Origin: Chloroflexota bacterium | Lineage (GTDB): Bacteria > Chloroflexota > Dehalococcoidia > Lucifugimonadales > UBA2985 | Direction of reading: 5' to 3' | Assembly: GCA_028877205.1 (NCBI GenBank) | Contig: JAPPHY010000007.1 | Span: forward strand, 1 to 64,000 | DNA: 64,000 nt | Shown here: piece by piece, positions 1-64,000 of the stretch | How positions within the stretch are numbered: the stretch's first letter is position 1 | Layout: every line of letters starts with the position of its first letter | The notes under the pieces: generated by a model | Databases searched by the model: none | The model's input: only the letters and a program-made list of their open reading frames with translations | What the model was told of the DNA's origin: nothing | Position numbers and translations under genes: made by a program

Positions 1-65
1 ACTTGCATGCATTAGGCGCGCCGCCAGCGTTCGTCCTGAGCCAGGATCAAACTCGCTTGAAAGAA
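1..65 (-). rRNA. rrs: 16S rRNA, 5' end (partial)
   Basis: Read on the minus strand, the window edge contains the universal 16S 5' region, GAGTTTGATCCTGGCTCAG, followed by ACGAACGCTGGCGGC and ending in AATGCATGCAAGT. The rest of the gene lies off the left edge. The mature 5' end is placed about 10 bases before GAGTTTGATC by analogy with known 16S genes, so the exact end is approximate. A strong promoter and a boxA-like leader precede it. Confidence 0.97.
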
Positions 66-83
66 CCTTCCTTCCACTATTCA

Positions 84-97
84 GTTGTTAAGGTGCG
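84..97 (-). promoter_or_regulatory. boxA-like antitermination element in rRNA leader
   Basis: On the minus strand the 16S leader reads GCACCTTAACAACTG, close to the boxA consensus TGCTCTTTAACA that recruits the NusB/NusE antitermination complex. It lies between the rRNA promoter and the 16S 5' end, where boxA is expected. The assignment rests on sequence similarity and position only. Confidence 0.55.
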
Positions 98-124
98 CCT
101 CGGCTCCATACCAAGGGAACCCTT

Positions 125-152
125 ATTATAACCTACGCTTCCGTCCTGTCAA
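125..152 (-). promoter_or_regulatory. Consensus sigma-70 promoter of the rRNA operon
   Basis: On the minus strand there is a perfect -35 TTGACA (147-152) and a perfect -10 TATAAT (125-130) separated by 16 bp. Transcription would start near 118 and run through a leader of about 55 nt into 16S rRNA. Exact consensus boxes are typical of rRNA promoters. The 66-292 stretch otherwise holds only this leader and non-coding sequence. Confidence 0.9.
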
Positions 153-292
153 GCTTGCGAGACCTGTCTCGAAGTTGCCTTGCTCATGCCTCGTCCTGCC
201 ATGGACCCTCCACGCCTTCCCGATGACACAGCCCGTGAGCATCGGCGCGGGGTAGGCAGGTTTGAGTGGGGGTCACTGCAGGGTTTGAGGTT

Positions 293-1204
293 TCAGTACC
301 ACTCAAACGGCGTATCGGGCCGCTGTGCCCAAGCGTTCCGCCCGACCCTACGCATCGCAGGTCCCAAAGCCGACATCTGACCCTTCCACTCCTCAGAATC
401 GGTGTGCCGCCACATTCCGTGACCCGGGAACACCCACTCCACCGACAGCGTGGCGATCCGGTCCATCACGTCGGCCAGAGCCGCCCATGAGTAGAAAGTC
501 TGCACCGGGGTGACGTCGAACTCACCCCTCCGGTGGTTCCAGAGGAGCGTGTCGCCGGTGAAGAGGCACCGGTCGTCCAGGTGATACAGGACATGGCCCT
601 CCGTGTGTCCCGGCGAGGGGATTGCGTTGACGCCAGGCGATATGCGGGTCACGCTGGAACCGCTCAGCAGGTCTATTGCATAGGGCGCAGCGTCGGAGTC
701 GTCTTCGCCTATCCAGACCCTGGCACCGTACCGCTCCGCCCACCGGTCCGCGTCGGCCACGTCGTCGCGGTGGCTCAGCAGCACGTGGGCTACACCTCCC
801 AGCCGGTCGATGCCGGCGGCCAGCGGCCTGCTGAACCGGGGAGAATCGATCATCAGGTTCCCTTCCGGTCGCAGCGCCAGATAGGAGTGGCCACCGAAGG
901 ACGAGAGGGCGTTGTTGCCCAAAGCCAGCACTCCATCGGTCATCCGATAGGGGAACACACCCTCAGGTTCCCTGGGATGTTGTCGATTGCCTATCGACTT
1001 GGTGGGGCAGGCTCCGGCAGCGCGCCACAGCTCGGCTTCCTGTTCCTCTCCAACAGGCTGGCGGTCGACGAAGGAACGGCCGGCTTCATCCATCTCGATG
1101 AGGCCTGGCGCCCAGTGCCGGGCAACGTCACACCTGATGCAACGGGTGTCCACGTACCAGGGACCAGGAGCATTGTGGTCATGGGCTTGGTCGGCTCTTG
1201 GCAT
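293..1204 (-). CDS. MBL-fold metallo-hydrolase with N-terminal ferredoxin-like segment
   Basis: 303 aa. Residues about 17-75 resemble the 4Fe-4S ferredoxin-like segment found at the N-terminus of some metallo-beta-lactamase-fold hydrolases (CIRCDVARHW, then ACPTKSIG). Only three cysteines of the usual CxxCxxC...CP pattern remain, because the third position is alanine, so a full cluster may not form. The hydrolase core follows: SHRDDVADAD in the place of HxHxDH, then PSPGHTEGH, LFTGDTLL and VFPGHG, which supply the metal ligands. Substrate is unknown; hydroxyacylglutathione- or lactone-type hydrolysis is possible. It is a single gene transcribed toward the rRNA operon, with no operon partner. 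Confidence 0.85.
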   Translation of the reverse strand: MPRADQAHDHNAPGPWYVDTRCIRCDVARHWAPGLIEMDEAGRSFVDRQPVGEEQEAELWRAAGACPTKSIGNRQHPREPEGVFPYRMTDGVLALGNNALSSFGGHSYLALRPEGNLMIDSPRFSRPLAAGIDRLGGVAHVLLSHRDDVADADRWAERYGARVWIGEDDSDAAPYAIDLLSGSSVTRISPGVNAIPSPGHTEGHVLYHLDDRCLFTGDTLLWNHRRGEFDVTPVQTFYSWAALADVMDRIATLSVEWVFPGHGMWRHTDSEEWKGQMSALGPAMRRVGRNAWAQRPDTPFEWY

Positions 1205-1334
1205 TGGCGACCCTCCCCTATCCTATCCATTCCAATTAAAGCATCGAAAATACGCGAGTTTCCGTTCAAGTCCTACGACTGCCCGCGCTCGCCATCTAGT
1301 GAACTGAGTCCACGCCTCTCGCATCCGCGCCTGG

Positions 1335-1354
1335 ATTGCGGCTTCCGCCGCAAT
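1335..1354. repeat. Small palindromic repeat / hairpin in intergenic region
   Basis: Perfect 8-bp stem with a TTCC loop (ATTGCGGC and GCCGCAAT). It lies inside the 234-bp gap 1205-1438, downstream of the SIMPL gene, so it could aid transcription termination. The surrounding sequence looks like a dispersed intergenic repeat rather than a gene. I see no other feature in this gap. Confidence 0.5.
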
Positions 1355-1438
1355 GACGGTGGTGGACGCGGCGACGGCGGTGTACGCGGTGCGCCTCTGC
1401 AGGGGAATACGACTGGTGAGCCAGTCGTGAATGCCTCT

Positions 1439-2371
1439 CTACTCAATGGCGAATGTCGCATGCACACTGACCTTGATCTCCAGCTCTCCCGCGCTTATCG
1501 GCGTGCCGCGTGCTTCCAGGACCGCATACTCATCGTAGTAGTTGCCGCCGCGGGAGTCCTCGGAGACGTTCATGAGCTTGCCTCTCGTGGCGCCGGCGTG
1601 GGCGGCCAGCTCGTCAGCGCGGGCCACCGCGTCCTTCATCGCCATCTCCCTGGCCTGACTACGTGCCTCCGTGGTGTCCTCGGCGCTGAACCACACACCG
1701 TCCACGCGGGCGGCGTCACCGCCGGCCTGCACAATCTCATCGATGACAGCACCCACGGCAGCCAGGTCGCGCACCTTCACGACTACGTTGTTGGTCACGC
1801 GGTAGCCAATCGGTGCAAGGCTGTCGGGATGGCCATCCGCCAGTATTTCGGGAGACTGACCGCCCTCCTCGCCCGCCATCATTCCCACTGCCATAAGGAT
1901 TCCCATTAGATCTCCGAGGGCTTCGCTGTCCTCGAGATCCTTCTCGCCGGAGTCCTCGCGGCTCGTTGACTCAAGCGCTCCCATGAATGCCCCGGCGGGT
2001 GACTCGCCCTCCATGTAGTATGGGTCCGAGTCGCGGTACTCCGGCACGATGCTGAACTGGGTGGTCTGTACGTCGCTGTCGGGGATACCCCTGGTTCGCA
2101 GCACGTCCATGATGGCGTTCATGGCGGTAGCCGCTTCGCGTCCGGCCTCGTCCGCGGTCTCTGCGGTCGTCTCCACTCCCATGCGCAGCGTGGCCACGTC
2201 CGGCGCAACTGAGACAGTGCCCGTGCCCGTCACCCGGATACCCTGGTTGTACTGTGTCAGGGCGGCCAGCTCGCTTGCGCTCAGAGAGCTCTCGCCCGTA
2301 TCGCAGGCGATTGCCGCGATCAGAAGCGCCGCGATGGCCAGCGCCGGCAGCAATAGAGATCCGAGCCTCAT
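1439..2371 (-). CDS. SIMPL (DUF541) domain lipoprotein
   Basis: 310 aa. The N-terminus is a lipoprotein signal: a hydrophobic stretch ending LIAAIAC with Cys23 as the lipidation site. The rest fits the SIMPL/DUF541 family: IRVTGTGTVSVAPD near the start, a statement-like TTAETADEA segment, TTQFSIVPEY, then GYRVTNNVVVKVRD and a C-terminal half ending EIKVSVHATFAIE. These periplasmic or surface proteins form oligomeric rings; the role is poorly defined, with stress or envelope integrity suggested for some. An acidic Glu/Asp/Ser-rich insert sits around residues 120-160. It is a single gene; no partner is evident. Confidence 0.85.
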   Translation of the reverse strand: MRLGSLLLPALAIAALLIAAIACDTGESSLSASELAALTQYNQGIRVTGTGTVSVAPDVATLRMGVETTAETADEAGREAATAMNAIMDVLRTRGIPDSDVQTTQFSIVPEYRDSDPYYMEGESPAGAFMGALESTSREDSGEKDLEDSEALGDLMGILMAVGMMAGEEGGQSPEILADGHPDSLAPIGYRVTNNVVVKVRDLAAVGAVIDEIVQAGGDAARVDGVWFSAEDTTEARSQAREMAMKDAVARADELAAHAGATRGKLMNVSEDSRGGNYYDEYAVLEARGTPISAGELEIKVSVHATFAIE

Positions 2372-2608
2372 TTCGCACCTCCCCGGAAAAGTCTAAAGCC
2401 CCTCGCCGGCCAGTCTACTCCGCAAGTGTCAAGAAACCTTGCAGACGCTGTCGCTTTCGGAAGGCTCTGCGGAAACAAGACTCCGCCGCGTTGGCTCACA
2501 GTGCTGCGAGGGCCCAAACGTGAAATCCTGGATTCGCCACCGCGTTGCGTTGAGAAACACTGAAGGTAAGCCCGCATGGCGGAGGCGCGGCTCCTGCGCA
2601 GAGGACTG

Positions 2609-3157
2609 CTACCTCGGGTACGGCACGCGAATGAACTCCACGTCCTCCCACGCAAAGTCGGAATACTCCAAGCCGTCCGGTACCTCGAAGAAGAACCACC
2701 CCGCCAGCTCGAACCCCTTACGCAGCTGGAAGCGGCCCCACATGTGAGCGCCGTATGGGTTCTCCTCGGGCGGCTCCTCGTTCGTCTCCACGTGCCTGCT
2801 GCTCGGCTCGAACGGCGCGAACGCTTCGCCCTCCTTGCCGTTCAGCGTAACGGCCGCGGCGTCGATGGACAGCGTCACCTGCGTGGACTCCAAGTTAACG
2901 GCCCTTGCCCTCACAGCGGCGATCTTGGCGCCTTCCTCCTGCGGCGTGATCTCGTAGTTGACGCCGTCAGACCCGGTGTAGACCACCTTGTCCAGGATTC
3001 GCGGCTTGTGGGCGCCTATCGAGAGCACCTCGCCGTGGCCCCCGTACTCCCTGTCCGGCGAAACTATGCACCCCGAGGCCGCGCCCAACATGAGGACGAG
3101 CGCAAGCGCGAGGCATCGCGTGGGCAGGCTCGGCGTCATTGTGCGGAAGCGGCTCAT
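2609..3157 (-). CDS. Hypothetical lipoprotein downstream of cysteine desulfurase
   Basis: 182 aa. There is a signal sequence with lipobox LGAASGC, so the mature protein should be anchored outside the membrane. The rest is a small beta-rich domain with no motif I recognise. The start codon overlaps the cysteine desulfurase stop as ATGA, which indicates translational coupling; a second in-frame Met at 3139 is an equally good start because it leaves a more typical signal peptide. Function is unknown. The 2372-2608 stretch downstream holds nothing I can identify. Confidence 0.7.
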
Positions 3158-4332
3158 CTGGTAGCGTGGGACAGGCTTGGCATTGCCCTGAGCCGGCCCA
3201 CCAGGTCCGGCAGGACCCTGAGCACGTGCTCCACTTCCTCTTCGGTATTGTCGCGGCCCAGCGTGAGGCGAAGGCTCCCGTGGGCCAGGTCGGCGGGCAG
3301 TCCGAGCGCAAGCAGCACGTGCGACGGCTCCAGCGACCCGGACGTGCAGGCGCTTCCGCTGGAGGCGGCCACGCCGGCGAAGTCCAGCCCCAGCAGCACC
3401 GGCTCGCCCTCGACACCCTCGAACGAGAAGTTCACGTTGTTGGGCAGGCGTTGCGTGGGGTGACCGTTGAGGCGGACGTCCGGGATGCGCTCCCTGATGC
3501 CCTCTATCAGCCGGTCGCGGAGGCGAATGCAGTGGGCGCTCGCTTCCTCTCTCTCGCGGTCGGCAATGGACAGGGCGACCGCCGTCCCCACTATGCCCGG
3601 CGTGTTCTCGGTGCCTGCTCGCCGCTGTCGTTCTTGCGCGCCGCCCAGCTGCTGAGGCGAGAAGGGTGTGCCCCGGCGCACGTACAGCACGCCGACGCCC
3701 TTGGGGCCGTGGAACTTGTGCGCCGAGAGGCTCAGCATGTCCACGCCAAGGGTCTTCACGTTGATGTCCAGGAAACCCGCTGCCTGCACGGCGTCCGTGT
3801 GAAAGACGATGGTGCGACGACTCTCGCGGGCGATGTCCTTGACCCTGCGCGCCATCTCTTCGACCGGCTCGATGGTGCCGATCTCGTTGTTGGCGAGCAT
3901 GACGCTCACGAGCACGGTCTTCTCGGTGATGGCGTCCACCAGCTCATCGGGATCGACCATGCCGTCGCCGTCGACGGGCAGGTAGGTGACCTCGAAGCCG
4001 GAGTCCTCTAGGTGGGTGCAGGTGTGCAGGACGGCATGGTGCTCGATGGAGGTGGTTATGACGTGGTTGCCGGTGCGCACTAGAGCAGAGGCGGCGCCCT
4101 TTATGGCCGCGTTGTCGGACTCGCTGCCGCCGCTGGTGAAGACCACCTCGCTGGGCCTGCTGCCGAGCACTCGCGCCACCGACTCCCTAGCTTCGTCGAG
4201 CGCCATGCGCGACTGCTGCGCCAGGGTGTAAAGGCTGGAGGCGTTGCCGAACCTCTCGGTGAAGAACGGCAGCATGGCCTCCATGACCTCCGGGCGAACC
4301 GGCGTGGTGGCGGCGTGGTCCATGTATATCAT
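3154..4332 (-). CDS. nifS: Cysteine desulfurase (NifS/IscS type)
   Basis: About 392 aa from the chosen Met in [16 protein letters not shown]; an upstream in-frame start at 4398 adds 22 residues unlike the family. PLP-dependent removal of sulfur from cysteine for Fe-S clusters and thiolated tRNA. Visible are the PLP lysine in [12 protein letters not shown], the HTDAVQ segment, the catalytic-loop cysteine in [10 protein letters not shown] and the C-terminal [14 protein letters not shown]. This is the group with a short Cys loop directly followed by serine and glycine. It heads a two-gene unit with the lipoprotein at 2609-3157. No iscU or mnmA is adjacent, so its sulfur acceptor is not shown by context. 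Confidence 0.95.
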
Positions 4333-4487
4333 CGCGCTCTGCTCCTGCGCCCTGCTCCGGGAAGCGATCGCGCTCCCCAACGGGGTCGTGCCCCCCATTG
4401 TAGCATTGCGCGGGCGAGTGATAAAGGGCGGGGAGGGGTCTTACGCGAGCCCGGAGCCGGGAGAGTCAATACGTTTAGATCTCAAGT

Positions 4488-6686
4488 CTAGCCCGAAAGC
4501 TGTACGCTGAACTGAGAGGGGTCCCCTCCAAGTTCCGTAGCCAGCAACTCGCAAAGCCAAGCGATGCGTCTAGAGGGAAGTTGAGCTTCGAGGAATAGAC
4601 CATTTGAGAGAGTCCTGTAGATCATGTCAGAACCGTCGCCATGTTTGGACTCAACGTGAATTAGATACCTCTTCCGCATTCCTCCAACCCTAACCGGGCA
4701 CTTGGAGCGTGAGAGTTTTCCTTCTCGAACGAACCACTCAGCGATCTGGGCTATGAGTTGGATCCAATTCTTCACTTGCTCTGTACTCCCATCTGGAAGT
4801 TTCAGGAGATGAGGCCTTGAGTTGTTAGTTGCCCCTTCCCTGCCCAGTCGAGCTAGCTCGGCGAGCTGCAACCAATTGCCCGAAGTCCCATCGGCACTCT
4901 CCCCTGGTCTCCGTTCCTGATCCTCCTCCTGATTGGACACCCTTGCTAACAACCCAGCCTCTCTCGCCTCAGCCTCCAACAAGCGCAGCAGCCTATCACG
5001 AACATTTCCGAGAATAAGCTGGCCATCCACCGACTGTACCTCCAGTCTGCCGAGCTCCTGATTCCACTCTTCGAGCTCCCGCTTGAGGCCGTTTTCCCAT
5101 TCATTGAAGAGCCGCCGTTCTTGCGGCCTGGTCCGCGGGCGTTCCTCAGTCGGCAGCGTGGCAAGGTGGTACTCGAACATATTATCCAGCGTATCGTCAT
5201 CGGCCAACGCAGACTCGCGGTCTTCGGTACGAGAGCGAAGTTCTGCCTTGCGCGCTTCTGTAGTACCTCCCAAGCGCCGCCTCTCCTCTTCCAGCAAGGT
5301 CTTCAGATACGGGTCCCGGTACGGTGAAAGCTCATCATCGTCCGTCATCTTCGAAAGCTCCTCCAGCTCTTTGGTGACCGGCAGATTAGCCAGCAGGTGA
5401 GCGTCGTAGTGGCACAGGTCACAGACCTCGTCGTGCTCCTCAACACACATAGATCGAAGCGTCCACCTCTTCCATGCCCTCCACGCGCCGCACCGGCTGC
5501 AGTCCTCACCAAACGGTTCGCCGCAGTGATCGCAATTGTGGGACCCGGCGGCTGAGAGCGCCTCGCAACGCTCACATCGTGTTAGAGGCGCATCCCCGGT
5601 CTGCTGCTCTCCACGCGCTTTCAGCGACCACTCTCTATCACTATCGGGCAGTCCGTGCATTAGGCTGTTGCCAGCCAGGTCCAGGACAATGCAATCGCCG
5701 GATTTTGGCTTGGGGCGCAGCCCCCTACCCACCATCTGCAGGTACAACGCAAGGCTCATTGTGGGACGGGTTAAGAGGACACAGGCGGCGTCCGGCAGGT
5801 CAAACCCCTCCGTCGCGACCGCAACGTTGATCAGCGCCCTCAGGCTGCCGGATTGGAATCTACTGATGGTCCCGGCGCGTTCGTACTCCGGCGTATCGGC
5901 CACGAGCGCTCCCGCCGGTATGCCTGCATTGTTGAACACGTCCGCGAGGTTTTTGGCGTGCCTTACGGATACGGCGTAGACAACGGTTTGCCTGTCCTCG
6001 CCATGTCGTTGCCAGAAGCGCAGCGCACCGCCTGTCCAGATGTCGCGGTCTCGGTTGGCCTCCTCGATGCCAGGCTCCGAAAAGTCACCTGTTGCATCGA
6101 CCGACCCTCCCAAGACCAGGTCGCCCTCTGGAGGCGACATCACTCGGACGCCGCACAACCAACCGCCCGACTGAAGTTCTACCACCTGCGGCCCGCAAAC
6201 CAGTTCTGCAAAAAGGTGGTCGAATCCCTCCCTCCTTGAGAGTCGCCAGGGAGTTGCAGTCATGCCCAGGACAGCGCCGGGCCACTGCCGTATTGCACGT
6301 GTCCAACCTTCGGCTGTGGCATGATGCGCTTCGTCGATGATCATCAGGTCGCTCTTGTCATACTTCCCCCAAACATCGGAGCGCGCGGTACGGCGAGACA
6401 CTGTCTGCGCCATCAGAATGACAACGCTGTTGGGTAGGGCTGGTGCCATTGTTCCCGGTGTCCAATTCATGTCCTTGGTCGCGGTTACATGGTCCTCTTT
6501 CAACATTCCCTCTGTCTGGGCTGCCAACTCCCGCCTGTGAGTGAGCCAGACCGCCTTGCGGCCCCCGCTCAGGAATTGCGACAGCAACTGCCCGGCGATC
6601 CGCGTCTTGCCACCGCCTGTTGGCAGTTGGAGCATCACCCTTGCTCCTGGTGTGTCCGACAACTTGCCCAACACGCGCTGTAGCAA
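4488..6686 (-). CDS. SF2 DEAD/DEAH helicase with zinc-ribbon region; 5' end frameshifted
   Basis: 732 aa as it reads now, from a TTG. An ATP-dependent nucleic-acid helicase/translocase of the Res/XPB-like type: Walker A LPTGGGKTRIA, DEAH box IIDEAHHA, motif III GMTATPWR, and motifs V-VI in VATEGFDLPDAA and QMVGRGLRP. Two CxxC zinc-ribbon-like clusters follow (CERCEAL...CDHCG and CSRCGAW...CDLCHY), then a charged C-terminal region of about 300 residues with no recognised domain. The current start skips the normal N-terminal motif. In the frame upstream, ALRVY is followed by a stop; deleting one copy of an 11-bp tandem repeat at 6696-6717 restores ALRVYQEELLQRVLG, the expected start motif, with ATGs at 6724 and 6775. 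So the gene is either a fresh mutant or an assembly error. It could be a standalone defence or repair helicase. Confidence 0.8.
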   Translation of the reverse strand: MLQRVLGKLSDTPGARVMLQLPTGGGKTRIAGQLLSQFLSGGRKAVWLTHRRELAAQTEGMLKEDHVTATKDMNWTPGTMAPALPNSVVILMAQTVSRRTARSDVWGKYDKSDLMIIDEAHHATAEGWTRAIRQWPGAVLGMTATPWRLSRREGFDHLFAELVCGPQVVELQSGGWLCGVRVMSPPEGDLVLGGSVDATGDFSEPGIEEANRDRDIWTGGALRFWQRHGEDRQTVVYAVSVRHAKNLADVFNNAGIPAGALVADTPEYERAGTISRFQSGSLRALINVAVATEGFDLPDAACVLLTRPTMSLALYLQMVGRGLRPKPKSGDCIVLDLAGNSLMHGLPDSDREWSLKARGEQQTGDAPLTRCERCEALSAAGSHNCDHCGEPFGEDCSRCGAWRAWKRWTLRSMCVEEHDEVCDLCHYDAHLLANLPVTKELEELSKMTDDDELSPYRDPYLKTLLEEERRRLGGTTEARKAELRSRTEDRESALADDDTLDNMFEYHLATLPTEERPRTRPQERRLFNEWENGLKRELEEWNQELGRLEVQSVDGQLILGNVRDRLLRLLEAEAREAGLLARVSNQEEDQERRPGESADGTSGNWLQLAELARLGREGATNNSRPHLLKLPDGSTEQVKNWIQLIAQIAEWFVREGKLSRSKCPVRVGGMRKRYLIHVESKHGDGSDMIYRTLSNGLFLEAQLPSRRIAWLCELLATELGGDPSQFSVQLSG

Positions 6687-6695
6687 TTCTTCCTG

Positions 6696-6717
6696 GTAGA
6701 CTCTCAGTAGACTCTCA
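6696..6717. repeat. 11-bp tandem duplication at helicase 5' end
   Basis: GTAGACTCTCA occurs twice in tandem (6696-6706 and 6707-6717). Eleven is not a multiple of three, so the second copy shifts the helicase reading frame right after its N-terminal LRVY codons and places a TGA stop there. Removing either copy joins the two frames cleanly. Confidence 0.9.
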
Positions 6718-6804
6718 GAGCCATTTGGTCCTGCTCGTGCTCACCAATTTCCTCAATGCGGGCATTCGCAAACATTGTACCAGACACATAAAGTACCCCG
6801 CCCC

Positions 6805-7882
6805 CTACCGCCTCATCACGTCCTCCGGCGTGATCACGCCCAAAAGCTCGCCCGAGTCCAGCACCGCTAGCACGCCCGTCTCGCCCTCCTCCAGCGCCTC
6901 CAGCACCCGATCGCCCGTGTCGTCCGGCGCAACCGCCGCAACGCGCTCCAGCGGCAGCATCACGTGCCGCAGCCCGCGCCCTGCGCGACACTTTGCCTAC
7001 GGACGCCGCCGCGATCAGCCCGACGGCGCGCCCGTCCTCGACCACCAACAGCCCGCGGCGATTCATCAGCGCGCCCGAATTGATCAGCTCACGCAGGCTC
7101 GCATCCGGCGACACCTCCGGCACACGCGTCCTCATCAGCTCAAGCGCCGTCACGCCCTCCAGCCGCGCTCGCTGTCGGTGCTGGCGGTAACTCATGAAAG
7201 CCGCCTGGAACAGGAACCATCCCACCAGCGCCAGCCACATGCCCTGCAGCGCGCTGCGACTCACGATGAAGACGAACGCGCCAAGCCCCATCAGGAGCAG
7301 CGCCGTCGCATAGCCTCCCATCGTCGCCACTCGTGTCGCCGTAGCGTAGTTGCCCGACACCGCCCAGATGGCCGCGCGGAGCACGCGGCCGCCGTCGAGT
7401 GGGAAGCCCGGAATCAGGTTGAAGATGCCCAGCGCCATGTTCATCAGGAACAGCCAGCTCATCATCACGGCGACGTGAACGCTGAAACGCTCGACCAGGA
7501 AGCCGGCGCCCAGGAACAGCAGGCCCAGCAGCACACTGCACACCGGCCCGGCCAGCGCGATCAGCAGCTCCATGCCCGGCCTCGGCGCCTCCCGCGCGAT
7601 GTGCGCGGCCCCGCCGAACATGAACAGCGTGATTGACCTCACCGGGATGCCGTATCGCAGCGCCACCAGGCTGTGGCACATCTCATGGGCCACCACCGAT
7701 GCGAAGAGCAGTACACTGGCGGCAAGTGCCACGCCCCATCGCTCCGTCGCCGGCCACCACGGGCGAAGTGCGCCCAGGAAGGTTGCGAGCGAGTAGGCGA
7801 AGAGCAGCAGCACGAGGAACCAGCTGAAATGCAGGCGAAGGGGTATGCCCATCAGCCTGCACAACTCGACTGAGCCCCTCAA
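6805..7882 (-). CDS. Site-2 protease (M50) with CBS domains, frameshifted near its 3' end
   Basis: Intramembrane zinc metalloprotease of the SpoIVFB/Rip3-like group. The N-terminal half is multi-pass membrane, with HEMCH in AHEMCHSLVALRYG as the zinc motif, and NLIPGFPLDGGRVLRA carrying the second metal ligand. A first CBS segment follows (LMRTRVPEVSPDASLREL...GLLVVEDGRAVGLI). The open frame then turns into low-complexity Ala/Gly/Arg. In another frame the second CBS half is intact: HVMLPLERVAAVAPDD, then GVLAVLDSGELLGVITPEDV, ending at a TAG at 6805-6807. The shift lies at about 6985-7010. As read without correction, the frame runs on to 6704 with a nonsense tail. The substrate is unknown. 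Confidence 0.8.
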
Positions 7883-7912
7883 TGAACCTCCACCTCCGGG
7901 GCCGCGGCCCCC

Positions 7913-8833
7913 TCACACGGCGGCGTCCCGCTCCGTCGCGTAGCCCATCACCTTGTACGCCAGCTTGGCGGCCACGTAGGCGCACGAAGGCGGCCCGGCC
8001 GACGGGCACAGCTCCACCACGTCGAAGCCGACCACCGTGCGCTCCCGGCACACGCTCCGCAGCAAGCCCAGCACCGCCTCCCAGCCGGGACCGCCCGGCT
8101 CGGGCGTGCCCACCGCCGCCATCAGCGCAGGGTCGAACACGTCCAGGTCAATGCTCACGTACACGTGCTCGGACAGCCCGTCGAGCACCGCCGCCGCGTC
8201 CCACGACGCCGCGCGACCGCCCTCGCCGTGCTGGATCACGCTCAGCCGATCGCGGCCGGCGCCGCGGATGAACTCTGCCTCCTCCAGGCTCATGCTCCGC
8301 ACTCCTACCTCCACCAGCGGGCACATCTCCCAGATGCGGCGTGCCGCGCAGGCGTGGCTGTACGCGCTGCCCATGTACTCGTCGCGGAGGTCTGCGTGTG
8401 CGTCGAGATAGAGCACCGACAGGTCGTCATGGGCCTCGCGGAGGGCCTTCACGACACCCACGGAGATCGAGTGCTCGCCGCCGAGGACCGCCAGCAGCCG
8501 CCCGTCGCCCGCAAGCAGTCGCACCGCCGAGGCGATGCGCTCCGTCATTGCCTCCGGACCGCCCGCGTGCGCCTCCATCTCAGGCAGGGTGTGGATGCCG
8601 GCGCGGTAGACCTCGCGCTCCAGCTCAGGGTCGTAGTCCTCCAGGTGGCACGACGCCTCGATGATGGCGCGGGGGCCGTCGCGTGCGCCGCCGCGGAACG
8701 ACGTCGTGGAGTCGTAGGGCACCGGCAGCACGACTATGCGGCTGTCTTCCAGCGGCGACTCGTCCGGGCCCACGCCAACGAAGCCCCACGGCATCGACGG
8801 ATAGGATGGCGAGGGGCCGCCGGGGAGCGTCAT
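7913..8833 (-). CDS. speB: Agmatinase / ureohydrolase
   Basis: 306 aa, arginase-agmatinase superfamily. The manganese-binding motifs are all present: [22 protein letters not shown] and [22 protein letters not shown] near the end is also typical. The enzyme most likely hydrolyses agmatine to putrescine and urea, though related guanidino substrates cannot be excluded from sequence. It overlaps speD by ATGA (8830-8833), so the two form a polyamine operon in which speB supplies putrescine and speD the aminopropyl donor. No spermidine synthase gene is adjacent. Confidence 0.93.
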
Positions 8834-9246
8834 CGCGCTCCGGTGAGCACGCCCCTTGCGCGGCCGCGTGTGACGGGTGCGCCGTTGGTCGGTCGTGTGA
8901 AGTCCAGGCCTCGCCCGATGACCCAGTGCTTCACCTGCTCCAGCGAGAAGGTCTCCATGATGCGGTCCAGCGCTTCCCGGTAGTCGAAGTCCTTGCAGCT
9001 GAACACGTCGATGTTGACGTAGGCGCGCTCCGGGAAGGTGTGTATGCTGATGTGGCTCTCCGCGATCATCACGAACCCGGACACCCCCCAGTCCTCGGGT
9101 ACGGGGCCGTTGTAGGTTGTGACCACGGGCGAGATGATCTTGTTCATCCCGATGCTGTCCGGGAGGTTGTCCAGGAACCGGCAGACGGCCGCCTCGTCCT
9201 TCATCATCTCCAGGTCGCCGCCGAATCCGTCTATGAGCAGGTGCAT
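8830..9246 (-). CDS. speD: S-adenosylmethionine decarboxylase proenzyme
   Basis: About 138 aa from the ATG at 9246, preceded by GGAGGA; longer in-frame extensions upstream cross the promoter. Pyruvoyl enzyme of the short prokaryotic SpeD class making decarboxylated SAM for spermidine synthesis. The self-cleavage serine lies in [11 protein letters not shown], and FSCKDFDY carries the conserved Cys. The start [13 protein letters not shown] matches the family. It is first in the speD-speB operon, behind a good sigma-70 promoter at 9268-9296. Confidence 0.95.
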
Positions 9247-9267
9247 CCGCGAATCCTCCGCAAGTCC

Positions 9268-9296
9268 ACTATAGGCGACTCTGCATCCACGGTCAA
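9268..9296 (-). promoter_or_regulatory. Sigma-70 promoter of speD-speB
   Basis: Minus strand: -35 TTGACC (9291-9296), 17-bp spacer, -10 TATAGT (9268-9273). The start of transcription would be near 9261, giving a leader of about 15 nt that includes the GGAGGA ribosome-binding site of speD. Confidence 0.75.
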
Positions 9297-9408
9297 AGGC
9301 CGCAGAGCAAAACCGAGACAGCATAGCATCGATGGCGAGGCGGCACAACCGCGGTGGGCAGGCCACGAGCGTCCTGTACGTCGCCCGTTGCGCCATCCGA
9401 CAGGGGAA

Positions 9409-10281
9409 TCACTCGACCGTCAGGACATTTCCCATTGATCCGATGTCACCTGACGCCCCCATGTCGGCAGTGTAGACATAGCTCCTGTCCGGATCCAGCT
9501 CCTCCATGTAGAGCACCCGCTCGTGATCGGCGAACCTGATGACCAGGGAGTGCCAGCCGGGGCCCGCCAGGAGCATCTCCGCGCTTCCGCGACCGTCACT
9601 CCTGAAGGTGCCGATGCCCACAACTCTGACCTCGGCTTCCGGCACCGGATTGCCCAGGTGGTCCAGTATCCGGATCCTGCAAGGGCGGTCGCCGAGCCCG
9701 GCATCAGAAACTCCTGCTACCACGTCATGCTCGAACTCGCCGGGCCGCTTGGGTATCATCCAAGCGTCGCCGTACTTCAGGCGCAGGTACTCCTCAGGAG
9801 GATTCGGCACCAGGAATCTCTCGCCCAGGAAGTCGACCTCCTTAGGGTTGGTGAACAGGTAAGCGGGCAGGCTAATCCCGGGGAAGGTGTGGACCTGGTT
9901 CTCCTCAACGGTCACGCAGCTCCAGTCCACTCTGACGTAGTCCTTCATCATCGACATCGACAGGTAGTTCCACACCCTGTTCTCGCCCACAAAGTACCCG
10001 CTCTCCGTGAAGGCCCTGGCCGCCGCCACCCTGGTCTCCTGCGTCAGGCCGTTGATTCCCATCACCGAAATCAAATCCACGTCGTCATCCCAAGCGATGA
10101 TGGCCTTGCCCCGGACGGCGCCGAGGCACGTGCCGGAGTTGAGAAGGAAGGTCACGCCCAGGGCCTCGAAGATCTGCCTCGCTTCCTTCAGGTTGCGCTC
10201 CCCTGCTCTTGTGTCTATCGGCGGGTTGTACTTCAGGGAGTGTTCCAGTGTCGCCTGGTCGCTTCCATTTCCGGATGTCAT
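9409..10281 (-). CDS. LicD-family transferase with C-terminal Ig-like domain
   Basis: 290 aa. Residues about 40-200 match the LicD/fukutin nucleotidyltransferase-fold family: FLLNSGTCLGAVRGKAIIAW followed by DDDVDL, where the aspartates bind metal. The family transfers phosphocholine or similar groups onto surface glycans. The last 90 residues (ILDHLGNPVPEAEVRVVG, then SDGRGSAEMLL) look like a carboxypeptidase-regulatory or CnaB-like beta-sandwich, an unusual addition for a cytoplasmic transferase. No signal peptide is evident. It is a single gene with an AGGAGGAG ribosome-binding site; no glycan cluster surrounds it, so the acceptor is unknown. Confidence 0.75.
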   Translation of the reverse strand: MTSGNGSDQATLEHSLKYNPPIDTRAGERNLKEARQIFEALGVTFLLNSGTCLGAVRGKAIIAWDDDVDLISVMGINGLTQETRVAAARAFTESGYFVGENRVWNYLSMSMMKDYVRVDWSCVTVEENQVHTFPGISLPAYLFTNPKEVDFLGERFLVPNPPEEYLRLKYGDAWMIPKRPGEFEHDVVAGVSDAGLGDRPCRIRILDHLGNPVPEAEVRVVGIGTFRSDGRGSAEMLLAGPGWHSLVIRFADHERVLYMEELDPDRSYVYTADMGASGDIGSMGNVLTVE

Positions 10282-10437
10282 GGTCTGCTCCTCCTACAGT
10301 GAGACTGGTCAAGATGTTGTACCCAACCGGTTTGGCTGCTGCGCCGGGTATGGCGCTGCACGGTCAGCGCATGCCGTCCACAACCCCGTCCATGAGCAGG
10401 TTTGCGCTAAGGGAGGTAGCAGGTCCGCCGCGCTCTA

Positions 10438-11205
10438 CTACCCGCTCGGCTCCGAGGAGACCGCCTCCACCAGCTCCTTCCGCTCGCCCAGACGCGCCAG
10501 CCGTGCCAGCCAGATGCCCAGCTCGTACAGCACCAGTATGGGCACCGCCACCAGGCTCTGGTTGATCGGATCGAACGTCGGCGTGATCAGAGCGCCCAGT
10601 ATGAACGCGCCGACGATGGCGAACCGGCGCTTCTTCGCCAATGCCCTCGGCGTCACAACGCGTATCTTGCTCAGGAAGAACATCACCAGCGGCGCCTGGA
10701 ACGACACGCCCAGCCAGAACAGCAGCGTGACCACGAGGTTGATGTAGTTGCCCACCCGTATCATCGGCGTGGCTATGTCCGAGCCGAATGTGAGCAGGAA
10801 GTTGATGGCCGGCGGCAGCAGCACGAGGTATCCGAACGCCGCGCCCGCCGCAAACGACAGGATGACGCCCGGGAGCAGCGCGAACAGGTAGCGCTTCTCC
10901 TTTGGCGTCAGGCCAGGCGCCACGAACATCACGGCCTGGTACAGCACAACCGGCGACGCCAGCGCCAGTCCGCCCATCAGCGACACCTTCATGGTGATGC
11001 CGATCATCTCCGTGGCCTGCGTGAAGACGAGCTTGTTGTCCCGCAGCGAGTCGAAGCCCTGCGCCGGCCCCATGAGCAGCTCGAAGATGAGGGGGTGGAA
11101 CACGAACGCCGCCACGGTGCCCACGATGACCGCCGCCGCGGACACCGTGAGCCGCTTCCGCAGCTCCGCAAGGTGCTCGCTCAGCGTCAGCGCCCTAGTC
11201 GACAT
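10438..11205 (-). CDS. tatC: Sec-independent protein translocase TatC
   Basis: 255 aa. Core receptor of the twin-arginine translocase. It has six membrane segments, the N-terminal LSEHLAELRKRL motif with the Glu needed for signal-peptide binding, and the conserved FAAGAAFGYLVLLPPAINFLL-type region, read here in the fourth segment area. It overlaps the upstream tatB-like gene by 11 bases (11195-11205), so the two are co-translated. A separate tatA-like gene is at 29949-30173. Confidence 0.96.
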   Translation of the reverse strand: MSTRALTLSEHLAELRKRLTVSAAAVIVGTVAAFVFHPLIFELLMGPAQGFDSLRDNKLVFTQATEMIGITMKVSLMGGLALASPVVLYQAVMFVAPGLTPKEKRYLFALLPGVILSFAAGAAFGYLVLLPPAINFLLTFGSDIATPMIRVGNYINLVVTLLFWLGVSFQAPLVMFFLSKIRVVTPRALAKKRRFAIVGAFILGALITPTFDPINQSLVAVPILVLYELGIWLARLARLGERKELVEAVSSEPSG

Positions 11206-11458
11206 CGCGCCGCCTCTCGGTGGACGTACCGCCGGTCTGGGGTGTCGTGCCGGCTCGCTCCGCCTCGGAGCTTCGCTTCGCTGCCTCTTCTTCCTCCAGC
11301 TCGAGCATTGCCGGGATCTCGCCGGTCGTGCGCCTGACCTCCTGGATGAATTTGCCCAGGGAGCGCGCCATCTCGGTCATTCGCATGGGGCCAAGGACCA
11401 GAAATGCCACGAGCATTATGGCCAGAAGCTCCAGCGATCCTATGCCCAGGAAGTCCAC
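11195..11458 (-). CDS. tatB: Sec-independent translocase TatA/TatB-like protein
   Basis: 87 aa from a GTG at 11458 with GGAGGAG about 10 bases upstream. An ATG further upstream at 11509 would add residues that do not fit the family. It starts VDFLGIGSLELLAIMLVAFL, a single membrane helix, followed by the FLVLGPMRM hinge and an amphipathic helix, then a charged, probably disordered tail. The Glu in the first helix and the position before tatC favour a TatB role, but TatA/B cannot be separated with certainty. Confidence 0.88.
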   Translation of the reverse strand: MDFLGIGSLELLAIMLVAFLVLGPMRMTEMARSLGKFIQEVRRTTGEIPAMLELEEEEAAKRSSEAERAGTTPQTGGTSTERRRDVD

Positions 11459-11561
11459 CTGCGATACTCCTCCGTGCCGCCTGTCGAGTACGGCCTCACT
11501 ATAGCGCATAGCGCGGGCAGTGCCAAGGCGAGGGGCGACTCATGAAGCGACGCCGAAACCT

Positions 11562-11721
11562 CTCCGCTCACCCTGAGCCTGTCGAAGGGCGTGAGCGGGC
11601 CGGGTAGGCACACCGCTCAATTGGTTCGACATGCTCACCACGAGCGGTGCGGCCGCTCGATGCGTAGTTGCCCACTTACCCCCGCATCAAGTTCGGGGCA
11701 AGCTCTGTGATTGTCGAAGGG
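11562..11721. repeat. Dispersed palindromic repeats, two units
   Basis: This gap between tatB-like and the glycosylase holds two copies of a dispersed repeat. Unit one (11562-11598) contains CTCACCCTGAGCCTGTCGAA and GTGAGCGG. Unit two (11611-11721) starts CCGCTCAATTGGTTCGACA, contains CCCCCGCATC and ends TTGTCGAAGGG. Related copies lie at 25568-25604, 29762-29872 and 58999-59037. The inverted GCTCA/TGAGC ends suggest REP/MITE-type elements. No gene is seen here. Confidence 0.75.
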
Positions 11722-11723
11722 AG

Positions 11724-12413
11724 TTAGCTGACGTTGGCCGCGGCCCCCGTCTCGCAGACGGCCAGCAGGCAGCACGACTCGCACAGCGGCGACCGCTTGC
11801 GGCAGGCCTCCACGGCGTGCCGGTCGAGCAGCGCGTGGTACTCGTTGAACAGGGCCGTGTCGCGCGGCAGGCTGTCCATGAACATCGACTGGTACGCATC
11901 GTACCGCTCGGTTGGCGGCGTGATGCCCAGCCGGCCCATGATGCGCCGCGTGTAGGCGTCGATGACGAACATGGGCTTGCCGGCGGCGTACAGCACGATG
12001 TCATCGGCCGTCTCCTCGCCGATGCCGTGAATGGACAGCAGCTCCCGCCGCAACCTGTCGACGTCCTGCTGGAACATCGCGTCGAGGTCGTCGTCGTAGC
12101 ACTCACCCAGGTGCTCCACGAACGCCTTGAGCTTGCGCGACTTGGCGTTGAAGTAGACCGACGGGCGGATGAGCACGGCCAGCTCCTCGATTGGGACGGC
12201 GCGGAGACCGGCCGGAGAGAGCACTCCGGCGGCCTTGAGGTTGTCGATGGCGCGCTCCACGCCGGTCCAACCGGCGGACTGCGTGAGTATTGCGCCGACG
12301 ATGACCTCGAATGGCGAGTCGCCCGGCCACCAGTCCTGCGGGCCATACCGCGCCAGCAGGCGGTGGTACACATCCATCAGCCTGTCATGGAGCAGGGCTG
12401 TCACGGTGCGCAC
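11724..12413 (-). CDS. HhH-GPD base-excision DNA glycosylase (endonuclease III-related)
   Basis: 229 aa from a GTG. The fold is that of endonuclease III: GAILTQSAGWTGVERAI near residue 40, helix-hairpin-helix SIHGIGEETADDIVLYA, catalytic aspartate in VIDAYTRRI, and a C-terminal CxxxxxxCxxCxxxxxC iron-sulfur motif (CRKRSPLCESCCLLAVC). The lysine of bifunctional EndoIII (GxGxKTA) is replaced by glutamate (GIGEETA), so a monofunctional glycosylase of the MpgII type is likely, with no lyase activity. Substrate base not determined. Single gene flanked by repeats. Confidence 0.85.
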   Translation of the reverse strand: MRTVTALLHDRLMDVYHRLLARYGPQDWWPGDSPFEVIVGAILTQSAGWTGVERAIDNLKAAGVLSPAGLRAVPIEELAVLIRPSVYFNAKSRKLKAFVEHLGECYDDDLDAMFQQDVDRLRRELLSIHGIGEETADDIVLYAAGKPMFVIDAYTRRIMGRLGITPPTERYDAYQSMFMDSLPRDTALFNEYHALLDRHAVEACRKRSPLCESCCLLAVCETGAAANVS

Positions 12414-12451
12414 CCTCTCGCGAAAGTCAAACCGTCACGCCCATGATGCCC

Positions 12452-12955
12452 CTACTGGTTCTTCGCGTAGGTGAACAGCCACTCGCCGTCGAACTCTTCG
12501 TAGATGAACACCATCTTCACCGACCCTCCCGGGAAGCGCGCCGTCTGCCTGATCTCCCACTTGCCCGGCTCGATCTCCGTGGGCGGAGACGTCTCCTCCG
12601 TCTCGAAGGTTATGCCGGCGGCCTTGAAGGGCTGCATGTTCCTCCTGAGTATTTCCTCTTCCTCCTCCCAGTAGCTCTCCTCGTAGAAGGCCCGGAGTCC
12701 TTCGAGGTCATAGGAGTTGTAGGTCTCCCACATCTGCGCGGTCTTCTCGCGGAGGTGCTCAGGTAGGTCTACCGGTTCGACGGAGTCCGACGCAGGCTCA
12801 TCGGTTGGCTGCGCAGCGAGCGTGGGCTCCGCCCGGGGCGTGTCGGTGGGCGCTGGAGTTGGCGTCGGCGTGGATTCCGACGCGCATGCCGCCAGCACGA
12901 TCGCCGCCAGAGCGAGAACTGCAGTTGCGAAGGCTGGCTTGAGGCCTCCGATCAT
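12452..12955 (-). CDS. Hypothetical secreted lipoprotein
   Basis: 167 aa. Signal peptide with lipobox VLAAC and Cys24, followed by a Pro/Thr linker ([13 protein letters not shown]) typical of Chloroflexota lipoproteins. The folded part (residues about 65-167) contains MWETYNSYDLEGLRAFYEES and ends FDGEWLFTYAKNQ, resembling the layout of small NTF2/SnoaL-like cystatin-fold domains, but I cannot assign a family with confidence. A short upstream reading frame of 13 codons ends in an ATGA overlap with the start codon. Confidence 0.75.
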   Translation of the reverse strand: MIGGLKPAFATAVLALAAIVLAACASESTPTPTPAPTDTPRAEPTLAAQPTDEPASDSVEPVDLPEHLREKTAQMWETYNSYDLEGLRAFYEESYWEEEEEILRRNMQPFKAAGITFETEETSPPTEIEPGKWEIRQTARFPGGSVKMVFIYEEFDGEWLFTYAKNQ

Positions 12956-13039
12956 CGATCTGCCCCCTTGTCCAATACGACGTAGCCCTTCATTGCTCAG
13001 CTCCCTTCATGCAGGCTCGGCTGAATGGGGTACACCGCT

Positions 13040-13069
13040 AGCTTATTTGCCTGACGCCAAGGTTGTCAA
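13040..13069 (-). promoter_or_regulatory. Probable promoter of the 12452-12955 lipoprotein
   Basis: Minus strand: perfect -35 TTGACA (13064-13069), 18-bp spacer, weak -10 TAAGCT (13040-13045). It would give a leader of about 75 nt holding the short upstream frame. The weak -10 lowers confidence. Confidence 0.4.
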
Positions 13070-13163
13070 TTGCAACCGCGCAGGTCTGCGAACAGCTTGC
13101 GATGGCTATGGCGAAGGGGGACGAGGCTGCGCGGCGATTGAGGCGCGTGCTCAGCAAGTCCGC

Positions 13164-13565
13164 CTACTCGATCCAGAAGTGAGGGTTCCAGGCGATCTCC
13201 CAGAGGTAGCCCTCCGGGTCGGCGAAGTAGCCGGAGTAGCCGCCCCAGAAGGCGTCTTCCGCCGGCTTGACCAGGGTAGCGCCCGCGTTCACGGCAACGT
13301 TCAGCAGCGCGTCCACCTCCTCCCTGGTGCGGACGTTGTGCGCCAGCGTGACGCCGGAGAATCCACTGCCCTCCGTGTCGATGCCGGCGTCGGCGGCCAG
13401 GGCGTCGCGGGGGTACAGGGACAGCCAGGTGCCCCGGTTCTTGAAGAACGCGATGGACTCGGTGTTCTCGTCGAGAAGCGGCAGGCCCAGCCCGTCCCGG
13501 TAGAACTCAACCGCTCGAGGCAGGTCTGAAACGCCCAGAGTGATGATGCTGATGCGTGGCTCCAT
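13164..13565 (-). CDS. VOC family (glyoxalase/dioxygenase fold) protein
   Basis: 133 aa from the ATG at 13565 (MEPRISIITLGVSDL), preceded by GAAAGGAA; an upstream in-frame Met would add 49 unrelated residues. Single vicinal-oxygen-chelate domain pair: ITLGVSDLPRAVEFYRDGLG at the N-terminus, then SGVTLAHNVRT and GYSGYFADPEGYLWEIAWN. Most such small proteins are lyases or dioxygenases or bind drugs; the substrate is not evident. The W-rich ending is typical of the PF00903 group. Single gene. Confidence 0.88.
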   Translation of the reverse strand: MEPRISIITLGVSDLPRAVEFYRDGLGLPLLDENTESIAFFKNRGTWLSLYPRDALAADAGIDTEGSGFSGVTLAHNVRTREEVDALLNVAVNAGATLVKPAEDAFWGGYSGYFADPEGYLWEIAWNPHFWIE

Positions 13566-13727
13566 GAGAGTTCCTTTCTCATCCACGAATGTGTGCGATT
13601 GCTGGCGGGGGACGGATGTGTTGTTGGTCGCAGCATTCGCCTTTGGGCCAGATGCGTGATTCCCACCGCCTGGCTCAGCCGCCCTGCGCCTCACGCTGAG
13701 TGTCGTGAACATGGTGGCGAAGCGCCA

Positions 13728-14132
13728 TCACGAGACTTCCGGGACTTTCAGCTCCGGGAAGTAGGCGGAATACACTCCGAGGTCGCGCGTGAGAAATGAG
13801 TTGGCCATCGCCGCCGCGTGAGCGCCGATGAGGAAGTCGGTGATGATGCGCTCCCTCGTGCCTCCGGACGACCTGTACTGCTTCCACCGCAGGCCCGCCT
13901 CGTAGGCGATTGACGAGTCTACCGGAGACAGTGCAGCGCCCATATCGCGGAGCGCTGCATCCAGCGATGCTCGAGAAGCGAAGGCCGGAACCAGTTCCGC
14001 GTACACCAGATCGCAGACGATAACCGCCCCCTGGTTGTAAGCGCGCCGCAGCCACTCGCGGGACTGGGAGTGGAATGGCGAGTCCGTCCTGAACAAGTCC
14101 AGGAGAACGTTGGTATCGACTGCGGTTATCAC
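13728..14132 (-). CDS. vapC: PIN-domain toxin VapC
   Basis: 134 aa. PIN-fold ribonuclease with the acidic residues expected for metal binding: AVDTNVLLDL at the N-terminus, the Glu in VYAELVPAF, and Asp residues in ITDFLIGAHA and LTRDLGVY. VapC toxins cut tRNA or rRNA and are blocked by the cognate VapB. It overlaps the vapB stop as ATGA (14129-14132), a classical antitoxin-first operon. Confidence 0.92.
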   Translation of the reverse strand: MITAVDTNVLLDLFRTDSPFHSQSREWLRRAYNQGAVIVCDLVYAELVPAFASRASLDAALRDMGAALSPVDSSIAYEAGLRWKQYRSSGGTRERIITDFLIGAHAAAMANSFLTRDLGVYSAYFPELKVPEVS

Positions 14133-14347
14133 AGTCCCCGCATCTCCTTCACGTACTCGTCGATGTCGAAGTCTCCACCGTCCAGTACGCCCGCGACCCG
14201 GTCCACCGGATGTAGCTCAGCAGCCCGTTTTCGTATCAGCAGCCCGCCGTCTGTTGGGGTGATTTCGACTTCAACGTCGCGTTTCATGCCAAAGCGGTCC
14301 CTCAGGTGCTTCGGGATGGTGATCTGGCCTCGCTCGGAGATTCTCAT
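14129..14347 (-). CDS. vapB: AbrB-type antitoxin VapB
   Basis: 72 aa. Swapped-hairpin AbrB DNA-binding domain at the N-terminus (ISERGQITIPKHLRDRFG) and a short acidic C-terminal toxin-binding tail (DGGDFDIDEYVKEMRGL). It should neutralise the downstream VapC and autoregulate the operon. A perfect inverted repeat just upstream (14359-14377) is a good candidate operator. Confidence 0.92.
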   Translation of the reverse strand: MRISERGQITIPKHLRDRFGMKRDVEVEITPTDGGLLIRKRAAELHPVDRVAGVLDGGDFDIDEYVKEMRGL

Positions 14348-14358
14348 GATAGTCCTCG

Positions 14359-14377
14359 TATGAATTGCGTATTCATA
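14359..14377 (-). promoter_or_regulatory. Inverted repeat, candidate VapB operator
   Basis: TATGAAT and ATTCATA are perfect 7-bp arms around a 5-bp centre, 12 bases upstream of the vapB start. A -10-like TATGAT lies next to it at 14380-14385 on the minus strand. Position and symmetry fit the autoregulation usual for VapBC. Confidence 0.55.
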
Positions 14378-14400
14378 TAATCATACCATCTATCTCGGAA

Positions 14401-14862
14401 TCACGCACGGTAAGGGTCGCTCAGGATGGAGCGCTCCCACTCCTCAACGCGGGCGGGATCGAGCCTCTCGATTCCAGTCAGACTATCGAAGTCCGTGTCG
14501 GCCGAGATGATGCGGCCGGCCCCGAGGCGCTGCATCACCGCTGCGTGCACCAGGTCCCGAGCGCTCACGTCTGGATGGCGGTCCGCCAGCCGCGCCGCCG
14601 AAAGAACGTCCTCCGCAAGCACCGACTCGACTCGGCCATCCATGACCTCGGCGAAGGCGTGAACGACCATCCGGCCCTGCTCCCAGCGACCCGACGCCAG
14701 ATAGCGGTGCATTAGCTCCTGCAGGACCTCGGAGTCCGACACGAACGCTTGAGGCTCCGCGGCCGCCATGCGAAGAATCCGGGAGCACGGCTCCTTGTAG
14801 GGGTGAGCTCCGCCGGCGGCGTAGATGGGAACGTTGGCGTCAATGAAGACCGCCGGGCTCAT
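14401..14862 (-). CDS. vapC: PIN-domain toxin, second VapC
   Basis: 153 aa. PIN domain with AVFIDANVPIYAAGG at the N-terminus, EVLQELMHRYL carrying the Glu, SARDLVHAAVMQRLG and IISADTDFD as the later acidic motifs. The order matches COG2405/COG1848-like PIN toxins rather than the neighbour at 13728. It overlaps the upstream ribbon-helix-helix antitoxin by 23 bases, so this is a second, independent toxin-antitoxin pair. Confidence 0.9.
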   Translation of the reverse strand: MSPAVFIDANVPIYAAGGAHPYKEPCSRILRMAAAEPQAFVSDSEVLQELMHRYLASGRWEQGRMVVHAFAEVMDGRVESVLAEDVLSAARLADRHPDVSARDLVHAAVMQRLGAGRIISADTDFDSLTGIERLDPARVEEWERSILSDPYRA

Positions 14863-15088
14863 GGGCGGCCTCCAGCTCGCGGGAGAGGGTGTCCGGGTCG
14901 GGCGTGTCCTCCACGTTCAGCCCTATCAGCCGCTCAGCCGCCTGCTGCCGGCGAACGCGAACGACGTCCTCATAGGCGTCGTCGATCAGGCACCGCACGA
15001 CCGCGGAAATGGGCACGCCTCTCTCCTCGACGAGCTCCTCCAATCGCCGCCGCCGCTCCTTATCCAGCCGAACGTCCAGGCGCGCCAT
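14840..15088 (-). CDS. Ribbon-helix-helix antitoxin
   Basis: 82 aa. The N-terminus has an alternating ribbon MARLDVRLDKERRRRLEELV followed by a helix-turn-helix-sized segment (GVPISAVVRCLIDDAYED), as in CopG/Arc-type antitoxins; the C-terminal tail is acidic. It is translated just ahead of the PIN toxin with 23 bases of overlap, which supports its role as cognate antitoxin. Ribosome-binding site AAGGAGCAGGGC precedes the ATG. Confidence 0.85.
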   Translation of the reverse strand: MARLDVRLDKERRRRLEELVEERGVPISAVVRCLIDDAYEDVVRVRRQQAAERLIGLNVEDTPDPDTLSRELEAAHEPGGLH

Positions 15089-15125
15089 GCCCTGCTCCTT
15101 GTGCGGATAGTTGTGTACGGAGACA

Positions 15126-15155
15126 AGTATGCGGTAGGCGACGTACGCGTGTCAA
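15126..15155 (-). promoter_or_regulatory. Promoter of the second toxin-antitoxin pair
   Basis: Minus strand: perfect -35 TTGACA (15150-15155), 18-bp spacer, -10 CATACT (15126-15131). It lies about 40 bases upstream of the antitoxin start. The rest of the gap to 15401 contains no gene I can support. Confidence 0.6.
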
Positions 15156-15401
15156 TGGTGGGGGGGATGAAAGCCAAGGTTGGCGAGCTTGGCAATGTGC
15201 GATTCAAAACCGTGGTGCCGAGCCGACTGCGATCCTCTACCACGTCTGGATCGACCTTGTACATGGGCGCGCCGACCTTTCCGGCCGCGGGAACAGTGTC
15301 AATTGGGATTCTCGCTCGGATGAATCAGGCAGGCTGCGCGACTAAGTGACCCAATGGCACTAGACTGTGGGAGGCACCAGAATGCGAGTCAGCTCGCTGA
15401 T

Positions 15402-16688
15402 TCACAGCTTACTGTACAGCATGACTCTAGCCGCGGTTTGAGATAACGGTAGAAGCCACGGGGACAATCGAGTGTAATTTGCGGTCGTAGGCGCGATTGT
15501 TGTCGACTGTCTCGACTCGCGCGCGTGAACTAGCGCATTTCTCACCCGATGCAATGCGGAAGAAAACTGTTTATTCCAGTTCTGGGCAAAGTCCCCAAAG
15601 TTGGTCGAATCACTCACAAGTGCCGGTAGAACGAAACCTCCATCTAGTTCGATTTCCTGTGAGAAGACGTCAAGAGACCCGTTCATAATGTCCCACATTT
15701 CCTGAGGATCGACACACTCTTCAATCATCTCGTTAATCTTTGCCTCGTCGTTCCTCCTTTCAGTAGACATGGCATCCAGAATCTGTTGGGCCACCCTGTC
15801 TGGACGCGAGACTGCATCGGGAGCGGCGATTGCTCGTTCTATTTCGCGGCGAACTTTGTCTTTGACGTGATAGAATCCGGCATACTCCAGTATTTGGTAG
15901 TAGTGGATAAACCTAAGAAATGGATCTCCCTGTCGAGCACTCTCCCATAAAATGAGGAGGTGTTGGTCAACATCCGATGCAGATAGAGTGTCCGGGAAGT
16001 AGCCAGTTCGTGGCGGATGCAAGTCATCGACCCTTAGGGACGCATCCGGCTCTTCGTGAATAAGAATGGAAGGAGTGTAGCGGTCAAAGTAGGACATGTG
16101 AAAGTTGAGGCTTCGGACAAGATCCCGGATGAATTCATCGTCGTAGGATGTGATCCCGCCTATCCAAAACGAAGCTGGCATTCCGTTCGAGACAAAGTCT
16201 GAATCTGGGTGAACTTCTAGCGTGTGCTCGAATCGATAGAACGGTAGGAGATTTCGATAGTCCGAACGTGAGGGAGTGCCTGTTGGTCTCACACTTCTCG
16301 CTATTGCCCGTAGTCTCGGGCTAGATGGGCCGAATTGACAGAGATAGCTACCCCCTCTATACCGAAACTCAAATCTCCTTTCCAGAAGGCTGCTTTCCTT
16401 CTCAAGCACCGTATAAATCACTTCAAGTTCAACTGTGTCTTCATGCCATATGGCGGTGAACCTGGGTGGTAAGCGCACTGCATTTAGAGCTTCGAACAGC
16501 TCTTCGTCTTCACCATGCAGAGGAATCTCAATGGCTTCCTCACCCCACGGCCGTATTACTGAGGGATCCGGTTCCCCGCTCCTGACTTGGGCTTCGGGGT
16601 TACAGGCGAGAAACGCCTGCAACTTTGCTCGAATGTAGTTCGCTTGGGCCTCACGCAGTTCATCCATCTTTGGGTCTAGCCTCTCCAT
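15402..16688 (-). CDS. HEPN-motif protein of unknown function
   Basis: 428 aa, clearly lower in GC and looser in codon use than its neighbours, a sign of transfer. The N-terminal 250 residues match no family I recognise. The C-terminal part is helical and contains FSSALHRVRNALVHARESR, where RNALVH is the R-x4-H motif of HEPN ribonucleases (ApeA/RiboL-PSP-like). HEPN proteins often act as RNA-cutting effectors in toxin-antitoxin or phage-defence systems. It lies between two VapBC pairs and a tRNA gene. No partner gene is adjacent, so it is either a standalone effector or an orphan. Confidence 0.7.
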   Translation of the reverse strand: MERLDPKMDELREAQANYIRAKLQAFLACNPEAQVRSGEPDPSVIRPWGEEAIEIPLHGEDEELFEALNAVRLPPRFTAIWHEDTVELEVIYTVLEKESSLLERRFEFRYRGGSYLCQFGPSSPRLRAIARSVRPTGTPSRSDYRNLLPFYRFEHTLEVHPDSDFVSNGMPASFWIGGITSYDDEFIRDLVRSLNFHMSYFDRYTPSILIHEEPDASLRVDDLHPPRTGYFPDTLSASDVDQHLLILWESARQGDPFLRFIHYYQILEYAGFYHVKDKVRREIERAIAAPDAVSRPDRVAQQILDAMSTERRNDEAKINEMIEECVDPQEMWDIMNGSLDVFSQEIELDGGFVLPALVSDSTNFGDFAQNWNKQFSSALHRVRNALVHARESRQSTTIAPTTANYTRLSPWLLPLSQTAARVMLYSKL

Positions 16689-16787
16689 TTGGTGTTACGG
16701 CCTACAACGTGCTCGCAGAGTCTCAGTGTTTCAGATTCTGGTGTGTGACCTAGTAGCGATTCTTGGCTCCGAGGGCTAAGAGCAAAA

Positions 16788-16859
<72 letters not shown>

Positions 16860-16890
16860 CAGTCCAAGATAAGGGCGCGCTATACCCGTG

Positions 16891-18108
16891 TCAAGAAACG
16901 CGCCCGGCCGCCAGCGCCTCCATCACACGGTCCAGCAGCCGGTGCCCCACCTGGTACTTCGTGAGCAGCGGCAGCGCATCCTCCGTGCCGTCCCGGCCGA
17001 TGATCACCACCCGGTTCGTGTCCACGTTGAAGCCGCTGTCCTCCTGCGTGATGTCGTTGGCGGCGATGAGCGCAAGCCCCTTCGACTCCAGCTTGCCGCG
17101 GGCGTTGGCCACCAGGTCCTCGCTCTCGGCGGCGAAGCCGACCCGCAGCACGCCCGCGGGCACCTCCAGGAAGAAGTCGTCGTTCTTGACGAGCTGCAGC
17201 ACGAGGCCATCCTCGCCGGACTCGCCCTTCTTGATCTTCTGCGATGCGACCTCCGCCGGCCGGTAGTCGCTCACGGCGGCCGCCATGATCACGGCGTCGG
17301 CGCCCGTGCAAGCCTCGAGCACTGCTTCGCGCATCTCGGCCACGGTTGCCACGCGCCGCAACTCCACGCCCACTGGGTCCGGCAGCGACGTGGGCGCCGT
17401 CACGAGCGTCACGCTCGCGCCCCGGTCACGCGCCGCCTCCGCGATGGCGTAGCCCATCTTGCCCGACGAGCGGTTGGTGATCACGCGCACTGGGTCGATC
17501 GGCTCCTGCGTCCCGCCCGCGCTGACCACGATTGCGCGCCCGGCCATGTCGCCCCGGCGGCCCAGCACAGCCTTCAGCGAGTCAACGATGTGCGCCGGCT
17601 CCGACATGCGCCCCATGCCGCTCAGGCCGGACGCCAGGTGCCCCGACTCCGGCCCGATGATGGTCGCGCCTCGTCGTCGCAGCGTTTCCAGGTTCTCCTG
17701 CGTCGCGGGGTTGTCGAACATGTAGCCGTCCATCGCAGGCGCGACGACCAGGGGCGCCGCCGAGGCCAGCGCGGTGGTGGTCAGCGCGTCGTCCGCGAAG
17801 CCGTGGGCCAGCCTGGCTATCACGTGCGCGGTGGCAGGCGCAACCAGCACCACGTCCGCATCGTGCGCCATCGCAACGTGGTTCACGGCCTGCTCGGAGT
17901 CCGCGTCGAACAGGTCGGTGACCACGGGCCGGTGCGTGAGGCTCCGGAAGGTGAGAGGCGTGACGAAGTTGGATGCGCCGTGCGACAGGATGACGTCGAC
18001 GAGCGCGCCCGCCTGCGTTAGCTTGCTGGCGAGGTCGGCGGCCTTGTAGCAAGCGATGCTGCCGGTGACCCCCAGGACCACCCTGGCGTCCACGAGCGGG
18101 CTATTCAT
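16891..18108 (-). CDS. coaBC: Bifunctional phosphopantothenoylcysteine decarboxylase / phosphopantothenate-cysteine ligase
   Basis: 405 aa, the usual length of Dfp. The N-terminal flavoprotein half has VLGVTGSIACYKAADLASKL, the active-site His in AVNHVAMAHDAD, and APAMDGYMFDNPATQ. The C-terminal ligase half has VSAGGTQEPIDPVRVITNRS and SGKMGYAIAEAARDRGA, then AAVSDYRPA and KIKKGESG. It makes 4'-phosphopantetheine in the CoA pathway. It overlaps coaX by 8 bases, so two CoA steps are translated together. Confidence 0.97.
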   Translation of the reverse strand: MNSPLVDARVVLGVTGSIACYKAADLASKLTQAGALVDVILSHGASNFVTPLTFRSLTHRPVVTDLFDADSEQAVNHVAMAHDADVVLVAPATAHVIARLAHGFADDALTTTALASAAPLVVAPAMDGYMFDNPATQENLETLRRRGATIIGPESGHLASGLSGMGRMSEPAHIVDSLKAVLGRRGDMAGRAIVVSAGGTQEPIDPVRVITNRSSGKMGYAIAEAARDRGASVTLVTAPTSLPDPVGVELRRVATVAEMREAVLEACTGADAVIMAAAVSDYRPAEVASQKIKKGESGEDGLVLQLVKNDDFFLEVPAGVLRVGFAAESEDLVANARGKLESKGLALIAANDITQEDSGFNVDTNRVVIIGRDGTEDALPLLTKYQVGHRLLDRVMEALAAGRVS

Positions 18109-18901
18109 TGGCAGTGCCTCCCGGCGTCTTCGCCGCGTCCGCGTTCAGCTTGTGGATGATGCGCAGGCCGATTAGAGTCAGGTCGAGGTTGACGTCGTCG
18201 AAGATGGCCGTCTCCCTGTGCACCAGCGACGCCATGCCGCCGGTGGCAACCACGCGCGTGTCGCCTCCCATCTCCCGCTTGAAGCGGTCGACCATTGCCT
18301 CGACCATGCCCACGTGCCCGAACAGGATGCCGGACTGGATGGCGGTGGCGGTGTTGCGCCCGATGGCGGACTTGGGCGCGACAAGCTCGACGCGCCGCAG
18401 CTGCGACGTTCGCTGGTAGAGCGCCTCAGCAGTGAGGTTGATGCCGGATGCGATTGCGCCGCCAAGGTAGTCGCCGTCGCGTGAGATGGCGTCGAACACG
18501 GTTGCAGTGCCAAAGTCGACGACGATGACCGGCCCGCCGTACAGCCCGTAGGCAGCGGCGGCATCGGCCACGCGGTCGGCGCCCACGTCGCGCGGGTTCT
18601 CGTACAGGATGCGCACGCCGGTCCTGGTGCCGGTGCCGACCACAAGCGGCGTACAGTCGAAGTAGACGGCGCCCAGCTCCTCGAACACCTGCGTCAGCGG
18701 GGGCACCACGCTGCACAGCGCAATACTCTCGATCTCATCCGGCTGAACGCCCTTGAGGGGCAGCAGGCTGCGGATGAGGAGGGCGTACTCGTCGGGCAGC
18801 CTGTGCGTGTCCGTGGCCATTCGCCATGTGGCAACGAGGTCGTCATCGCGAAAGACGCCCATGGTCACGTTGGTGTTGCCTATGTCGATGGCCAGCAGCA
18901 T
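18101..18901 (-). CDS. coaX: Type III pantothenate kinase
   Basis: 266 aa. First step of CoA synthesis, ATP-dependent phosphorylation of pantothenate. It shows the ASKHA-fold phosphate loop LLAIDIGNTNVTMGVF, NPRDVGADRVADAAAAYGLY, VVDFGTATVFDAIS and ATGGMASLV. Type III enzymes are not feedback-inhibited by CoA and need a monovalent cation. The stop overlaps the coaBC start. Confidence 0.97.
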   Translation of the reverse strand: MLLAIDIGNTNVTMGVFRDDDLVATWRMATDTHRLPDEYALLIRSLLPLKGVQPDEIESIALCSVVPPLTQVFEELGAVYFDCTPLVVGTGTRTGVRILYENPRDVGADRVADAAAAYGLYGGPVIVVDFGTATVFDAISRDGDYLGGAIASGINLTAEALYQRTSQLRRVELVAPKSAIGRNTATAIQSGILFGHVGMVEAMVDRFKREMGGDTRVVATGGMASLVHRETAIFDDVNLDLTLIGLRIIHKLNADAAKTPGGTANE

Positions 18902-18946
18902 GCGCCCCCTCCCCTGCGTCGATTATAGGCAAGTTGCTCAGACGCT

Positions 18947-20539
18947 TCAACCGCGCCGCCGCGGCGACGCCCCACCCTCTCTGATCGCACGCATGGCGAG
19001 GGGTAACAGTGGCAGCAGGTCGCCGGCCAGCACGCCCGCATCGCCCATCGCCTGCCGAGCCTGCTCGCCCGCAGCGCCGTGCAGGTAGACGCCGCACGCG
19101 GCCGCATCGAACGGCGATGCGCCCTGCGCGACCAGCCCCGCGATCACGCCCGCGAGCACGTCGCCCGAGCCCGCCGTGGCCAGCGCAGGGTTGGCGAACG
19201 GGCTGACGCGAACTGAACCCTCCGGCGATGCGACGACGGTGTACGCGCCCTTCAGCACCACGGTCACACCCCACTGCGCCGCATACCGCTCCGCGAGGAC
19301 CATTCGGTGTGCGTTGACCTCCGCCGTATCGAGTCCCGTGAGGCGGGACATCTCGCCCGGATGCGGCGTCACCACCGCCTCACCGTACAGGCCGGCCCAC
19401 CACTCAGGCAGCTCCGCCAGCACGTTCAGTGCGTCGGCGTCCAGCACGAGGGGCGTACCGGGATAGCGGTGCGTCCGGAGCGTCTGCCGCACCAGACGGT
19501 CGGCGTCGCGCGAGCGGCCCAGGCCGCAGCCCATCAGCAGCGCCTGGCAACTCCGCGCCTCCGCGAGCAGCACCTCGGGCGCATCGGGCGACAGCGCGCC
19601 GTCTCCCGCAGGCAGCGGCAGGGTGGTGACCTCGATGAGCTTGGGAGCGACGACCCGCAGCACACTCTCGGACGCGGCCAGCGTGACGAGGCCAGCCCCG
19701 GCACGGGCAGCGCCCATGCACGCGAGGTACGCCGCTCCGCCATATCGCTCCGAGCCGGCCACCACCAGTGCCCTGCCGAACGTGCCCTTGTGAGCGTCGG
19801 GAGACCGGCGCGGCAGCGCGCTCCGCACCCACTCCGGCGTGATGACCTCACGCGCCGACGCCTCCTCCGCGAGGTGTGCCGGTATGCCGATGTCCGCCAC
19901 CTCCAGGCGGCCGACGTGGGCTGCTCCGGGAAACGCCATGTGGCCCACCTTGGGCAGGCCAAGCGCCAGCGTCACGTCCGCCTGCGGACACAGCTGGTCC
20001 GCAAGGCCGGTGTCCGCGTCGAGGCCGGTGGGCAGGTCCACGGCCAGGAGCAGCATTTCGGGCCGGTCTGACTTCGCCCCTGCGAGGCGTTCGAGTACGG
20101 CGGCAATCGCACCTTCGATTGGGCGGCTGCGCCCGGTGCCAAGGATTGCGTCGACCACCAGCCGCGCGGCCTGCAGCTGCTCCGCCAAGAGCGAGAGGCC
20201 GGGGTCGTCGTCCGCGGTATGGCGCGTGATACCGCTTGAGTTTAGGGTGGCGTGGCTGGCGCGAATGTCGGTCCGCTCGATAGGGAGGTACACCGTCACC
20301 GGGTGGCCCCACTCGGAGAGGTGGCGCGCGGCGACCAGGCCGTCGCCGCCGTTGTTGCCCGGGCCCACCAGCACCAGTACGCTTGCGTCGCCCGGCGGTA
20401 CGCCTGCCGTGGCCAGGAGATCGTGCGCCATGTGCGCGATCGCAAGGCCGGCCTGCTCCATGAGTTCGTCTGTAGTGACGCCCTCCCGTTCGCAGCGCTC
20501 CTCCAGGAGGCGCATCTCCTCAGCGGTTACTATCTTCAT
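18947..20539 (-). CDS. nnr: Bifunctional NAD(P)H-hydrate epimerase / ADP-dependent dehydratase
   Basis: 530 aa. N-terminal YjeF_N epimerase domain (residues 1-220) with VLVGPGNNGGDGLVAARHL and VDAILGTGRSRPIEGAI; C-terminal YjeF/CARKD dehydratase domain with GTFGRALVVAGSERYGGAAY, AYLACMGAARAGAGLV, VVTPHPGEMSRLTG and ATAGSGDVLAGVIAG. It repairs hydrated NADH and NADPH. Its start overlaps the acpS stop by 20 bases, a common pairing in bacteria. Confidence 0.97.
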   Translation of the reverse strand: MKIVTAEEMRLLEERCEREGVTTDELMEQAGLAIAHMAHDLLATAGVPPGDASVLVLVGPGNNGGDGLVAARHLSEWGHPVTVYLPIERTDIRASHATLNSSGITRHTADDDPGLSLLAEQLQAARLVVDAILGTGRSRPIEGAIAAVLERLAGAKSDRPEMLLLAVDLPTGLDADTGLADQLCPQADVTLALGLPKVGHMAFPGAAHVGRLEVADIGIPAHLAEEASAREVITPEWVRSALPRRSPDAHKGTFGRALVVAGSERYGGAAYLACMGAARAGAGLVTLAASESVLRVVAPKLIEVTTLPLPAGDGALSPDAPEVLLAEARSCQALLMGCGLGRSRDADRLVRQTLRTHRYPGTPLVLDADALNVLAELPEWWAGLYGEAVVTPHPGEMSRLTGLDTAEVNAHRMVLAERYAAQWGVTVVLKGAYTVVASPEGSVRVSPFANPALATAGSGDVLAGVIAGLVAQGASPFDAAACGVYLHGAAGEQARQAMGDAGVLAGDLLPLLPLAMRAIREGGASPRRRG

Positions 20540-20900
20540 TCACGTCCATCACTACGGAGGCTACGGCGTAGTCGCGGGAGTGGGACAGGCTGATGGCCAC
20601 CTGCGTCATGCCGATGCGCTCGGCGCGGGCGAGGCCGCGATTGTGGAGCGCGATCTGTGGCGGCCGGCCCCTTCGCCGCGTCACCTCGACGTCGCGCCAG
20701 CCGACGCCGCGGGTGCCGGTGCCCAGCGCCTTCATCACGGCCTCCTTGGCCGCGAAGCGCGCGGCGAGCTGCGGGATGCGGCCGCGGCAGTAGGCCTGCT
20801 CGCCCGGCGTGTAGATGCGGTCCAGGAAGGCCTGCCCGTACCGGTCGAGCACCTGCCTCACGCGCCACAGCTCCACTATGTCCACGCCCACGGTCAGCAC
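20520..20900 (-). CDS. acpS: Holo-[acyl-carrier-protein] synthase
   Basis: 126 aa from a GTG (VLTVGVDIVELWRV). Transfers 4'-phosphopantetheine from CoA onto acyl carrier protein. The magnesium-binding Asp of GVDIVE, the RFAAKEAVMKALGTG motif and ISLSHSRDYAVA are present. It heads the acpS-nnr pair under the promoter at 20961-20990. A diverged copy of its first codons and upstream region occurs at 21992-22119. Confidence 0.96.
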   Translation of the reverse strand: MLTVGVDIVELWRVRQVLDRYGQAFLDRIYTPGEQAYCRGRIPQLAARFAAKEAVMKALGTGTRGVGWRDVEVTRRRGRPPQIALHNRGLARAERIGMTQVAISLSHSRDYAVASVVMDVNEDSNR

Positions 20901-20960
20901 CGGCTACGACCTCCGACGGCCCGGTTGGATTGCGGGCGGCGCAAGGCCGCCCCGCTACGG

Positions 20961-20990
20961 ATTATATTCGTGGCGTCGTGAGCGTGTCCA
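20961..20990 (-). promoter_or_regulatory. Promoter of acpS-nnr
   Basis: Minus strand: -35 TGGACA (20985-20990), 18-bp spacer, perfect -10 TATAAT (20961-20966), giving a leader of about 55 nt. In the diverged duplicate at 21992-22119 the -35 is preserved but the -10 has become TAGCAT, consistent with loss of function there. Confidence 0.65.
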
Positions 20991-21099
20991 CGGCGGTCGC
21001 AGTTCCCAAGGTGCGCGCAAGCCTCAGCCAGCGACCGGAGGACGCTTGTCGTGCTATCGTAGGCCCATTGACGGGTGGTCACGGGGAAGAGGAGGGACC

Positions 21100-21285
21100 G
21101 TGCAGGGCACCGCAACACACCCGAAGCGGAGCAGGACCTTCCTGGAGCGGGCGTTTGCTGAGCTTGAGATCGGCGACCGGCCACGAACCACGAGGCTGGA
21201 GCGACCGCTCAAGATGGTCACGATTGAGTTTTTTCCTGTGCGATCTGGATCAGGTTGCCGCACGTATCGTCGAACACAGCCGTGA
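21100..21285 (+). pseudogene. Possible truncated gene fragment
   Basis: A GTG with a strong GAGGAGGG ribosome-binding site opens a 61-codon frame beginning VQGTATHPKRSRTFLERAF. It reads coherently for about 40 codons and then runs antisense into the end of the VOC gene at 21218. This could be the 5' remnant of a gene cut by arrival of the ArsR/VOC module, or chance. Family not recognised. Confidence 0.25.
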
Positions 21286-21613
21286 TGACAGGCCCTAGGT
21301 CGGTTGGCGGCTGTACGAATCGCACGCCTTTCGCCACGAGACGCTCGTGTTCGGCTTCTACGTTGTCGACGGCGAAGGATGTGCTGGGGATACCGTCCTC
21401 CACCAGCGCACTGATGAACGGACGGACCGCGGGATGGGCATCAGGCTCAAGCAGCAGCTCCGTCCCCTCCGGAGCTTCCTCGGATACAACTGTGATCCAG
21501 GCGAACTCTCCCAAGGGAATGTTGTGCTTTAGCCGGAAGCCAAGCGTTTCCGTGTAGAAGCGAAGCGCCTTCTGTTGGTCGTTTACGAAGACTCCAGACA
21601 GGTTGATTCTCAT
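21218..21613 (-). CDS. VOC family protein (bleomycin-resistance/glyoxalase fold)
   Basis: 131 aa. Single-chain VOC protein: INLSGVFVNDQQKALRFYTE at the N-terminus, then EGTELLLEPDAHPAVRPF and GVRFVQPPTDLGPVITAVFD, ending DTCGNLIQIAQE, where the Glu/Gln positions fit the metal or ligand site. Related proteins are usually paired with an ArsR regulator, as here: the start overlaps the arsR stop as ATGA. Substrate unknown. Confidence 0.88.
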   Translation of the reverse strand: MRINLSGVFVNDQQKALRFYTETLGFRLKHNIPLGEFAWITVVSEEAPEGTELLLEPDAHPAVRPFISALVEDGIPSTSFAVDNVEAEHERLVAKGVRFVQPPTDLGPVITAVFDDTCGNLIQIAQEKTQS

Positions 21614-21900
21614 TTCTCGGTTCCCCCTTCATCTGTTAGGTACGGCCAACGCTCCGCGATGGCCTTCAGTGGACTGCCCTCGAACCAGTGGAGCTTCGAC
21701 CTCCCCGCTCGCCTCGTGCGAATCAGCCCGGCGGCCTCCAGGACGTCCAGGTGTTGCGCGACCGCCTGGCGTGAAGAGTTTATGCCGTGCTTCATGGTTA
21801 GGCGCGCGCAGAGCTCGAAGAGCGTCTGACCTGAACGTTCGACGAGTTCATCCAGGATGGCTCGCCTGGTTGGGTCGGCGATCGCGCGATACACGTCCAC
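21610..21900 (-). CDS. ArsR-family transcriptional regulator
   Basis: 96 aa from a GTG at 21900 (VDVYRAIADPTRRAILDEL), the normal ArsR beginning; in-frame extension to 21972 would read through the promoter. Winged helix with SRQAVAQHLDVLEAAGLI as recognition helix region and RRAGRSKLHWF as wing. No metal-binding cysteine pair is seen, so it belongs to the non-metal ArsR group that often controls VOC or SRPBCC partners. It probably represses its own operon through the palindrome at 21913-21930. Confidence 0.9.
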   Translation of the reverse strand: MDVYRAIADPTRRAILDELVERSGQTLFELCARLTMKHGINSSRQAVAQHLDVLEAAGLIRTRRAGRSKLHWFEGSPLKAIAERWPYLTDEGGTEK

Positions 21901-21906
21901 AAGAGC

Positions 21907-21936
21907 ATTATATGCAAGCGCCCGCTTGCATGTCAA
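21907..21936 (-). promoter_or_regulatory. arsR promoter with palindromic operator in the spacer
   Basis: Minus strand: perfect -35 TTGACA (21931-21936), 18-bp spacer, perfect -10 TATAAT (21907-21912). The spacer is the inverted repeat TGCAAGCG-GG-CGCTTGCA, so a bound repressor would cover both boxes. Only 6 bases separate the -10 from the GTG at 21900, so the transcript is probably leaderless. Confidence 0.85.
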
Positions 21937-21944
21937 TCCCCCTG

Positions 21945-21969
21945 ATATGCAGTAGTGTGCTTGCATGTC
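21945..21969 (-). promoter_or_regulatory. Second, degenerate copy of the ArsR operator region
   Basis: A 25-base segment repeats 21910-21934 at a 35-base offset with identical outer parts (GACATGCAAGC ... GCATAT) and a changed centre. It keeps one half-site intact and could act as a secondary operator. Confidence 0.5.
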
Positions 21970-21991
21970 CACTGTTCAAATTCACACGACT

Positions 21992-22119
21992 CAGCTCCAC
22001 TATGCCTATGCCCACGGTCAGCAACTGTTACGACCTCCGACGGCTCCGCTGGATTGCGGGCAGTGTAAGGTCGCCACGCTACGGATGCTATTCGTGGCAT
22101 TGTGGGTGTGTCCACGGCG
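21992..22119 (+). repeat. Diverged duplicate of the acpS 5' region
   Basis: This segment aligns without gaps to 20868-20995 with about 20 differences over 128 bases by eye. The original covers the first codons of acpS and its promoter; the copy has the same orientation. The two copies flank the VOC/arsR module as direct repeats. The copy no longer encodes AcpS and its -10 is altered. Confidence 0.8.
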
Positions 22120-22146
22120 GGGAAGGGTGCGCGGCGGCGTGCTACA

Positions 22147-23100
22147 ATGACTGAGTCCCAGCCCCCAAAGTCGAAGAAGCAACGGAGGCTTGCAAGAGTG
22201 CGCCTCTACCACGCAGTCGTGATTTCGGCCCTCGTCGGTATGTTCTTTGCCTCTGTCTTGGCTTGCACTACTGCAGAGCCGGACGCTATTGCAGAACCGG
22301 ATGCTATGCTCGCTCATGCGCAGGACGAACTAAACCGCCATCGTACTTTGTGGGTGCAGACCAGCGCAAGAAACTACACGTATGAGTACAACGTTCTCTG
22401 TGAATGCCCGGACCACTTAGGACAGACCGTTAGGGCAACCGTCAACAGCGAAGCCGTTGAGTCAGCTGTCTTTGCCGAATCAGGTGAGCGAGGCAATAGG
22501 GGCGATTCACTGATAGTGATAGTCTTAGACGGATCACAACGCTATCTCACTATCGGCGGCTTGTTCGACGTAATCCAGCAAGCCATCACCGGTGGGGCAG
22601 AACAACTTAGCGTGACCTATGACAGTGAGCACGGCTATCCTACGAAGATCGACATTGACTACCAGATCAACTCGATTGACGACGAGTATATCCTTACTGC
22701 TGGCGCTTACATGCCATTGCTCGCTCGGGAGCAGGACGAATTGGACCAATATCGTGCTTTGTGGAAGCAGGCCGGCTCAACCAACTATATGTATGAGTAC
22801 AAGATCCTCTGTCTTTGCCCGGAAAGCGGACAGACCATCAGTGTGACTGTCAGCAACGGAGCCATCGAGTCAGTGGTGTACGCTGAATCAAGTGATCCAC
22901 TCGTCGACCCACTCTATTACGACACCATCGGCGGCTTGTTTGACGAGATTCAGGACGCCATCACCTACGGGGCAGACCGACTTACCGTGACCTATAGCGG
23001 CAAGTATGGCTACCCAACCGAGATTGATATTGACTACGAAGTCAACACGTACGACGAAGAGCTTATCCTCACTATCAGCGCCTACATGCCGTTGCCGTGA
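22147..23100 (+). CDS. Lipoprotein with two tandem DUF6174-like domains
   Basis: 317 aa from ATG at 22147, with no clear ribosome-binding site. The N-terminus has a basic stretch, a membrane helix and lipobox ASVLAC. Two similar domains follow: the first from HAQDELNRHRTLWVQTSARN to the mid-protein, the second from REQDELDQYRALWKQAGSTN to the end. Each has a YTYEYNVLCECP/YMYEYKILCLCP strand, a TIGGLFD helix, and GYPTKIDIDYQIN/GYPTEIDIDYEVN, which fits DUF6174. The function of this family is unknown. Lower GC than the housekeeping genes around it. It sits just downstream of the duplicated acpS region. Confidence 0.75.
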   Translation: MTESQPPKSKKQRRLARVRLYHAVVISALVGMFFASVLACTTAEPDAIAEPDAMLAHAQDELNRHRTLWVQTSARNYTYEYNVLCECPDHLGQTVRATVNSEAVESAVFAESGERGNRGDSLIVIVLDGSQRYLTIGGLFDVIQQAITGGAEQLSVTYDSEHGYPTKIDIDYQINSIDDEYILTAGAYMPLLAREQDELDQYRALWKQAGSTNYMYEYKILCLCPESGQTISVTVSNGAIESVVYAESSDPLVDPLYYDTIGGLFDEIQDAITYGADRLTVTYSGKYGYPTEIDIDYEVNTYDEELILTISAYMPLP

Positions 23101-23234
23101 TGGCTCACCTGCAGCCCTGCGTCTGCCTACAACACGGACGGCGGCAACAATTCAATACACAGCAAGAATGCACATGTCGAGACCCATTCGCGGCTGGTTC
23201 ACAACGGGCTGTTACTGCCAATGAGGAGATTGAC

Positions 23235-24563
23235 TTGAAACTAAGCGCAACCTATTTCTGTACGCTGGCGCTGTTGCTATTGGCTGCGTGTGAAGGAGCG
23301 CCGACTCCTACGCCCGCACAACTTCCGACGTCCACACCTGTTCCCACGTCGACGTCCGCCCCGACGGTCACATCTGCTCCTACGGCGACACCTGTTGCCC
23401 CGTCAACGCCGGTTCTTACCGCAACACTGTCTCCTACGGCAACACTTGCTGCCACCGCAACACCGGCTCCCACGCCCACGCCTGCCGCCGCATCGGAACC
23501 CAGCAGCGGTCTCCTGGAGAAGCTGTCCCTGATACCCGCGGGCTTCAAGGACATCGGGATCTGGTACGGCGACCTGGGCCGGGCATTGGAGATGGCCGGC
23601 GTTCAACCTCCGCGCAGCCGGGAAGACCTTGCCCAATCAGCAAGTGTCCGGGATGCGTACCTCGACGCGAGCGACGGCCTCGTCCTGGCTCCAGGATTCA
23701 TGGGCAACGTGTTCGGCAACCAGGAGTGGGAAGATGTGTTCGGGTTCAATGGCTTCGAAGTGACTCAGGCCGTGGGATTCGGCGGGTCGTCTCTGGGGGT
23801 CGCGCCCCCTCTCGACTCAGCGGCGTATCTGGAAGGTGGCTTTGACGATGGTGCAATCCGGCAGAAGCTCCGGGATCTCGGGTACGAGGAGGTTGAGGTC
23901 TCCGGCCGGACCTACTTCTCGAAAGGGGATGACCATGCATGGCCTTCCCTCATGGCGCCGGACGGGATTGCCACTGGCACAATGAATCGCGTCTACGTGA
24001 GCGACACTGCACTCATTGTCGCTCCAGCCACCCAGTATGTCACAAGCATGCTGGCGACCTGGGCTAACGAATCGCCATCGCTGGCGGACGACGCCGCGTC
24101 TTCCAGCATAGCCCTCGCGCTGGAAGACCCACTCTCGGCCGGACTCTTTACCAGAGATGTGGTCATGGACCCTGAGACTGGTCTTGCGGCCGGCTTTGCG
24201 CAGTTCGAGAGACCGGCCGAGTGGGGCACGCTCCACGAGTGGTCGGACATGGGCGCAGGCTACGGACGAGACGCAGAAGGCGAGTGGTGGATCATATCGA
24301 TCTACTACGCCGATCCGGATGCCGCGGCCGCCGACGCGGATGAGCTCATTGGGCGCATGCAGGACTACGATACCGCCGTGGCAGAGCAGTTCCGAGAGGT
24401 ATCATACCCGCGGCCAATCGACCATTCATGCAGTCAGCTTACGGCGGAAACCAGGCAACATGAGCACGGGTCGACCTTGAGCGTTCGCTGCCGGATGACC
24501 GAGGACGGCGCAACGGCGTTGCACTTTGTAGAACTCCGAGACCTCGGCTTCCTGCTTCCATAG
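23235..24563 (+). CDS. Hypothetical secreted lipoprotein with Thr/Pro linker
   Basis: 442 aa from a TTG with GAGGAG six bases upstream; no family-like sequence precedes it. The signal peptide ends LLLLAAC. A long low-complexity linker of PT/AT repeats (residues about 20-75) separates the lipid anchor from a folded part containing LIPAGFKDIGIWYGDLGRAL, GFEVTQAVGFGG and WWIISIYYADPDAA. I do not recognise a family. The gene follows the DUF6174 lipoprotein after 134 bases without other features and may be co-expressed. Possibly a surface binding protein; this is inference from the architecture only. Confidence 0.7.
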   Translation: MKLSATYFCTLALLLLAACEGAPTPTPAQLPTSTPVPTSTSAPTVTSAPTATPVAPSTPVLTATLSPTATLAATATPAPTPTPAAASEPSSGLLEKLSLIPAGFKDIGIWYGDLGRALEMAGVQPPRSREDLAQSASVRDAYLDASDGLVLAPGFMGNVFGNQEWEDVFGFNGFEVTQAVGFGGSSLGVAPPLDSAAYLEGGFDDGAIRQKLRDLGYEEVEVSGRTYFSKGDDHAWPSLMAPDGIATGTMNRVYVSDTALIVAPATQYVTSMLATWANESPSLADDAASSSIALALEDPLSAGLFTRDVVMDPETGLAAGFAQFERPAEWGTLHEWSDMGAGYGRDAEGEWWIISIYYADPDAAAADADELIGRMQDYDTAVAEQFREVSYPRPIDHSCSQLTAETRQHEHGSTLSVRCRMTEDGATALHFVELRDLGFLLP

Positions 24564-24662
24564 CCTCGACGATCCATCCCCTTAGCCCCGCCGCCGTTGT
24601 TGCGCCCGCGCGCCTGTGCTAAGATTCGACCGCAACCCCAACGCCACACCACTAGGAGGCCC

Positions 24663-25559
24663 ATGACCGCGGTCGTCATCGACGGGAACGCCATCGCTCA
24701 GGAGATCCGCGCCGAGGCCACGCAGGCCGCTGCGGACCTCCAGGCGCGCAGCGGCGTCGCGCCGGGTCTTGCGGTCGTGCTGGTGGGCGACGATCCGGCG
24801 TCGGCGGTTTACGTGCGCAACAAGGAGCGCGCCTGCCGCGAGGCCGGCATACGTGCCGAGACCCTCAACCTGCCGGGCGACACCTCCCAGAACGAGATCA
24901 TCGCCGCGGTGCGGAGGCTCAACGACGATCCCGCCGTCCACGGCATCCTCGTGCAGCTGCCTCTGCCGTCCCACGTCGACGAGCGTTCCGTCATCCTGTC
25001 GCTGGACCCGGACAAGGACGTGGACGGCCTCCACCCCGTGAACGTCGGCCGACTGGTGCAGGGAGAACCGCTGTTCGTGCCGTGCACTCCATGGGGCATA
25101 CAGGAGATGCTGGTGCGCAGCGGCCACAGCCCGGAGGGGAAGCACGTGGTGGTGTGCGGCCGCAGCGACATCGTGGGCAAGCCCGTGGCGATGCTGCTGG
25201 TGCAGAAGCAGACTGGGGCCAACGCCACCTTGACCATGTGCCACACAGGCACCGCGGACCTGGCGGCGGTCACGCGCACGGCCGACATCCTGGTGGTGGC
25301 TATTGGCAGGGCGGAGGCCGTGACGGCGGACATGGTGAGCGAAGGAGCGGTGGTGATCGACGTGGGCATCAACCGCGTCGATGACGCCACGAGGCAGCGC
25401 GGATATCGGCTGGTCGGGGACGTGGACTACCGCGGCGTGTCCGAGAAGGCGGCGGCGATTACGCCGGTGCCGGGCGGCGTGGGCCCGATGACGGTCGCCA
25501 TGCTGCTGAAGAACACGCTGAGGGCCGCGGAGCGAGCGATAGCGGGCGCGGGCGTCTAG
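24663..25559 (+). CDS. folD: Bifunctional methylene-THF dehydrogenase / methenyl-THF cyclohydrolase
   Basis: 298 aa from ATG at 24663, with AGGAGG just upstream. Interconverts methylene-, methenyl- and formyl-tetrahydrofolate. Catalytic region VYVRNKERACREAGI holds the Lys, and the motifs GILVQLPLPSHV, DKDVDGLHPVNVG, CTPWGIQEML, VVVCGRSDIVGKPVAMLL and TPVPGGVGPMTVAMLL are all present. Monocistronic, followed by repeat-rich non-coding sequence. Confidence 0.97.
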   Translation: MTAVVIDGNAIAQEIRAEATQAAADLQARSGVAPGLAVVLVGDDPASAVYVRNKERACREAGIRAETLNLPGDTSQNEIIAAVRRLNDDPAVHGILVQLPLPSHVDERSVILSLDPDKDVDGLHPVNVGRLVQGEPLFVPCTPWGIQEMLVRSGHSPEGKHVVVCGRSDIVGKPVAMLLVQKQTGANATLTMCHTGTADLAAVTRTADILVVAIGRAEAVTADMVSEGAVVIDVGINRVDDATRQRGYRLVGDVDYRGVSEKAAAITPVPGGVGPMTVAMLLKNTLRAAERAIAGAGV

Positions 25560-25567
25560 GCGCCTCG

Positions 25568-25604
25568 CCCGCTCATGCCCTTCGACGTACTCAGGATGAG
25601 CGGG
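25568..25604. repeat. Dispersed palindromic repeat unit
   Basis: CCCGCTCATGCCCTTCGACG followed by TACTCAGGATGAGCGGG: inverted ends CCCGCTCA/TGAGCGGG around a TTCGAC core. Same family as 11562-11721, 29762-29872 and 58999-59037. It lies directly after the folD stop and may form a terminator-like hairpin. Confidence 0.65.
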
Positions 25605-25633
25605 CTGGTGCGGTTGGACGGGCCGTCCACCAC

Positions 25634-25800
25634 TGTCATTCCGAGCGGAGCCGAACGAGAGTGAGGCGCAGTCGAGGAATCTCAGGCGGTAGTGGGTAAT
25701 GGCGTTTCGCCTTTGGCGCCGCGCAGTTCCGAAGTGCGAGGCAAGTGAAATCCGAGCGCTCTGGATTTCTCGACTACGCTTCGCTCCGTTCGAAATGACA
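25634..25800. repeat. MITE-like element with terminal inverted repeats
   Basis: Left end TGTCATTCCGAGCGGAGC with a later CAGTCGAGGAATCTC; right end, as reverse complement, TGTCATTTCGAACGGAGCGA and GTAGTCGAGAAATCC. The inverted ends are about 40 bases each with a few mismatches, around an 80-base centre without a gene. The structure is that of a non-autonomous inverted-repeat element. It fills most of the 340-base gap between folD and the DUF2905 gene. Confidence 0.7.
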
Positions 25801-25901
25801 ATGGGATACGGACGCCTGCACGTTGACCCCTTCAGGTGGTTTGGCAAGTTCATCACCAATAGGCAAGTGAGCCGCAATTGCAGCGAAGGGATGCGAATGG
25901 C

Positions 25902-26135
25902 ATGACCGGACTGGACTCACTGGGAAGGCTGCTGGTACTGACGGGAGGCGTGCTCGTCCTCCTGGGGATTCTGCTGGTGCTTGCCCCCAAGCTGCCGTTC
26001 CTACCGCGACTTCCGGGCGACCTGGTGCTGCGCAGGGGCGAACTCACGATATACCTCCCCATCGCGACTATGCTCCTCGTCAGCCTGGGCTTGACGATCC
26101 TCCTGAACGCCATCGTGCGGCTGTTCCGGGGCTGA
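25902..26135 (+). CDS. DUF2905 family small membrane protein
   Basis: 77 aa from ATG at 25902 with AAGGG upstream. Two hydrophobic helices (LLVLTGGVLVLLGILLVLAP and YLPIATMLLVSLGLTILLN) frame LPRLPGDLVLRRGELTIYLP, the DUF2905 signature. Function unknown; the family is often found next to queA or ruvB, and here queA follows after only 4 bases, so both are one transcript. Confidence 0.9.
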   Translation: MTGLDSLGRLLVLTGGVLVLLGILLVLAPKLPFLPRLPGDLVLRRGELTIYLPIATMLLVSLGLTILLNAIVRLFRG

Positions 26136-26139
26136 CGCC

Positions 26140-27186
26140 ATGCGCACCGGCGACTTCGACTACCACCTGCCGCGTGAGCTCATCGCGCAGACGCCGATGG
26201 AGCCTCGCGACCACTCCCGCCTCATGACGCTGGACCGCCGTACCGGCGAGACCGAGCACCGCCGCTTCTACGAGATCGGCCGGTACCTGCAGCCGGGCGA
26301 CTTGCTGGTGCTCAACGACAGCCGCGTGATTCCGGCCCGGCTTCGCGGCCGTAGGCTCGGCTCCGGCGGCGCCATCGAGCTTCTCCTGCTGCACCGCGAA
26401 GGCGAGGGAACATGGCGTGCGCTGGTGCGCCCCGGCCGCCGGCTCAGGCCGGGTGCACAATTCGAGGTGGACGGCGTGGCGGGCGAGGTGCTCGCGGACG
26501 CGGACGGCGGCGCGCGGATTATCAGGCTATCCGACGAGAGCGTAATCGGGCGCGCGGGTGAGATGCCGCTGCCTCCCTATATTGCAACGCCACTCGCAGA
26601 CCCGGAGCGCTACCAGACCGTGTACGCCAGGGCGGAGGGCAGCGCGGCCGCACCTACGGCCGGGCTTCACTTCACGCCTCAACTGCTGGAGTCGCTGGCG
26701 AGCGACGGCGTGCGCTTCGCGCATGTGACGCTTCACGTGGGGCTGGACACCTTCCGGCCGGTGCAGTCGGAGGAGCCGGAGAAGCACAAGCTTCACACGG
26801 AGTGGTTCGAGGTGAGTGAGGATGCTGCGCGCGAGGTGAGCCTGGCCCGCGCGGAGGGACGTCGCGTGATTGCAGTCGGCACCACCAGCGTACGCGTGCT
26901 GGAGCAGGCAGCCCTCCTCTCGCAGTACGACGGAGTGGACACGCTGTCGCCGGTGTCCGGCTGGGCCGACCTGTTCATCCTCCCGGGGCATCGCTTCCTG
27001 CTGGTCGACGGCCTGATCACCAACTTCCACCTGCCGCGCTCGACGCTGCTCATGCTGGTGAGCGCGTTCGCCTCGGCGAACGGAGAGCCGGACGCAGGGC
27101 GGAGGCTGGTGCTTTCGGCATATCGAGAGGCCATCGAGCGCGGCTACCGGCTGTTCAGCTTTGGGGATTGCATGATGATTCACTAG
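26140..27186 (+). CDS. queA: tRNA preQ1(34) S-adenosylmethionine ribosyltransferase-isomerase
   Basis: 348 aa. Transfers and isomerises the ribosyl group of SAM onto preQ1-tRNA in queuosine synthesis. Visible are DFDYHLPRELIAQTPMEPRD, HRRFYEIGRYLQPGDLLVLN, RVIPARLRGRR, PTAGLHFTPQLLE, HTEWFEVS and LITNFHLPRSTLLMLVSAFA. It follows the DUF2905 gene with a 4-base gap. No tgt or queG gene is in the window. Confidence 0.97.
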   Translation: MRTGDFDYHLPRELIAQTPMEPRDHSRLMTLDRRTGETEHRRFYEIGRYLQPGDLLVLNDSRVIPARLRGRRLGSGGAIELLLLHREGEGTWRALVRPGRRLRPGAQFEVDGVAGEVLADADGGARIIRLSDESVIGRAGEMPLPPYIATPLADPERYQTVYARAEGSAAAPTAGLHFTPQLLESLASDGVRFAHVTLHVGLDTFRPVQSEEPEKHKLHTEWFEVSEDAAREVSLARAEGRRVIAVGTTSVRVLEQAALLSQYDGVDTLSPVSGWADLFILPGHRFLLVDGLITNFHLPRSTLLMLVSAFASANGEPDAGRRLVLSAYREAIERGYRLFSFGDCMMIH

Positions 27187-27253
27187 TGGTATCATAGTTT
27201 CGGCCCGCTCTGCTGAAAGGGTAGGGGTCTATCCCAAGAACGAGGAGGGAACG

Positions 27254-28018
27254 ATGTGGAATTCCATGCAGACGGATAGCTTTGTTGGACAGACCAGCGA
27301 AGTCGTCACCATCAAGGGCTACAACGGCGACGACGTGCAGGCGTACGTGTCAAAGCCGGAGGGCAATGGGCCATTTCCGGGCGTCGTCCTGGCACACCAC
27401 ATGCCCGGTTGGGACGAGTTCTACCGCGAGACGGCGCGACGGTTCGCCGACCACGGCTACCTTGCAATCAGCCCGAACCTTTACAGCCGATTTGGCGACG
27501 GCGATCCGCCCGACGTGGCGGCCAAGGTGAGGAGCGAGGGCGGCGTGCCCGACGACCACGTTATGGCCGACCTTGAAGCTGCGTTGCAGTACCTCAAGGC
27601 CCTGCCCAGCTCCAACGGCAAGGCGGCCGTCATGGGCCACTGCTCGGGAGGGCGGCACTCCTACCTGGCGGCATGCCGGGTGCAGGGCTTCGACGCCATC
27701 GTCGACTGCTGGGGCGGCAACGTCATTCAGGCAGCCGATCGCCTGACCGCTGCGCAGCCGGTGTCCCCGATCGAGTACACCGCCGACCTTTCGTGCCCCA
27801 TTCTGGGCATCTTCGGCAATGAGGACCAGAGCCCCACGGCGGAGCAGGTCGACCAGCACGAGGAGGAGCTCAAGAAGCACGGCAAGGAGTACGAGTTCCA
27901 CCGCTACGACGGCGCCGGACACGGCTTCTGGTACTACGACCGGCCGGCATACCGGCAGGAGCAGGCTATGGACTCGTGGAACAAGACGTTCGAGTTCCTG
28001 GCCAAGCATCTGTCCTAG
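27254..28018 (+). CDS. Dienelactone hydrolase family protein
   Basis: 254 aa, GGAGGG ribosome-binding site before ATG. Alpha/beta hydrolase of the DLH family: GVVLAHHMPGWDEFYRETAR near the oxyanion region, nucleophile Cys in VMGHCSGGRHSYL (GxCxG), Asp in GIFGNEDQSPT and His in YDGAGHGFWYYDRPAYR. A cysteine nucleophile is typical of true dienelactone hydrolases. The physiological lactone is not indicated by the context; the gene forms a pair with the small DUF6295-like gene downstream. Confidence 0.9.
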   Translation: MWNSMQTDSFVGQTSEVVTIKGYNGDDVQAYVSKPEGNGPFPGVVLAHHMPGWDEFYRETARRFADHGYLAISPNLYSRFGDGDPPDVAAKVRSEGGVPDDHVMADLEAALQYLKALPSSNGKAAVMGHCSGGRHSYLAACRVQGFDAIVDCWGGNVIQAADRLTAAQPVSPIEYTADLSCPILGIFGNEDQSPTAEQVDQHEEELKKHGKEYEFHRYDGAGHGFWYYDRPAYRQEQAMDSWNKTFEFLAKHLS

Positions 28019-28042
28019 AACCGGTGCAGGGAGGAGTGCGAT

Positions 28043-28315
28043 ATGTGCACCATGATTGTCGAGAAGGCTGCCGTAACCGGCAGCGGCAGGGGCCCCAAGG
28101 GCTGGTTCGAGCTGAAGGAGGCCAACGTCTCCTTCGACCACCCGCAGAATGCGCAGCTTGACCACGCGCTGAACATCGACTTCGTGAACCACGAGCTCGG
28201 CCTCGACAAGAGGGTGGCTGTGGAGATGTCGGCGGACTCGGCGCGGAGGCTCATTGTAGCGATCGAGGAGGCGCTGCGGCGCGGCGAGGAAGAGGAGGGG
28301 CTGGACACGCGCTAG
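28043..28315 (+). CDS. DUF6295-like small protein
   Basis: 90 aa. Starts MCTMIVEKAAVTGSGRGPKG, then WFELKEANVSFDHPQN and HALNIDFVNHELG, which fit the DUF6295 family as I recall it; the family has no defined function. It lies 24 bases after the hydrolase gene and is followed by a strong terminator, so the two genes form one unit. Confidence 0.75.
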   Translation: MCTMIVEKAAVTGSGRGPKGWFELKEANVSFDHPQNAQLDHALNIDFVNHELGLDKRVAVEMSADSARRLIVAIEEALRRGEEEEGLDTR

Positions 28316-28338
28316 GCAGCGCAACGTGATGTGAGTGT

Positions 28339-28371
28339 GAAGGGCCGGGAGCGCAGCACTCTCGGCCCTTC
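28339..28371 (+). terminator. Terminator after the hydrolase/DUF6295 unit
   Basis: Long GC-rich stem: GAAGGGCCGGGAG pairs with CTCTCGGCCCTTC around a 7-base loop, with one G-T pair. It stands 23 bases after the stop codon. The U-tract is weak (GTTCATC). Confidence 0.7.
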
Positions 28372-28434
28372 GTTCATCACAGAGACACAAGAACAGGCGC
28401 GTCCCAAGAGTACACCCGATGAGGAGTGGGAGAA

Positions 28435-28830
28435 TTGAGTATCGATCAGCTAGCCTACTACCAGCACAAACTCGAATACGAGATGGACTCCGCGGACCTG
28501 TGCGAGGCTCTGGAGAAGGGCGAGCCGGTTGTTGTCGTGGATGGCCGTGCCGCCGATGCCCACGCCAGAGAGCACATCCCCGGCTCCATTAGCCTGCCGC
28601 ATAGGGACATCAGCTTCAACAGCACCGAGTCTCTGGACAGGTCGAAACTCTACGTCTGCTACTGCGACGGCATCGGGTGCAACGCGTCCACCAAGACGGC
28701 CCTGAAGCTGCTAACGCTAGGCTTCCAGGTGCGTGAACTCATCGGCGGACTCGATTGGTGGAAGCGCGATGGCCACGCCACTCACGGGGAGGAAGCGCTC
28801 GCGGCCGCGGGGGTCAAGTGCAGCTGCTAG
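28435..28830 (+). CDS. Rhodanese-like domain protein
   Basis: 131 aa from a TTG with GAGGAG eight bases upstream; a GTG at 28426 is too close to that site. Single rhodanese domain: VVVVDGRAADAHAREHIPGS then ISLPHR, active-site loop YVCYCDGIGCNAST with the catalytic Cys, and LTLGFQVRELIGGLDWWKRD. The C-terminus ends in a CSC motif. Probable sulfurtransferase or thiol carrier with unknown partner. Its stop overlaps the htpX stop on the other strand. Confidence 0.9.
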   Translation: MSIDQLAYYQHKLEYEMDSADLCEALEKGEPVVVVDGRAADAHAREHIPGSISLPHRDISFNSTESLDRSKLYVCYCDGIGCNASTKTALKLLTLGFQVRELIGGLDWWKRDGHATHGEEALAAAGVKCSC

Positions 28831-29678
28831 CTTCGCATCTGGCGCAGCCGCGCAACTCGCTCCCGTATGGGAGGGTGCGTGGAGAACATTGAGGCGGAGA
28901 AACCGCTCAGTGGATTAACAATGAACAGGTGCGAGACCGCCTCGTTCGTCTTCATCGGCCGGCGGTGCGAACCTGCCTCCAGCTTCTCCAGCGCGTTTGC
29001 AAGCGCCCACGGATTGCGGCAGTTGTGCGCTCCCGTCGCGTCAGCCTGGTACTCCCGTGCGCGCGATATGGCCGACCGCACGAGCATGGCCGCGAGCGGC
29101 AGGAGGATGGCGACCACCAGCATACCTATCAGCCCGATGAACGCTCCGTTGCCGCCACCACCGCCGCGCCTCATGCCGCCGAAGAACATTGAGAAGCGTG
29201 CGATCATCGCCATAAAGGTGATGGCGCCGGCGACGGAGGCTGCGACGGTCATGATGAGTGTGTCGCGGTTGCCGACGTGCGCCATCTCGTGTGCCATGAC
29301 GGCGGCCAGCTCGTCGCGGTTGAGGATGCGCATGATGCCGGTGGTCGCCGCCACGGCCGCCTTCTGCGGGCTTCTGCCCGTGGCGAACGCGTTGGGCGAG
29401 TCGTTCTGGATCAGATAGACGCGTGGCTTGGGAAGCCCGCTCAGCATCGCCTGCTCCTCCACGATGGAGTGGAGAACGGGAGCATCCTGCGCCGTCACCT
29501 CACTCGCGCCCGCCATCTTGAGCGCGAGCTTGTCGCTGTGCCAGTAGGCCATGAAGTTCATGCCCAGCGAGAGGACCAGGGCGATGGTCATGCCAGTTGG
29601 GCCTCCCAGGAAGTAGCCCGCCATCACCAGCAGCGACGACATGACTATCAGCAGGAACCCTGTTTTGAGCGTGTTCAC
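28827..29678 (-). CDS. htpX: Zinc metalloprotease HtpX
   Basis: 283 aa. Membrane-bound M48 protease for quality control of membrane proteins. Two N-terminal membrane helices, MKMAGASEVTAQDAPVLHSI-type region preceding LPKPRVYLIQNDSPNAFATG, zinc motif VMAHEMAHVGNRDT (HExxH), two further helices, and the third ligand Glu in ISRAREYQADATGA. It ends STHPPIRERVARLRQM as usual. Convergent with the rhodanese gene; single gene. Confidence 0.96.
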   Translation of the reverse strand: MNTLKTGFLLIVMSSLLVMAGYFLGGPTGMTIALVLSLGMNFMAYWHSDKLALKMAGASEVTAQDAPVLHSIVEEQAMLSGLPKPRVYLIQNDSPNAFATGRSPQKAAVAATTGIMRILNRDELAAVMAHEMAHVGNRDTLIMTVAASVAGAITFMAMIARFSMFFGGMRRGGGGGNGAFIGLIGMLVVAILLPLAAMLVRSAISRAREYQADATGAHNCRNPWALANALEKLEAGSHRRPMKTNEAVSHLFIVNPLSGFSASMFSTHPPIRERVARLRQMRS

Positions 29679-29761
29679 TCGGTCTCCTTAGACGCAGATG
29701 TTAGCGGCCGCGGCTGCTAGCGGCCACCAGTCCATTATACCATTGCGAGGGGAGGACGCCG

Positions 29762-29872
29762 CCCGCTCAAGTGGTTCGACAAACTCACCATGAGCGGGTA
29801 GATCGCCAGTCCGCTCACCCCCGCATCGAGTGCAGGGCAGGCTCTGAGCAATCTCGAAGGGCGTGAGCGAGC
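29762..29872. repeat. Dispersed repeat, long form
   Basis: Starts CCCGCTCAAGTGGTTCGACA, continues with CTCACCATGAGCGGG, CCCCCGCATCGAG and CTCGAAGGGCGTGAGCG. It matches the long unit at 11611-11721 over nearly its whole length with substitutions. It fills the gap between htpX and tatA; no gene is present. Confidence 0.7.
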
Positions 29873-29880
29873 AATGCCTC

Positions 29881-29924
29881 AACAAACACCAAGGCCGGGG
29901 GCCCTCTCGGAGCCTCCGGCCCTT
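29881..29924 (-). terminator. Terminator of tatA
   Basis: Minus-strand stem AAGGGCCGGAGGC with GCCCCCGGCCTT (29891-29924), followed by GGTGTTTGTT. It starts 25 bases after the tatA stop and fits an intrinsic terminator with a modest U-tract. Confidence 0.7.
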
Positions 29925-29948
29925 ACGTGCGAATCGTCTGCGCGGCGC

Positions 29949-30173
29949 CTATGAAGCCTTCGGCCTGCGCCTCCGCCTGCTCGTCGACGGCTTGGGTGCG
30001 GGCTCCGGCTCCGGTTCCGGCTTCTGCTCCAGCTCGCCGGACTGTCCCCTGCGGAACTCACGGATGCCCTTACCCATCGCGCCGCCTATCTCTCCCAGCC
30101 GTCCCACACCAAAGATGATGAGGATGATGACCAGGATGATTATCAGCTCCGTGGGTCCAAGTCTCAGTGGCAT
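29949..30173 (-). CDS. tatA: Sec-independent protein translocase TatA
   Basis: 74 aa. One N-terminal helix ([20 protein letters not shown]), the [19 protein letters not shown] amphipathic helix with the FG hinge, then a Glu/Pro-rich tail ending in an Arg-rich cluster. Polar N-terminal helix residue is Glu in the usual place. It would form the pore with tatC at 10438-11205. Monocistronic with its own terminator. Confidence 0.95.
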
Positions 30174-30261
30174 GTGAAGTTTACCTCCTGGCAGGCTTCC
30201 TGCCTGTGGGCGAAATGATAGCCCGCATCGCCCGCGCAGTCAATACGTGGCGCATCGACGC

Positions 30262-31950
30262 CTACCCGGTCACGGCCCCCTCCGATGCCGACGACACCAG
30301 CTTGGCGTACTTGGCCAGCGCGCCCGTCGTGTGCGAGGACACCGGCGCGACTCTCTCGCGCAGCCTTGCCTGCAGATCTTCGTCGGTGAGCGCCACCTCC
30401 AGCTTTCGGTTGGGGATGTCCATCGTGATCATGTCGCCGTCACGCAGCGCCGCGATTGGCCCGCCCACGGCCGCCTCGGGCGCGATGTGGCCCACCATAG
30501 GCCCGCGTGTGGCGCCGGAGAAGCGTCCGTCGGTGATGAGCGCAACGTCGTCGCCGAGACCCTGGCCCACGATGGCGGCCGTCACTGCCAGCATCTCGCG
30601 CATGCCTGGCCCGCCCTTGGGCCCTTCGTAGCGTATCACCACCACGTCGCCGGCCTTGATCTCGCTGCGCCGGACCGCCTCGAACGCGTCCTGCTCACGG
30701 TCGAACACCCTGGCAGGCCCGTTGTGGTAGCTCATTGCATGTCCCGCAATCTTGATGACGCCGCCCTCCGGCGCCAGGTTTCCCTTCAGGATGACCAGCG
30801 AGCCGGTGTCGCTCAGCGGCGAGGACACGGGGAACACCACCTTCTGCTCGTGGTTCTCCTCCACTCCTTCCAGGTTCTCGCGCAGCGTCTTGCCTGTGAC
30901 GGTCATGGTGTCGCCGTGCATCAGGCCGGCGTCCAGCAGCCGCTTCATCACCTGCGAGAGACCGCCCGCCTGGTCGAGGTCTGCCATGACGTACTTGCCG
31001 CCGGGACGCATGTCCGCGATGTACGGCGTCTGGCGGCTGATGTAGTCGAAGTCGTCGATGTCCAGCTCAACCTCCGCCTCGCGGCTGATGGCGAGCAGGT
31101 GGAGGACGGCGTTCGTGGAGCCCCCAATCGCCGACACGACGGCGATGGCGTTCTCGAATGCCTTGCGCGTGAGTATGTCCCGGGGTGTGATGCCCATCTC
31201 CAGCATGCGCAGCACGGCCTCGCCGGACTGCTGGCACTCCTCGGGCTTGCGCGTGTCCACGGCCGGGATCGACGCATCGCCCGGAAGCGCCATTCCCAGG
31301 GCCTCGATGGCAGAGGACATGGTGTTTGCGGTGAAGAAGCCGGCGCACGACCCCTCGCCGGGGCAGGCTACGCGCTCCAGCTCGTCGAGCTCGGCGTCCG
31401 ACATGGCGCCGCGTGAGTGGGCGCCCACGGCCTCGAACACGTCCTGGATGTTGACGTCGCGGCCCTGGAAGCGGCCGGGCATGATGGTGCCCCCGTAGAC
31501 GAACACGGAGGGGATGTTCAGGCGCGCCATTGCCATTAGGCATCCGGGCATGTTCTTGTCGCAGCCTGCAACCGCTACCAGGCCGTCGAACCACTCGGCC
31601 ATCGACACTAGCTCGATGGAGTCGGCGATGACCTCTCGGCTGACGAGCGACGCCTTCATGCCCTCCGTACCCATCGAGATGCCGTCGCTGACGGTGATGG
31701 TGCCGAACTCGAACGGCGTGCCGCGCGCCACGCGCACGCCCTGCTTGACGCGAGTGGTCAGGCGGCTGAGGTGCACGTTGCACGGCGTGACGTCGCTCGC
31801 GAGGTTGGCGACACCGATGAACGGGCTGTGGAGCGCCGCGTCATCGAGGCCGGTGGCGCGGAGCATGGCGCGTGCGGGCGTGCGCGCCGGCCCCGTGGTG
31901 ATCTCGCGGCTTCTGTGCTTGAGGTTGGTGGGACCCGGTCTGTCCTGCAT
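30262..31950 (-). CDS. ilvD: Dihydroxy-acid dehydratase
   Basis: 562 aa. Fe-S dehydratase of valine and isoleucine synthesis. The cluster cysteines lie in [21 protein letters not shown] and [27 protein letters not shown] and [20 protein letters not shown] are also characteristic. No other ilv gene is adjacent. The HNH gene of the Septu-like pair ends just 20 bases upstream of its start, so read-through from that pair is possible. Confidence 0.97.
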
Positions 31951-31969
31951 GGCGCCTCCTAACTTTGCT

Positions 31970-32635
31970 CTACCTGAGGAGATCGGTCAGTTGCTCTACA
32001 ACCATCCTGGTCACCCCGGCATACTCAGCGGTCTGTTCGGTGAACACGGCGGCGAAGTCCTGTCGGTCGCCAATCGGCAGTGCCGACAAGTCTTCGACGA
32101 ATCTCCTCGTATGACGATGCCGATAGTATCGCACGTCAACCGCGTTTAGGCCAAGGTCATCGATGGTGCGCAAGGCATTTTGGCGGGCGACTCCCACTAG
32201 GCCGGTTCTTGGCACAATATCCCCAGTTAGCAGGTCGTAGTCGAAGTGACGCTCCGGGCGTTCCTCGGCGGCGTCAGCGCAGGGGTCGACATAGCCTTGC
32301 TCCGGCCATCCGTCATCCTTGTTGTCGTTGCACCGCCGGCAGCTGTAGACCCAGTTCGACCAGGCGTAGGCCAGTGCCGGGAACCTGCGAAGCGGCCGAA
32401 AGTGGTCTACCGTAGGTGAGCGCTCAGGGGAGTCGAAAGTGGTGTCGCACCGACGCTCGCAGTACCAGCAGATGTCGCCGGTACGCTCACCCAACTGAGG
32501 CCGAAACTCCCGCCAATGATAGTCCTCAGGCCTCGCTCCAACACTGTTCTCGAAATAGTCTATCCAACCCTGTGTGAACTGCCTTGCATACCCGACAACC
32601 CCGGCAGGCTCCGGTCCCCTGTCAATCCACTTCAC
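31970..32635 (-). CDS. HNH endonuclease, PtuB-like
   Basis: 221 aa. HNH nuclease of the TIGR02646/PtuB type: [15 protein letters not shown] supplies the first Cxx[15 protein letters not shown] the catalytic DH, and [20 protein letters not shown] the second CxxC and the N/K end. It follows the AAA ATPase gene after 5 bases. In Septu systems an ATPase (PtuA) activates an HNH nuclease (PtuB) that cuts nucleic acid during phage infection. Order and domains match Septu; the assignment is by architecture, not by alignment. Confidence 0.8.
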
Positions 32636-32640
32636 GCAGC

Positions 32641-33978
32641 CTAGTCTCCGTCCTGGGTTGGCCCGGACTGGCGGGAGAGCAGAAAGCGCTCCATCAGGTC
32701 CGCATAGCGCTCCCGCTGAGCACCGATCTGCCCTTCCTTGGTCAGCAGGTCTTCGTTGACCTGGCGGCGCAGTTCGGCTAGCTCCGACTCTTCCTCAGCG
32801 GTCAACGACTCCTTTTCCCTGAGCTGCCGCAGCCGGTTGGCCCTGTCGACGGTGAGCTGGTCCGTGGGCTCCTCCACGTCCATCATGTTGCGCAGAATCT
32901 CGTCCGCTGTCCATCCCACGATGTCCTCTGGGTTGGTGGTGTGCGGCTCATCGCGACTGAGACGGTGCACCTGCCCTACCTCTAGGCCAGCGACGACGAA
33001 AGGCGAGTGCGTGGTTGCGAATATCTGAAGCCCCACGAAGTTCCTCAGAAGTTTAGGGATAACGCGCCGCTGCCAGGTGGGATGCAGGTGGTTTTCGATC
33101 TCGTCTATTAGCAGAATAGCAGGTCTTTCTGTCACGCTATACATGATACTCTCAGATTCGTAGCGCAGCCACATCCTAAGAGCTAGGGCGTAAACCCAGA
33201 GGAGTGTCCCCTGGCTTCCAGAACTCAAGGCTCCGGCATACAGTGGCCTGGGTCTGTCATAGAACTGATCCGTAGTTTCTATGCCCATCCCATGGTGGAC
33301 AGATCTTCCCTTGTTGAGTGTCTCATACCGGTCGACGTACGAACTCGGGTATTCATCACTTATCACCTCAGAGCAAATGCTCTGGGCGCAGCTATGCGCT
33401 ACTTCCAAAGTGTACCTGAAGCTGTTCTGCTGAGCTATATCCCCAGCCATCTGCTTTTGAAGTCGCTCTATCACCGGCTCAACATACCTGCCGTCAAAAA
33501 CGCCGCTTTCCGTGTCAAACAGGCGGTTCAATAGGTCATCAGTTCTGACATCCTCCAATTCCTCGATGCGTTGATCAAAAACGTTCGGCTCGAAGACTCG
33601 TTGGGTTGCAAGACTGAGCCGCGTCGCGGGTACGTACAGGAAAGGCACTCCTCCCCAGTTGGTGTTCCCAGCCTCGTCTCGCGGCCAATCATTGCTAGCC
33701 TGCATACCGAACGATAGAACCTGACCGGGGTTCACATAGTTCACTGCGTCAGTATACTCAATCCAACCCTCTCTGCTTGAGATGCCTTTGGACGGAAATC
33801 CGGAGTCTGGCGACTCACTCAATGCCATTGAGTGCAGTTTCTTGATCGCCCGCAATACCGTGCTCTTGCCGGTTGCGTTTGGGCCGATGAACAAGTTCAC
33901 TTGCCTATTGAGATCGAATTCATCTTCGTAGTCTGTCAACGGAGGCAGGTTCGAGAACTCTAGCTTAGTTATATGCAT
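32641..33978 (-). CDS. AAA ATPase, PtuA-like
   Basis: 445 aa. RecF/OLD-like ABC-type ATPase: starts MHITKLEFSNLPPL, Walker A GPNATGKSTVLRAI, signature ALSSGSQGTLLWVYAL, Walker B AILLIDEIENHLHP, and H-loop IFATTHSPFVVAG. The C-terminal region (residues about 355-445) is a charged helix without nuclease motif; no TOPRIM acidic signature is visible, which favours PtuA over OLD nucleases. First gene of the pair with the HNH nuclease; lower GC than the flanking ilvD and uspA, consistent with transfer. Confidence 0.82.
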   Translation of the reverse strand: MHITKLEFSNLPPLTDYEDEFDLNRQVNLFIGPNATGKSTVLRAIKKLHSMALSESPDSGFPSKGISSREGWIEYTDAVNYVNPGQVLSFGMQASNDWPRDEAGNTNWGGVPFLYVPATRLSLATQRVFEPNVFDQRIEELEDVRTDDLLNRLFDTESGVFDGRYVEPVIERLQKQMAGDIAQQNSFRYTLEVAHSCAQSICSEVISDEYPSSYVDRYETLNKGRSVHHGMGIETTDQFYDRPRPLYAGALSSGSQGTLLWVYALALRMWLRYESESIMYSVTERPAILLIDEIENHLHPTWQRRVIPKLLRNFVGLQIFATTHSPFVVAGLEVGQVHRLSRDEPHTTNPEDIVGWTADEILRNMMDVEEPTDQLTVDRANRLRQLREKESLTAEEESELAELRRQVNEDLLTKEGQIGAQRERYADLMERFLLSRQSGPTQDGD

Positions 33979-34055
33979 GGCGGTAACTCCGTAAAATACC
34001 CAGTCCCCAAATCATACCACACGCAAACTCACGCCTGGGCCCCGCGGCAATGCGG

Positions 34056-34061
34056 TATAAT
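34056..34061 (+). promoter_or_regulatory. -10 box upstream of the universal stress gene
   Basis: Perfect TATAAT 38 bases before the uspA start. No good -35 is seen at the right distance, so the call is tentative. A TATGAT on the other strand near 34011-34016 could serve the ATPase gene. Confidence 0.4.
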
Positions 34062-34099
34062 GAAGGTGGAACTCACACCACACCCGACAGGAGCTACCC

Positions 34100-35071
34100 A
34101 TGAAGATACTCGTTACGCTGGACGGTTCCACCTTCTCGGAGGCCATCGTGCCCGCGGCGGCGCAGCTTGCGCAGGCCACCGGCTCGGAGGTGCACCTGCT
34201 GAGCGTGGTCGAGGACCCCGGCATTCGCCGCTCGTGGGTCGAGGCCATCGCGATGGGTGAGGCCGGCACGGGCGAGTTCATGCTGCCGCCGGGTTCCATG
34301 CCGCGATACCCGGACGCCCGCCGCGGCGCGTCGATGAGCACTGAGACCCTGGAGGATGCCCTCCACTCCGCAAGGCAGTACCTGGCCGAGATGGCCCTGC
34401 GCTTTCCCGCAGGCGCGAAGACGAGCGCCGTTCCCGGTAACGACCCCGTCGCTGCGATCACCGAGTACGCCGCAGAGAACGGCATCGAGCTGATCGCCAT
34501 GTCCACGCACGGCCGCTCGGGCATAGGCCGGTGGGTGTACGGCAGCAACGCCGACAAGCTCCTCCAGTCCACAACCATCCCCATGCTGCTCGTGCGCCCC
34601 CGTAGCGTCGATGCGTCTGAACAGGGCGCCACGCCCATCGACACGCTCGTGGTGCCGCTGGACGGCTCATCGCTTGCGGAGGAGGCTCTCGCCTACGCAG
34701 AGGGAATCGCCTCTCAGATGTCGGCCAAGCTCTCGCTCATCCGCGTGGTCACCACGCCCGGCATCGCATACCCAGGCGTGGAGGCCTACGTCTACAACCC
34801 TGGGGCGTTCACGGACCTGGAGAAAGAGGCCGCGACCTACCTGCAGGAAAAGCAGGCGCACCTGGAGTCGCAGGGGATCGAGGTCTCGTGCACCGTGAAG
34901 GCCGGCTACGCAGCGAACTACATCATCGACCTTGCGGAGGACAGCGAGAGCAACCTGATCGTCATGTCCACGCACGGCCGTGGAGGCGTCGGCAGGTGGG
35001 TAATGGGAAGCGTGGCCGACCGCGTACTCCGCGCCTCCTACCGGCCCATCCTGCTGATCCGCTCGGGCTAG
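34100..35071 (+). CDS. Universal stress protein, two UspA domains
   Basis: 323 aa. Tandem UspA folds: first domain begins KILVTLDGSTFSEAIVPAAA, second TLVVPLDGSSLAEEALAYAE. Each ends in the ATP-binding signature: MSTHGRSGIGRWVYGSNADK in the first and MSTHGRGGVGRWVMGSVADR in the second (GxxGxxxxGS). Likely a nucleotide-binding stress protein. The UDG gene follows after 4 bases, so they are co-transcribed. Confidence 0.94.
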   Translation: MKILVTLDGSTFSEAIVPAAAQLAQATGSEVHLLSVVEDPGIRRSWVEAIAMGEAGTGEFMLPPGSMPRYPDARRGASMSTETLEDALHSARQYLAEMALRFPAGAKTSAVPGNDPVAAITEYAAENGIELIAMSTHGRSGIGRWVYGSNADKLLQSTTIPMLLVRPRSVDASEQGATPIDTLVVPLDGSSLAEEALAYAEGIASQMSAKLSLIRVVTTPGIAYPGVEAYVYNPGAFTDLEKEAATYLQEKQAHLESQGIEVSCTVKAGYAANYIIDLAEDSESNLIVMSTHGRGGVGRWVMGSVADRVLRASYRPILLIRSG

Positions 35072-35075
35072 GGTC

Positions 35076-35768
35076 GTGTCCGGCCCGCAAGCCCTGTCGG
35101 AGCTCAACCGCAGAGTCGTCAACTGCCGCCTCTGCCCGCGGCTGGTCGAGCACCGGGAGCGCACGGCCCGCGAAAAGCGCGCCATGTACCGCGACGAGAC
35201 GTACTGGGGCCGCCCGCTGCCCTCCTTCGGTGACCCGCAGGCCCGCCTCTTGATCGTCGGCCTTGCGCCTGCCGCGCACGGCGGGAACCGCACTGGGCGC
35301 ATGTTCACGGGCGACAGCAGCGGCAACTGGCTCTTTGAGACGCTCCACAAGTTCGGGTTCGCAAGCTCACCAACGTCTCGGCGCCGCGACGACGGGCTGA
35401 CCCTGACGGACGCCTACATCACCGCGTCGGTGCGGTGTGCGCCGCCGGACAACAAGCCCACGACCGAGGAGAAGGCCACGTGCCGCGCGTACCTGGCGGG
35501 CGAGATGTCGCTGCTGGACGGGGTGCGTGTGGTTGTCGCGCTGGGCAGGATCGCGTTCGATGGCTACCTGACGGCGCGGCGCGAGCTTGGCCTCGAGACG
35601 CCCAGGCCGACGCCTCGCTTCGGACACGGGGCCACGTATGTGCTGGCCGATGGGTTGACGCTCGTGTCGTCCTACCACCCCAGCCGTCAGAACACCAACA
35701 CGGGCACCCTTACGCGCCAGATGTTCGAGGACGTGTTCGCCGGTGTGCGGCGGATGCTGGACGACTAG
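35076..35768 (+). CDS. Uracil-DNA glycosylase family 5 (UDGb)
   Basis: 230 aa from a GTG. Motif GLAPAAHGGNRTGRMFTGD is diagnostic of the family 5 UDGb enzymes, whose pocket lacks the polar catalytic residue of families 1 and 4 and accepts uracil, hypoxanthine and xanthine. Cysteines in VNCRLCPRLVEH, SVRCAPPDNKPT and ATCRAYL supply the Fe-S cluster. HPSRQNTNTGTLTRQMF is the C-terminal motif. It ends overlapping the PCD stop of the opposite strand. Confidence 0.93.
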   Translation: MSGPQALSELNRRVVNCRLCPRLVEHRERTAREKRAMYRDETYWGRPLPSFGDPQARLLIVGLAPAAHGGNRTGRMFTGDSSGNWLFETLHKFGFASSPTSRRRDDGLTLTDAYITASVRCAPPDNKPTTEEKATCRAYLAGEMSLLDGVRVVVALGRIAFDGYLTARRELGLETPRPTPRFGHGATYVLADGLTLVSSYHPSRQNTNTGTLTRQMFEDVFAGVRRMLDD

Positions 35769-36103
35769 CCGTAGAGCCGGTCGGTCTTGGCCGCCATGAT
35801 GAAGTCGTTGCGGTGAAGCCCCCGTATCTTGTGGGTCCACCACGTTACCGTCACTCTGCCCCACTCCGTGACGATGCGAGGGTGGTGCCCTTCCTCCTCG
35901 GCTGCCTCACCCACGCTGGTGCTGAACGACAGGGCGTCGGCGAAGTTGGGGAAGGTGAAGGTGCGCTTCAGCCGCTGCATGGAGTCCTCCTCCAGAAGGT
36001 CCCAGTCGGCAACCTGCGGATGCAGCTCGGCGACCTCCTCGTCGGTGACCAGGGGAGAGTCCCTGCGGCACGCCACGCACTTCTCCTGATTGAGCTGTGT
36101 CAT
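35765..36103 (-). CDS. 4a-hydroxytetrahydrobiopterin dehydratase (PCD/DCoH)
   Basis: 112 aa from the ATG at 36103 (MTQLNQEKCVACRRDSP). The pterin-binding motif is in EEEGHHPRIVTEWGRVTVTW followed by WTHKIRGLHRNDFIMAAKTD. Such proteins recycle pterin cofactors; in bacteria without phenylalanine hydroxylase they may support molybdopterin or other pterin pathways, which agrees with moaD-moaE in this window. It follows ribH by 67 bases and may be read with the rib operon. Confidence 0.92.
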   Translation of the reverse strand: MTQLNQEKCVACRRDSPLVTDEEVAELHPQVADWDLLEEDSMQRLKRTFTFPNFADALSFSTSVGEAAEEEGHHPRIVTEWGRVTVTWWTHKIRGLHRNDFIMAAKTDRLYG

Positions 36104-36170
36104 GTTCAACCTCCTCTGCCTCTGCGTTTCGACGATGCGCGGCCGTAGACCCCCACTTTCGCATGAATGG

Positions 36171-36686
36171 TCAGCCTGACTCTTCCCTGAGCTTCCGCAG
36201 CAGGTTTGCCATCTCGATTGCGGAGAGAGCGGCGTCATAGCCGCGGTTGCCCGCGTCGCCGCCGGCCCTCGCCAGCGCCTGCTCCTCCGTGTAGGTCGTC
36301 TGGATGCCGAATGCCATCGGGACGCCCGTATCCCTAGAAGCCTCCGCAACGCCCCTGGCAGCCTCACCGGCCACGTACTCGAAGTGGGCGGTCTCGCCCT
36401 TGATGACTGCGCCGAGGCAGACCAGCGCGTCCCACCGCCCGGTGCGGGCCATCTCCGCGGCCGCAAGGGGGACCTCGAACGAGCCGGGCACCCAGCAGAC
36501 AGTGAGGTCGTCCTCACGCAGTCCGTGGGTGAGCAACGCCTCGCACGCGCCCTCCACCAGCCTGGACGTAACGAACCGATTGAACCGGGCGGCCACCACC
36601 CCTATCCGCAGGCCCTGCGCGTCCAAACCGCCTGAAATGCGAAGTCCTGGACCGCCTTCGTCCTCCTCGTAGGAGGGGCCTTTCAA
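36171..36686 (-). CDS. ribH: 6,7-dimethyl-8-ribityllumazine synthase
   Basis: 171 aa from a TTG that overlaps the ribBA stop (TTGA); GGGAGG lies 7 bases before it. Lumazine synthase forms icosahedral or pentameric shells and condenses the ribBA products. Motifs GVVAARFNRFVTSRLVEG, WVPGSFEVPLAA, LGAVIKGETAHFEYV with catalytic His, and GVPMAFGIQTTYTEEQALAR are complete. About 20 extra residues precede the core. Last riboflavin gene of the operon. Confidence 0.95.
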   Translation of the reverse strand: MKGPSYEEDEGGPGLRISGGLDAQGLRIGVVAARFNRFVTSRLVEGACEALLTHGLREDDLTVCWVPGSFEVPLAAAEMARTGRWDALVCLGAVIKGETAHFEYVAGEAARGVAEASRDTGVPMAFGIQTTYTEEQALARAGGDAGNRGYDAALSAIEMANLLRKLREESG

Positions 36687-37897
36687 CTCCTGGCCTCCCC
36701 GATCTCCAGCAGATGGCCCAGCTTCTGGTGCTTGGTCTCCATGTACCGCTCGTTCTCAGGCGTAGAGGGCACGATTATGGGCACGCGCTCCTCCAGCTTG
36801 ATGCCGTACGCCTCCAGCCCGATCACCTTCTTAGGGTTGTTGGTTAGAAGGCGCATGCTCCTTACGCCCAGGTCTACCAGGATCTGGGCGCCTATGCCGT
36901 AGTGGCGGAGATCCGGCCCGAAGCCGAGGCTGGCGTTCGCCTCCACGGTGTCGAGACCGGTGTCCTGGAGTGCGTAGGCCTTGATCTTGTTGTGCAGGCC
37001 AATGCCTCTGCCTTCCTGCCTCATATAGAGGAAGACGCCCTTGCCCTCCTGGGCAATGAGGCGGAGCGCAAGGTCGATCTGCGCGCCGCAGTCGCACCTG
37101 CGGCTGCCGAACACATCCCCGGTGAGGCACTCGCTGTGCACCCTCACCAGAACAGGGTCATCCGGACCCACATCGCCCAGCACCAGCGCCAGGTGCTCCG
37201 ACGTATCCACGTCACTCTTGAATGCCACCGCCGTGAAATCGCCGAACCCGGTGGGGAGCCTCGCCTCGGCCACGCGCTGCACCATGTTCTCGTGCAGCCG
37301 CCGGTAGGCGATGATCTGGGCCACGCTGATAATCAGGAGGCCGTGCACCTCGGCGAACTCCTCCAGGTCCGGCATCCGGGCCATGGTGCCGTCATCTTTC
37401 ATGATCTCGCAGAGGACGGCCGCGGGGTAGAGGCCGGCCAGCCTTGCCAAGTCGATGGAGCCCTCCGTCTGGCCCGCCCTGACGAGTACGCCTCCCTCCT
37501 GGTAACGCAGCGGGAAGAGGTGCCCCGGCCTGGCCAGGTCCTCCGGCTTCGTCGAAGGGTCGACCATGGCACGGATGGTGGCCGCCCTGTCGAACGCGGA
37601 TACGCCGGTGGTGGTACCGCGGGTGGCGTCGACAGAGACGGTAAAGGCCGTGCTGAAGCGCGAGGTGTTGTTGCCGACCATCATGGGCAGCCCAAGCTCC
37701 TCCAGGCGTTGCGCGGTTAGTGGAATGCACACCAGGCCTCGGCCGTGCGTGACCATGAAGTTGACGACCTCCGGCGTCGCCTTCTCCGCGGCTATGATGA
37801 GGTCACCCTCGTTCTCACGGTCCTCGTCGTCAACCAGGATGACGGGCCTGCCGTCACGAAACTCCTGAATCGCCTGTTCAATTGTAGCCAGTGCCAT
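36683..37897 (-). CDS. ribBA: Bifunctional DHBP synthase / GTP cyclohydrolase II
   Basis: 404 aa. N-terminal RibB half: ILVDDEDRENEGDLIIAAE, PMMVGNNTSRFSTAFTVSVD, GTTTGVSAFDR. The usual metal-binding His in GHTEA is Gln here (RAGQTEGSIDL), which could lower or alter the DHBP synthase step. C-terminal RibA half: zinc site SECLTGDVFGSRRCDCGAQI, YMRQEGRGIGLHNKIKAYAL and LLTNNPKKVIGLEAYGI, all intact. Together they make both ribulose-derived and GTP-derived precursors of riboflavin. Translationally coupled to ribH. Confidence 0.95.
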   Translation of the reverse strand: MALATIEQAIQEFRDGRPVILVDDEDRENEGDLIIAAEKATPEVVNFMVTHGRGLVCIPLTAQRLEELGLPMMVGNNTSRFSTAFTVSVDATRGTTTGVSAFDRAATIRAMVDPSTKPEDLARPGHLFPLRYQEGGVLVRAGQTEGSIDLARLAGLYPAAVLCEIMKDDGTMARMPDLEEFAEVHGLLIISVAQIIAYRRLHENMVQRVAEARLPTGFGDFTAVAFKSDVDTSEHLALVLGDVGPDDPVLVRVHSECLTGDVFGSRRCDCGAQIDLALRLIAQEGKGVFLYMRQEGRGIGLHNKIKAYALQDTGLDTVEANASLGFGPDLRHYGIGAQILVDLGVRSMRLLTNNPKKVIGLEAYGIKLEERVPIIVPSTPENERYMETKHQKLGHLLEIGEARS

Positions 37898-37931
37898 GAT
37901 GCGCCTCCGCGGCGGTTGGATGACCGTATCG

Positions 37932-38531
37932 TCACGCGGAGGGCTCTTGCTGCACGCTGGGCAGCAGAAGCCTCTCCACGTACTTCGCCAGTATGTCCAC
38001 CTCCAGGTTGACCGGATCGCCCGGCGACCGGCTGCCCAGGTTGGTGTGTTCCAATGTATATTCTACCACAGACACGAGGAACGACTCCTCGTCGCATTCC
38101 ACAACGGTGAGGCTCACGCCGTCCACGGCTATGAACCCCTTCTCCACCACGTAGCGCGCCAGCCGCTGCGGCATGCTGAAGCGCATCAGCACAGCCTCAC
38201 CCTCCGGCTGCGCGTCCACCAGCGAACCGGTCGCGTCCACGTGTCCCTGCGTAATGTGACCTCCCAGTGGCGTGCTGAGCGTGAGCGCAGGCTCCAGGTT
38301 CACCGGGTCGCCTGACCTGAGCGACCCCAGGTTGGTGCGCCTGAGCGTCTCCGGCATGGTATCGACGGAGAACCAATCATCGCCCTTGGCGGTCACCGTT
38401 AGGCATGCGCCGTTGACGCAAACGCTGTCGCCTATCCGCAACTGCGCCGGCGTGGACTCGGCCTCAACCCTCATGCCGGATTCATCCCGCTCCTTCAGCC
38501 TGCCGACCTCCTGCACTATGCCCGTGAACAC
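37932..38531 (-). CDS. ribE: Riboflavin synthase alpha chain
   Basis: 199 aa. Two lumazine-binding barrels: first from MFTGIVQEVGRLKERDESGM with SVCVNGACLTVTAKG, second from GGHITQGHVDATGSLVDAQP with FIAVDGVSLTVVECD. It dismutates two molecules of dimethylribityllumazine to riboflavin. It starts 6 bases after the ribD stop and is followed by ribBA after 34 bases. Confidence 0.96.
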   Translation of the reverse strand: MFTGIVQEVGRLKERDESGMRVEAESTPAQLRIGDSVCVNGACLTVTAKGDDWFSVDTMPETLRRTNLGSLRSGDPVNLEPALTLSTPLGGHITQGHVDATGSLVDAQPEGEAVLMRFSMPQRLARYVVEKGFIAVDGVSLTVVECDEESFLVSVVEYTLEHTNLGSRSPGDPVNLEVDILAKYVERLLLPSVQQEPSA

Positions 38532-38536
38532 TTCTA

Positions 38537-39619
38537 CTACCTCACGTATCCCGTGATCATCACGTCATCGCCGATCAGCTCCGCTTTTGAGCGCGTGAGC
38601 CGTATGGCGGAGGCCATTACATCCGCGCCTGCCCCGGCCACCGGCGACGGCGCGTCGCGCCCCCCAAGTATAACCGGCGACACGAATGCCGCTACCTTGT
38701 CGACAAGTCCCAGATCGAACAGCGAACCCAGCAGTACGCCGCCTCCCTCCACAAGAAGGCTGGTGACGCCTCGCTGTCCAAGCGCCTGCATCATGGCCTC
38801 CAGATCAACGGAGCCATCGCCCGCGGTCAGCTGCACCACCTCCGCGCCGGGCATCCCCAGCGTGGCCGCCCTCTCGACGGCTGACTTGGGCGTGGCCAGG
38901 AATACGGCGCCGGGTTCCCGCAGGAGCTGTGCATCCGATGGCAGTGAGGCTTCGCCCTCCACGATAACGCGCAGCGGCTGCCTCGGCAGGTTCTTGCCGG
39001 CCTCGTCTCGGGCTGTCAGTCGCGGGTCGTCGGCAAGGACGGTGCCGATGCCCACCATCACGGCGTCCGACTGGCGCCGCAGCTCCGCGGCGCGGCGCCG
39101 CGCCTCCTCGGAGCTGATCCAGCGCGAGTCGCCGGAGGCAGTGGCTATCTTGCCGTCCAGGCTCATCGCGAACTTGGCGGTCACGAACGGAAGTCCGGTC
39201 TCCACGAACCTCGTGTACGCCTCAACCAGCTGCCGGGCCTCGTGGCCACACTCGTCGAGATGTACGCTCAGTCCCGCGTCCTCGAGCTCGGCCACGCCCT
39301 TGCCGTTCACCAGCGGGTTGGGGTCGAGCGTGGCCACGTGGACGTCGGTGATACCTGCGCTGATTATGTCGCGGGTACACGGGGGCGTCTTGCCGAAGTG
39401 GCAGCACGGCTCCAGCGTGGTGTAGAGGTGAGCGCCGCGGGCGCGCTCGCCCGCCTGCTGCAGCGCCATGATCTCGGCGTGGGCCTGTCCTGGCGGTAGC
39501 GTGTGGCCCTCCCCCACCACCTGCCCGTCCTTGACCACGACCGCGCCGACGGGCGGGTTGGGACTCGAAAGGCCCAAGGCCTCACGCGACAGCTCGAGGG
39601 CGCGCTGCATGTAGCCCAT
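38537..39619 (-). CDS. ribD: Bifunctional riboflavin deaminase / reductase
   Basis: 360 aa. N-terminal deaminase domain with zinc motifs HAEIMAL and EPCCHFGKTPPCTRDIISAG; C-terminal reductase domain beginning FVTAKFAMSLDGKIATASGD, with GIGTVLADDPRLTAR and LVEGGGVLLGSLFD. It catalyses steps two and three of the GTP branch of riboflavin synthesis. It lies 6 bases after dcd. No FMN riboswitch is seen before the operon. Confidence 0.96.
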   Translation of the reverse strand: MGYMQRALELSREALGLSSPNPPVGAVVVKDGQVVGEGHTLPPGQAHAEIMALQQAGERARGAHLYTTLEPCCHFGKTPPCTRDIISAGITDVHVATLDPNPLVNGKGVAELEDAGLSVHLDECGHEARQLVEAYTRFVETGLPFVTAKFAMSLDGKIATASGDSRWISSEEARRRAAELRRQSDAVMVGIGTVLADDPRLTARDEAGKNLPRQPLRVIVEGEASLPSDAQLLREPGAVFLATPKSAVERAATLGMPGAEVVQLTAGDGSVDLEAMMQALGQRGVTSLLVEGGGVLLGSLFDLGLVDKVAAFVSPVILGGRDAPSPVAGAGADVMASAIRLTRSKAELIGDDVMITGYVR

Positions 39620-39624
39620 GCGCC

Positions 39625-40197
39625 CTATCCGCTCTTGGTGAAGTCCCTGTGAATCCTGCTCGCGGTGGGCTCCAGCTGCCCCTGGTACTTGCTGCCGAGG
39701 GCCGGTGAGCCGTAGAGGTTCTCCGCCTCTGAGGTGAGCCGGAGGAAGGATATCTGGCCGATCTTCATGGCGTAGTACAGGGTGATGGGAAGGTTGGCCA
39801 CGTTGCTCAGCTCCAGCGTGAGGTGTCCGGACCAGCCCGGGTCCACGTAGCCGGCCGTGGAGTGGATCAGCAGACCCAGCCTGCCCAGTGAGCTCTTGCC
39901 CTCCAGGCGCGCTACGATGTCCCCAGGGAGCGTCACCGACTCAAGCGTGCTGCCCAGAACGAACTCGCCAGGATGCAGAATGAAGGGACCCTCCTCCGGT
40001 ATCTCCTCCACCTCAGTGAGGTCCGGCATGTCGCGGCGCACGTCTATGTACGGCTGGCGCGTGTTGCGGAACACCAGCAGCCTCCGGTCCAGGTGCAGGT
40101 CTACGCTGGCGGGCTGAATGCAGGAAGGGTCCAGGGGATCGATGATGATCCTGCCCCCGTCCAGCTCCTCCCTGATTGTGCGATCGCTGAGTACCAT
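39625..40197 (-). CDS. dcd: dCTP deaminase
   Basis: 190 aa. Trimeric pyrimidine-nucleotide enzyme: [55 protein letters not shown] with the catalytic Glu, and [17 protein letters not shown]. It makes dUTP from dCTP, or in the bifunctional type dUMP directly. It is promoter-proximal in the dcd-ribD-ribE-ribBA-ribH run, all with gaps below 40 bases. Confidence 0.96.
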
Positions 40198-40284
40198 GCG
40201 CTCCTCTCGAGGATGGTGAGGACTGCGAAGCTACGGGCGAATTCTAGCAGTCTCCCAAGCGTACCACAATGCGGCGGTGTGCGA

Positions 40285-40314
40285 TTAGTGAAATCTCCCG
40301 ATTTGCATTATAAT
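40285..40314 (+). promoter_or_regulatory. Possible promoter of the ECF sigma operon
   Basis: Perfect -10 TATAAT (40309-40314), 18-bp spacer, weak -35 TTAGTG (40285-40290). The palindromic ATTATAAT at 40307-40314 also presents a -10 on the other strand, so divergent transcription of dcd from the same spot is possible. Confidence 0.4.
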
Positions 40315-40396
40315 TCCCCAATCCGGCCTTAATCCAGACACGCTGCCACTACGTATATGTTAGTGGAGCGGCGGCACTCGGCTAAGAGGGGACGCC

Positions 40397-40948
40397 GTGG
40401 AATACCACCTTCTGGAGGATTCAGAGCTGACTTCTCTGGTCGCATCCGGGGACCAGCAGGCCCTTGCGGCCCTCTACGACCGGCACGCGAACAGAGTCTT
40501 CTCACTTGCGCTCACGCTTCTGGGAGACTACCACGACGCGGAGGAGGTCACGCAGGACGTCATCATGTCCGTCTGGCAGAACAGCGGCGCCTACGACCCA
40601 CTGAGAGCCCGATTCTCTACCTGGATCGCCCGCATCGCCCACAACCGCGCCGTGGACGAGCTCAGGAGGAGGCGAAAGCGCGCCGCCGAGTCGCCCCTGG
40701 AAGATCATGAGATCGCGCAGGCCGACTCCACGGTGGCCGGGATAGAGTACGAGACGGTCCGCAGCGCCCTCTACGAATTGCCGGAGGAGCACAGGAGGGT
40801 TGTATACCTTGGTTTCTTCCAGGGATACACGCACACGGAGATTTCGAAGATGCTGGACAGGCCGCTGGGCACCGTGAAGACCCAGATGAGGGCTGCACTC
40901 AGATTGCTGAGAGATCGGGTCACCGCATCCGCGGAGGAAGTGCTATGA
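40397..40948 (+). CDS. ECF-type RNA polymerase sigma factor
   Basis: 183 aa. Region 2: ALAALYDRHANRVFSLALTL, DAEEVTQDVIMSVWQN and RFSTWIARIAHNRAVDELRR; region 4: LPEEHRRVVYLGFFQGYTHT followed by EISKMLDRPLGTVKTQMRAA. This is the SigK/SigL-like subgroup that pairs with an RskA-type anti-sigma factor, and that gene overlaps it as ATGA. Confidence 0.95.
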   Translation: MEYHLLEDSELTSLVASGDQQALAALYDRHANRVFSLALTLLGDYHDAEEVTQDVIMSVWQNSGAYDPLRARFSTWIARIAHNRAVDELRRRRKRAAESPLEDHEIAQADSTVAGIEYETVRSALYELPEEHRRVVYLGFFQGYTHTEISKMLDRPLGTVKTQMRAALRLLRDRVTASAEEVL

Positions 40949-41799
40949 AGTGCGAAGAGGCGGGAGAGCTTATTCACGCGTACCTGCTGGGCGCTCTCGA
41001 CGAGGACGAAAGGCGGGGCCTGGAAGCCCACGTCCGCGGCTGCCCTGACTGCCTTGCCGTCTACTACGAGGAGAGCCAGTCCATGGAGATGCTGCTCAGG
41101 GTTGGCGACCCGGTGCCGGCCCCCCTTGGCCTCAGGAAGCGCATCCTGGACATGGTGAACGCCAGTGCCCGCCCCGCGATGCGACCCGGCCTGATCGGGG
41201 GGCCGCTGGCCCTTCTGAGGAGCGCGCTACGGCAACCTGTGGCCGCGACCGCCATGGCGGTGGTGTCGATCACTCTTGTCGTGCTCAGCGGCGGCGCCGT
41301 CCTGCTGTGGCAGGAAGTGAACGAGCTGAAGGACGAGGACTCCCGTCTCTCGGCCAACCTGCAGGACCAGCTGGACCAGATACAGGAGGAGAACGAGAGG
41401 CTTGCCCAGACAATCGTCAACCAGCTCGACCTGGCCTACCTGGCCTCGATGGAAGGCGTTTCCACCGTCATGCTGGAGGGAGGGGACTCCGCTCCCAAGT
41501 CAACCGGTATGCTCATGCTCAGCCCGAACGCCACGTGGGGCGTACTGCTGACGCTGGGCCTCGAGTCACTGCCGAGAGACAAGGTATACCAGCTTTGGCT
41601 CATGTCAAACAACATTCGGACGAGCGCCGGCACCTTCAAGGTGGACAGCGCAGGCCAGGGGCAGCTTATGGTGCAGGGCCTCGGCGACCTGCGGGACTTC
41701 GAGAACCTAGAAGTATCCATCGAGCCGGCGGAGGGCAGCCCCGAAGCGTCGGGGGCCAACGTGCTGAAAGGGCCGATGGTCATAGACGGCTCGCAGTAG
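40945..41799 (+). CDS. RskA-type anti-sigma factor
   Basis: 284 aa. N-terminal zinc-binding anti-sigma domain (MKCEEAGELIHAYLLGALDE and HVRGCPDCLAVYYE with HxxxCxxC), one membrane helix near residues 95-115, a coiled-coil stretch (QVNELKDEDS-type, about residues 125-155), then an extracytoplasmic RskA domain with DKVYQLWLMSNNIRTSAGTF. It should hold the preceding sigma factor at the membrane. Overlap with the sigma gene ensures matched amounts. Confidence 0.93.
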   Translation: MKCEEAGELIHAYLLGALDEDERRGLEAHVRGCPDCLAVYYEESQSMEMLLRVGDPVPAPLGLRKRILDMVNASARPAMRPGLIGGPLALLRSALRQPVAATAMAVVSITLVVLSGGAVLLWQEVNELKDEDSRLSANLQDQLDQIQEENERLAQTIVNQLDLAYLASMEGVSTVMLEGGDSAPKSTGMLMLSPNATWGVLLTLGLESLPRDKVYQLWLMSNNIRTSAGTFKVDSAGQGQLMVQGLGDLRDFENLEVSIEPAEGSPEASGANVLKGPMVIDGSQ

Positions 41800-41896
41800 T
41801 CCCAGGCCGGATGTTCTCAGCTCGCAGTCCAGACCCGTTCTTCGGTGCAACTTTCGCGTGCCGGAGCCGCTCTGATATACTGGCCCCAGGTGGCAC

Positions 41897-42631
41897 ATGT
41901 CGACCCGCATTCCAAGCATAGCCTCCCGCGCCGCGCTACTCCTGCTCCTTACCTTCATCGCGGCCTGCACGCCCGCAGAGCCCACGTCCACGCCCACTCC
42001 CAGCCCAACACCGCCGCCGAGCGCGGAAACTATCCTCGCGGCCTCCGGGGAGAGCATGGCCGCCCTCGACTCTTTTCGCTTCAGGTTGAGCCACGAGAAC
42101 GGCGGCACACCCCTGGCCATCGGTCTCGTTGTGACGGACGTGGAGGGCGACGTGGTCAAGCCGGACGGCCTCAGCTTGTCGCTAGGAGCAACCTTCAGCG
42201 GCTTCTTCGTGGAGTTGCATTTGATCGCTGTGGACGGCGTGACCTACATGACCGATCCCGTCACACAGGCTTGGGAGATTCAGGAAGCGGGCGTGAACCC
42301 ACTGGCCTTCTTCGACCCGGCCACGGGCATCGACTCCATCATGAGCGATATGACGGACGCTTCACTCGCGGGGCAGGTGACCTTAGACGGTGTCACGACC
42401 CATCACATCAGCGGCAAGCTGCCGTCCGACTCGTTAGTGCCCCTCCTGAGCACCGTCACGCCCGACCTGACGGTGGACACGGAGGTGTGGATAGGCGAGG
42501 ATGACTCCTACCTGCGAAAGGTGGTCTTCCGCGGCGTGGCGGTCGCAGGCGACGCAGAGAACATCGTGCGCACCATCGCGCTTTCCAACTTCAACCAGGC
42601 CGAAGACATCGAAGCGCCGCCGCTGAACTGA
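41897..42631 (+). CDS. LppX/LprAFG-type lipoprotein
   Basis: 244 aa. Lipoprotein signal with lipobox FIAAC, Thr/Pro linker (PTSTPTPSPTPPP), then an LppX_LprAFG-like domain: ESMAALDSFRFRLSHENGG, VDGVTYMTDPVTQAWE and VDTEVWIGEDDSYLRKVVFR. Such proteins carry lipids or glycolipids between membrane and surface. It lies 97 bases after the anti-sigma gene and may belong to that regulon. Confidence 0.85.
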   Translation: MSTRIPSIASRAALLLLLTFIAACTPAEPTSTPTPSPTPPPSAETILAASGESMAALDSFRFRLSHENGGTPLAIGLVVTDVEGDVVKPDGLSLSLGATFSGFFVELHLIAVDGVTYMTDPVTQAWEIQEAGVNPLAFFDPATGIDSIMSDMTDASLAGQVTLDGVTTHHISGKLPSDSLVPLLSTVTPDLTVDTEVWIGEDDSYLRKVVFRGVAVAGDAENIVRTIALSNFNQAEDIEAPPLN

Positions 42632-42649
42632 GGCCCACAGTTCCGGCAT

Positions 42650-43441
42650 CTACCATGTGGCGTGGAAGTGGTGGAGCGGCCCGTGACCGCCCCCGACCGG
42701 GAATGCGCTCCGTATGGCCGCCGTGACGTACTCCTTAGCCCGAACCACTGCGTCCTCCATGTCCATACCCTGCGCCAGTCCTGCTGCGACGGCGGATGCG
42801 AAGGTGCATCCCGTTCCGTGGGTGCTTGTGGTGTCAACCCTGGGGGCTGAGAGCTCGCGGAGCTGCTTGCCGTCGTAGAAGACATCCACGGCGTCGCCCT
42901 GCAGATGGCCACCCTTGACCACCACGCTCCGCGCCCCCATGTCCAGGATGTCGCGGGCCGCGCGCCGCGCGTCCTCCAGCGACTCCACGCTGCGGCCGAC
43001 CAGCACGCTTGCCTCCGGCAGGTTGGGCGTGACCACCACGGCGAGTGGCACCAGAAGGCCGCGCAGCGCCTCCACCGCCTCCTCCTGGAGCAGCCGGTCG
43101 CCTCCCTTGGCCACCATCACCGGGTCCACCACGAGATTGTCGATAGCGTGCTCACCGACCTTTTCGGCCACGATGCGTATGATGCCGGAGTTGGCCAGCA
43201 TCCCGGTCTTCACCGCGTCCGCGCCTATGTCGGACATGACGGTGTCGATCTGTGCTGCGACCATGTCCGGCGGCAGCTCCTGCACGGCGGTGACGCCAAG
43301 GGTGTTCTGCGCCGTGATCGCAGTGACGGCGGAGGTTCCGTATACGCCCAGGGCGGCGAATGTTTTCAGGTCGGCCTGTATACCCGCGCCTCCACCGGAG
43401 TCGGAGCCCGCGATGGTCATGGCCTTGCTTGGTCTCGGCAT
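42650..43441 (-). CDS. thiD: Hydroxymethylpyrimidine/phosphomethylpyrimidine kinase
   Basis: 263 aa from ATG at 43441 with AGGAG upstream; a GTG at 43453 lies inside the thiY stop. Ribokinase-fold enzyme: [52 protein letters not shown] and [20 protein letters not shown]. It phosphorylates HMP and HMP-P for thiamin synthesis. It ends the thiZ-thiX-thiY-thiD operon, so imported pyrimidine goes straight to the pathway. Confidence 0.96.
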
Positions 43442-43449
43442 TGCACTCC

Positions 43450-44514
43450 TCACTGCGTCATGTACTGGGCCGTGAAGGCGTCCGCTGCGTCCACGTCCTC
43501 TCCGAGGAGGCCCTCAGACTTCATCCACGCCGCCAAGCTCTCCCACCGCTCCGCGGACTGGTGGCCAAAGGCCACGCCTTCCTCCTCCCACAGCGGTGCC
43601 AGTAGGCCGATGCCCTGCGACTCCAGCTCACCGTCGATCTCCGGATTGGCCTCGACGAGGATGTCCACGGCGCCCTGCGGATCGGCGATAGCGTCCGCGT
43701 AACCCCTCGCCGTGGCGCGGAGGAACCGCTCCACCACGTCCGCGTTTTCGCCCAGGTAGCTCTCACCGGCCACAAGCACAAGCTCGTAGAAGTCGGGGAC
43801 GCCCCACTCCTCCATGCGCAGCACGCCGACCGGGTAGCCCTGCTTCTCCATGGCAATGGACTCGTGCGTCCAGTACGCCCCCACTATGGCGTCCACCTTC
43901 TTCCCGATAAGCGACGGCGACAGGTCGTAGCCCACGTTGACCAGCGTCACGTCCTCTGCGGCGGCCCCGTCGTGCTGGAGCATGGCCAGGAAGAGCGCCT
44001 CCTCGAAGGGGATACCTGTCACACCCACGTTCCTGCCCACCAGGTCGGATGGGCGCTCGATGCCGGACTCCTCCAGCACCATGATGGAGTTGAGCGGGTG
44101 CTGCACCATTGCGGCAATCGACTTCACAGGCACGCCCTCGCCCCTCGCGAGCAGCACCTCCGCCTGGTAGCTCACGCCGAAGTCGTCGCGGCCTGCGCCC
44201 ACGGTCTTGAGCACATCCTCAGGATTCGCCGGCACCACGATGTCGACGTCCAGGCCCTCCTCGGCGAAGTAGCCTCGCTCCAGTGCTACGTAGAAGCCGG
44301 CGTGGTTGGAGTTGGGGAACCAGTCCAGTGCCAAGCTCACGCTCACGACTGCCGGCGCGGGCGTGTCAGTGGGCGCAGGCGTGGCAGTCGGCGCAGTAGT
44401 TGCCGTAGGGGCGGTCGTCGCCGTCGGCTCCTCACTCTCGCACGCCACTGCGAGCAGAGCGGCCATCAACAACAATGCTGCCGTAAACAGGGACTTGCCA
44501 AGATTAGTTCTCAA
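43450..44514 (-). CDS. thiY: HMP-precursor ABC transporter substrate-binding lipoprotein
   Basis: 354 aa from a TTG at 44514 with GGAGGT six bases upstream; the upstream ATG at 44544 would overlap thiX and lacks a site. Lipobox LLAVAC and a [20 protein letters not shown] linker. The NMT1/THI5-like fold starts [20 protein letters not shown], and contains [20 protein letters not shown], then [20 protein letters not shown]. It probably binds formylaminopyrimidine or HMP. Confidence 0.92.
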
Positions 44515-44518
44515 CGCT

Positions 44519-45358
44519 CTACCTCCGTACAGAACTGTCTCCAAGCGCCTCGTCGCGGCGCCCCCTGGTTTGCCAAGGCACGGCGTATCGCTCCGTCAGC
44601 ACCACCAGCAGGAACAGAGCCACGCCCATGACGGACAGGATGAACATTGAGGCGAATACCCTGTCCGTGAGAAACTGCGGCGCGGAGCGGGTCATCAGAT
44701 AGCCGAGACCCTCGCTGGCGCCTACCCACTCACCCACTACGGCTCCTATCACGCTCAGCGCGATGGCCACGCGCAGGCCCGAGAACAGGTATGGAAGGCA
44801 CGACGGCGCCTGGACCTTCACGAAGAGCTGCCACCTGTTTGCGCCCAGCGTGCGCATCATCCTGAGCAGGTCCGGGTCGGCCGACTTGAGGCCGTCCACG
44901 GTGTTCACCACAATCGGAAAGAACGAGAGCAGCACCACCACGATTACCTTGGGCCAGATGCCGTAGCCAATCCAGATCAGCAAGAGCGGCGCTATGACTA
45001 TCACCGGCACCGTCTGCGATGCGATGACGAACGGATAGACGGCGCGCTCGACAAGGCGGGAGTAGGCGATGGCCCCGGCGATGGTCACACCAACCACACA
45101 CGCCAGCGCAAAGCCCAGCAGCACCTCGCCGAGCGTAACCCAGGTGTGCCTGAGCAGCAGGTCGCGGCTCTCCACCAGCTCCGCGCCTATGGCAGTAGGC
45201 GGCGGCAGGAGCCATCGCTCCACGTCGAGCAGACGCACGGCGGCCTCCCACGCGGCGCCCGCCCCCGCAATGACGAGCGCCGGCAGCCCCCACCGCAGCA
45301 CGGAGGAGGCACGGCTGCCGGAGTGCTCCTGACGGGTGGTCGCTGAATCGACGCTCAC
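44519..45358 (-). CDS. thiX: Thiamin-precursor ABC transporter permease
   Basis: 279 aa. Six-helix permease of the SsuC/TauC family: WLLPPPTAIGAELVESRDLL, LLGFALACVVGVTIAGAI, and coupling loop KSADPDLLRMMRTLGANRWQ followed by LFVKVQAPSCLPYLFSGLRV. The stop is 5 bases before the thiY start; its start overlaps the thiZ stop by 4 bases. Confidence 0.93.
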   Translation of the reverse strand: MSVDSATTRQEHSGSRASSVLRWGLPALVIAGAGAAWEAAVRLLDVERWLLPPPTAIGAELVESRDLLLRHTWVTLGEVLLGFALACVVGVTIAGAIAYSRLVERAVYPFVIASQTVPVIVIAPLLLIWIGYGIWPKVIVVVLLSFFPIVVNTVDGLKSADPDLLRMMRTLGANRWQLFVKVQAPSCLPYLFSGLRVAIALSVIGAVVGEWVGASEGLGYLMTRSAPQFLTDRVFASMFILSVMGVALFLLVVLTERYAVPWQTRGRRDEALGDSSVRR

Positions 45359-46215
45359 TGCGATACCTCCGTCCGGAGCACGGCAGAAGTCGCCGCTCCT
45401 CCGGCGCCTGCGGGAGCTTCATCCTCACGCAGCGCAGCCAGCGCACGCGCTTTGATCTCCACGAACGCCGCATCCGTCACCATTTCATACCGGCGCGGGC
45501 GCGGCAGGTCAATCGCAAACGCAGCCTTCACGGTTCCGGGGCGCGGAGTGAACACGTAGACCCTGTCCGACAGAAGCACAGCCTCCTCAACGTCGTGGGT
45601 CACAAGCACCACGGTCTTGCTCCACGACTCCCACAGGCCCAGCAGCCACTCTTGCATACCAACCCTCGTAAGTGCGTCGAGCGCGCCGAACGGCTCATCC
45701 AGCAGGATGACCTCCTGATCCGCCAGCACGGTTCGAAGGAAGGCCACCCTCTGGCGCATGCCCCCAGAGAGCTGGGCTGGGTAGCTCCTCTCGAATCCCT
45801 CCAGCCCGAAGGGCTCCATCAACGCCAGGGCCGAAGTCCTGGCCTGAGACCGCTGCTTCCCCATGAGCTCCGGCCCGAGGACTGCGTTGTCCAGCACGCT
45901 GCGCCAGGGGAGAAGCAGGTCCTTCTGGTGCATATACCCGACAGTCCCAAGTCGCCGCGAGACCTGCCGCCCGTCCACGAGGATTCGGCCCAGAGACGGC
46001 TCCTCAAGCCCGGCGATGAGGTTCAGTAGGGTGCTCTTGCCGCATCCGCTGGGGCCGATGATGCTGACGAACTCGCCATCGTGGACGCGCAGGTCAACGC
46101 CGCGCAGAACGGGAAGCGTGTTCCCGTGCAGGGAGAAGTCCTGTGCAACGCCGTCCAACTCTATCTTGGGAGTTGGCACGGCATCGACGAGTTTGCGCTC
46201 CGAGCCGCCTGTCAC
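45355..46215 (-). CDS. thiZ: Thiamin-precursor ABC transporter ATPase
   Basis: 286 aa from a GTG; a later GTG at about 46176 is an alternative, and neither has a clear ribosome-binding site. ABC ATPase: Walker A GPSGCGKSTLLNLIAGL, Q-loop YMHQKDLLLPWRSVLDN, signature LSGGMRQRVAFLRTVL, Walker B VILLDEPFGALDALTR and H-loop VLVTHDVEEAVLLSDR. First gene of the operon under a TPP riboswitch, which marks the transporter as thiamin-related. Confidence 0.93.
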   Translation of the reverse strand: MTGGSERKLVDAVPTPKIELDGVAQDFSLHGNTLPVLRGVDLRVHDGEFVSIIGPSGCGKSTLLNLIAGLEEPSLGRILVDGRQVSRRLGTVGYMHQKDLLLPWRSVLDNAVLGPELMGKQRSQARTSALALMEPFGLEGFERSYPAQLSGGMRQRVAFLRTVLADQEVILLDEPFGALDALTRVGMQEWLLGLWESWSKTVVLVTHDVEEAVLLSDRVYVFTPRPGTVKAAFAIDLPRPRRYEMVTDAAFVEIKARALAALREDEAPAGAGGAATSAVLRTEVSQ

Positions 46216-46233
46216 TGCATGGCTGGCCGGCCA

Positions 46234-46265
46234 GAAAGAGAAAGGCCGCCTGCGGCTAGCAGGCG
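46234..46265 (-). terminator. Riboswitch-controlled terminator before thiZ
   Basis: Minus strand: perfect stem CGCCTGC / GCAGGCG with a 5-base loop (46247-46265), followed by GCCTTTCTCTTTCT. It stands between the TPP aptamer and thiZ and is the likely expression platform, stopping transcription when TPP is bound. Confidence 0.8.
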
Positions 46266-46294
46266 ACCAATCGAAAACAAGCTATGGTCCGGCA

Positions 46295-46383
46295 CTCTCC
46301 CTCCGCTGGCATTACCCAGATCAGGTGCTCAGGGTCGCCCCGATACGTCGGGGCCTCTCAGCCTGGCTCACCAAGCTCCCCTC
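46295..46383 (-). ncRNA. TPP riboswitch (THI element)
   Basis: Minus strand shows the conserved aptamer: GGGGAGCTTGG, GGCTGAGAGG, GACCCT, ACCTGATCTGGGTAATGCC and AGCGGAGGGA. The optional stem CCCCGACG/CGGGG lies between CTGAGA and ACCCT. It senses thiamin diphosphate and controls thiZ-thiX-thiY-thiD. Confidence 0.97.
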
Positions 46384-46412
46384 AGGCCCTATGCTGTTGT
46401 GTCCTGCGTGTG

Positions 46413-46441
46413 AGTATATCGCGGGTGGCGGCGGCAGTCAA
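46413..46441 (-). promoter_or_regulatory. Promoter of the thi operon
   Basis: Minus strand: -35 TTGACT (46436-46441), 17-bp spacer, -10 TATACT (46413-46418). Transcription would begin about 20 bases before the TPP aptamer. Confidence 0.8.
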
Positions 46442-46489
46442 CGCTGGTGGCCGCGGAAGCCAGACGATTGAAAGGTTTGGCGCAGCGGC

Positions 46490-47353
46490 CTACGCCAGCA
46501 GCCTCCTCAGAAACTCCTCGAAGGCCGGCCCCGTGTCCTCCCGCCTGAGCGCCATCTCCACGGATGCCCTCAGCAGCCCCATCGGGTTGCCCACGTCGTA
46601 GCGGGTGCCCTGGAATCGGAGGGCGTAGATGTCCTGGTCTTTCAGTAGAATGGCAAGGCCGTCGGTGAGCTGGAGCTCGCCTATCGCGCCCTCCTTCACC
46701 TCGGCAAGGGCATCGAATATCTGCGGCGTGAGCACGTACCGACCGACGATTCCGAGGTTGGACGGCGCGTCCGCGAGGGCAGGCTTCTCCACCGTTCCCC
46801 TGACGCGGTAGACCCCGTCCGAGACCGGCTCCGGGTCAATCACGCCGTAGCTCTGTATGGCTGGGCCGTCCACCTCTTCAACGGCGATCACGGAGGAGCC
46901 GTACCGTTCGAATACCTCCAGCAGCTGGGTCAACGCGCCCGGCTCGGCGGCGATGATGTCGTCCGGCAGGATCACCGCAAAAGGCTCGCTGCCCACGACT
47001 CTTGCCGCGCACGCCACCGCGTGTCCCAGCCCCAGCTGCTCCGGCTGGCGCACGTACTCCATCTGCACCAGCTCCGACGTGCGCCTCACCTGCGCGAGTC
47101 GGTCGTTGTCGCCGCGGGCCGCCAGCAGGCTCTCCAGCTCAGCGTGCTTGTCGAAGTAGTCGGCGAGAGCCTCCTTGCCGCGCGCCGTGACGACTATCAC
47201 CTCTTCAATCCCCGCTGCGGCCGCCTCCTCCACCACGTACTGCATGGCCGCCCGGTCCACCAGCGGCAGCAGTTCCTTTGGCACGGCCTTGGTGACGGGA
47301 AGAAATCGAGTGCCCATCCCGGCGGCGGGGATAACGGCCTTTCTCACCTTCAT
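46490..47353 (-). CDS. galU: UTP-glucose-1-phosphate uridylyltransferase
   Basis: 287 aa. Nucleotidyltransferase: VRKAVIPAAGMGTRFLPVTK then AVPKELLPLVDRAAMQYVVE, AVILPDDIIAAEPGALTQLL and GTRYDVGNPMGLLRASVEMA. It makes UDP-glucose for surface glycans and glycolipids. The gene is 9 bases from hisA and may be read with hisH-hisA. Confidence 0.96.
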   Translation of the reverse strand: MKVRKAVIPAAGMGTRFLPVTKAVPKELLPLVDRAAMQYVVEEAAAAGIEEVIVVTARGKEALADYFDKHAELESLLAARGDNDRLAQVRRTSELVQMEYVRQPEQLGLGHAVACAARVVGSEPFAVILPDDIIAAEPGALTQLLEVFERYGSSVIAVEEVDGPAIQSYGVIDPEPVSDGVYRVRGTVEKPALADAPSNLGIVGRYVLTPQIFDALAEVKEGAIGELQLTDGLAILLKDQDIYALRFQGTRYDVGNPMGLLRASVEMALRREDTGPAFEEFLRRLLA

Positions 47354-47362
47354 GGCTTCACC

Positions 47363-48097
47363 TCATTGCGGTGTTGCTGCGGTTCCGGCGCTGGAGATTG
47401 CCTCTCTCAGGTCAACGTCCCCGGTGTAAAGCGCTCTGCCGATGATCACACCCTCCACGCCCAGCGAGGCCAGGCGCTCCACGTGCTCCGGTGATGAGAC
47501 GCCTCCAGACACAATCAGCGATGCGTCGCAGTCCGTCGCTATCTCCTCGATGGCTCCGAAGTTGGGCGAGGTCAGCGTCCCGTCGCGGGAGATGTCGGTG
47601 TAGACGAACCGGTGCACACCCAGTTCGATCATGTCTCGTATGAGGTCAAGCGCGGAGACGCCGGTGGTCTCACGCCATCCTCTGACCGCCGCCATGCCGT
47701 CACGTGCGTCCACGCCCACAACCACCGCCTCCGCCCCGAACCGGCGGCACGCCTGCTCCACGATGGCGGGCTCCTCAACTGCGATGGTGCCCAGAATGAA
47801 GCGCTGCACTCCCATGTCCAGCGCTCGCCACGCGGAGTCCAGGTCGCGTATGCCGCCTCCCGTTTGGATGGGCACGCTCACCGCCTCGCAGATGCGCCGG
47901 AGCGCCTCAAGGTTGGAGGAGACGCCCGTAGCCGCCCCGTCCAGATCCACGACATGGAGCCGTGGCGCGCCAAGCTCCTGCCACCTGAGCGCCACGCTCG
48001 TGGGGTCGTCGGAGAAGACCGTTTCCCTGTCGTAGTCACCCTGGTACAGGCGGACGCACCTGCCGCCCCGTAGGTCGATGGCGGGTATGACCTCCAC
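47363..48097 (-). CDS. hisA: ProFAR isomerase
   Basis: 244 aa. TIM-barrel isomerase of histidine synthesis: MEVIPAIDLRGGRCVRLYQG, LHVVDLDGAATG, IQTGGGIRDLDSAWRALDMG and FVYTDISRDGTL, with catalytic Asp near the N-terminus and in YTDISRDG. It follows hisH after a single base. Other his genes are outside the window. Confidence 0.96.
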   Translation of the reverse strand: MEVIPAIDLRGGRCVRLYQGDYDRETVFSDDPTSVALRWQELGAPRLHVVDLDGAATGVSSNLEALRRICEAVSVPIQTGGGIRDLDSAWRALDMGVQRFILGTIAVEEPAIVEQACRRFGAEAVVVGVDARDGMAAVRGWRETTGVSALDLIRDMIELGVHRFVYTDISRDGTLTSPNFGAIEEIATDCDASLIVSGGVSSPEHVERLASLGVEGVIIGRALYTGDVDLREAISSAGTAATPQ

Positions 48098-48098
48098 G

Positions 48099-48719
48099 CT
48101 ACGCCTCCACCATGTTGCTGAGAAAGTTCTCGTACAGGCGCAGGCCCAGGGCGCCGCTCTTCTCCGGGTGGAACTGGGTTGCCACCAGGTTGTCCCTGAC
48201 CAGCACGCTGCAGAACTGCAGGCCGTACTCTGTGGTGCCCAGCACCAGCGACTCGTTTTCGGGATCCGCGTAGTAGCTGTGTACGAAGTAGAAGTAGGAG
48301 CCGCTTTCGACCCCTCGGAATACCGAGTGATCCCCCAGGAGGTCTACCCTGTTCCACCCCATGTGCGGGCGCTTCACCTGCTCCGGCAGCAGACGAACGC
48401 GGCCGGGCGCCACACCCAGGCACGGCGACGGGCCCTCTTCGGAGGTGTCCAGCAGCAGCTGAAGCCCCAGGCATACACCGAAGAAGGGCACCCCGCCTGC
48501 GATCACCTCACGCAACGGCTCCACGAGGCCTCGCTCGCTCAGCGTCGTCATGGCCGACTCAGACGCGCCCTGGCCCGGAAAGATGATCGCCTCAGCACTG
48601 CTGACGTCGTCCGGGTTTCCCGTAACGTGCGGCGTGCGGCCCAGCTTCTCGATAGCCTTGGCAACGCTGCGGACGTTGCCGGCGCCGTAGTCCACAATGG
48701 TCACCCTTGCCCCGGTCAT
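48099..48719 (-). CDS. hisH: Imidazole glycerol phosphate synthase, glutaminase subunit
   Basis: 206 aa. Class I glutamine amidotransferase: VTIVDYGAGNVRSVAKAIEK, oxyanion PGQGASESAM, nucleophile Cys in PFFGVCLGLQLLL, and catalytic His/Glu in ATQFHPEKSGALGLR. It feeds ammonia to HisF, whose gene is not in the window. It overlaps the upstream hydrolase gene by 4 bases (ATGA). Confidence 0.96.
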   Translation of the reverse strand: MTGARVTIVDYGAGNVRSVAKAIEKLGRTPHVTGNPDDVSSAEAIIFPGQGASESAMTTLSERGLVEPLREVIAGGVPFFGVCLGLQLLLDTSEEGPSPCLGVAPGRVRLLPEQVKRPHMGWNRVDLLGDHSVFRGVESGSYFYFVHSYYADPENESLVLGTTEYGLQFCSVLVRDNLVATQFHPEKSGALGLRLYENFLSNMVEA

Positions 48720-49450
48720 TCCGAGTACCTCCTCAGAAAGTCGAGGATGAGGCCCTGCGCTCGCGGGCCGGAGTCGCCGGAGAGCATGTCCGTGCCGTGC
48801 GCGGCCCCTTCCACCAGGTGCCGTTCCCTGGGGTCGTCGGTCCGCTGCTCGAACAGGGACGCGCTGCGAGCGTAGAAGCCGTCATCGCGTGCGGCGATGA
48901 AAAGCTTGGGAGCGGCTATGCGGCGCAGGTCCGGCGTGGCGTCCACCCCGTCGATAGACGGCGGCGCAGAGAGTGTGACCACGCCGGCCACCTCCGAGCG
49001 GGCGGCAACCTTCAGCGAGGCCGTGCCACCCATGCTCGCGCCCACGAGAAACACCCTGGACGCGCCCCGGTCCTTCAGATAGTCCAGCGCCGCCTCCACG
49101 TCCGTGTCTATGCTCCCGATGTCTACCTCCCCCTGCGAGTCGCGGTAGCCCCTGAAGTCGAAGGTGAGGGCCTGAAAGCCCTTGTCCTTGAGAACGCGGG
49201 CAAAAGGCCACCAGCTCTCCTGGTCGGTTGGCCGCATATGGCTCAACACCACCCCGACGGAGCCTGAACCGAACACGTGGCCTGACAACTGCACTCCGTC
49301 CTCGGTGCCGAACTCAACCTTCTCGGCGCCTCCGCCCGGGCCGGGATGCGCGCTGCATCCGGAGGCCAGAAGAGCAAGGACCAGCGCCAATGCCGGTATG
49401 CCAATCCGTTTCGCCGGCAGAAGCCAAAGCAGAAAGCTACCTGTCATCAT
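48716..49450 (-). CDS. Alpha/beta-hydrolase lipoprotein
   Basis: 244 aa from Met at 49450 (next Met at 49447; a start at 49471 is also open). Signal with lipobox LLASGC. Alpha/beta hydrolase core: VGVVLSHMRPTDQESWWPFA, ALTFDFRGYRDSQG, nucleophile Ser in VFLVGASMGGTASLKVA, KLFIAARDD with the acid and EGAAHGTDM with the His. It resembles small dienelactone-hydrolase-like esterases. Outer-surface location is inferred from the lipobox. Overlap with hisH is probably a compact-genome effect rather than functional. Confidence 0.85.
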   Translation of the reverse strand: MMTGSFLLWLLPAKRIGIPALALVLALLASGCSAHPGPGGGAEKVEFGTEDGVQLSGHVFGSGSVGVVLSHMRPTDQESWWPFARVLKDKGFQALTFDFRGYRDSQGEVDIGSIDTDVEAALDYLKDRGASRVFLVGASMGGTASLKVAARSEVAGVVTLSAPPSIDGVDATPDLRRIAAPKLFIAARDDGFYARSASLFEQRTDDPRERHLVEGAAHGTDMLSGDSGPRAQGLILDFLRRYSE

Positions 49451-49579
49451 ACCTGATAATCCGCATACCAACCCGGCCGGAAGGTATTCCCTCTCGCCCG
49501 CCCGGCGGTGAAGTGCTCCAATTGCTTTCCTTGCCGAAATGCGGCGCGAGTCCCAAGCAATCTGTCAGTTTACGCGTGG

Positions 49580-49588
49580 ATTATAGCA
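49580..49588 (-). promoter_or_regulatory. Extended -10 promoter of hydrolase-hisH-hisA
   Basis: Minus strand TGCTATAAT: perfect TATAAT (49580-49585) preceded by TG and one base, the extended -10 form that can work without a good -35. It lies 130 bases before the hydrolase start. Confidence 0.55.
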
Positions 49589-49654
49589 CACACCTATCCG
49601 GCGGCCCGCCATGAAGCGACCCGCGAAACGCGTCCAACATCCGACCCGCGCAGG

Positions 49655-49683
49655 TTGACCGCGCCGAAAGCACCGACTAGAAT
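49655..49683 (+). promoter_or_regulatory. Promoter of the HEAT-repeat gene
   Basis: -35 TTGACC (49655-49660), 17-bp spacer, -10 TAGAAT (49678-49683). The leader would be about 75 nt up to the GTG at 49766. Confidence 0.75.
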
Positions 49684-49765
49684 TGGGGCAGACATTGGCG
49701 GCGGCCCTCCCGCCGCATCCGGTACTCAGGTACTATTGCAAGGGTGTAGTGAGGAGAGTCAGCAA

Positions 49766-50704
49766 GTGAGTCTGGAGCAATATCTGGAGTCGCTGGCCGA
49801 CGATGAGCGGCCTTTACGTAACGCTGATCTCATGCAGCTCTCGGACCTGACGTCCGAGGACCTCCGGCTCGTAGCCTCCGTTTGGCGCGACATCGACGCG
49901 GGCCGGCGGAGAGACTTGCTGGTGCGGCTCATCGACCTTTCCGAGGAGAACCTTGAGGCCGAATTCAGCGACCTCTTCCGGCACTGTCTGGGCGACGAGA
50001 ACCCGGAGGTTAGGGCCAAGGCGATCGAGGGGTTGTGGGAGTGCGACGAACGCACGCTGGTGACTCCCCTGATCGCGCTGCTGGGCCAGGACCCATTTGA
50101 GGAAGTGCGGGCCGCAGCGGCCACGGCCCTTGGGAAATTCGCCCTCTTGTCGCAGACGGGCAAGCTCCTGCAGAAAGACCGAGACCGCATCAAGCAGAGC
50201 CTCATGCGATCCGTGCTTGACGGAGACGAGACCCTCTCCGTCAGGCGCAGGGCCATGGAGGCTGTAGCGCCCTTCAACACAGACGACGTCCAGAGTGTGA
50301 TTCAGGACGCATACAGGAGCCCGGTGAAGGGGATGCGCTGCAGCGCAGTATACGCCATGGGCAAGAGCTGCGATTCTCGCTGGCTGCCAACCATACTGGC
50401 GGAGCTCCAGAACACGGATGCGGCTATGCGCTACGAGGCGTCAAACGCCTGCGGCGAGCTTGGCGAGGAGCCCGCGGTGCCGCACCTCATCCCGCTGTTC
50501 GAGGACGACGACCACCTGACCCAGATCTCCGCCATCACCGCCGTGGGGAACATCGGAGGCAACCTGGCACGCAAGGCCCTGCTGCGATGCATTAAGTCTG
50601 CGGACGACGTGGCATCCGAGGCGGCTCAGGAAGCGCTCGACAATTTGGACGCCAGTGAGCGCACCTTCGATACGGACCCCTATGCGCCCCGTTCGGCTCG
50701 CTGA
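49766..50704 (+). CDS. HEAT-repeat protein
   Basis: 312 aa from a GTG with GAGGAG upstream; longer in-frame starts cross the promoter. Helical repeats of the HEAT/PBS-lyase type, e.g. ENPEVRAKAIEGLWECDERT, DPFEEVRAAAATALGKFALL, AAMRYEASNACGELGEEPAV and HLTQISAITAVGNIGGNLAR. Likely a scaffold for protein-protein contacts; no catalytic domain. Overlaps the ROK gene end by 25 bases on the opposite strand. Confidence 0.88.
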   Translation: MSLEQYLESLADDERPLRNADLMQLSDLTSEDLRLVASVWRDIDAGRRRDLLVRLIDLSEENLEAEFSDLFRHCLGDENPEVRAKAIEGLWECDERTLVTPLIALLGQDPFEEVRAAAATALGKFALLSQTGKLLQKDRDRIKQSLMRSVLDGDETLSVRRRAMEAVAPFNTDDVQSVIQDAYRSPVKGMRCSAVYAMGKSCDSRWLPTILAELQNTDAAMRYEASNACGELGEEPAVPHLIPLFEDDDHLTQISAITAVGNIGGNLARKALLRCIKSADDVASEAAQEALDNLDASERTFDTDPYAPRSAR

Positions 50705-51657
50705 AACGCCAGGCGCGCGGCACCGAGCAGGGGAGCGTCGTCTCCCAGAGCCGTCGCAGTGACGTTCACCTTGTCTCTGAGGTTGGCCATAGTCTGGCGG
50801 CGCGTCGCAGCTAGCAGAGCGTCCGCGTAGTCGTCAAAGCTGCGACTCACGCCTCCTCCCAGCACAATCAGGTCCGGGTCGAAGATGTGCATCAGGTTCG
50901 CCAGTCCCAGTCCCAGGTCCTCCACGAACCTGTGCATGATACCGGCGGCCAGCGGGTCGCCCCTGACCGCGGCGTCCATCACCAGCGCCGAGGTCACCTT
51001 CGACGGGTCGCCGCCCGCGATCTCCGCCAGCAGCCTGCCCTCGCCCCGCGCCAGACCCTCCCGCGCGAATCTCGCCGTCGAAGTGCCGGACGCCAACGAC
51101 TCCAGGCAGCCGCGGCTCCCGCACGAGCACGGGGGCCCGTTCCTGTCGATAACCATGTGGCCGAGCTCCGCCGCATAGCCGCGCGCGCCCGTCAGGGGCT
51201 CGCCGTCCGCGATGACGCCACCACCAATGCCGGTGCTCACGGTCAGGTAGACCATATTGTCGAGGCCCCGGCCTGCGCCGTACGCGTGCTCTCCAACCGC
51301 GCCGAGTGTGGCGTCGTTCGCCGCCCAGACCGGCAGTCCGAATCGGGGCTCCAAGCTCGCGCCGGGCGAAAAGCCGTCCCATCCCGGCAGGTTCGGCGGC
51401 GCGTATAGCGTACCCGTCACCGGGTCGACTGGGCCGGCCAGTGACGCTCCGATACCAACCACACGTCTCTCGCCGGTACGCGTCAGGAGGCTGTCGATGA
51501 AGGTCGCTATACGTTCCAGGGCCTCGTCAGAGCCCGCGAGGGCCTGTGTCCCGCCTCCCTCTCGCAGCACGACGTTCCCGGCACGGTCAACAAGCGCGAC
51601 CCTGGTGCGGGTGCCTCCCACGTCCATGGCAATGCACAGGTCGTCCATGCCGGCCAT
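50680..51657 (-). CDS. ROK family sugar kinase (glucokinase-like)
   Basis: 325 aa, AGGAGG before the ATG. ROK fold: CIAMDVGGTRTRVALVD phosphate loop, GIGASLAGPVDPVTGTLYAP, substrate Asp in WAANDATLGAVGEHAYGAGR, LTVSTGIGGGVIADGEPLTG, and zinc motif GHMVIDRNGPPCSCGSRGCL. The C-terminal half has IVLGGGVSRSF. Probably ATP-dependent glucose or N-acyl sugar phosphorylation. Single gene. Confidence 0.94.
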   Translation of the reverse strand: MAGMDDLCIAMDVGGTRTRVALVDRAGNVVLREGGGTQALAGSDEALERIATFIDSLLTRTGERRVVGIGASLAGPVDPVTGTLYAPPNLPGWDGFSPGASLEPRFGLPVWAANDATLGAVGEHAYGAGRGLDNMVYLTVSTGIGGGVIADGEPLTGARGYAAELGHMVIDRNGPPCSCGSRGCLESLASGTSTARFAREGLARGEGRLLAEIAGGDPSKVTSALVMDAAVRGDPLAAGIMHRFVEDLGLGLANLMHIFDPDLIVLGGGVSRSFDDYADALLAATRRQTMANLRDKVNVTATALGDDAPLLGAARLAFQRAERGA

Positions 51658-51810
51658 CTCAACCTCCTTGGCCCTTCACGCCCCGGCAGTAGCCGCGCTG
51701 CCGCGGCGCGTCATCTGTAGACAAGCGGTTGCGGGCTATTATGGGGCCGACTGCGAACTCAAACAAGCCTGCAGATTCAGCCCCCGCGCTCCTGCCTGCA
51801 CGAGCCTCTA

Positions 51811-51819
51811 TGGTATTAT
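51811..51819 (+). promoter_or_regulatory. Extended -10 promoter of the AAA+ gene
   Basis: TGGTATTAT: -10 TATTAT (51814-51819) with the TGn extension, 42 bases before the ATG at 51862. No clear -35. The overlapping TATAAT on the other strand could serve the ROK gene. Confidence 0.45.
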
Positions 51820-51861
51820 AGAAGCGAACCACACGCACGCAGAAGCATCACAGGAGCGGGC

Positions 51862-53265
51862 ATGACATCCACCGACAGAGCAAGGACGCTGGGTGAGCTG
51901 AAGGCCAGCGGCTACCGCGTCGTCAGCGTCCGGGAAGAGATGAGGCGCAACCTCATCGACAAGATCAGGGCCAACGAGGAGCTGTTCCCGGGCATCGTCG
52001 GATACGAGGACACCGTCATCCCGGAGGTGGAGAACGCCATACTCGCCGGGCAGGACATCATTCTCCTGGGAGAGCGCGGGCAGGCCAAGTCCAGGCTCAT
52101 CCGCGCGCTGGTGGAGCTGCTTGACGACGAGATCCCATGCGTAGACGGCTGCGAGATCAACTGCAACCCTTTTGATCCCATCTGCCGCTCCTGCGACGAC
52201 CGGCTGTCAGATATGGGAGACGACCTGCCCGTGTGCTGGCTGGGACGCGACCGGCGCTACGCCGAAAAGCTGGCCACGCCGGACATCGCAGTCGCCGACC
52301 TCATCGGCGAGGTAGACCCCATCAAGGTTGCGGAAGGCCGCTACCTCTCCGACGAGCTCACCATCCACTACGGCCTGATCCCGCGAACCAACCGCGGCAT
52401 CTTCTCCATCAACGAGCTGCCGGACCTGGCGGAGCGGATTCAGGTCGGCCTCTTCAACCTGATGGAGGAGAAGGACGTTCAGATCAAGGGCTACCGCATC
52501 CGGCTGCCCCTGGACGTCTACCTGGTCGCCAGCGCCAACCCGGAGGACTACACCAACCGCGGCCGAATCATCACGCCGCTGAAGGATCGCTACGGGGCAC
52601 AGATTCGTACGCACTATCCGCGGCGCGCGGAGGAGGAGATCCGGATCATGGAGCAGGAGTCCTCCTCATTCTCGGACGTGGAGGACAGGCTGCTGGTGCC
52701 CGGCTACATGAAGGAGATCACGGCCGAGATCACGAGCCTCGCCCGCCGTAGCCCCGAAATCAACCAGCGCTCCGGCGTGAGCGTCAGGGTGTCCATCGCC
52801 AACTACGAGAGTTTGGTCAGCAACGCCTACCGCCGCAGCCTGCGCCAACAGGAGGAGATGGTGGTGCCTCGCATAAGCGACCTGGCGGCCATCATCCCCT
52901 CCACGATGGGCAAGATCGAGCTGGAGACGATGGAGGACGGCCGAGAGGGACGCGTCCTGGAGGACCTCACCAAGAGGGCGGTGCTCAACGTGTTCGGGCG
53001 CTACCTGGACGCCGACGAGCTGGAGGACATTGTTCTGGGGTTCGAAGAGGGGCTGGTGGTGGAGACAGGCGGCGACAGGCCGTCGTCGGAGTACGTGACG
53101 CTGCTTGCCGAGATAGAGGGCTTCGATGAGCCGTTGCGACGGCTGGGAGTCGACAACCGGCACGCGCTGGTCGCGTCGGGCATGGAGTTCATTCTGGAGG
53201 GGCTGCACCTGAAGCGGCGGCTCAACAAGGACCGCGTCGGCGGGCGATACCGCTACCGCGGGTGA
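51862..53265 (+). CDS. MoxR/ChlI-like AAA+ ATPase with cysteine-rich insert
   Basis: 467 aa. AAA+ of the magnesium-chelatase ChlI/MoxR clade: VIPEVENAILAGQDIILLGE followed by RGQAKSRLIRAL as Walker A variant (GERGQAKS), Walker B GIFSINELPDLAERIQVGLF, sensor 1 YLVASANPEDYTNRGRIITP. Between Walker A and B is an insert with six cysteines (CVDGCEINCNPFDPICRSC). These ATPases usually act with a VWA-domain partner, but none is encoded next to it here. Chaperone-like metal insertion or assembly is a family-level guess. Confidence 0.88.
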   Translation: MTSTDRARTLGELKASGYRVVSVREEMRRNLIDKIRANEELFPGIVGYEDTVIPEVENAILAGQDIILLGERGQAKSRLIRALVELLDDEIPCVDGCEINCNPFDPICRSCDDRLSDMGDDLPVCWLGRDRRYAEKLATPDIAVADLIGEVDPIKVAEGRYLSDELTIHYGLIPRTNRGIFSINELPDLAERIQVGLFNLMEEKDVQIKGYRIRLPLDVYLVASANPEDYTNRGRIITPLKDRYGAQIRTHYPRRAEEEIRIMEQESSSFSDVEDRLLVPGYMKEITAEITSLARRSPEINQRSGVSVRVSIANYESLVSNAYRRSLRQQEEMVVPRISDLAAIIPSTMGKIELETMEDGREGRVLEDLTKRAVLNVFGRYLDADELEDIVLGFEEGLVVETGGDRPSSEYVTLLAEIEGFDEPLRRLGVDNRHALVASGMEFILEGLHLKRRLNKDRVGGRYRYRG

Positions 53266-53315
53266 TGGGCGGGCTGACTGACGGCATCGAGGACAATTTC
53301 GCAAGGAGAGGTACC

Positions 53316-54260
53316 ATGACGGACAACCACGTGGAGAACGTGATAATCGTAGGCTCAGGGCCGGCGGGCGATACCGCCGCGCTATACGCCGCAAGAGCCG
53401 ACCTTCGGCCGCTGGTGATCGACGGGGCAACGCCCGGCGGTCAACTCACCATCACCACGGACGTGGAGAACTACCCCGGCTTCCCTGAGAGCGTCATGGG
53501 GCCTGACCTCATGATCAAGTTCAGGGAGCAGGCTGAGCGGTTCGGCACTCGCTACGTCACTGGCAGCGTGACCGCGGTGGACTTCTCGAGCCGCCCGTTC
53601 CGCCTTGAGGTGGACGAGGAGGACAGCTACTACGCGAAGACAGTCATCATATCGTCCGGCGCAACGGCGAGGCTGCTTGGCGTGCCGGGCGAGGCCGAGC
53701 TGATGGGACGCGGCGTTTCCGCCTGCGCCACCTGCGACGGCTTCTTCTTCCGCGACAAGGAGCTCATCGTGGTCGGCGGCGGCGACACTGCGATGGAGGA
53801 GTCCAACTTCCTCACCAAGTTCGCCTCCAAGGTCCATGTTGTGCACCGGCGCGACCAGCTTCGAGCCTCCAAAATCATGCAGGAACGCTCCTTCAACAAC
53901 CCGAAGATCGACTTCATCTGGGACACGGTGCTGGAGGAGATTCACGGCGTAGACGAGGGCGAGGTGAAGTCCGTCCGGCTGCGCAACGTCAAGACGGGCG
54001 AGGAGGTGAAGCGCCCCATCGACGGCGTGTTCATGGCCATAGGTCACAAGCCCAACACAGAGCCTTTCAAGGGCCATCTGGACATCAACGAGAACGGCTA
54101 CATCATTACCCACGACGGCACCAAGACCAGCGTACCCGGCGTGTTTGCCGGCGGCGATGTGCAGGACTGGGTGTACCGGCAGGCGGTGACCGCCGCGGGC
54201 ACAGGCTGCATGGCCGCAATGGACGCGGAGCACTTCCTGACGGCGAACGGGGAGATCTAG
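53316..54260 (+). CDS. trxB: Thioredoxin-disulfide reductase
   Basis: 314 aa from ATG at 53316 with AAGGAGAGG upstream. FAD site IIVGSGPAGDTAALYAARAD, redox CATC in GRGVSACATCDGFFFRDKEL, NADPH site VVGGGDTAMEESNFLTKFA and C-terminal FAD site GVFAGGDVQDWVYRQAVTAA. Reduces thioredoxin with NADPH. It follows the AAA+ gene by 50 bases and precedes hairpin repeats. Confidence 0.97.
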   Translation: MTDNHVENVIIVGSGPAGDTAALYAARADLRPLVIDGATPGGQLTITTDVENYPGFPESVMGPDLMIKFREQAERFGTRYVTGSVTAVDFSSRPFRLEVDEEDSYYAKTVIISSGATARLLGVPGEAELMGRGVSACATCDGFFFRDKELIVVGGGDTAMEESNFLTKFASKVHVVHRRDQLRASKIMQERSFNNPKIDFIWDTVLEEIHGVDEGEVKSVRLRNVKTGEEVKRPIDGVFMAIGHKPNTEPFKGHLDINENGYIITHDGTKTSVPGVFAGGDVQDWVYRQAVTAAGTGCMAAMDAEHFLTANGEI

Positions 54261-54331
54261 CGCTGCGCGCGGGCGTCTGAAGCGCCGCGGCAGGCACACG
54301 CCCACGAAAACCATTACGTGACCCTAACGTC

Positions 54332-54430
54332 CCTTCCCCCGCAAGCGGGGGAAGGTCAGGATGGGGGCAATGAGGCCGTTTGGTTACGCAAGAATCACCG
54401 CCATCTCAATCTTCCCCCTCAAGGGGGAAG
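54332..54430. repeat. Two GC-rich hairpin repeats
   Basis: CCTTCCCCCGC-AA-GCGGGGGAAGG (54332-54355) is a perfect 11-bp inverted repeat, and CTTCCCCCT-CA-AGGGGGAAG (54411-54430) repeats the motif. They lie after trxB and before pabB in the 228-base gap, and may terminate trxB transcription. The open frame running through them into pabB is not protein-like. Confidence 0.7.
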
Positions 54431-54488
54431 AGGCTCTTGGTGGCCGGCAAGTGAGTTGTACAAAGGTCTCCATATAGGTGCCCCCACA

Positions 54489-55916
54489 TTGAACGCTCAG
54501 CCGGTCACAAAGTCAGGCTCACCGACTCTGAGCCGCTCATTCGACTCGCTGCCGCATCCGGCGCGGCTCATGCCGGCCTTCCTCGGCATGCCGTATCCGG
54601 TCCTGCTGGACGGCGCAATGCCCGGCGCGGCCGGCAGCCGGTTCTCGTATCTCTCGGCCGACCCGTTCCTCGTCGTGCGAGCCCGCGGCCGGCGGGTGTC
54701 CCTGCTGCGGAACGGCGCGCTCGAAGAGGTGGACGGCGACCCATGGGCGGTGTTCCAGCAGCTGCTCCGTGACTACCGCATCGAGGTCATGCCCGGTCTA
54801 CCGCCCTTTCAGGGCGGCGTCATCGGCTACTGGGGCTACGACCTGGGCCGTCAACTGGAGCGCCTGCCCTCGCTGGCAGAGGACGATCTCAGCCTTCCGG
54901 AGCTGTACCTGGGCTTCTACGACTGGGTGCTGGCGCACGACGGAGATACCGGCGTCTCGTACCTCATATCCACCGGCCTGCCCGACGGCACGCAGAGGCG
55001 TGCGGAGCAGCGCGTGGCGGAGATCATGGACGTGCTGGCCTCCGCGCCTCGTTCAACGCCTGCGCCCGCGACCGAACCGGCTGCGTGTCCCGCGGAGCTG
55101 CGCTCCAACTTCTCGCGCGAATCGTACATGGCCGCCGTGAATCGCGTGAAGGCGTACCTGGCCGCCGGCGACGCCTACCAGGTGAACCTGTCGCAGCGAT
55201 TCCAGTCGCCGTACGCGGGCGACCCCTGGTCGCTGTACCTGCGGCTGCGCGAGGCCAATCCCGCGCCCTTCGCGGCGTACCTGGGCTTCCCGGAAGCGCA
55301 GGTGCTGAGCGCATCGCCGGAGGAGTTCCTGCGCCTTGACGGCGGCCGCGTCCGGGTGCGCCCCATCAAGGGTACCCGGCCAGTGGGCATGACTGACGAG
55401 GAAACGGCGGCACTGGCCGCGGAGCTGCTGGCGAGCGAGAAGGAGCGCGCCGAGAACGTCATGATAGTCGACCTGATACGCAACGACATCGGCCGCGTTT
55501 GCCGCGTTGGGTCGGTGGAGGTGCCCAGCCTGTTTGCCGTGGAGCAACACCCCACGGTGCTCCACCTCGTGTCCACCGTCACCGGCGAGCTGCGCCCGGG
55601 CGCGGACGCAATAGACCTGCTGCGGGCGTGCTTCCCGGGCGGCTCCGTGACGGGCGCGCCCAAGGTGCGCGCGATGGAGATCATCGAGGAGCTGGAGCCG
55701 GTGCGCCGCGGCGTCTACTGCGGCGCCATCGGCTACGTCTCCTTCAGCGGCGACATGGGCACGAGCATCGCCATTCGCACGCTGGTGCTCGCGGGCGGGC
55801 AGGCGTACCTGCAGGCGGGCGGAGGCATAGTCGCCGACTCGCAGCCGGAATCCGAATACGAGGAGACGCTGCACAAGGCGAGGGGGCTCCGCATGGCCCT
55901 GGAGCGCAATGGCTGA
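54489..55916 (+). CDS. pabB: Aminodeoxychorismate synthase component I
   Basis: About 475 aa from a TTG at 54489; the start is uncertain because longer frames cross hairpin repeats, and the ATG at 54570 would trim conserved residues. Chorismate-binding enzyme: SRFSYLSADPFLVV, GVIGYWGYDLGRQLERLP, AAGDAYQVNLSQRFQSPYAG, LSASPEEFLRLDGGRVRVRP then IKGTRP, DLIRNDIGRVCRVGSVEVPS, and GAPKVRAMEIIEELEP. The PIKGTRP form favours ADC synthase over anthranilate synthase. It overlaps pabC by 8 bases; no pabA glutaminase gene is adjacent. Confidence 0.92.
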   Translation: MNAQPVTKSGSPTLSRSFDSLPHPARLMPAFLGMPYPVLLDGAMPGAAGSRFSYLSADPFLVVRARGRRVSLLRNGALEEVDGDPWAVFQQLLRDYRIEVMPGLPPFQGGVIGYWGYDLGRQLERLPSLAEDDLSLPELYLGFYDWVLAHDGDTGVSYLISTGLPDGTQRRAEQRVAEIMDVLASAPRSTPAPATEPAACPAELRSNFSRESYMAAVNRVKAYLAAGDAYQVNLSQRFQSPYAGDPWSLYLRLREANPAPFAAYLGFPEAQVLSASPEEFLRLDGGRVRVRPIKGTRPVGMTDEETAALAAELLASEKERAENVMIVDLIRNDIGRVCRVGSVEVPSLFAVEQHPTVLHLVSTVTGELRPGADAIDLLRACFPGGSVTGAPKVRAMEIIEELEPVRRGVYCGAIGYVSFSGDMGTSIAIRTLVLAGGQAYLQAGGGIVADSQPESEYEETLHKARGLRMALERNG

Positions 55917-56781
55917 CGCCGACGCGCTCATGTACGCGAACGGGGAGTTCGTGAGCGAGGCGGAGGCAACAATCTCCCCGCTCGACCGCGGCTTCACGCT
56001 TGCGGACGGCCTGTTCGAGACGATGGTGGCCGCAGGCGTCAGGGTGTTCCGAATCGAGGACCACCTCGCCCGCATGCGCCGCGGCGCCGACCTGCTCCAG
56101 CTGCCCATGCCGGTCGCGGAGGAACTGGCAGCGATCGTCGAGGAGTGCCTGAGGTGCCGCGGCCTGCCGCTGTCGGTGGTGAGGCTCACGCTGAGCCGGG
56201 GCGTGGACACGGGACGCGGGCTGAATGCGCCCGCCGCGCTGGACCCGAGCGTGGTCGTGCGCGTCACGCCGTGGGCCGGTCCGTCCGCGACCTCGCCGGC
56301 GGGCAGAACGCTCATGACCTCGTCGCTGGCGCGCAACGACCGCTCTCCGTTATCGAGAGTGAAGGCGCTTGCGTACGTGGATGGCGTGGTGGCGCGGCTG
56401 GAGGCACAGCGCGCGGGCGCCGACGATGCCCTGATGTGCAACACGCGCGGCCTCGTCGCGGGCGCAACGTCGAGCAACATCTTCGCGGTGATCAGCGGCG
56501 TACTGGTCACGCCGCCGGTGGCTGACGGCGCGCTGCCCGGCATATCGAGGCTGACGCTGCTTGAGGAGGCCAGCCGCCTGGGCGTGGCCTGCGAGGAGCG
56601 GTCGCTGACGGCTGAGGAAGTGGCCGCGGCTGACGAGGCGCTGCTATCGAACGTGGTGCAGGGGCCGTTGCCGGTCGCGTCGGTAGACGGAACAGGACTG
56701 CGCGGCGGAGCGCCGGGCGCGTTGACGTGGCGGTTGTTCGAGGCGTACTGGGCGCGCGTGAGGTGGGAGGTAGGGGGATGA
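55909..56781 (+). CDS. pabC: Aminotransferase class IV, probable 4-amino-4-deoxychorismate lyase
   Basis: 290 aa. Fold-type IV PLP enzyme: ADALMYANGEFVSEAEATIS, PLDRGFTLADGLFETM, PLSRVKALAYVDGVVARLEA with the PLP lysine, and GLVAGATSSNIFAVISGVLV. Overlap with pabB supports the pabC role, making p-aminobenzoate for folate. D-amino-acid or branched-chain aminotransferase activity cannot be excluded from sequence alone. Confidence 0.9.
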   Translation: MADADALMYANGEFVSEAEATISPLDRGFTLADGLFETMVAAGVRVFRIEDHLARMRRGADLLQLPMPVAEELAAIVEECLRCRGLPLSVVRLTLSRGVDTGRGLNAPAALDPSVVVRVTPWAGPSATSPAGRTLMTSSLARNDRSPLSRVKALAYVDGVVARLEAQRAGADDALMCNTRGLVAGATSSNIFAVISGVLVTPPVADGALPGISRLTLLEEASRLGVACEERSLTAEEVAAADEALLSNVVQGPLPVASVDGTGLRGGAPGALTWRLFEAYWARVRWEVGG

Positions 56782-56797
56782 GGGGACCAACCCGCCG

Positions 56798-57046
56798 CTA
56801 CGCCTGCGGGACGGCTGGCGCAGCTAGCATCCCCTCGAGGATGTTCTGCAGCGCCATCGAGTGGCTGCAGAACCCGCGGCCTGCGTAGAAGTCGCAGCTG
56901 CACTTCAGGTTGCCGTCGCTGTACTCCAGTCGGTGATCGTCGTTCTCGCCCTTAAAGTCGGCCACGAAGCTGTCGAAGGTCACCCGGCCCTTCTCCTCTG
57001 CATACCTCTTGGCCTTCTCTATCTTGCCGATCACGCTAGAGTACAT
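56798..57046 (-). CDS. SWIM zinc-finger protein
   Basis: 82 aa. Contains the SWIM motif CxCx(n)CxH: LKCSCDFYAGRGFCSHSMAL. N-terminal residues 1-45 are helical and basic (KIEKAKRYAEEKGRVTFDSF). Such fingers bind DNA or proteins; here the domain forms nearly the whole protein. Function unknown. Confidence 0.85.
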   Translation of the reverse strand: MYSSVIGKIEKAKRYAEEKGRVTFDSFVADFKGENDDHRLEYSDGNLKCSCDFYAGRGFCSHSMALQNILEGMLAAPAVPQA

Positions 57047-57177
57047 GCACGCCCTCCTCTTGCAGCTCAGACTTCAGTTCAATTCTACGCCGCAGCGCAT
57101 TCAGGGTCAATCACTGCCGCCGGCAAAGGTGCGCGACCATCCCGCGGCGCAGGTACACGTTCCGCGCCATGCTGTGC

Positions 57178-57183
57178 TATAAT
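57178..57183 (+). promoter_or_regulatory. -10 box of the 57233 gene
   Basis: Perfect TATAAT 50 bases before the ATG. No good -35 at the proper distance, so tentative. Confidence 0.4.
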
Positions 57184-57232
57184 TCACGATGCTTCCAGTC
57201 GATAGCGGAAGGAGGCGGCCGAGCGCCCCGTC

Positions 57233-58237
57233 ATGACCACACTATACGTAGCATCGGACAGGCCTCGGGCGGGCAAGACCGCCGTGAGCGCCACCCTGGC
57301 GCGGCGCCTGAGGCAGGACGGCCGGCAGGTGGCCGCATTCAAGCCGTTCCACTCTCCCGCGAACGACGGCGATTCCGACCCTGACGCCGCCATCCTTGCG
57401 GCCGCCGCGGGCGCGACCGCCCCGGGCGATGCGTGGCCTCTGGCCATGAGCCCGGATGCTGAACCGGACGTGGCGCGCGCGGTGGGAGCATTCCGCGAGG
57501 CAACCGCAGGCGCCGATGTCGCCATCGTCGAGGGGCTGAGCGGCTTCGACGACGTTTCCAGACGCCTGGCGCGCGAGATGGACGCGACCGTCATCGCGGT
57601 CATCGCGTACCGCGACGGCCTGGGCGTGGACGAGGCCAGGGCCGCCAGGCAGCTGTTCGGCGAGAGGCTGGCAGGCGTGGTCATCAACGGCGTCACCCGG
57701 TACAAGACCCGCGAGGTGAGCGAGAAGCTGGCGCCGCGCGTCGATTCGCAGAGCGTGAGGGTGCTGGCCACGATCCCGGAGGACCGGCGGCTGCTGGGCG
57801 TCACGGCAGGCCAGATCGCCGATCACCTTGGAGGCCGCTTCCTGAGCTGGGAGGAGAAGCGCGACAACTTCGTGGAGCGCTACATAATCGGAGGCATGGT
57901 GCTGGACTGGGGCGTGCTCTACTTCCAGCAGTTTGACAACAAGGCCGTCATTGTTAGGGGCAACCGGCCGGACCTACAGATGGCAACTCTAAGGACGCCC
58001 ACTGCCTGCATAGTGCTGACGGGCGGCCACCCTCCCATCCAGTACGTGAGCTACGAGGCGGATGAAGAAGAGGTGCCCCTCATCCAGGTGGACACCGACA
58101 CACTGGAAACCGCCGCCGCGCTGGAGTCGCTGCAGGAGCGGACGCAGTTCGACCATCCGCTGAAGCACGAGCAGTTCCGCGAGCTGATGTCACGCCACGC
58201 CGACTGGGACGCGCTGCTCGGCGCGATTGCCGGCTAG
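57233..58237 (+). CDS. AAA_26/DRTGG-domain protein (phosphotransacetylase N-terminal-like)
   Basis: 334 aa. The N-terminal P-loop domain resembles dethiobiotin synthetase and the regulatory part of long Pta: TTLYVASDRPRAGKTAVSAT (P-loop with RPRAGKT), VAAFKPFHSPA, VAIVEGLSGFDDVSRRLARE. The second part (residues about 215-330) is a DRTGG domain (YIIGGMVLDWGVLYFQQFDN, ACIVLTGGHPPIQYVSYEAD). The phosphotransacetylase catalytic domain is absent, as in several standalone regulators. Possibly nucleotide-sensing; not proven. Confidence 0.85.
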   Translation: MTTLYVASDRPRAGKTAVSATLARRLRQDGRQVAAFKPFHSPANDGDSDPDAAILAAAAGATAPGDAWPLAMSPDAEPDVARAVGAFREATAGADVAIVEGLSGFDDVSRRLAREMDATVIAVIAYRDGLGVDEARAARQLFGERLAGVVINGVTRYKTREVSEKLAPRVDSQSVRVLATIPEDRRLLGVTAGQIADHLGGRFLSWEEKRDNFVERYIIGGMVLDWGVLYFQQFDNKAVIVRGNRPDLQMATLRTPTACIVLTGGHPPIQYVSYEADEEEVPLIQVDTDTLETAAALESLQERTQFDHPLKHEQFRELMSRHADWDALLGAIAG

Positions 58238-58243
58238 AGCTCG

Positions 58244-58681
58244 CTACGTCACCGGCGGGGTCGCCGCCGATTCACTCTGGCTGCCCACCCACACCTCGCC
58301 GCCCTGGAACACCTCCTTCTTCCAGATGGGCACCATCGTCTTGATGCGGTCCAGCATGTACGCGGACGCCTCAAGCGCCTCCTTGCGATGCGGCGACCCG
58401 ATCGCCACCACCAGGCTGATCTCGCCGACGTCCACCCGGCCCACGCGATGGGCTATGGCCACATCCTCGATCGCCCACCGCTCCCGAATCTCGTCCACGA
58501 TCTGCTGCAGCATGTTCTCGGCCATCGGCTGGTAGGCCTCGTACTCCAGGTGGTCGACGTCCCGGCCCTCGAACAGGTCGCGGGTGGTGCCCAGGAAGGT
58601 GACCACGGCGCCGTTGGACGGCTTGCGCACGAGCTCCGTGACCTCATGCGGGTTCAGGGCATCGGGCGTTATTCGTATCAT
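58244..58681 (-). CDS. moaE: Molybdopterin synthase catalytic subunit
   Basis: 145 aa. Large subunit of MPT synthase: NGAVVTFLGTTRDLFEGRDV, LEYEAYQPMAENML, VGRVDVGEISLVVAIGSPHR then KEAL, and IWKKEVFQGGEVWVGSQ with the catalytic lysine pair (WKKE). The start overlaps the moaD stop as ATGA, so the two subunits are made together. Confidence 0.96.
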   Translation of the reverse strand: MIRITPDALNPHEVTELVRKPSNGAVVTFLGTTRDLFEGRDVDHLEYEAYQPMAENMLQQIVDEIRERWAIEDVAIAHRVGRVDVGEISLVVAIGSPHRKEALEASAYMLDRIKTMVPIWKKEVFQGGEVWVGSQSESAATPPVT

Positions 58682-58926
58682 CTCTCACCTCCGCTGACGG
58701 GCGGAATGAATGCGACCTCGTCGCCGTCTTGCAGGACGGCCTCGTCACTCACGTACTCGGAGTTGACGGCTATGAGCACCGGGGCCTCCGCCGGCAGCGA
58801 GGGGAACTCGCTCCGCAGGTGTACGAGCAGCTGTGCAGGCGAGGAGCCTTCCGGCAGCTCCACCTCCGTGTGTGAGACGCCGGCCCTCTCTCGATACATT
58901 GCGAAGAAGCGCACCGCAACCCTCAT
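58678..58926 (-). CDS. moaD: Molybdopterin synthase sulfur carrier subunit
   Basis: 82 aa from ATG at 58926 with GGAGGG upstream; earlier Met adds a non-conserved tail. Ubiquitin-fold: MRVAVRFFAMYRERAGVSHT, LLVHLRSEFPSL, DGDEVAFIPPVSGG. MoaD normally ends in free Gly-Gly to carry thiocarboxylate. Here Glu-Arg follows (SGGER, then TGA), so the tail would need trimming before activation. Confidence 0.93.
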   Translation of the reverse strand: MRVAVRFFAMYRERAGVSHTEVELPEGSSPAQLLVHLRSEFPSLPAEAPVLIAVNSEYVSDEAVLQDGDEVAFIPPVSGGER

Positions 58927-58998
58927 GCCTGACCCTCCGAGCCGCTCATCGGCCCAAGTATACATCCCGCGGGGAGTGGCGGGAAAGGGCGCCCACTC

Positions 58999-59037
58999 CT
59001 CCGCTCACCCTGAGCCCGTCGAAGGGAGTGAGCGGAG
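58999..59037. repeat. Dispersed palindromic repeat unit
   Basis: CTCCGCTCACCCTGAGCCCG, then TCGAAGGGAGTGAGCGGAG. Nearly identical to 11562-11598, with CTCCGCTCA/TGAGCGGAG inverted ends. Lies between moaD and the small genes downstream. Confidence 0.7.
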
Positions 59038-59055
59038 ATAGAAGAATCACGCCCC

Positions 59056-59283
59056 TCAGGACACCCTGTCTATGGTCACCGCGGGGAGGTACAGCCTCAC
59101 GTCCGCGCTGAAGCCGGACGCCTGCTCGAAGTGAGGGAACAGAAACTCCAGGCTGCGCCGCTCGCCGCGCACCTCACGGCTGGAGGCACCACCGTAGTAC
59201 CGGCCGGCGAGGTCGACCAGCGCCGGGTCCAGCTCGCGGGAGCCCTGCTCATCGCTGTAGGAGACCTCGACGAAGTGGGTCAA
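59056..59283 (-). CDS. Hypothetical protein
   Basis: 75 aa. Begins MTHFVEVSYSDEQGSRELDP and ends SADVRLYLPAVTIDRVS; a beta-rich small protein with no family I recognise. It follows the 55-residue membrane protein gene after 34 bases on the same strand, so they may be one unit. No signal peptide or membrane segment. Confidence 0.55.
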   Translation of the reverse strand: MTHFVEVSYSDEQGSRELDPALVDLAGRYYGGASSREVRGERRSLEFLFPHFEQASGFSADVRLYLPAVTIDRVS

Positions 59284-59317
59284 GTCGTGCGCTCCATCAG
59301 TGAAAGGCGTACGCGGG

Positions 59318-59485
59318 TCAGGCTCGCCTCGACATGCGCCGGTAGAGCGCGTAGAGCAGGTGCGGAGCGACCAGGAGCACCCAGAAGGTCAGCACTCCCA
59401 CCCACCACTCGATTGCGATCCCGGCGGCAAACCCCGAGGGGAATGCGACCCAGAACCACCATTTTCCGAAGCTACGCGGCAGCAT
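59318..59485 (-). CDS. Small tryptophan-rich membrane protein
   Basis: 55 aa, MLPRSFGKWWFWVAFPSGFA at the start, then two hydrophobic segments (FWVAFPSGFAAGIAIEWW and VGVLTFWVLLVAPHLLYALY) and a basic end MSRRA. Eight-percent-plus tryptophan and a positive-inside C-terminus point to a two-helix membrane peptide. The ribosome-binding site is weak. Its start region lies next to the 59489-59528 repeat. Function unknown. Confidence 0.5.
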   Translation of the reverse strand: MLPRSFGKWWFWVAFPSGFAAGIAIEWWVGVLTFWVLLVAPHLLYALYRRMSRRA

Positions 59486-59488
59486 GGC

Positions 59489-59528
59489 GCAATGATACGC
59501 CTGAGGCTGCGTCTCGGCAAGCGCGGCC
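59489..59528. repeat. Direct repeat A, right boundary of cassette 1
   Basis: GCAATGATACGCCTGAGGCT-GCGTCTCGGCAAGCGCGGCC. It matches 61411-61450 at 35 or so of 40 positions. It contains the 14-base core CTCGGCAAGCGCGG also present at 61435 and 63662, but none of the thrS coding end. Confidence 0.75.
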
Positions 59529-59555
59529 TAGCACAGATCAAGACTTAAGCGGAAT

Positions 59556-59990
59556 TCAGCTGTAGTTGGACTTCCCAACTGCGTCGCGCTGATGGCGGAG
59601 GAACTCCAATAGGACATTCGTGCCCTCATCCAGCAGACACTCCCAAATCACGAACACTGACCACCCCAATTCGTGCAGTCTGCACTGATTCAGGGCGTCT
59701 CGCTGTACGTTACCGTCGAGCTTTTGGTTCCAGAATTCACGATTGGAGGCTGGCCTAGTCTGTCCCTTGCGGCAACTGTGACCATGCCAGAAACAGCCCT
59801 GGACTAGCACTGCCGTCTTGTAGCGCCGGAGTACCAAGTCCGGTGCCCCGGGTAATCTGCGCACGTTTAGTCGGTACCGAAACCCTGAGTTCCATACCGC
59901 TCTTCTGACATACGACTCTGCCGACGTGCCTCGGTTCCTTACGCGGGACATGAGAGCCGAGCGTTCATCTTTGGTCAGTAAGTCAGGCAT
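59556..59990 (-). CDS. vsr: Very short patch repair (Vsr) endonuclease
   Basis: 144 aa from Met at 59990 (MPDLLTKDERSALMSRVRNR); an earlier Met at 60023 adds 11 residues. Vsr family: SAESYVRRAVWNSGFRYRLN, PGAPDLVLRRYKTAVLVQGC then FWHGHSCRKG with the metal-binding D and H residues, NREFWNQKLDGNVQRDALNQ and WECLL. It nicks T:G mismatches that arise when 5-methylcytosine deaminates, so it fits the cytosine-C5 methyltransferase gene just upstream. AT-richer than the genome average. Confidence 0.93.
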   Translation of the reverse strand: MPDLLTKDERSALMSRVRNRGTSAESYVRRAVWNSGFRYRLNVRRLPGAPDLVLRRYKTAVLVQGCFWHGHSCRKGQTRPASNREFWNQKLDGNVQRDALNQCRLHELGWSVFVIWECLLDEGTNVLLEFLRHQRDAVGKSNYS

Positions 59991-60059
59991 TGCCCTGTAG
60001 CGTCGCGGCAGACGCTCCGGCAAGACTCGCAGCGAATAGACGGTAGATCAAATCTCCTT

Positions 60060-61277
60060 CTATTCGAACTTGTCTTTCAACCATTTGAGCGCACGAATCT
60101 GGTCGTCGCGGGACGCCCTGCGCAAATGGGTCATTAGCAGACTCCAGTGCGGCGGTTGGGCGGTGATGTTCTTTGCCCCCTGATTGCAGGCGGAGCACAG
60201 CACACGTAGGTTTGAGTCACTTATGCTACCCCCATGGCTGTACGCTTCGTGATGGTCAACATGTAACCTAACGGGACGTCCTTCAGAATCCATTTCGCCT
60301 GCACCAGCACCGCACGCCTGGCAGGTAAAGCCATTTCTCTCAAGAATGCGAAAGCGCTGTGTCTGCGACACCCGGGGGGAAAAGTCGTAAGTTCCTGGTG
60401 CCGGAGGGTCTCCCGTCAATCGGTACTCTCCTTGCTTCAGATCCGAAGCGTCATTTTGTGTCTGAATTGGCCATCCGTAGTCGCTCCTGAGTTCCCGGAC
60501 GCGCCTCGCCCATTCAGTACGCCCACTAGCGACCTCCTGCAATTGCTGTGCGTTAACCACTTCCCCTTTGTGCTCCAAGAAGAACTGTCCCAGCTGCTCT
60601 TTCACACTCTTCTTCTTTGCCATTCCCAGATACTCCATAAGTAATGTACCCACGTACTCTGTATACGCAGGCGGAATCGCCTCATTGATTTCCTTCTTGG
60701 TCATCCACGGAATGCCCATCGCGTCCCGTGCCGCTGCAATAGAGCAGTTCCCTCCACCGTTGACGGAAACGTAATCTATCCACTCGTTAGTCTTGCCGTA
60801 GTGTGCTTTGCGTTTGTCAAGGGTATGACAAAGAGGGTGTGGCATATGAGCAGGCTCCGGTATAGGGAAGTTCGCCTCAAAGAGCCTGTGCCGGATGACT
60901 CTCAAACTCGGAAACATAGTGCCACAGAGCACCACATAGTTCCGTAGTGGGGCACCTTCAACATTCTCGATCACATAAGGGCGCCCGGTGGCCTCCAACA
61001 TCTCTCGAACCGGTTCTATGAGACGTGGCCAAGAGTCGGCATTGCCATTGCGGTGTGCCAAGTCAGAGTACGCCTGACAAGGTGGAGAAGCATGGATCGC
61101 GTCAAATTCACGGAGGTAGGACCGCGGGAGCGTCATTACATCTGCAACGGTCATTGAGTAAGGGAAGTGAGGTTGCTCCGCAATGTCCACACCGTGGACA
61201 TCAAATCCAGCGGCGTCATAGCCCGCGGCTGCGCCGCCTGCACAACAGAAGAGGTCCAGAATCCGCGGAGTTCTCAT
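60060..61277 (-). CDS. C5-cytosine methyltransferase fused to HNH endonuclease
   Basis: 405 aa from ATG at 61277; a GTG at 61289 is also open. N-terminal C5 methyltransferase: motif I RILDLFCCAGGAAAGYDAAG, motif IV ASPPCQAYSDL with catalytic Cys, motif VI PYVIENVEG, motif VIII RHRLFEANF, motif X near PPAYTEYVGTLLMEYLGM; the target-recognition part is short. After residue 225 comes a second module: GQFFLEHKGEVVNAQQLQEV, then HNH core NGFTCQACGAG, RLHVDHHEAYSHGGSISDSN and LRVLCSACNQGAKN. The HNH part resembles small restriction enzymes, so one chain may both methylate and cut. Paired with vsr in the same cassette. Confidence 0.85.
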   Translation of the reverse strand: MRTPRILDLFCCAGGAAAGYDAAGFDVHGVDIAEQPHFPYSMTVADVMTLPRSYLREFDAIHASPPCQAYSDLAHRNGNADSWPRLIEPVREMLEATGRPYVIENVEGAPLRNYVVLCGTMFPSLRVIRHRLFEANFPIPEPAHMPHPLCHTLDKRKAHYGKTNEWIDYVSVNGGGNCSIAAARDAMGIPWMTKKEINEAIPPAYTEYVGTLLMEYLGMAKKKSVKEQLGQFFLEHKGEVVNAQQLQEVASGRTEWARRVRELRSDYGWPIQTQNDASDLKQGEYRLTGDPPAPGTYDFSPRVSQTQRFRILERNGFTCQACGAGAGEMDSEGRPVRLHVDHHEAYSHGGSISDSNLRVLCSACNQGAKNITAQPPHWSLLMTHLRRASRDDQIRALKWLKDKFE

Positions 61278-61410
61278 GAAGGCACCCACGGCCGCTTGGC
61301 CTCGCTACGTTCAATCATATCTGAGTAGCGAAATTGCTCTCCCATGGACTGGTCAGCCACTGTGGCCGTCCGGTTAATGGCCCGCCTAGTATGCTTCCGA
61401 GCACCCTCAT

Positions 61411-61472
61411 GCAATGATACGGCAGTGGCTGCGGCTCGGCAAGCGCGGCCCTCACGCCCGCGCGTCTATGGC
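61411..61472. repeat. Direct repeat B, between the two cassettes
   Basis: Composite copy. Its left part (61411-61450) matches repeat A; its right part (61434-61472) matches the 3' end of thrS (63661-63697) with a 2-base insertion, including the ATAGACGCGCGGGCGTGA coding end on the minus strand. It stands where an intact thrS 3' end plus downstream flank would be before insertion of cassette 2. Confidence 0.85.
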
Positions 61473-61480
61473 CTTCCAAT

Positions 61481-62923
61481 TCACATCCGCTTGGTATTTG
61501 TACGCTTGCCTGCAGGTTTGTAGGACCTGAACACGCAGCTCTGACCTGAGTCAAAAATAGTCTTGGCTAGCAGCATAGTGCCGCCGCCGCGTCGCTTGAT
61601 CTGCTGCGAGTTCACACTCTGAACCCAACCCAATCCGAACAGAGAATGAGTAACGCGCTGGCCCTCGTGAATTGCACGATCGCTCGAAAGCGAAACTACA
61701 TCCCTAGTCTCATACTGGTCCTGGTTGTGATCGACGTACAGGTCGTTACCCATTGCCTCCCGCAGCGCAATTCTCGCTAGCGCGTCTGTAACCCGGAGAA
61801 AGTACCCGTAGTCTTGCATGGCGTTCGCCCACCTGTCGGGGATGGCCATCTGCCCTTTTCGAGCGCAAACTAATCCGCCCACCATTGCGGCTATGGTATC
61901 TGTGTCCGAACCAAGCATGTTGACGGCTCCCATCACAGCCTTTTCGTAGTTCCCGCCATGCCGCATAAACACGCCAATGGCTGCCGCAACAGTTGCGGTT
62001 CCAGACCCCTTCGTGCTGGGGTCGAAGCATCCCATTTGCTCGTACAGGTCCCGCAGAGGAGTATCCAGGCTGCAAGCTCTTGACAACAGGAGTTTCATTT
62101 CACTCCTTGTCTCCTCGAAAGGAGTGGGAAATGAACTCCCGGAATGTTCCTGCCACGTCCGAATCCACTTTTGTACCGAGTCGGAGAGTGTCTCTAGATT
62201 TAGGCTAGCCACAAAGTCCCCGAGGGCGTCAACAAAGTCCTTCTGATCTGTTGCTTGGTTATTGATCAGGGTATGCACGGCCTTTGCATACACTAAAGCA
62301 CCCCAAATGGCTCTGGGATGTCCGTGGGTCACAATAGTGTTTTCCCAAGCAGCGCAGGTCATCATAGCTTCGTCACCTCTGTTGGCAAGCGCCAAGGGAG
62401 AAATCCTCATCGCTGCGCCATTTGCACCAGCATCTACGTAGCTGGACTTCCTGCCTTTGCTCTCGTAAACGAAGAAATTGTTGTTCCACATCGCCTGCCT
62501 TCTAGAAGCAGCCTTGGCAGCCCGCGTCACGGTGGCGCCAGCTCCTCTAGCATAGGCCAGCCAATTGGGGAGTTCTCGCTTGGCAAAGTACTCTCCGTCA
62601 AATGAGCCGTCGGGCCGAATAGATCGGGCGGTGCTCAATGTGAGTTGCGTATCGTCCGAATAGTCCCCTGGTTGTATATAGTCGATGTACGAGTTGAACC
62701 TGCCCCCAGTCACCTTTTCCCAAGGGATAAAGTCTCTAACCTCATCAACCCCGTGGAGTCTGGCGAGTTGCGCCTTGGACCTGATGAACTCTGTAGGCCA
62801 GCCCAAGGCGTCAGCGACAGCTGAACCGAGCAAGACTCCTGCAAACCTATCCCTTAGTGCGTCGAATCGTTCAAAATCTTGGAGGAGCCTGTCACCTTCG
62901 TCCCGCGCGCTCGTTTCCAGCAT
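61481..62923 (-). CDS. ADP-ribosylglycohydrolase (DraG fold) with C-terminal beta domain
   Basis: 480 aa. DraG/ARH fold: DRFAGVLLGSAVADALGWPT at residues about 26-45, metal motif YSDDTQLTLSTA near 88, and the second metal motif MLGSDTDTIAAMVGGLVCAR near 340. Residues about 410-460 form an added small domain (HSLFGLGWVQSVNSQQIKRR) similar in layout to SH3-like tails of UvrD-type proteins. The enzyme should remove ADP-ribose from a target. It lies 24 bases after the DarT-like gene on the same strand, in antitoxin position. AT-rich relative to the chromosome. Confidence 0.88.
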   Translation of the reverse strand: MLETSARDEGDRLLQDFERFDALRDRFAGVLLGSAVADALGWPTEFIRSKAQLARLHGVDEVRDFIPWEKVTGGRFNSYIDYIQPGDYSDDTQLTLSTARSIRPDGSFDGEYFAKRELPNWLAYARGAGATVTRAAKAASRRQAMWNNNFFVYESKGRKSSYVDAGANGAAMRISPLALANRGDEAMMTCAAWENTIVTHGHPRAIWGALVYAKAVHTLINNQATDQKDFVDALGDFVASLNLETLSDSVQKWIRTWQEHSGSSFPTPFEETRSEMKLLLSRACSLDTPLRDLYEQMGCFDPSTKGSGTATVAAAIGVFMRHGGNYEKAVMGAVNMLGSDTDTIAAMVGGLVCARKGQMAIPDRWANAMQDYGYFLRVTDALARIALREAMGNDLYVDHNQDQYETRDVVSLSSDRAIHEGQRVTHSLFGLGWVQSVNSQQIKRRGGGTMLLAKTIFDSGQSCVFRSYKPAGKRTNTKRM

Positions 62924-62947
62924 CGGCCTCTCCCCTCTCAGTCGGTC

Positions 62948-63592
62948 TCAGTAATTGCCCCTAAACTGGTATGGACTGACCTCAAACCTAAAGGCTTCAG
63001 ATACTGCTCTTCCATCTGGAAGACTTACACCTTCCAGAGAATCCAGCGCGCTCGCTTTAGAATTCTCACTGTGAAAATACATTTGCGGAACGAAGTAGGT
63101 CAACTCTATGCTGTGGGGAATCAGTATCTCCCCAGGAGCCGGGGATGGGAAACTGCTAGTCCGATTCGCAAACATCGAGTCAAAAACCTCGGCGGTGTTG
63201 TTTTTGAGGAGCAGCTGGAGTGTCACGCTATTGTGGGAACTCCATGTGGGCGAAAACAAAGTGCCCTCACGCCAAAGCAGACACCGCTGAAGAAGAATCA
63301 GAACCTTGGAGTCCGGATACTGCCAAGACATTCCCCAAGGGGGGCGCAATGAGCAACAGATGTAATCTTTCATCTCTTCGGCTTTGCCTTCCGCGCCCCA
63401 ACCGCTCATTCTGTAAGCGATTCCTTCCTCATCCATCTTGGCTCTACTTAGTAGGCCTCCGAACGTGAAGATTGACCGCAACTGATCAACGCGGCCTAGG
63501 TGTCTCAGAGGCTCAATGCCCCGCCGACGTACACTCGCTTGTATTTGGCTGGCATTTGCTCCAAGTCTAAATCTCCGCGCGCTTACATCCAT
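62948..63592 (-). CDS. DarT-like ADP-ribosyltransferase
   Basis: 214 aa. Similar in layout to DarT (DUF4433) DNA ADP-ribosyltransferases: EPLRHLGRVDQLRSIFTFGG with His31, LLSRAKM with Arg50, DYICCSLRPPWGMSW resembling the DarT DYVPFYF-type strand, and GEILIPHSIEL holding Glu155 in the place of the catalytic Glu of DarT. DarT proteins modify thymidine or guanosine in single-stranded DNA and block replication. The match is by motif order, not alignment, so another ART-like function is possible. First gene of a two-gene unit with the glycohydrolase. Confidence 0.65.
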   Translation of the reverse strand: MDVSARRFRLGANASQIQASVRRRGIEPLRHLGRVDQLRSIFTFGGLLSRAKMDEEGIAYRMSGWGAEGKAEEMKDYICCSLRPPWGMSWQYPDSKVLILLQRCLLWREGTLFSPTWSSHNSVTLQLLLKNNTAEVFDSMFANRTSSFPSPAPGEILIPHSIELTYFVPQMYFHSENSKASALDSLEGVSLPDGRAVSEAFRFEVSPYQFRGNY

Positions 63593-63660
63593 TTATGGCA
63601 TTCTATAACATAAAGTCAGTTGTTTGCATGTATTTGCAACCGGATTAGTCTTGCCCCGCC

Positions 63661-63697
63661 GCTCGGCAAGCGCGGCTCACGCCCGCGCGTCTATGGC
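63661..63697. repeat. Direct repeat C, 3' end of thrS
   Basis: Covers the last six codons of thrS, its stop and 16 following bases. The same sequence recurs at 61434-61472. This marks the left boundary of the DarT-like/glycohydrolase cassette. Confidence 0.85.
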
Positions 63698-64000
63698 GTC
63701 GCGGATCAGGTCCGCCGTGGCGTCGATGGACGTTGGGCCGAGGTCGCTGCCGTCGCGCAGGCGCACGGAGGCCGTGTCCGCCTCCGCCTCCTTGTCACCC
63801 ACCACCAGCATGTACGGCACCTTCTGAAGCTGCGCGTGTCGTATCTTGGCGTTCATCCGCTCAGAGCGGTCGTCCACCTCCACGCGGATGTCGGACTGCT
63901 TCAGCCGCTGCGCCACGCCCTGCGCGAACTCCACGTGCCGGTCGGCGATGGGTATGACCACCGCCTGCACGGGCGCCAGCCACACGGGGAACGCCCCGGC
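63677..64000 (-). CDS. thrS: Threonine-tRNA ligase, C-terminal end (partial)
   Basis: The gene enters from the right edge; the part here covers the C-terminal anticodon-binding domain: AFPVWLAPVQAVVIPIADRH, DDRSERMNAKIRHAQLQKVP and YMLVVGDKEAEADTASVRLR. These are typical of ThrRS. The stop codon lies inside repeat C, so the cassettes downstream abut the gene end without damaging it. Confidence 0.95.
   Translation of the reverse strand, partial: AGAFPVWLAPVQAVVIPIADRHVEFAQGVAQRLKQSDIRVEVDDRSERMNAKIRHAQLQKVPYMLVVGDKEAEADTASVRLRDGSDLGPTSIDATADLIRDAIDARA

Follow-up and report, generated by a model that had tools for sequence, protein, structure and literature searches.

A palindrome that fills the spacer of a consensus arsR promoter: a predicted autorepressor operator and a candidate recognition rule

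What role does a palindrome have when it occupies exactly the space between the two hexamers of a consensus promoter, a few nucleotides before a start codon? The question is posed by the minus strand of the 64-kb window (the whole stretch of DNA that was analyzed), where the promoter of an arsR-family gene reads TTGACA-18-TATAAT and agrees with the consensus at 12 of 12 letters. The -35 element TTGACA lies at 21931..21936 and the -10 element TATAAT at 21907..21912. The spacer between them, TGCAAGCGGGCGCTTGCA (21930-21913, minus strand), is in its entirety the 18-bp core (21913-21930) of a 20-bp palindrome, ATGCAAGCG-GG-CGCTTGCAT (21912..21931), whose ends reach one base into each hexamer, the last of the -35 and the first of the -10. 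On the strength of the inverted repeat and its conservation, this palindrome is the predicted ArsR operator. Six nucleotides, GCTCTT, separate TATAAT from GTG 21900-21898, which from its position and from the relatives is the predicted start codon of arsR and the predicted +1 of a leaderless transcript. The first-pass annotation had described a wholly palindromic 18-bp spacer within a consensus promoter and a -10 ending 6 bases before the GTG, and both descriptions are borne out on the minus strand.

Exact TTGACA-N16-19-TATAAT sequences occur twice in the window, compared to none in 100 dinucleotide shuffles; the only other one is at 152, also on the minus strand, with an N16 spacer. The motif TGCAAG-N6-CTTGCA is found at a single place in the 2.0-Mb genome. 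Taken alone, perfect inverted repeats with arms of at least 9 are not uncommon: the window has 7 overlapping matches, against a shuffle mean of 3.2 and a largest value of 9. Elsewhere in the window, at 54332-54431, lie CCTTCCCCCGCAAGCGGGGGAAGG and TCTTCCCCCTCAAGGGGGAAGA, a pair of perfect inverted repeats rich in G+C, 78 bp apart from start to start.

We propose that the palindrome would serve as operator for the product of the next gene downstream, the ArsR-family protein. An ArsR dimer on this site would fill the -35/-10 spacer and exclude RNA polymerase, so that arsR and the overlapping VOC gene would repress themselves until a signal, probably other than a metal, releases ArsR. The start codon would lie at or next to +1, and the mRNA from the proximal promoter would thus be leaderless. 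A second, distal copy of the promoter and operator may be what is left of a tandem pair that many relatives keep intact, and Gln49 of the recognition helix may read the G/C letter at half-site position 6. Taken as a whole, an autorepressed, leaderless arsR-VOC switch with a spacer operator is, in our judgment, a highly probable explanation of the locus.

The arsR-family gene (21610..21900, minus strand) encodes a putative repressor of 96 residues that is assigned by profile match and model to the HTH_20 winged-helix proteins. Its membership in ArsR/SmtB at the level of fold is seen in scores of 43.4 bits for HTH_20 (cut-off, 27) and 23.5 bits for HTH_5 (cut-off, 22). The AlphaFold model (pLDDT 88.5) places RQAVAQHLDVLEA on one helix, the recognition helix, at residues 44-56 (21733..21771, minus strand); the codon of Gln49, the residue associated with the operator letter, is at 21754-21756 on the same strand. 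The nearest folds found by Foldseek are ArsR proteins, and the solved structures closest in sequence (2oqg, 3f6o, 3f6v, and SrnR, 7p6f), with 29-35% identity over the aligned part, are also among the nearest by fold. The downstream gene (21218..21613, minus strand), whose start overlaps the arsR stop, encodes a 131-residue VOC-fold protein of the glyoxalase/bleomycin-resistance superfamily, with 4g6x as its nearest solved relative (E 3e-50). ArsR/SmtB metalloregulators usually carry a metal-binding Cys pair. Here C31 is the sole Cys, and the score against the NCBIfam metalloregulator model NF033788 is 48.3 bits, below the cut-off of 55; because of these two points, we rejected a metal sensor as the default reading. 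The score against the SdpR-type autorepressor model NF033789 (NCBIfam) is likewise below its cut-off (33.9 bits versus 100).

The layout was compared among 80 loci from genome contigs that encode ArsR proteins 73-90% identical to that of the window, the best 80 of 403. A TTGACA-like hexamer (2 mismatches at most) directly abutting TGCAAG-N6-CTTGCA (3 mismatches at most), within 125 nt upstream, is present in 79 of these best 80 of 403, the one without the motif being L033. At least one operator copy is followed directly by TANNNT in 70 of the same 80 (best 80 of 403), and none is in the other 10. All 93 of 93 close matches have an arm gap of 6, with gaps of 2-11 permitted in the search, and in 48 representatives the half-sites and hexamers are nearly invariant and the central six letters variable. 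Downstream, 79 of the 80 relatives (best 80 of 403) have a VOC match, and for the remaining one, L086, the contig ends. That half-sites, gap, and hexamers are kept around a variable center argues for the operator inside the promoter, bound by ArsR, that the annotation had envisaged, as do the near confinement of the motif to ArsR genes and the covariation of an operator letter with the recognition helix, both described below.

The comparative set suggests a rule by which such operators may be recognized. For a large subfamily of ArsR proteins, those with the helix x-Arg-Gln-x-x-x-[Gln/Lys]-His, we think it likely that Gln reads ..AAG/CTT.. and Lys reads ..AAC/GTT... Gln accompanies every operator of the TGCAAG type, with G and C at the inner sites (138 of 138 loci), and Lys every one of the TGCAAC type (20 of 20). 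The helix residue is Gln as well for seven asymmetric operators, whose two position-6 sites read CC in 4, GA in 2, and TC in 1. L178, whose motif has 4 mismatches and whose helix residue is Arg, was dropped from the table. The 166 loci, L178 included, are redundant and were reduced, with the loci of a 247-genome scan added, to 119 distinct proteins: 93 of G type with Gln, 22 of C type with Lys, and 4 asymmetric with Gln, the last being counted with the G type. Across these 119 proteins, the Gln/Lys column of the alignment separates the operator types with 0 errors, and the next best column makes 5.

Shared ancestry, rather than direct contact, could also produce such an association, and we consider this unlikely, although it deserves serious weight. 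A tree that leaves out the Gln/Lys column (48 representatives) shows five changes each of operator and residue, a small number, and since there is no discordant row, the changes of the two coincide. The independent pairs are three on well supported branches (five on the best tree), too few for a sign test to reach significance (p 0.25). The loci behind the 119 proteins were found either through the operator, with only C or G asked, or as close ArsR relatives, and the phylum scans covered C or G at both inner positions, so that other pairings are under-sampled. Against shared ancestry stand the status of Gln/Lys as the sole error-free column, the coincidence of all five changes, and the requirement of the matching residue of HlyU for DNA binding (PMC4330345).

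A further argument against shared ancestry comes from loci that were chosen by protein only and that agree with the rule across distant groups. Twenty plasmid loci were taken by protein similarity from 65 listed hits and picked for organism variety, their promoters being unread at the time. The helix x-RQ-xxx-[Q/K]-H is present in 13 of the 20, and 13 of 13 carry the predicted letter (8 Gln/G and 5 Lys/C) when as many as 3 of 12 half-site mismatches are permitted; the loci that agree belong to actinobacteria, proteobacteria, a deinococcus, a bacteroidete, and a haloarchaeon. Ten of the 13 have a copy with a TTGA-type -35 immediately before it (all except L246, L249, and L261). By our own estimate, a match with 3 mismatches is, by itself, expected by chance in about 1 locus in 10, and four loci (L242, L247, L250, and L253) depend on such matches. 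The 7 of the 20 plasmid loci that lack the RQ helix have no such operator inside the promoter (L254 has weak matches only), and the rule is therefore limited to the RQ type. Three of the seven, L255, L256, and L257, have instead ATGTTAT-N6-ATAACAT close to the start codon; their ArsR proteins have the helix CTVMQHL, and on the other side is a divergent gene annotated as SRPBCC or ATPase. The Gln of CTVMQHL and the Lys of RAAVKKHL fall outside the rule.

A weaker lead concerns the residue before Arg-Gln: at position 5 of the half-site, A may pair with Ser/Thr there and G with Ala/Lys, with L175 as an exception. Three plasmid records (L247, L248, and L250, from Nocardia, Streptomyces, and Nonomuraea) each have two TGCAGC-type palindromes before ArsR genes, and in these Ala precedes Arg-Gln. 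Among the open-licence PMC papers that the searches listed, no title or abstract opening dealt with this operator or with a Gln/Lys rule.

We turn to the start of the gene and of its message. For this comparison we used 41 ArsR representatives below 85% identity, 37 of which have arsR as the first gene. In 25 of the 37, the distance between the -10 closest to the gene and the first in-frame start codon is 3-8 nt, an interval that fits two in-frame codons and would therefore contain a start by chance in about 9% of cases (our own estimate); in the remaining 12, the start is at 14-42 nt (10 representatives) or is absent within 60 nt (2 representatives). In 33 of the 80 relatives (best 80 of 403), an in-frame stop codon precedes the conserved start by no more than 15 nt, which excludes upstream starts in those loci, and a Shine-Dalgarno-like sequence was detected in 0 of the 80 (best 80 of 403). 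For 8 of the 80 loci (the planctomycete-type group and L108), the assumed start was too far into the gene by one codon. The relatives thus point to GTG 21900 as the start of arsR, and they support the leaderless start that the annotation had read from this arrangement; that the mRNA is leaderless and the switch "very tight" we infer from sequence. In the genome of the window itself, TANNNT ends 6 nt before the first ATG or GTG in 4 of 254 ORFs (330 kb), with 2 of 696 in an internal control, and there is no clear signal of general leaderless use among the 254 ORFs, which counts against the leaderless reading. By this test, leaderless starts are no general habit of this genome, and the layout therefore appears to belong to the cassette.

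The promoter and operator have a second copy, TGGACA-TGCAAGCACACTACTGCA-TATCAG (21942..21971, minus strand), recognized as a repeat match of 25 nt with 76% identity at a spacing of 35. A second copy at a 35-base offset had been reported in the annotation, and its existence and spacing are confirmed; it does not follow the first one, however, but lies 35 bp upstream of it, distal in the direction of the gene. The distal copy is decayed in its -35 (TGGACA), its -10 (TATCAG), and its right arm (ACTGCA). Two promoter-operator matches are present in 41 of the 80 relatives (best 80 of 403), and among these 41 of the best 80 of 403 the spacing is 33-37 bp in 36, 14 bp with overlap in 4, and 28 bp in 1. 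Many relatives have their better promoter in the distal copy, with a weak -10 in the proximal one, the reverse of what is seen in the window; in the many relatives with an upstream copy, a transcript from it would have a leader of about 35 nt.

These tandem copies bear on a rival reading, in which the palindrome is an ArsR operator but the arsR mRNA is leadered, with transcription starting at the distal copy or further upstream and translation possibly at GTG 21972. In its favor, the reading frame of arsR in the window is open to that codon (an ORF of 120 aa), the distal promoter is near consensus in many relatives, and a start codon 3-8 nt downstream of the -10 is missing in 12 of the 37 representatives. 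In the window, however, the distal elements are decayed and the proximal ones perfect, and the HTH domain starts only downstream of the extra N terminus that GTG 21972 would add. The stop codons close upstream in 33 of the 80 relatives and the Shine-Dalgarno-like sequence in 0 of the 80 (both among the best 80 of 403) also speak for a start at the conserved codon, and we regard a leadered arsR mRNA as distinctly improbable.

The places where the motif occurs indicate which protein is likely to bind it. In 24 genomes holding relatives, picked from the genomes of the 80 loci, the promoter-operator motif (3 mismatches at most) is found at 28 places, 27 of them before an ArsR gene, and a reversed-pattern control gave 0. 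The phylum scans matched 19 of 201, 24 of 150, 43 of 298 (a set that includes the 150 genomes of the preceding scan), 7 of 199, and 15 of 247 genomes, with 0 control matches in each. These scans delivered 74 loci, which include places already in the 80-relative set and leave out 7 locus-less places of the 298-genome scan; a same-strand ArsR gene lies within 700 nt in 66 of the 74. The eight others are L172, L174, L177, L178, L199, L206, L211, and L217; in L174, L178, and L199, ArsR is encoded elsewhere in the locus in another arrangement. L217 has a perfect operator-promoter before a lone SRPBCC-like gene, a possible regulon member, and no ArsR was found in the locus. Two motif matches fall inside ORFs and likewise have no ArsR gene on their strand within 700 nt. 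One, L112, is in a mutL-like ORF (our own reading), and the other, L151, is in a long ORF that is presumably NB-ARC-like. A regulon reading of the motif was rejected, given the one place in the window's own genome and the 27 of 28 places in the 24 genomes that precede an ArsR gene.

The few matches without a nearby ArsR gene would suit a palindrome bound by another regulator, with its closeness to arsR incidental, but the motif is almost exclusively associated with ArsR genes, and its operator letter covaries one to one with the recognition helix of ArsR, which makes this very improbable. It is scarcely credible that the palindrome is due to chance or to a structural role, for example as an RNA hairpin or terminator: about 3 such inverted repeats are expected per shuffled window, but this one fits exactly between two consensus hexamers and recurs in 79 of the 80 relatives (best 80 of 403) with a fixed gap and a variable center, and a terminator scan of the window called none at the palindrome.

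The arsR-VOC cassette sits between two copies of a 139-nt direct repeat that align with 83% identity, one (20858..20996, minus strand) covering the start and upstream region of acpS and the other (21982..22120, minus strand) on the opposite side of the cassette. A query with one repeat copy matched nothing in the genome beyond these two, and the acpS query found one more, weak match of 45 nt. Adjoining the cassette at 22102-23100 is a lipoprotein-like ORF (our own reading) with two DUF6174 stretches. Locus-specific flanking repeats were detected in 6 of 74 loci with both flanks, the window included (the others being L032, L043, L051, L055, and L095), versus 4 of 201 control spans from the window's own genome, suggesting that the cassette can insert with target duplication. 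In L032, a tRNA-Leu(gag) gene (2323-2408) lies just downstream of the cassette and is overlapped by one copy of the flanking repeat.

None of 97 relatives from the same family or order encodes an ArsR more than 53% identical to that of the window, and no other motif match except L112 was found in 246 further genomes of the order. Cassettes with ArsR proteins 73-90% identical occur in other loci of the phylum and in other phyla. In a search for an empty insertion site in relatives of the order, the alignment of L117 and L118 with the window ends near the acpS start (about 20899). We consider it likely that the arsR-VOC cassette arrived by horizontal transfer. MAG titles are a poor guide to transfer between phyla: the record L058/G255, titled Gammaproteobacteria, shares a phylum group with G260, which is titled Longimicrobiales.

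The site would be an ordinary autorepressor switch whose layout is very compact and widely kept: the operator doubles as the spacer, and the predicted +1 is at or near the start codon. The switch is of a known type; the residue-operator rule, which we did not find in the open-licence literature, is a testable candidate for recognition by this ArsR group. If the rule is true, the operator, and hence the whole switch, would be predictable from protein sequence alone, because such repressors sit inside their own, often leaderless, promoters, and the rule would also offer compact self-regulated promoters for reporter work. Little published work on the ligands and VOC/SRPBCC partners of this group was found in the open-licence PMC literature.

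Two characterized systems invite comparison. HlyU and other SmtB-ArsR winged-helix regulators have the same fold as the ArsR described here (Foldseek matches 4k2e, 3jth, and 4ooi). The HlyU recognition helix contains Gln63-His64-Leu65, a Gln-His-Leu in common with the present protein, and the Q63A variant is fully defective in binding; HlyU differs in that it activates other genes, and the parts of that paper drawn on here describe no spacer-filling operator (PMC4330345). Rv2034 of Mycobacterium tuberculosis is a small ArsR-like autorepressor that binds and represses its own promoter and heads an operon, in that case with a polyketide_cyc2-domain gene rather than a VOC gene as partner, and its binding was not inhibited in gel shifts by the five metals that the paper reports on (PMC3338718). 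Its operator, CCGTAAGT-N4-ACTTACGG (that is, ..TAAG-N6-CTTA..), has GTAAG as outer half-site letters compared to GCAAG here, and Rv2034 is reported to bind many other promoters (PMC3338718), whereas one site per genome is usual for the present motif. Its footprint extends from -30 to +3 on the coding strand, with the start codon marked beside it (PMC3338718), and this relative thus adds support to the autoregulation read from our locus, which likewise has an N6-spaced palindrome overlapping its own promoter near the start codon. Under the Gln/Lys rule, the recognition helix of Rv2034 is predicted to carry Gln.
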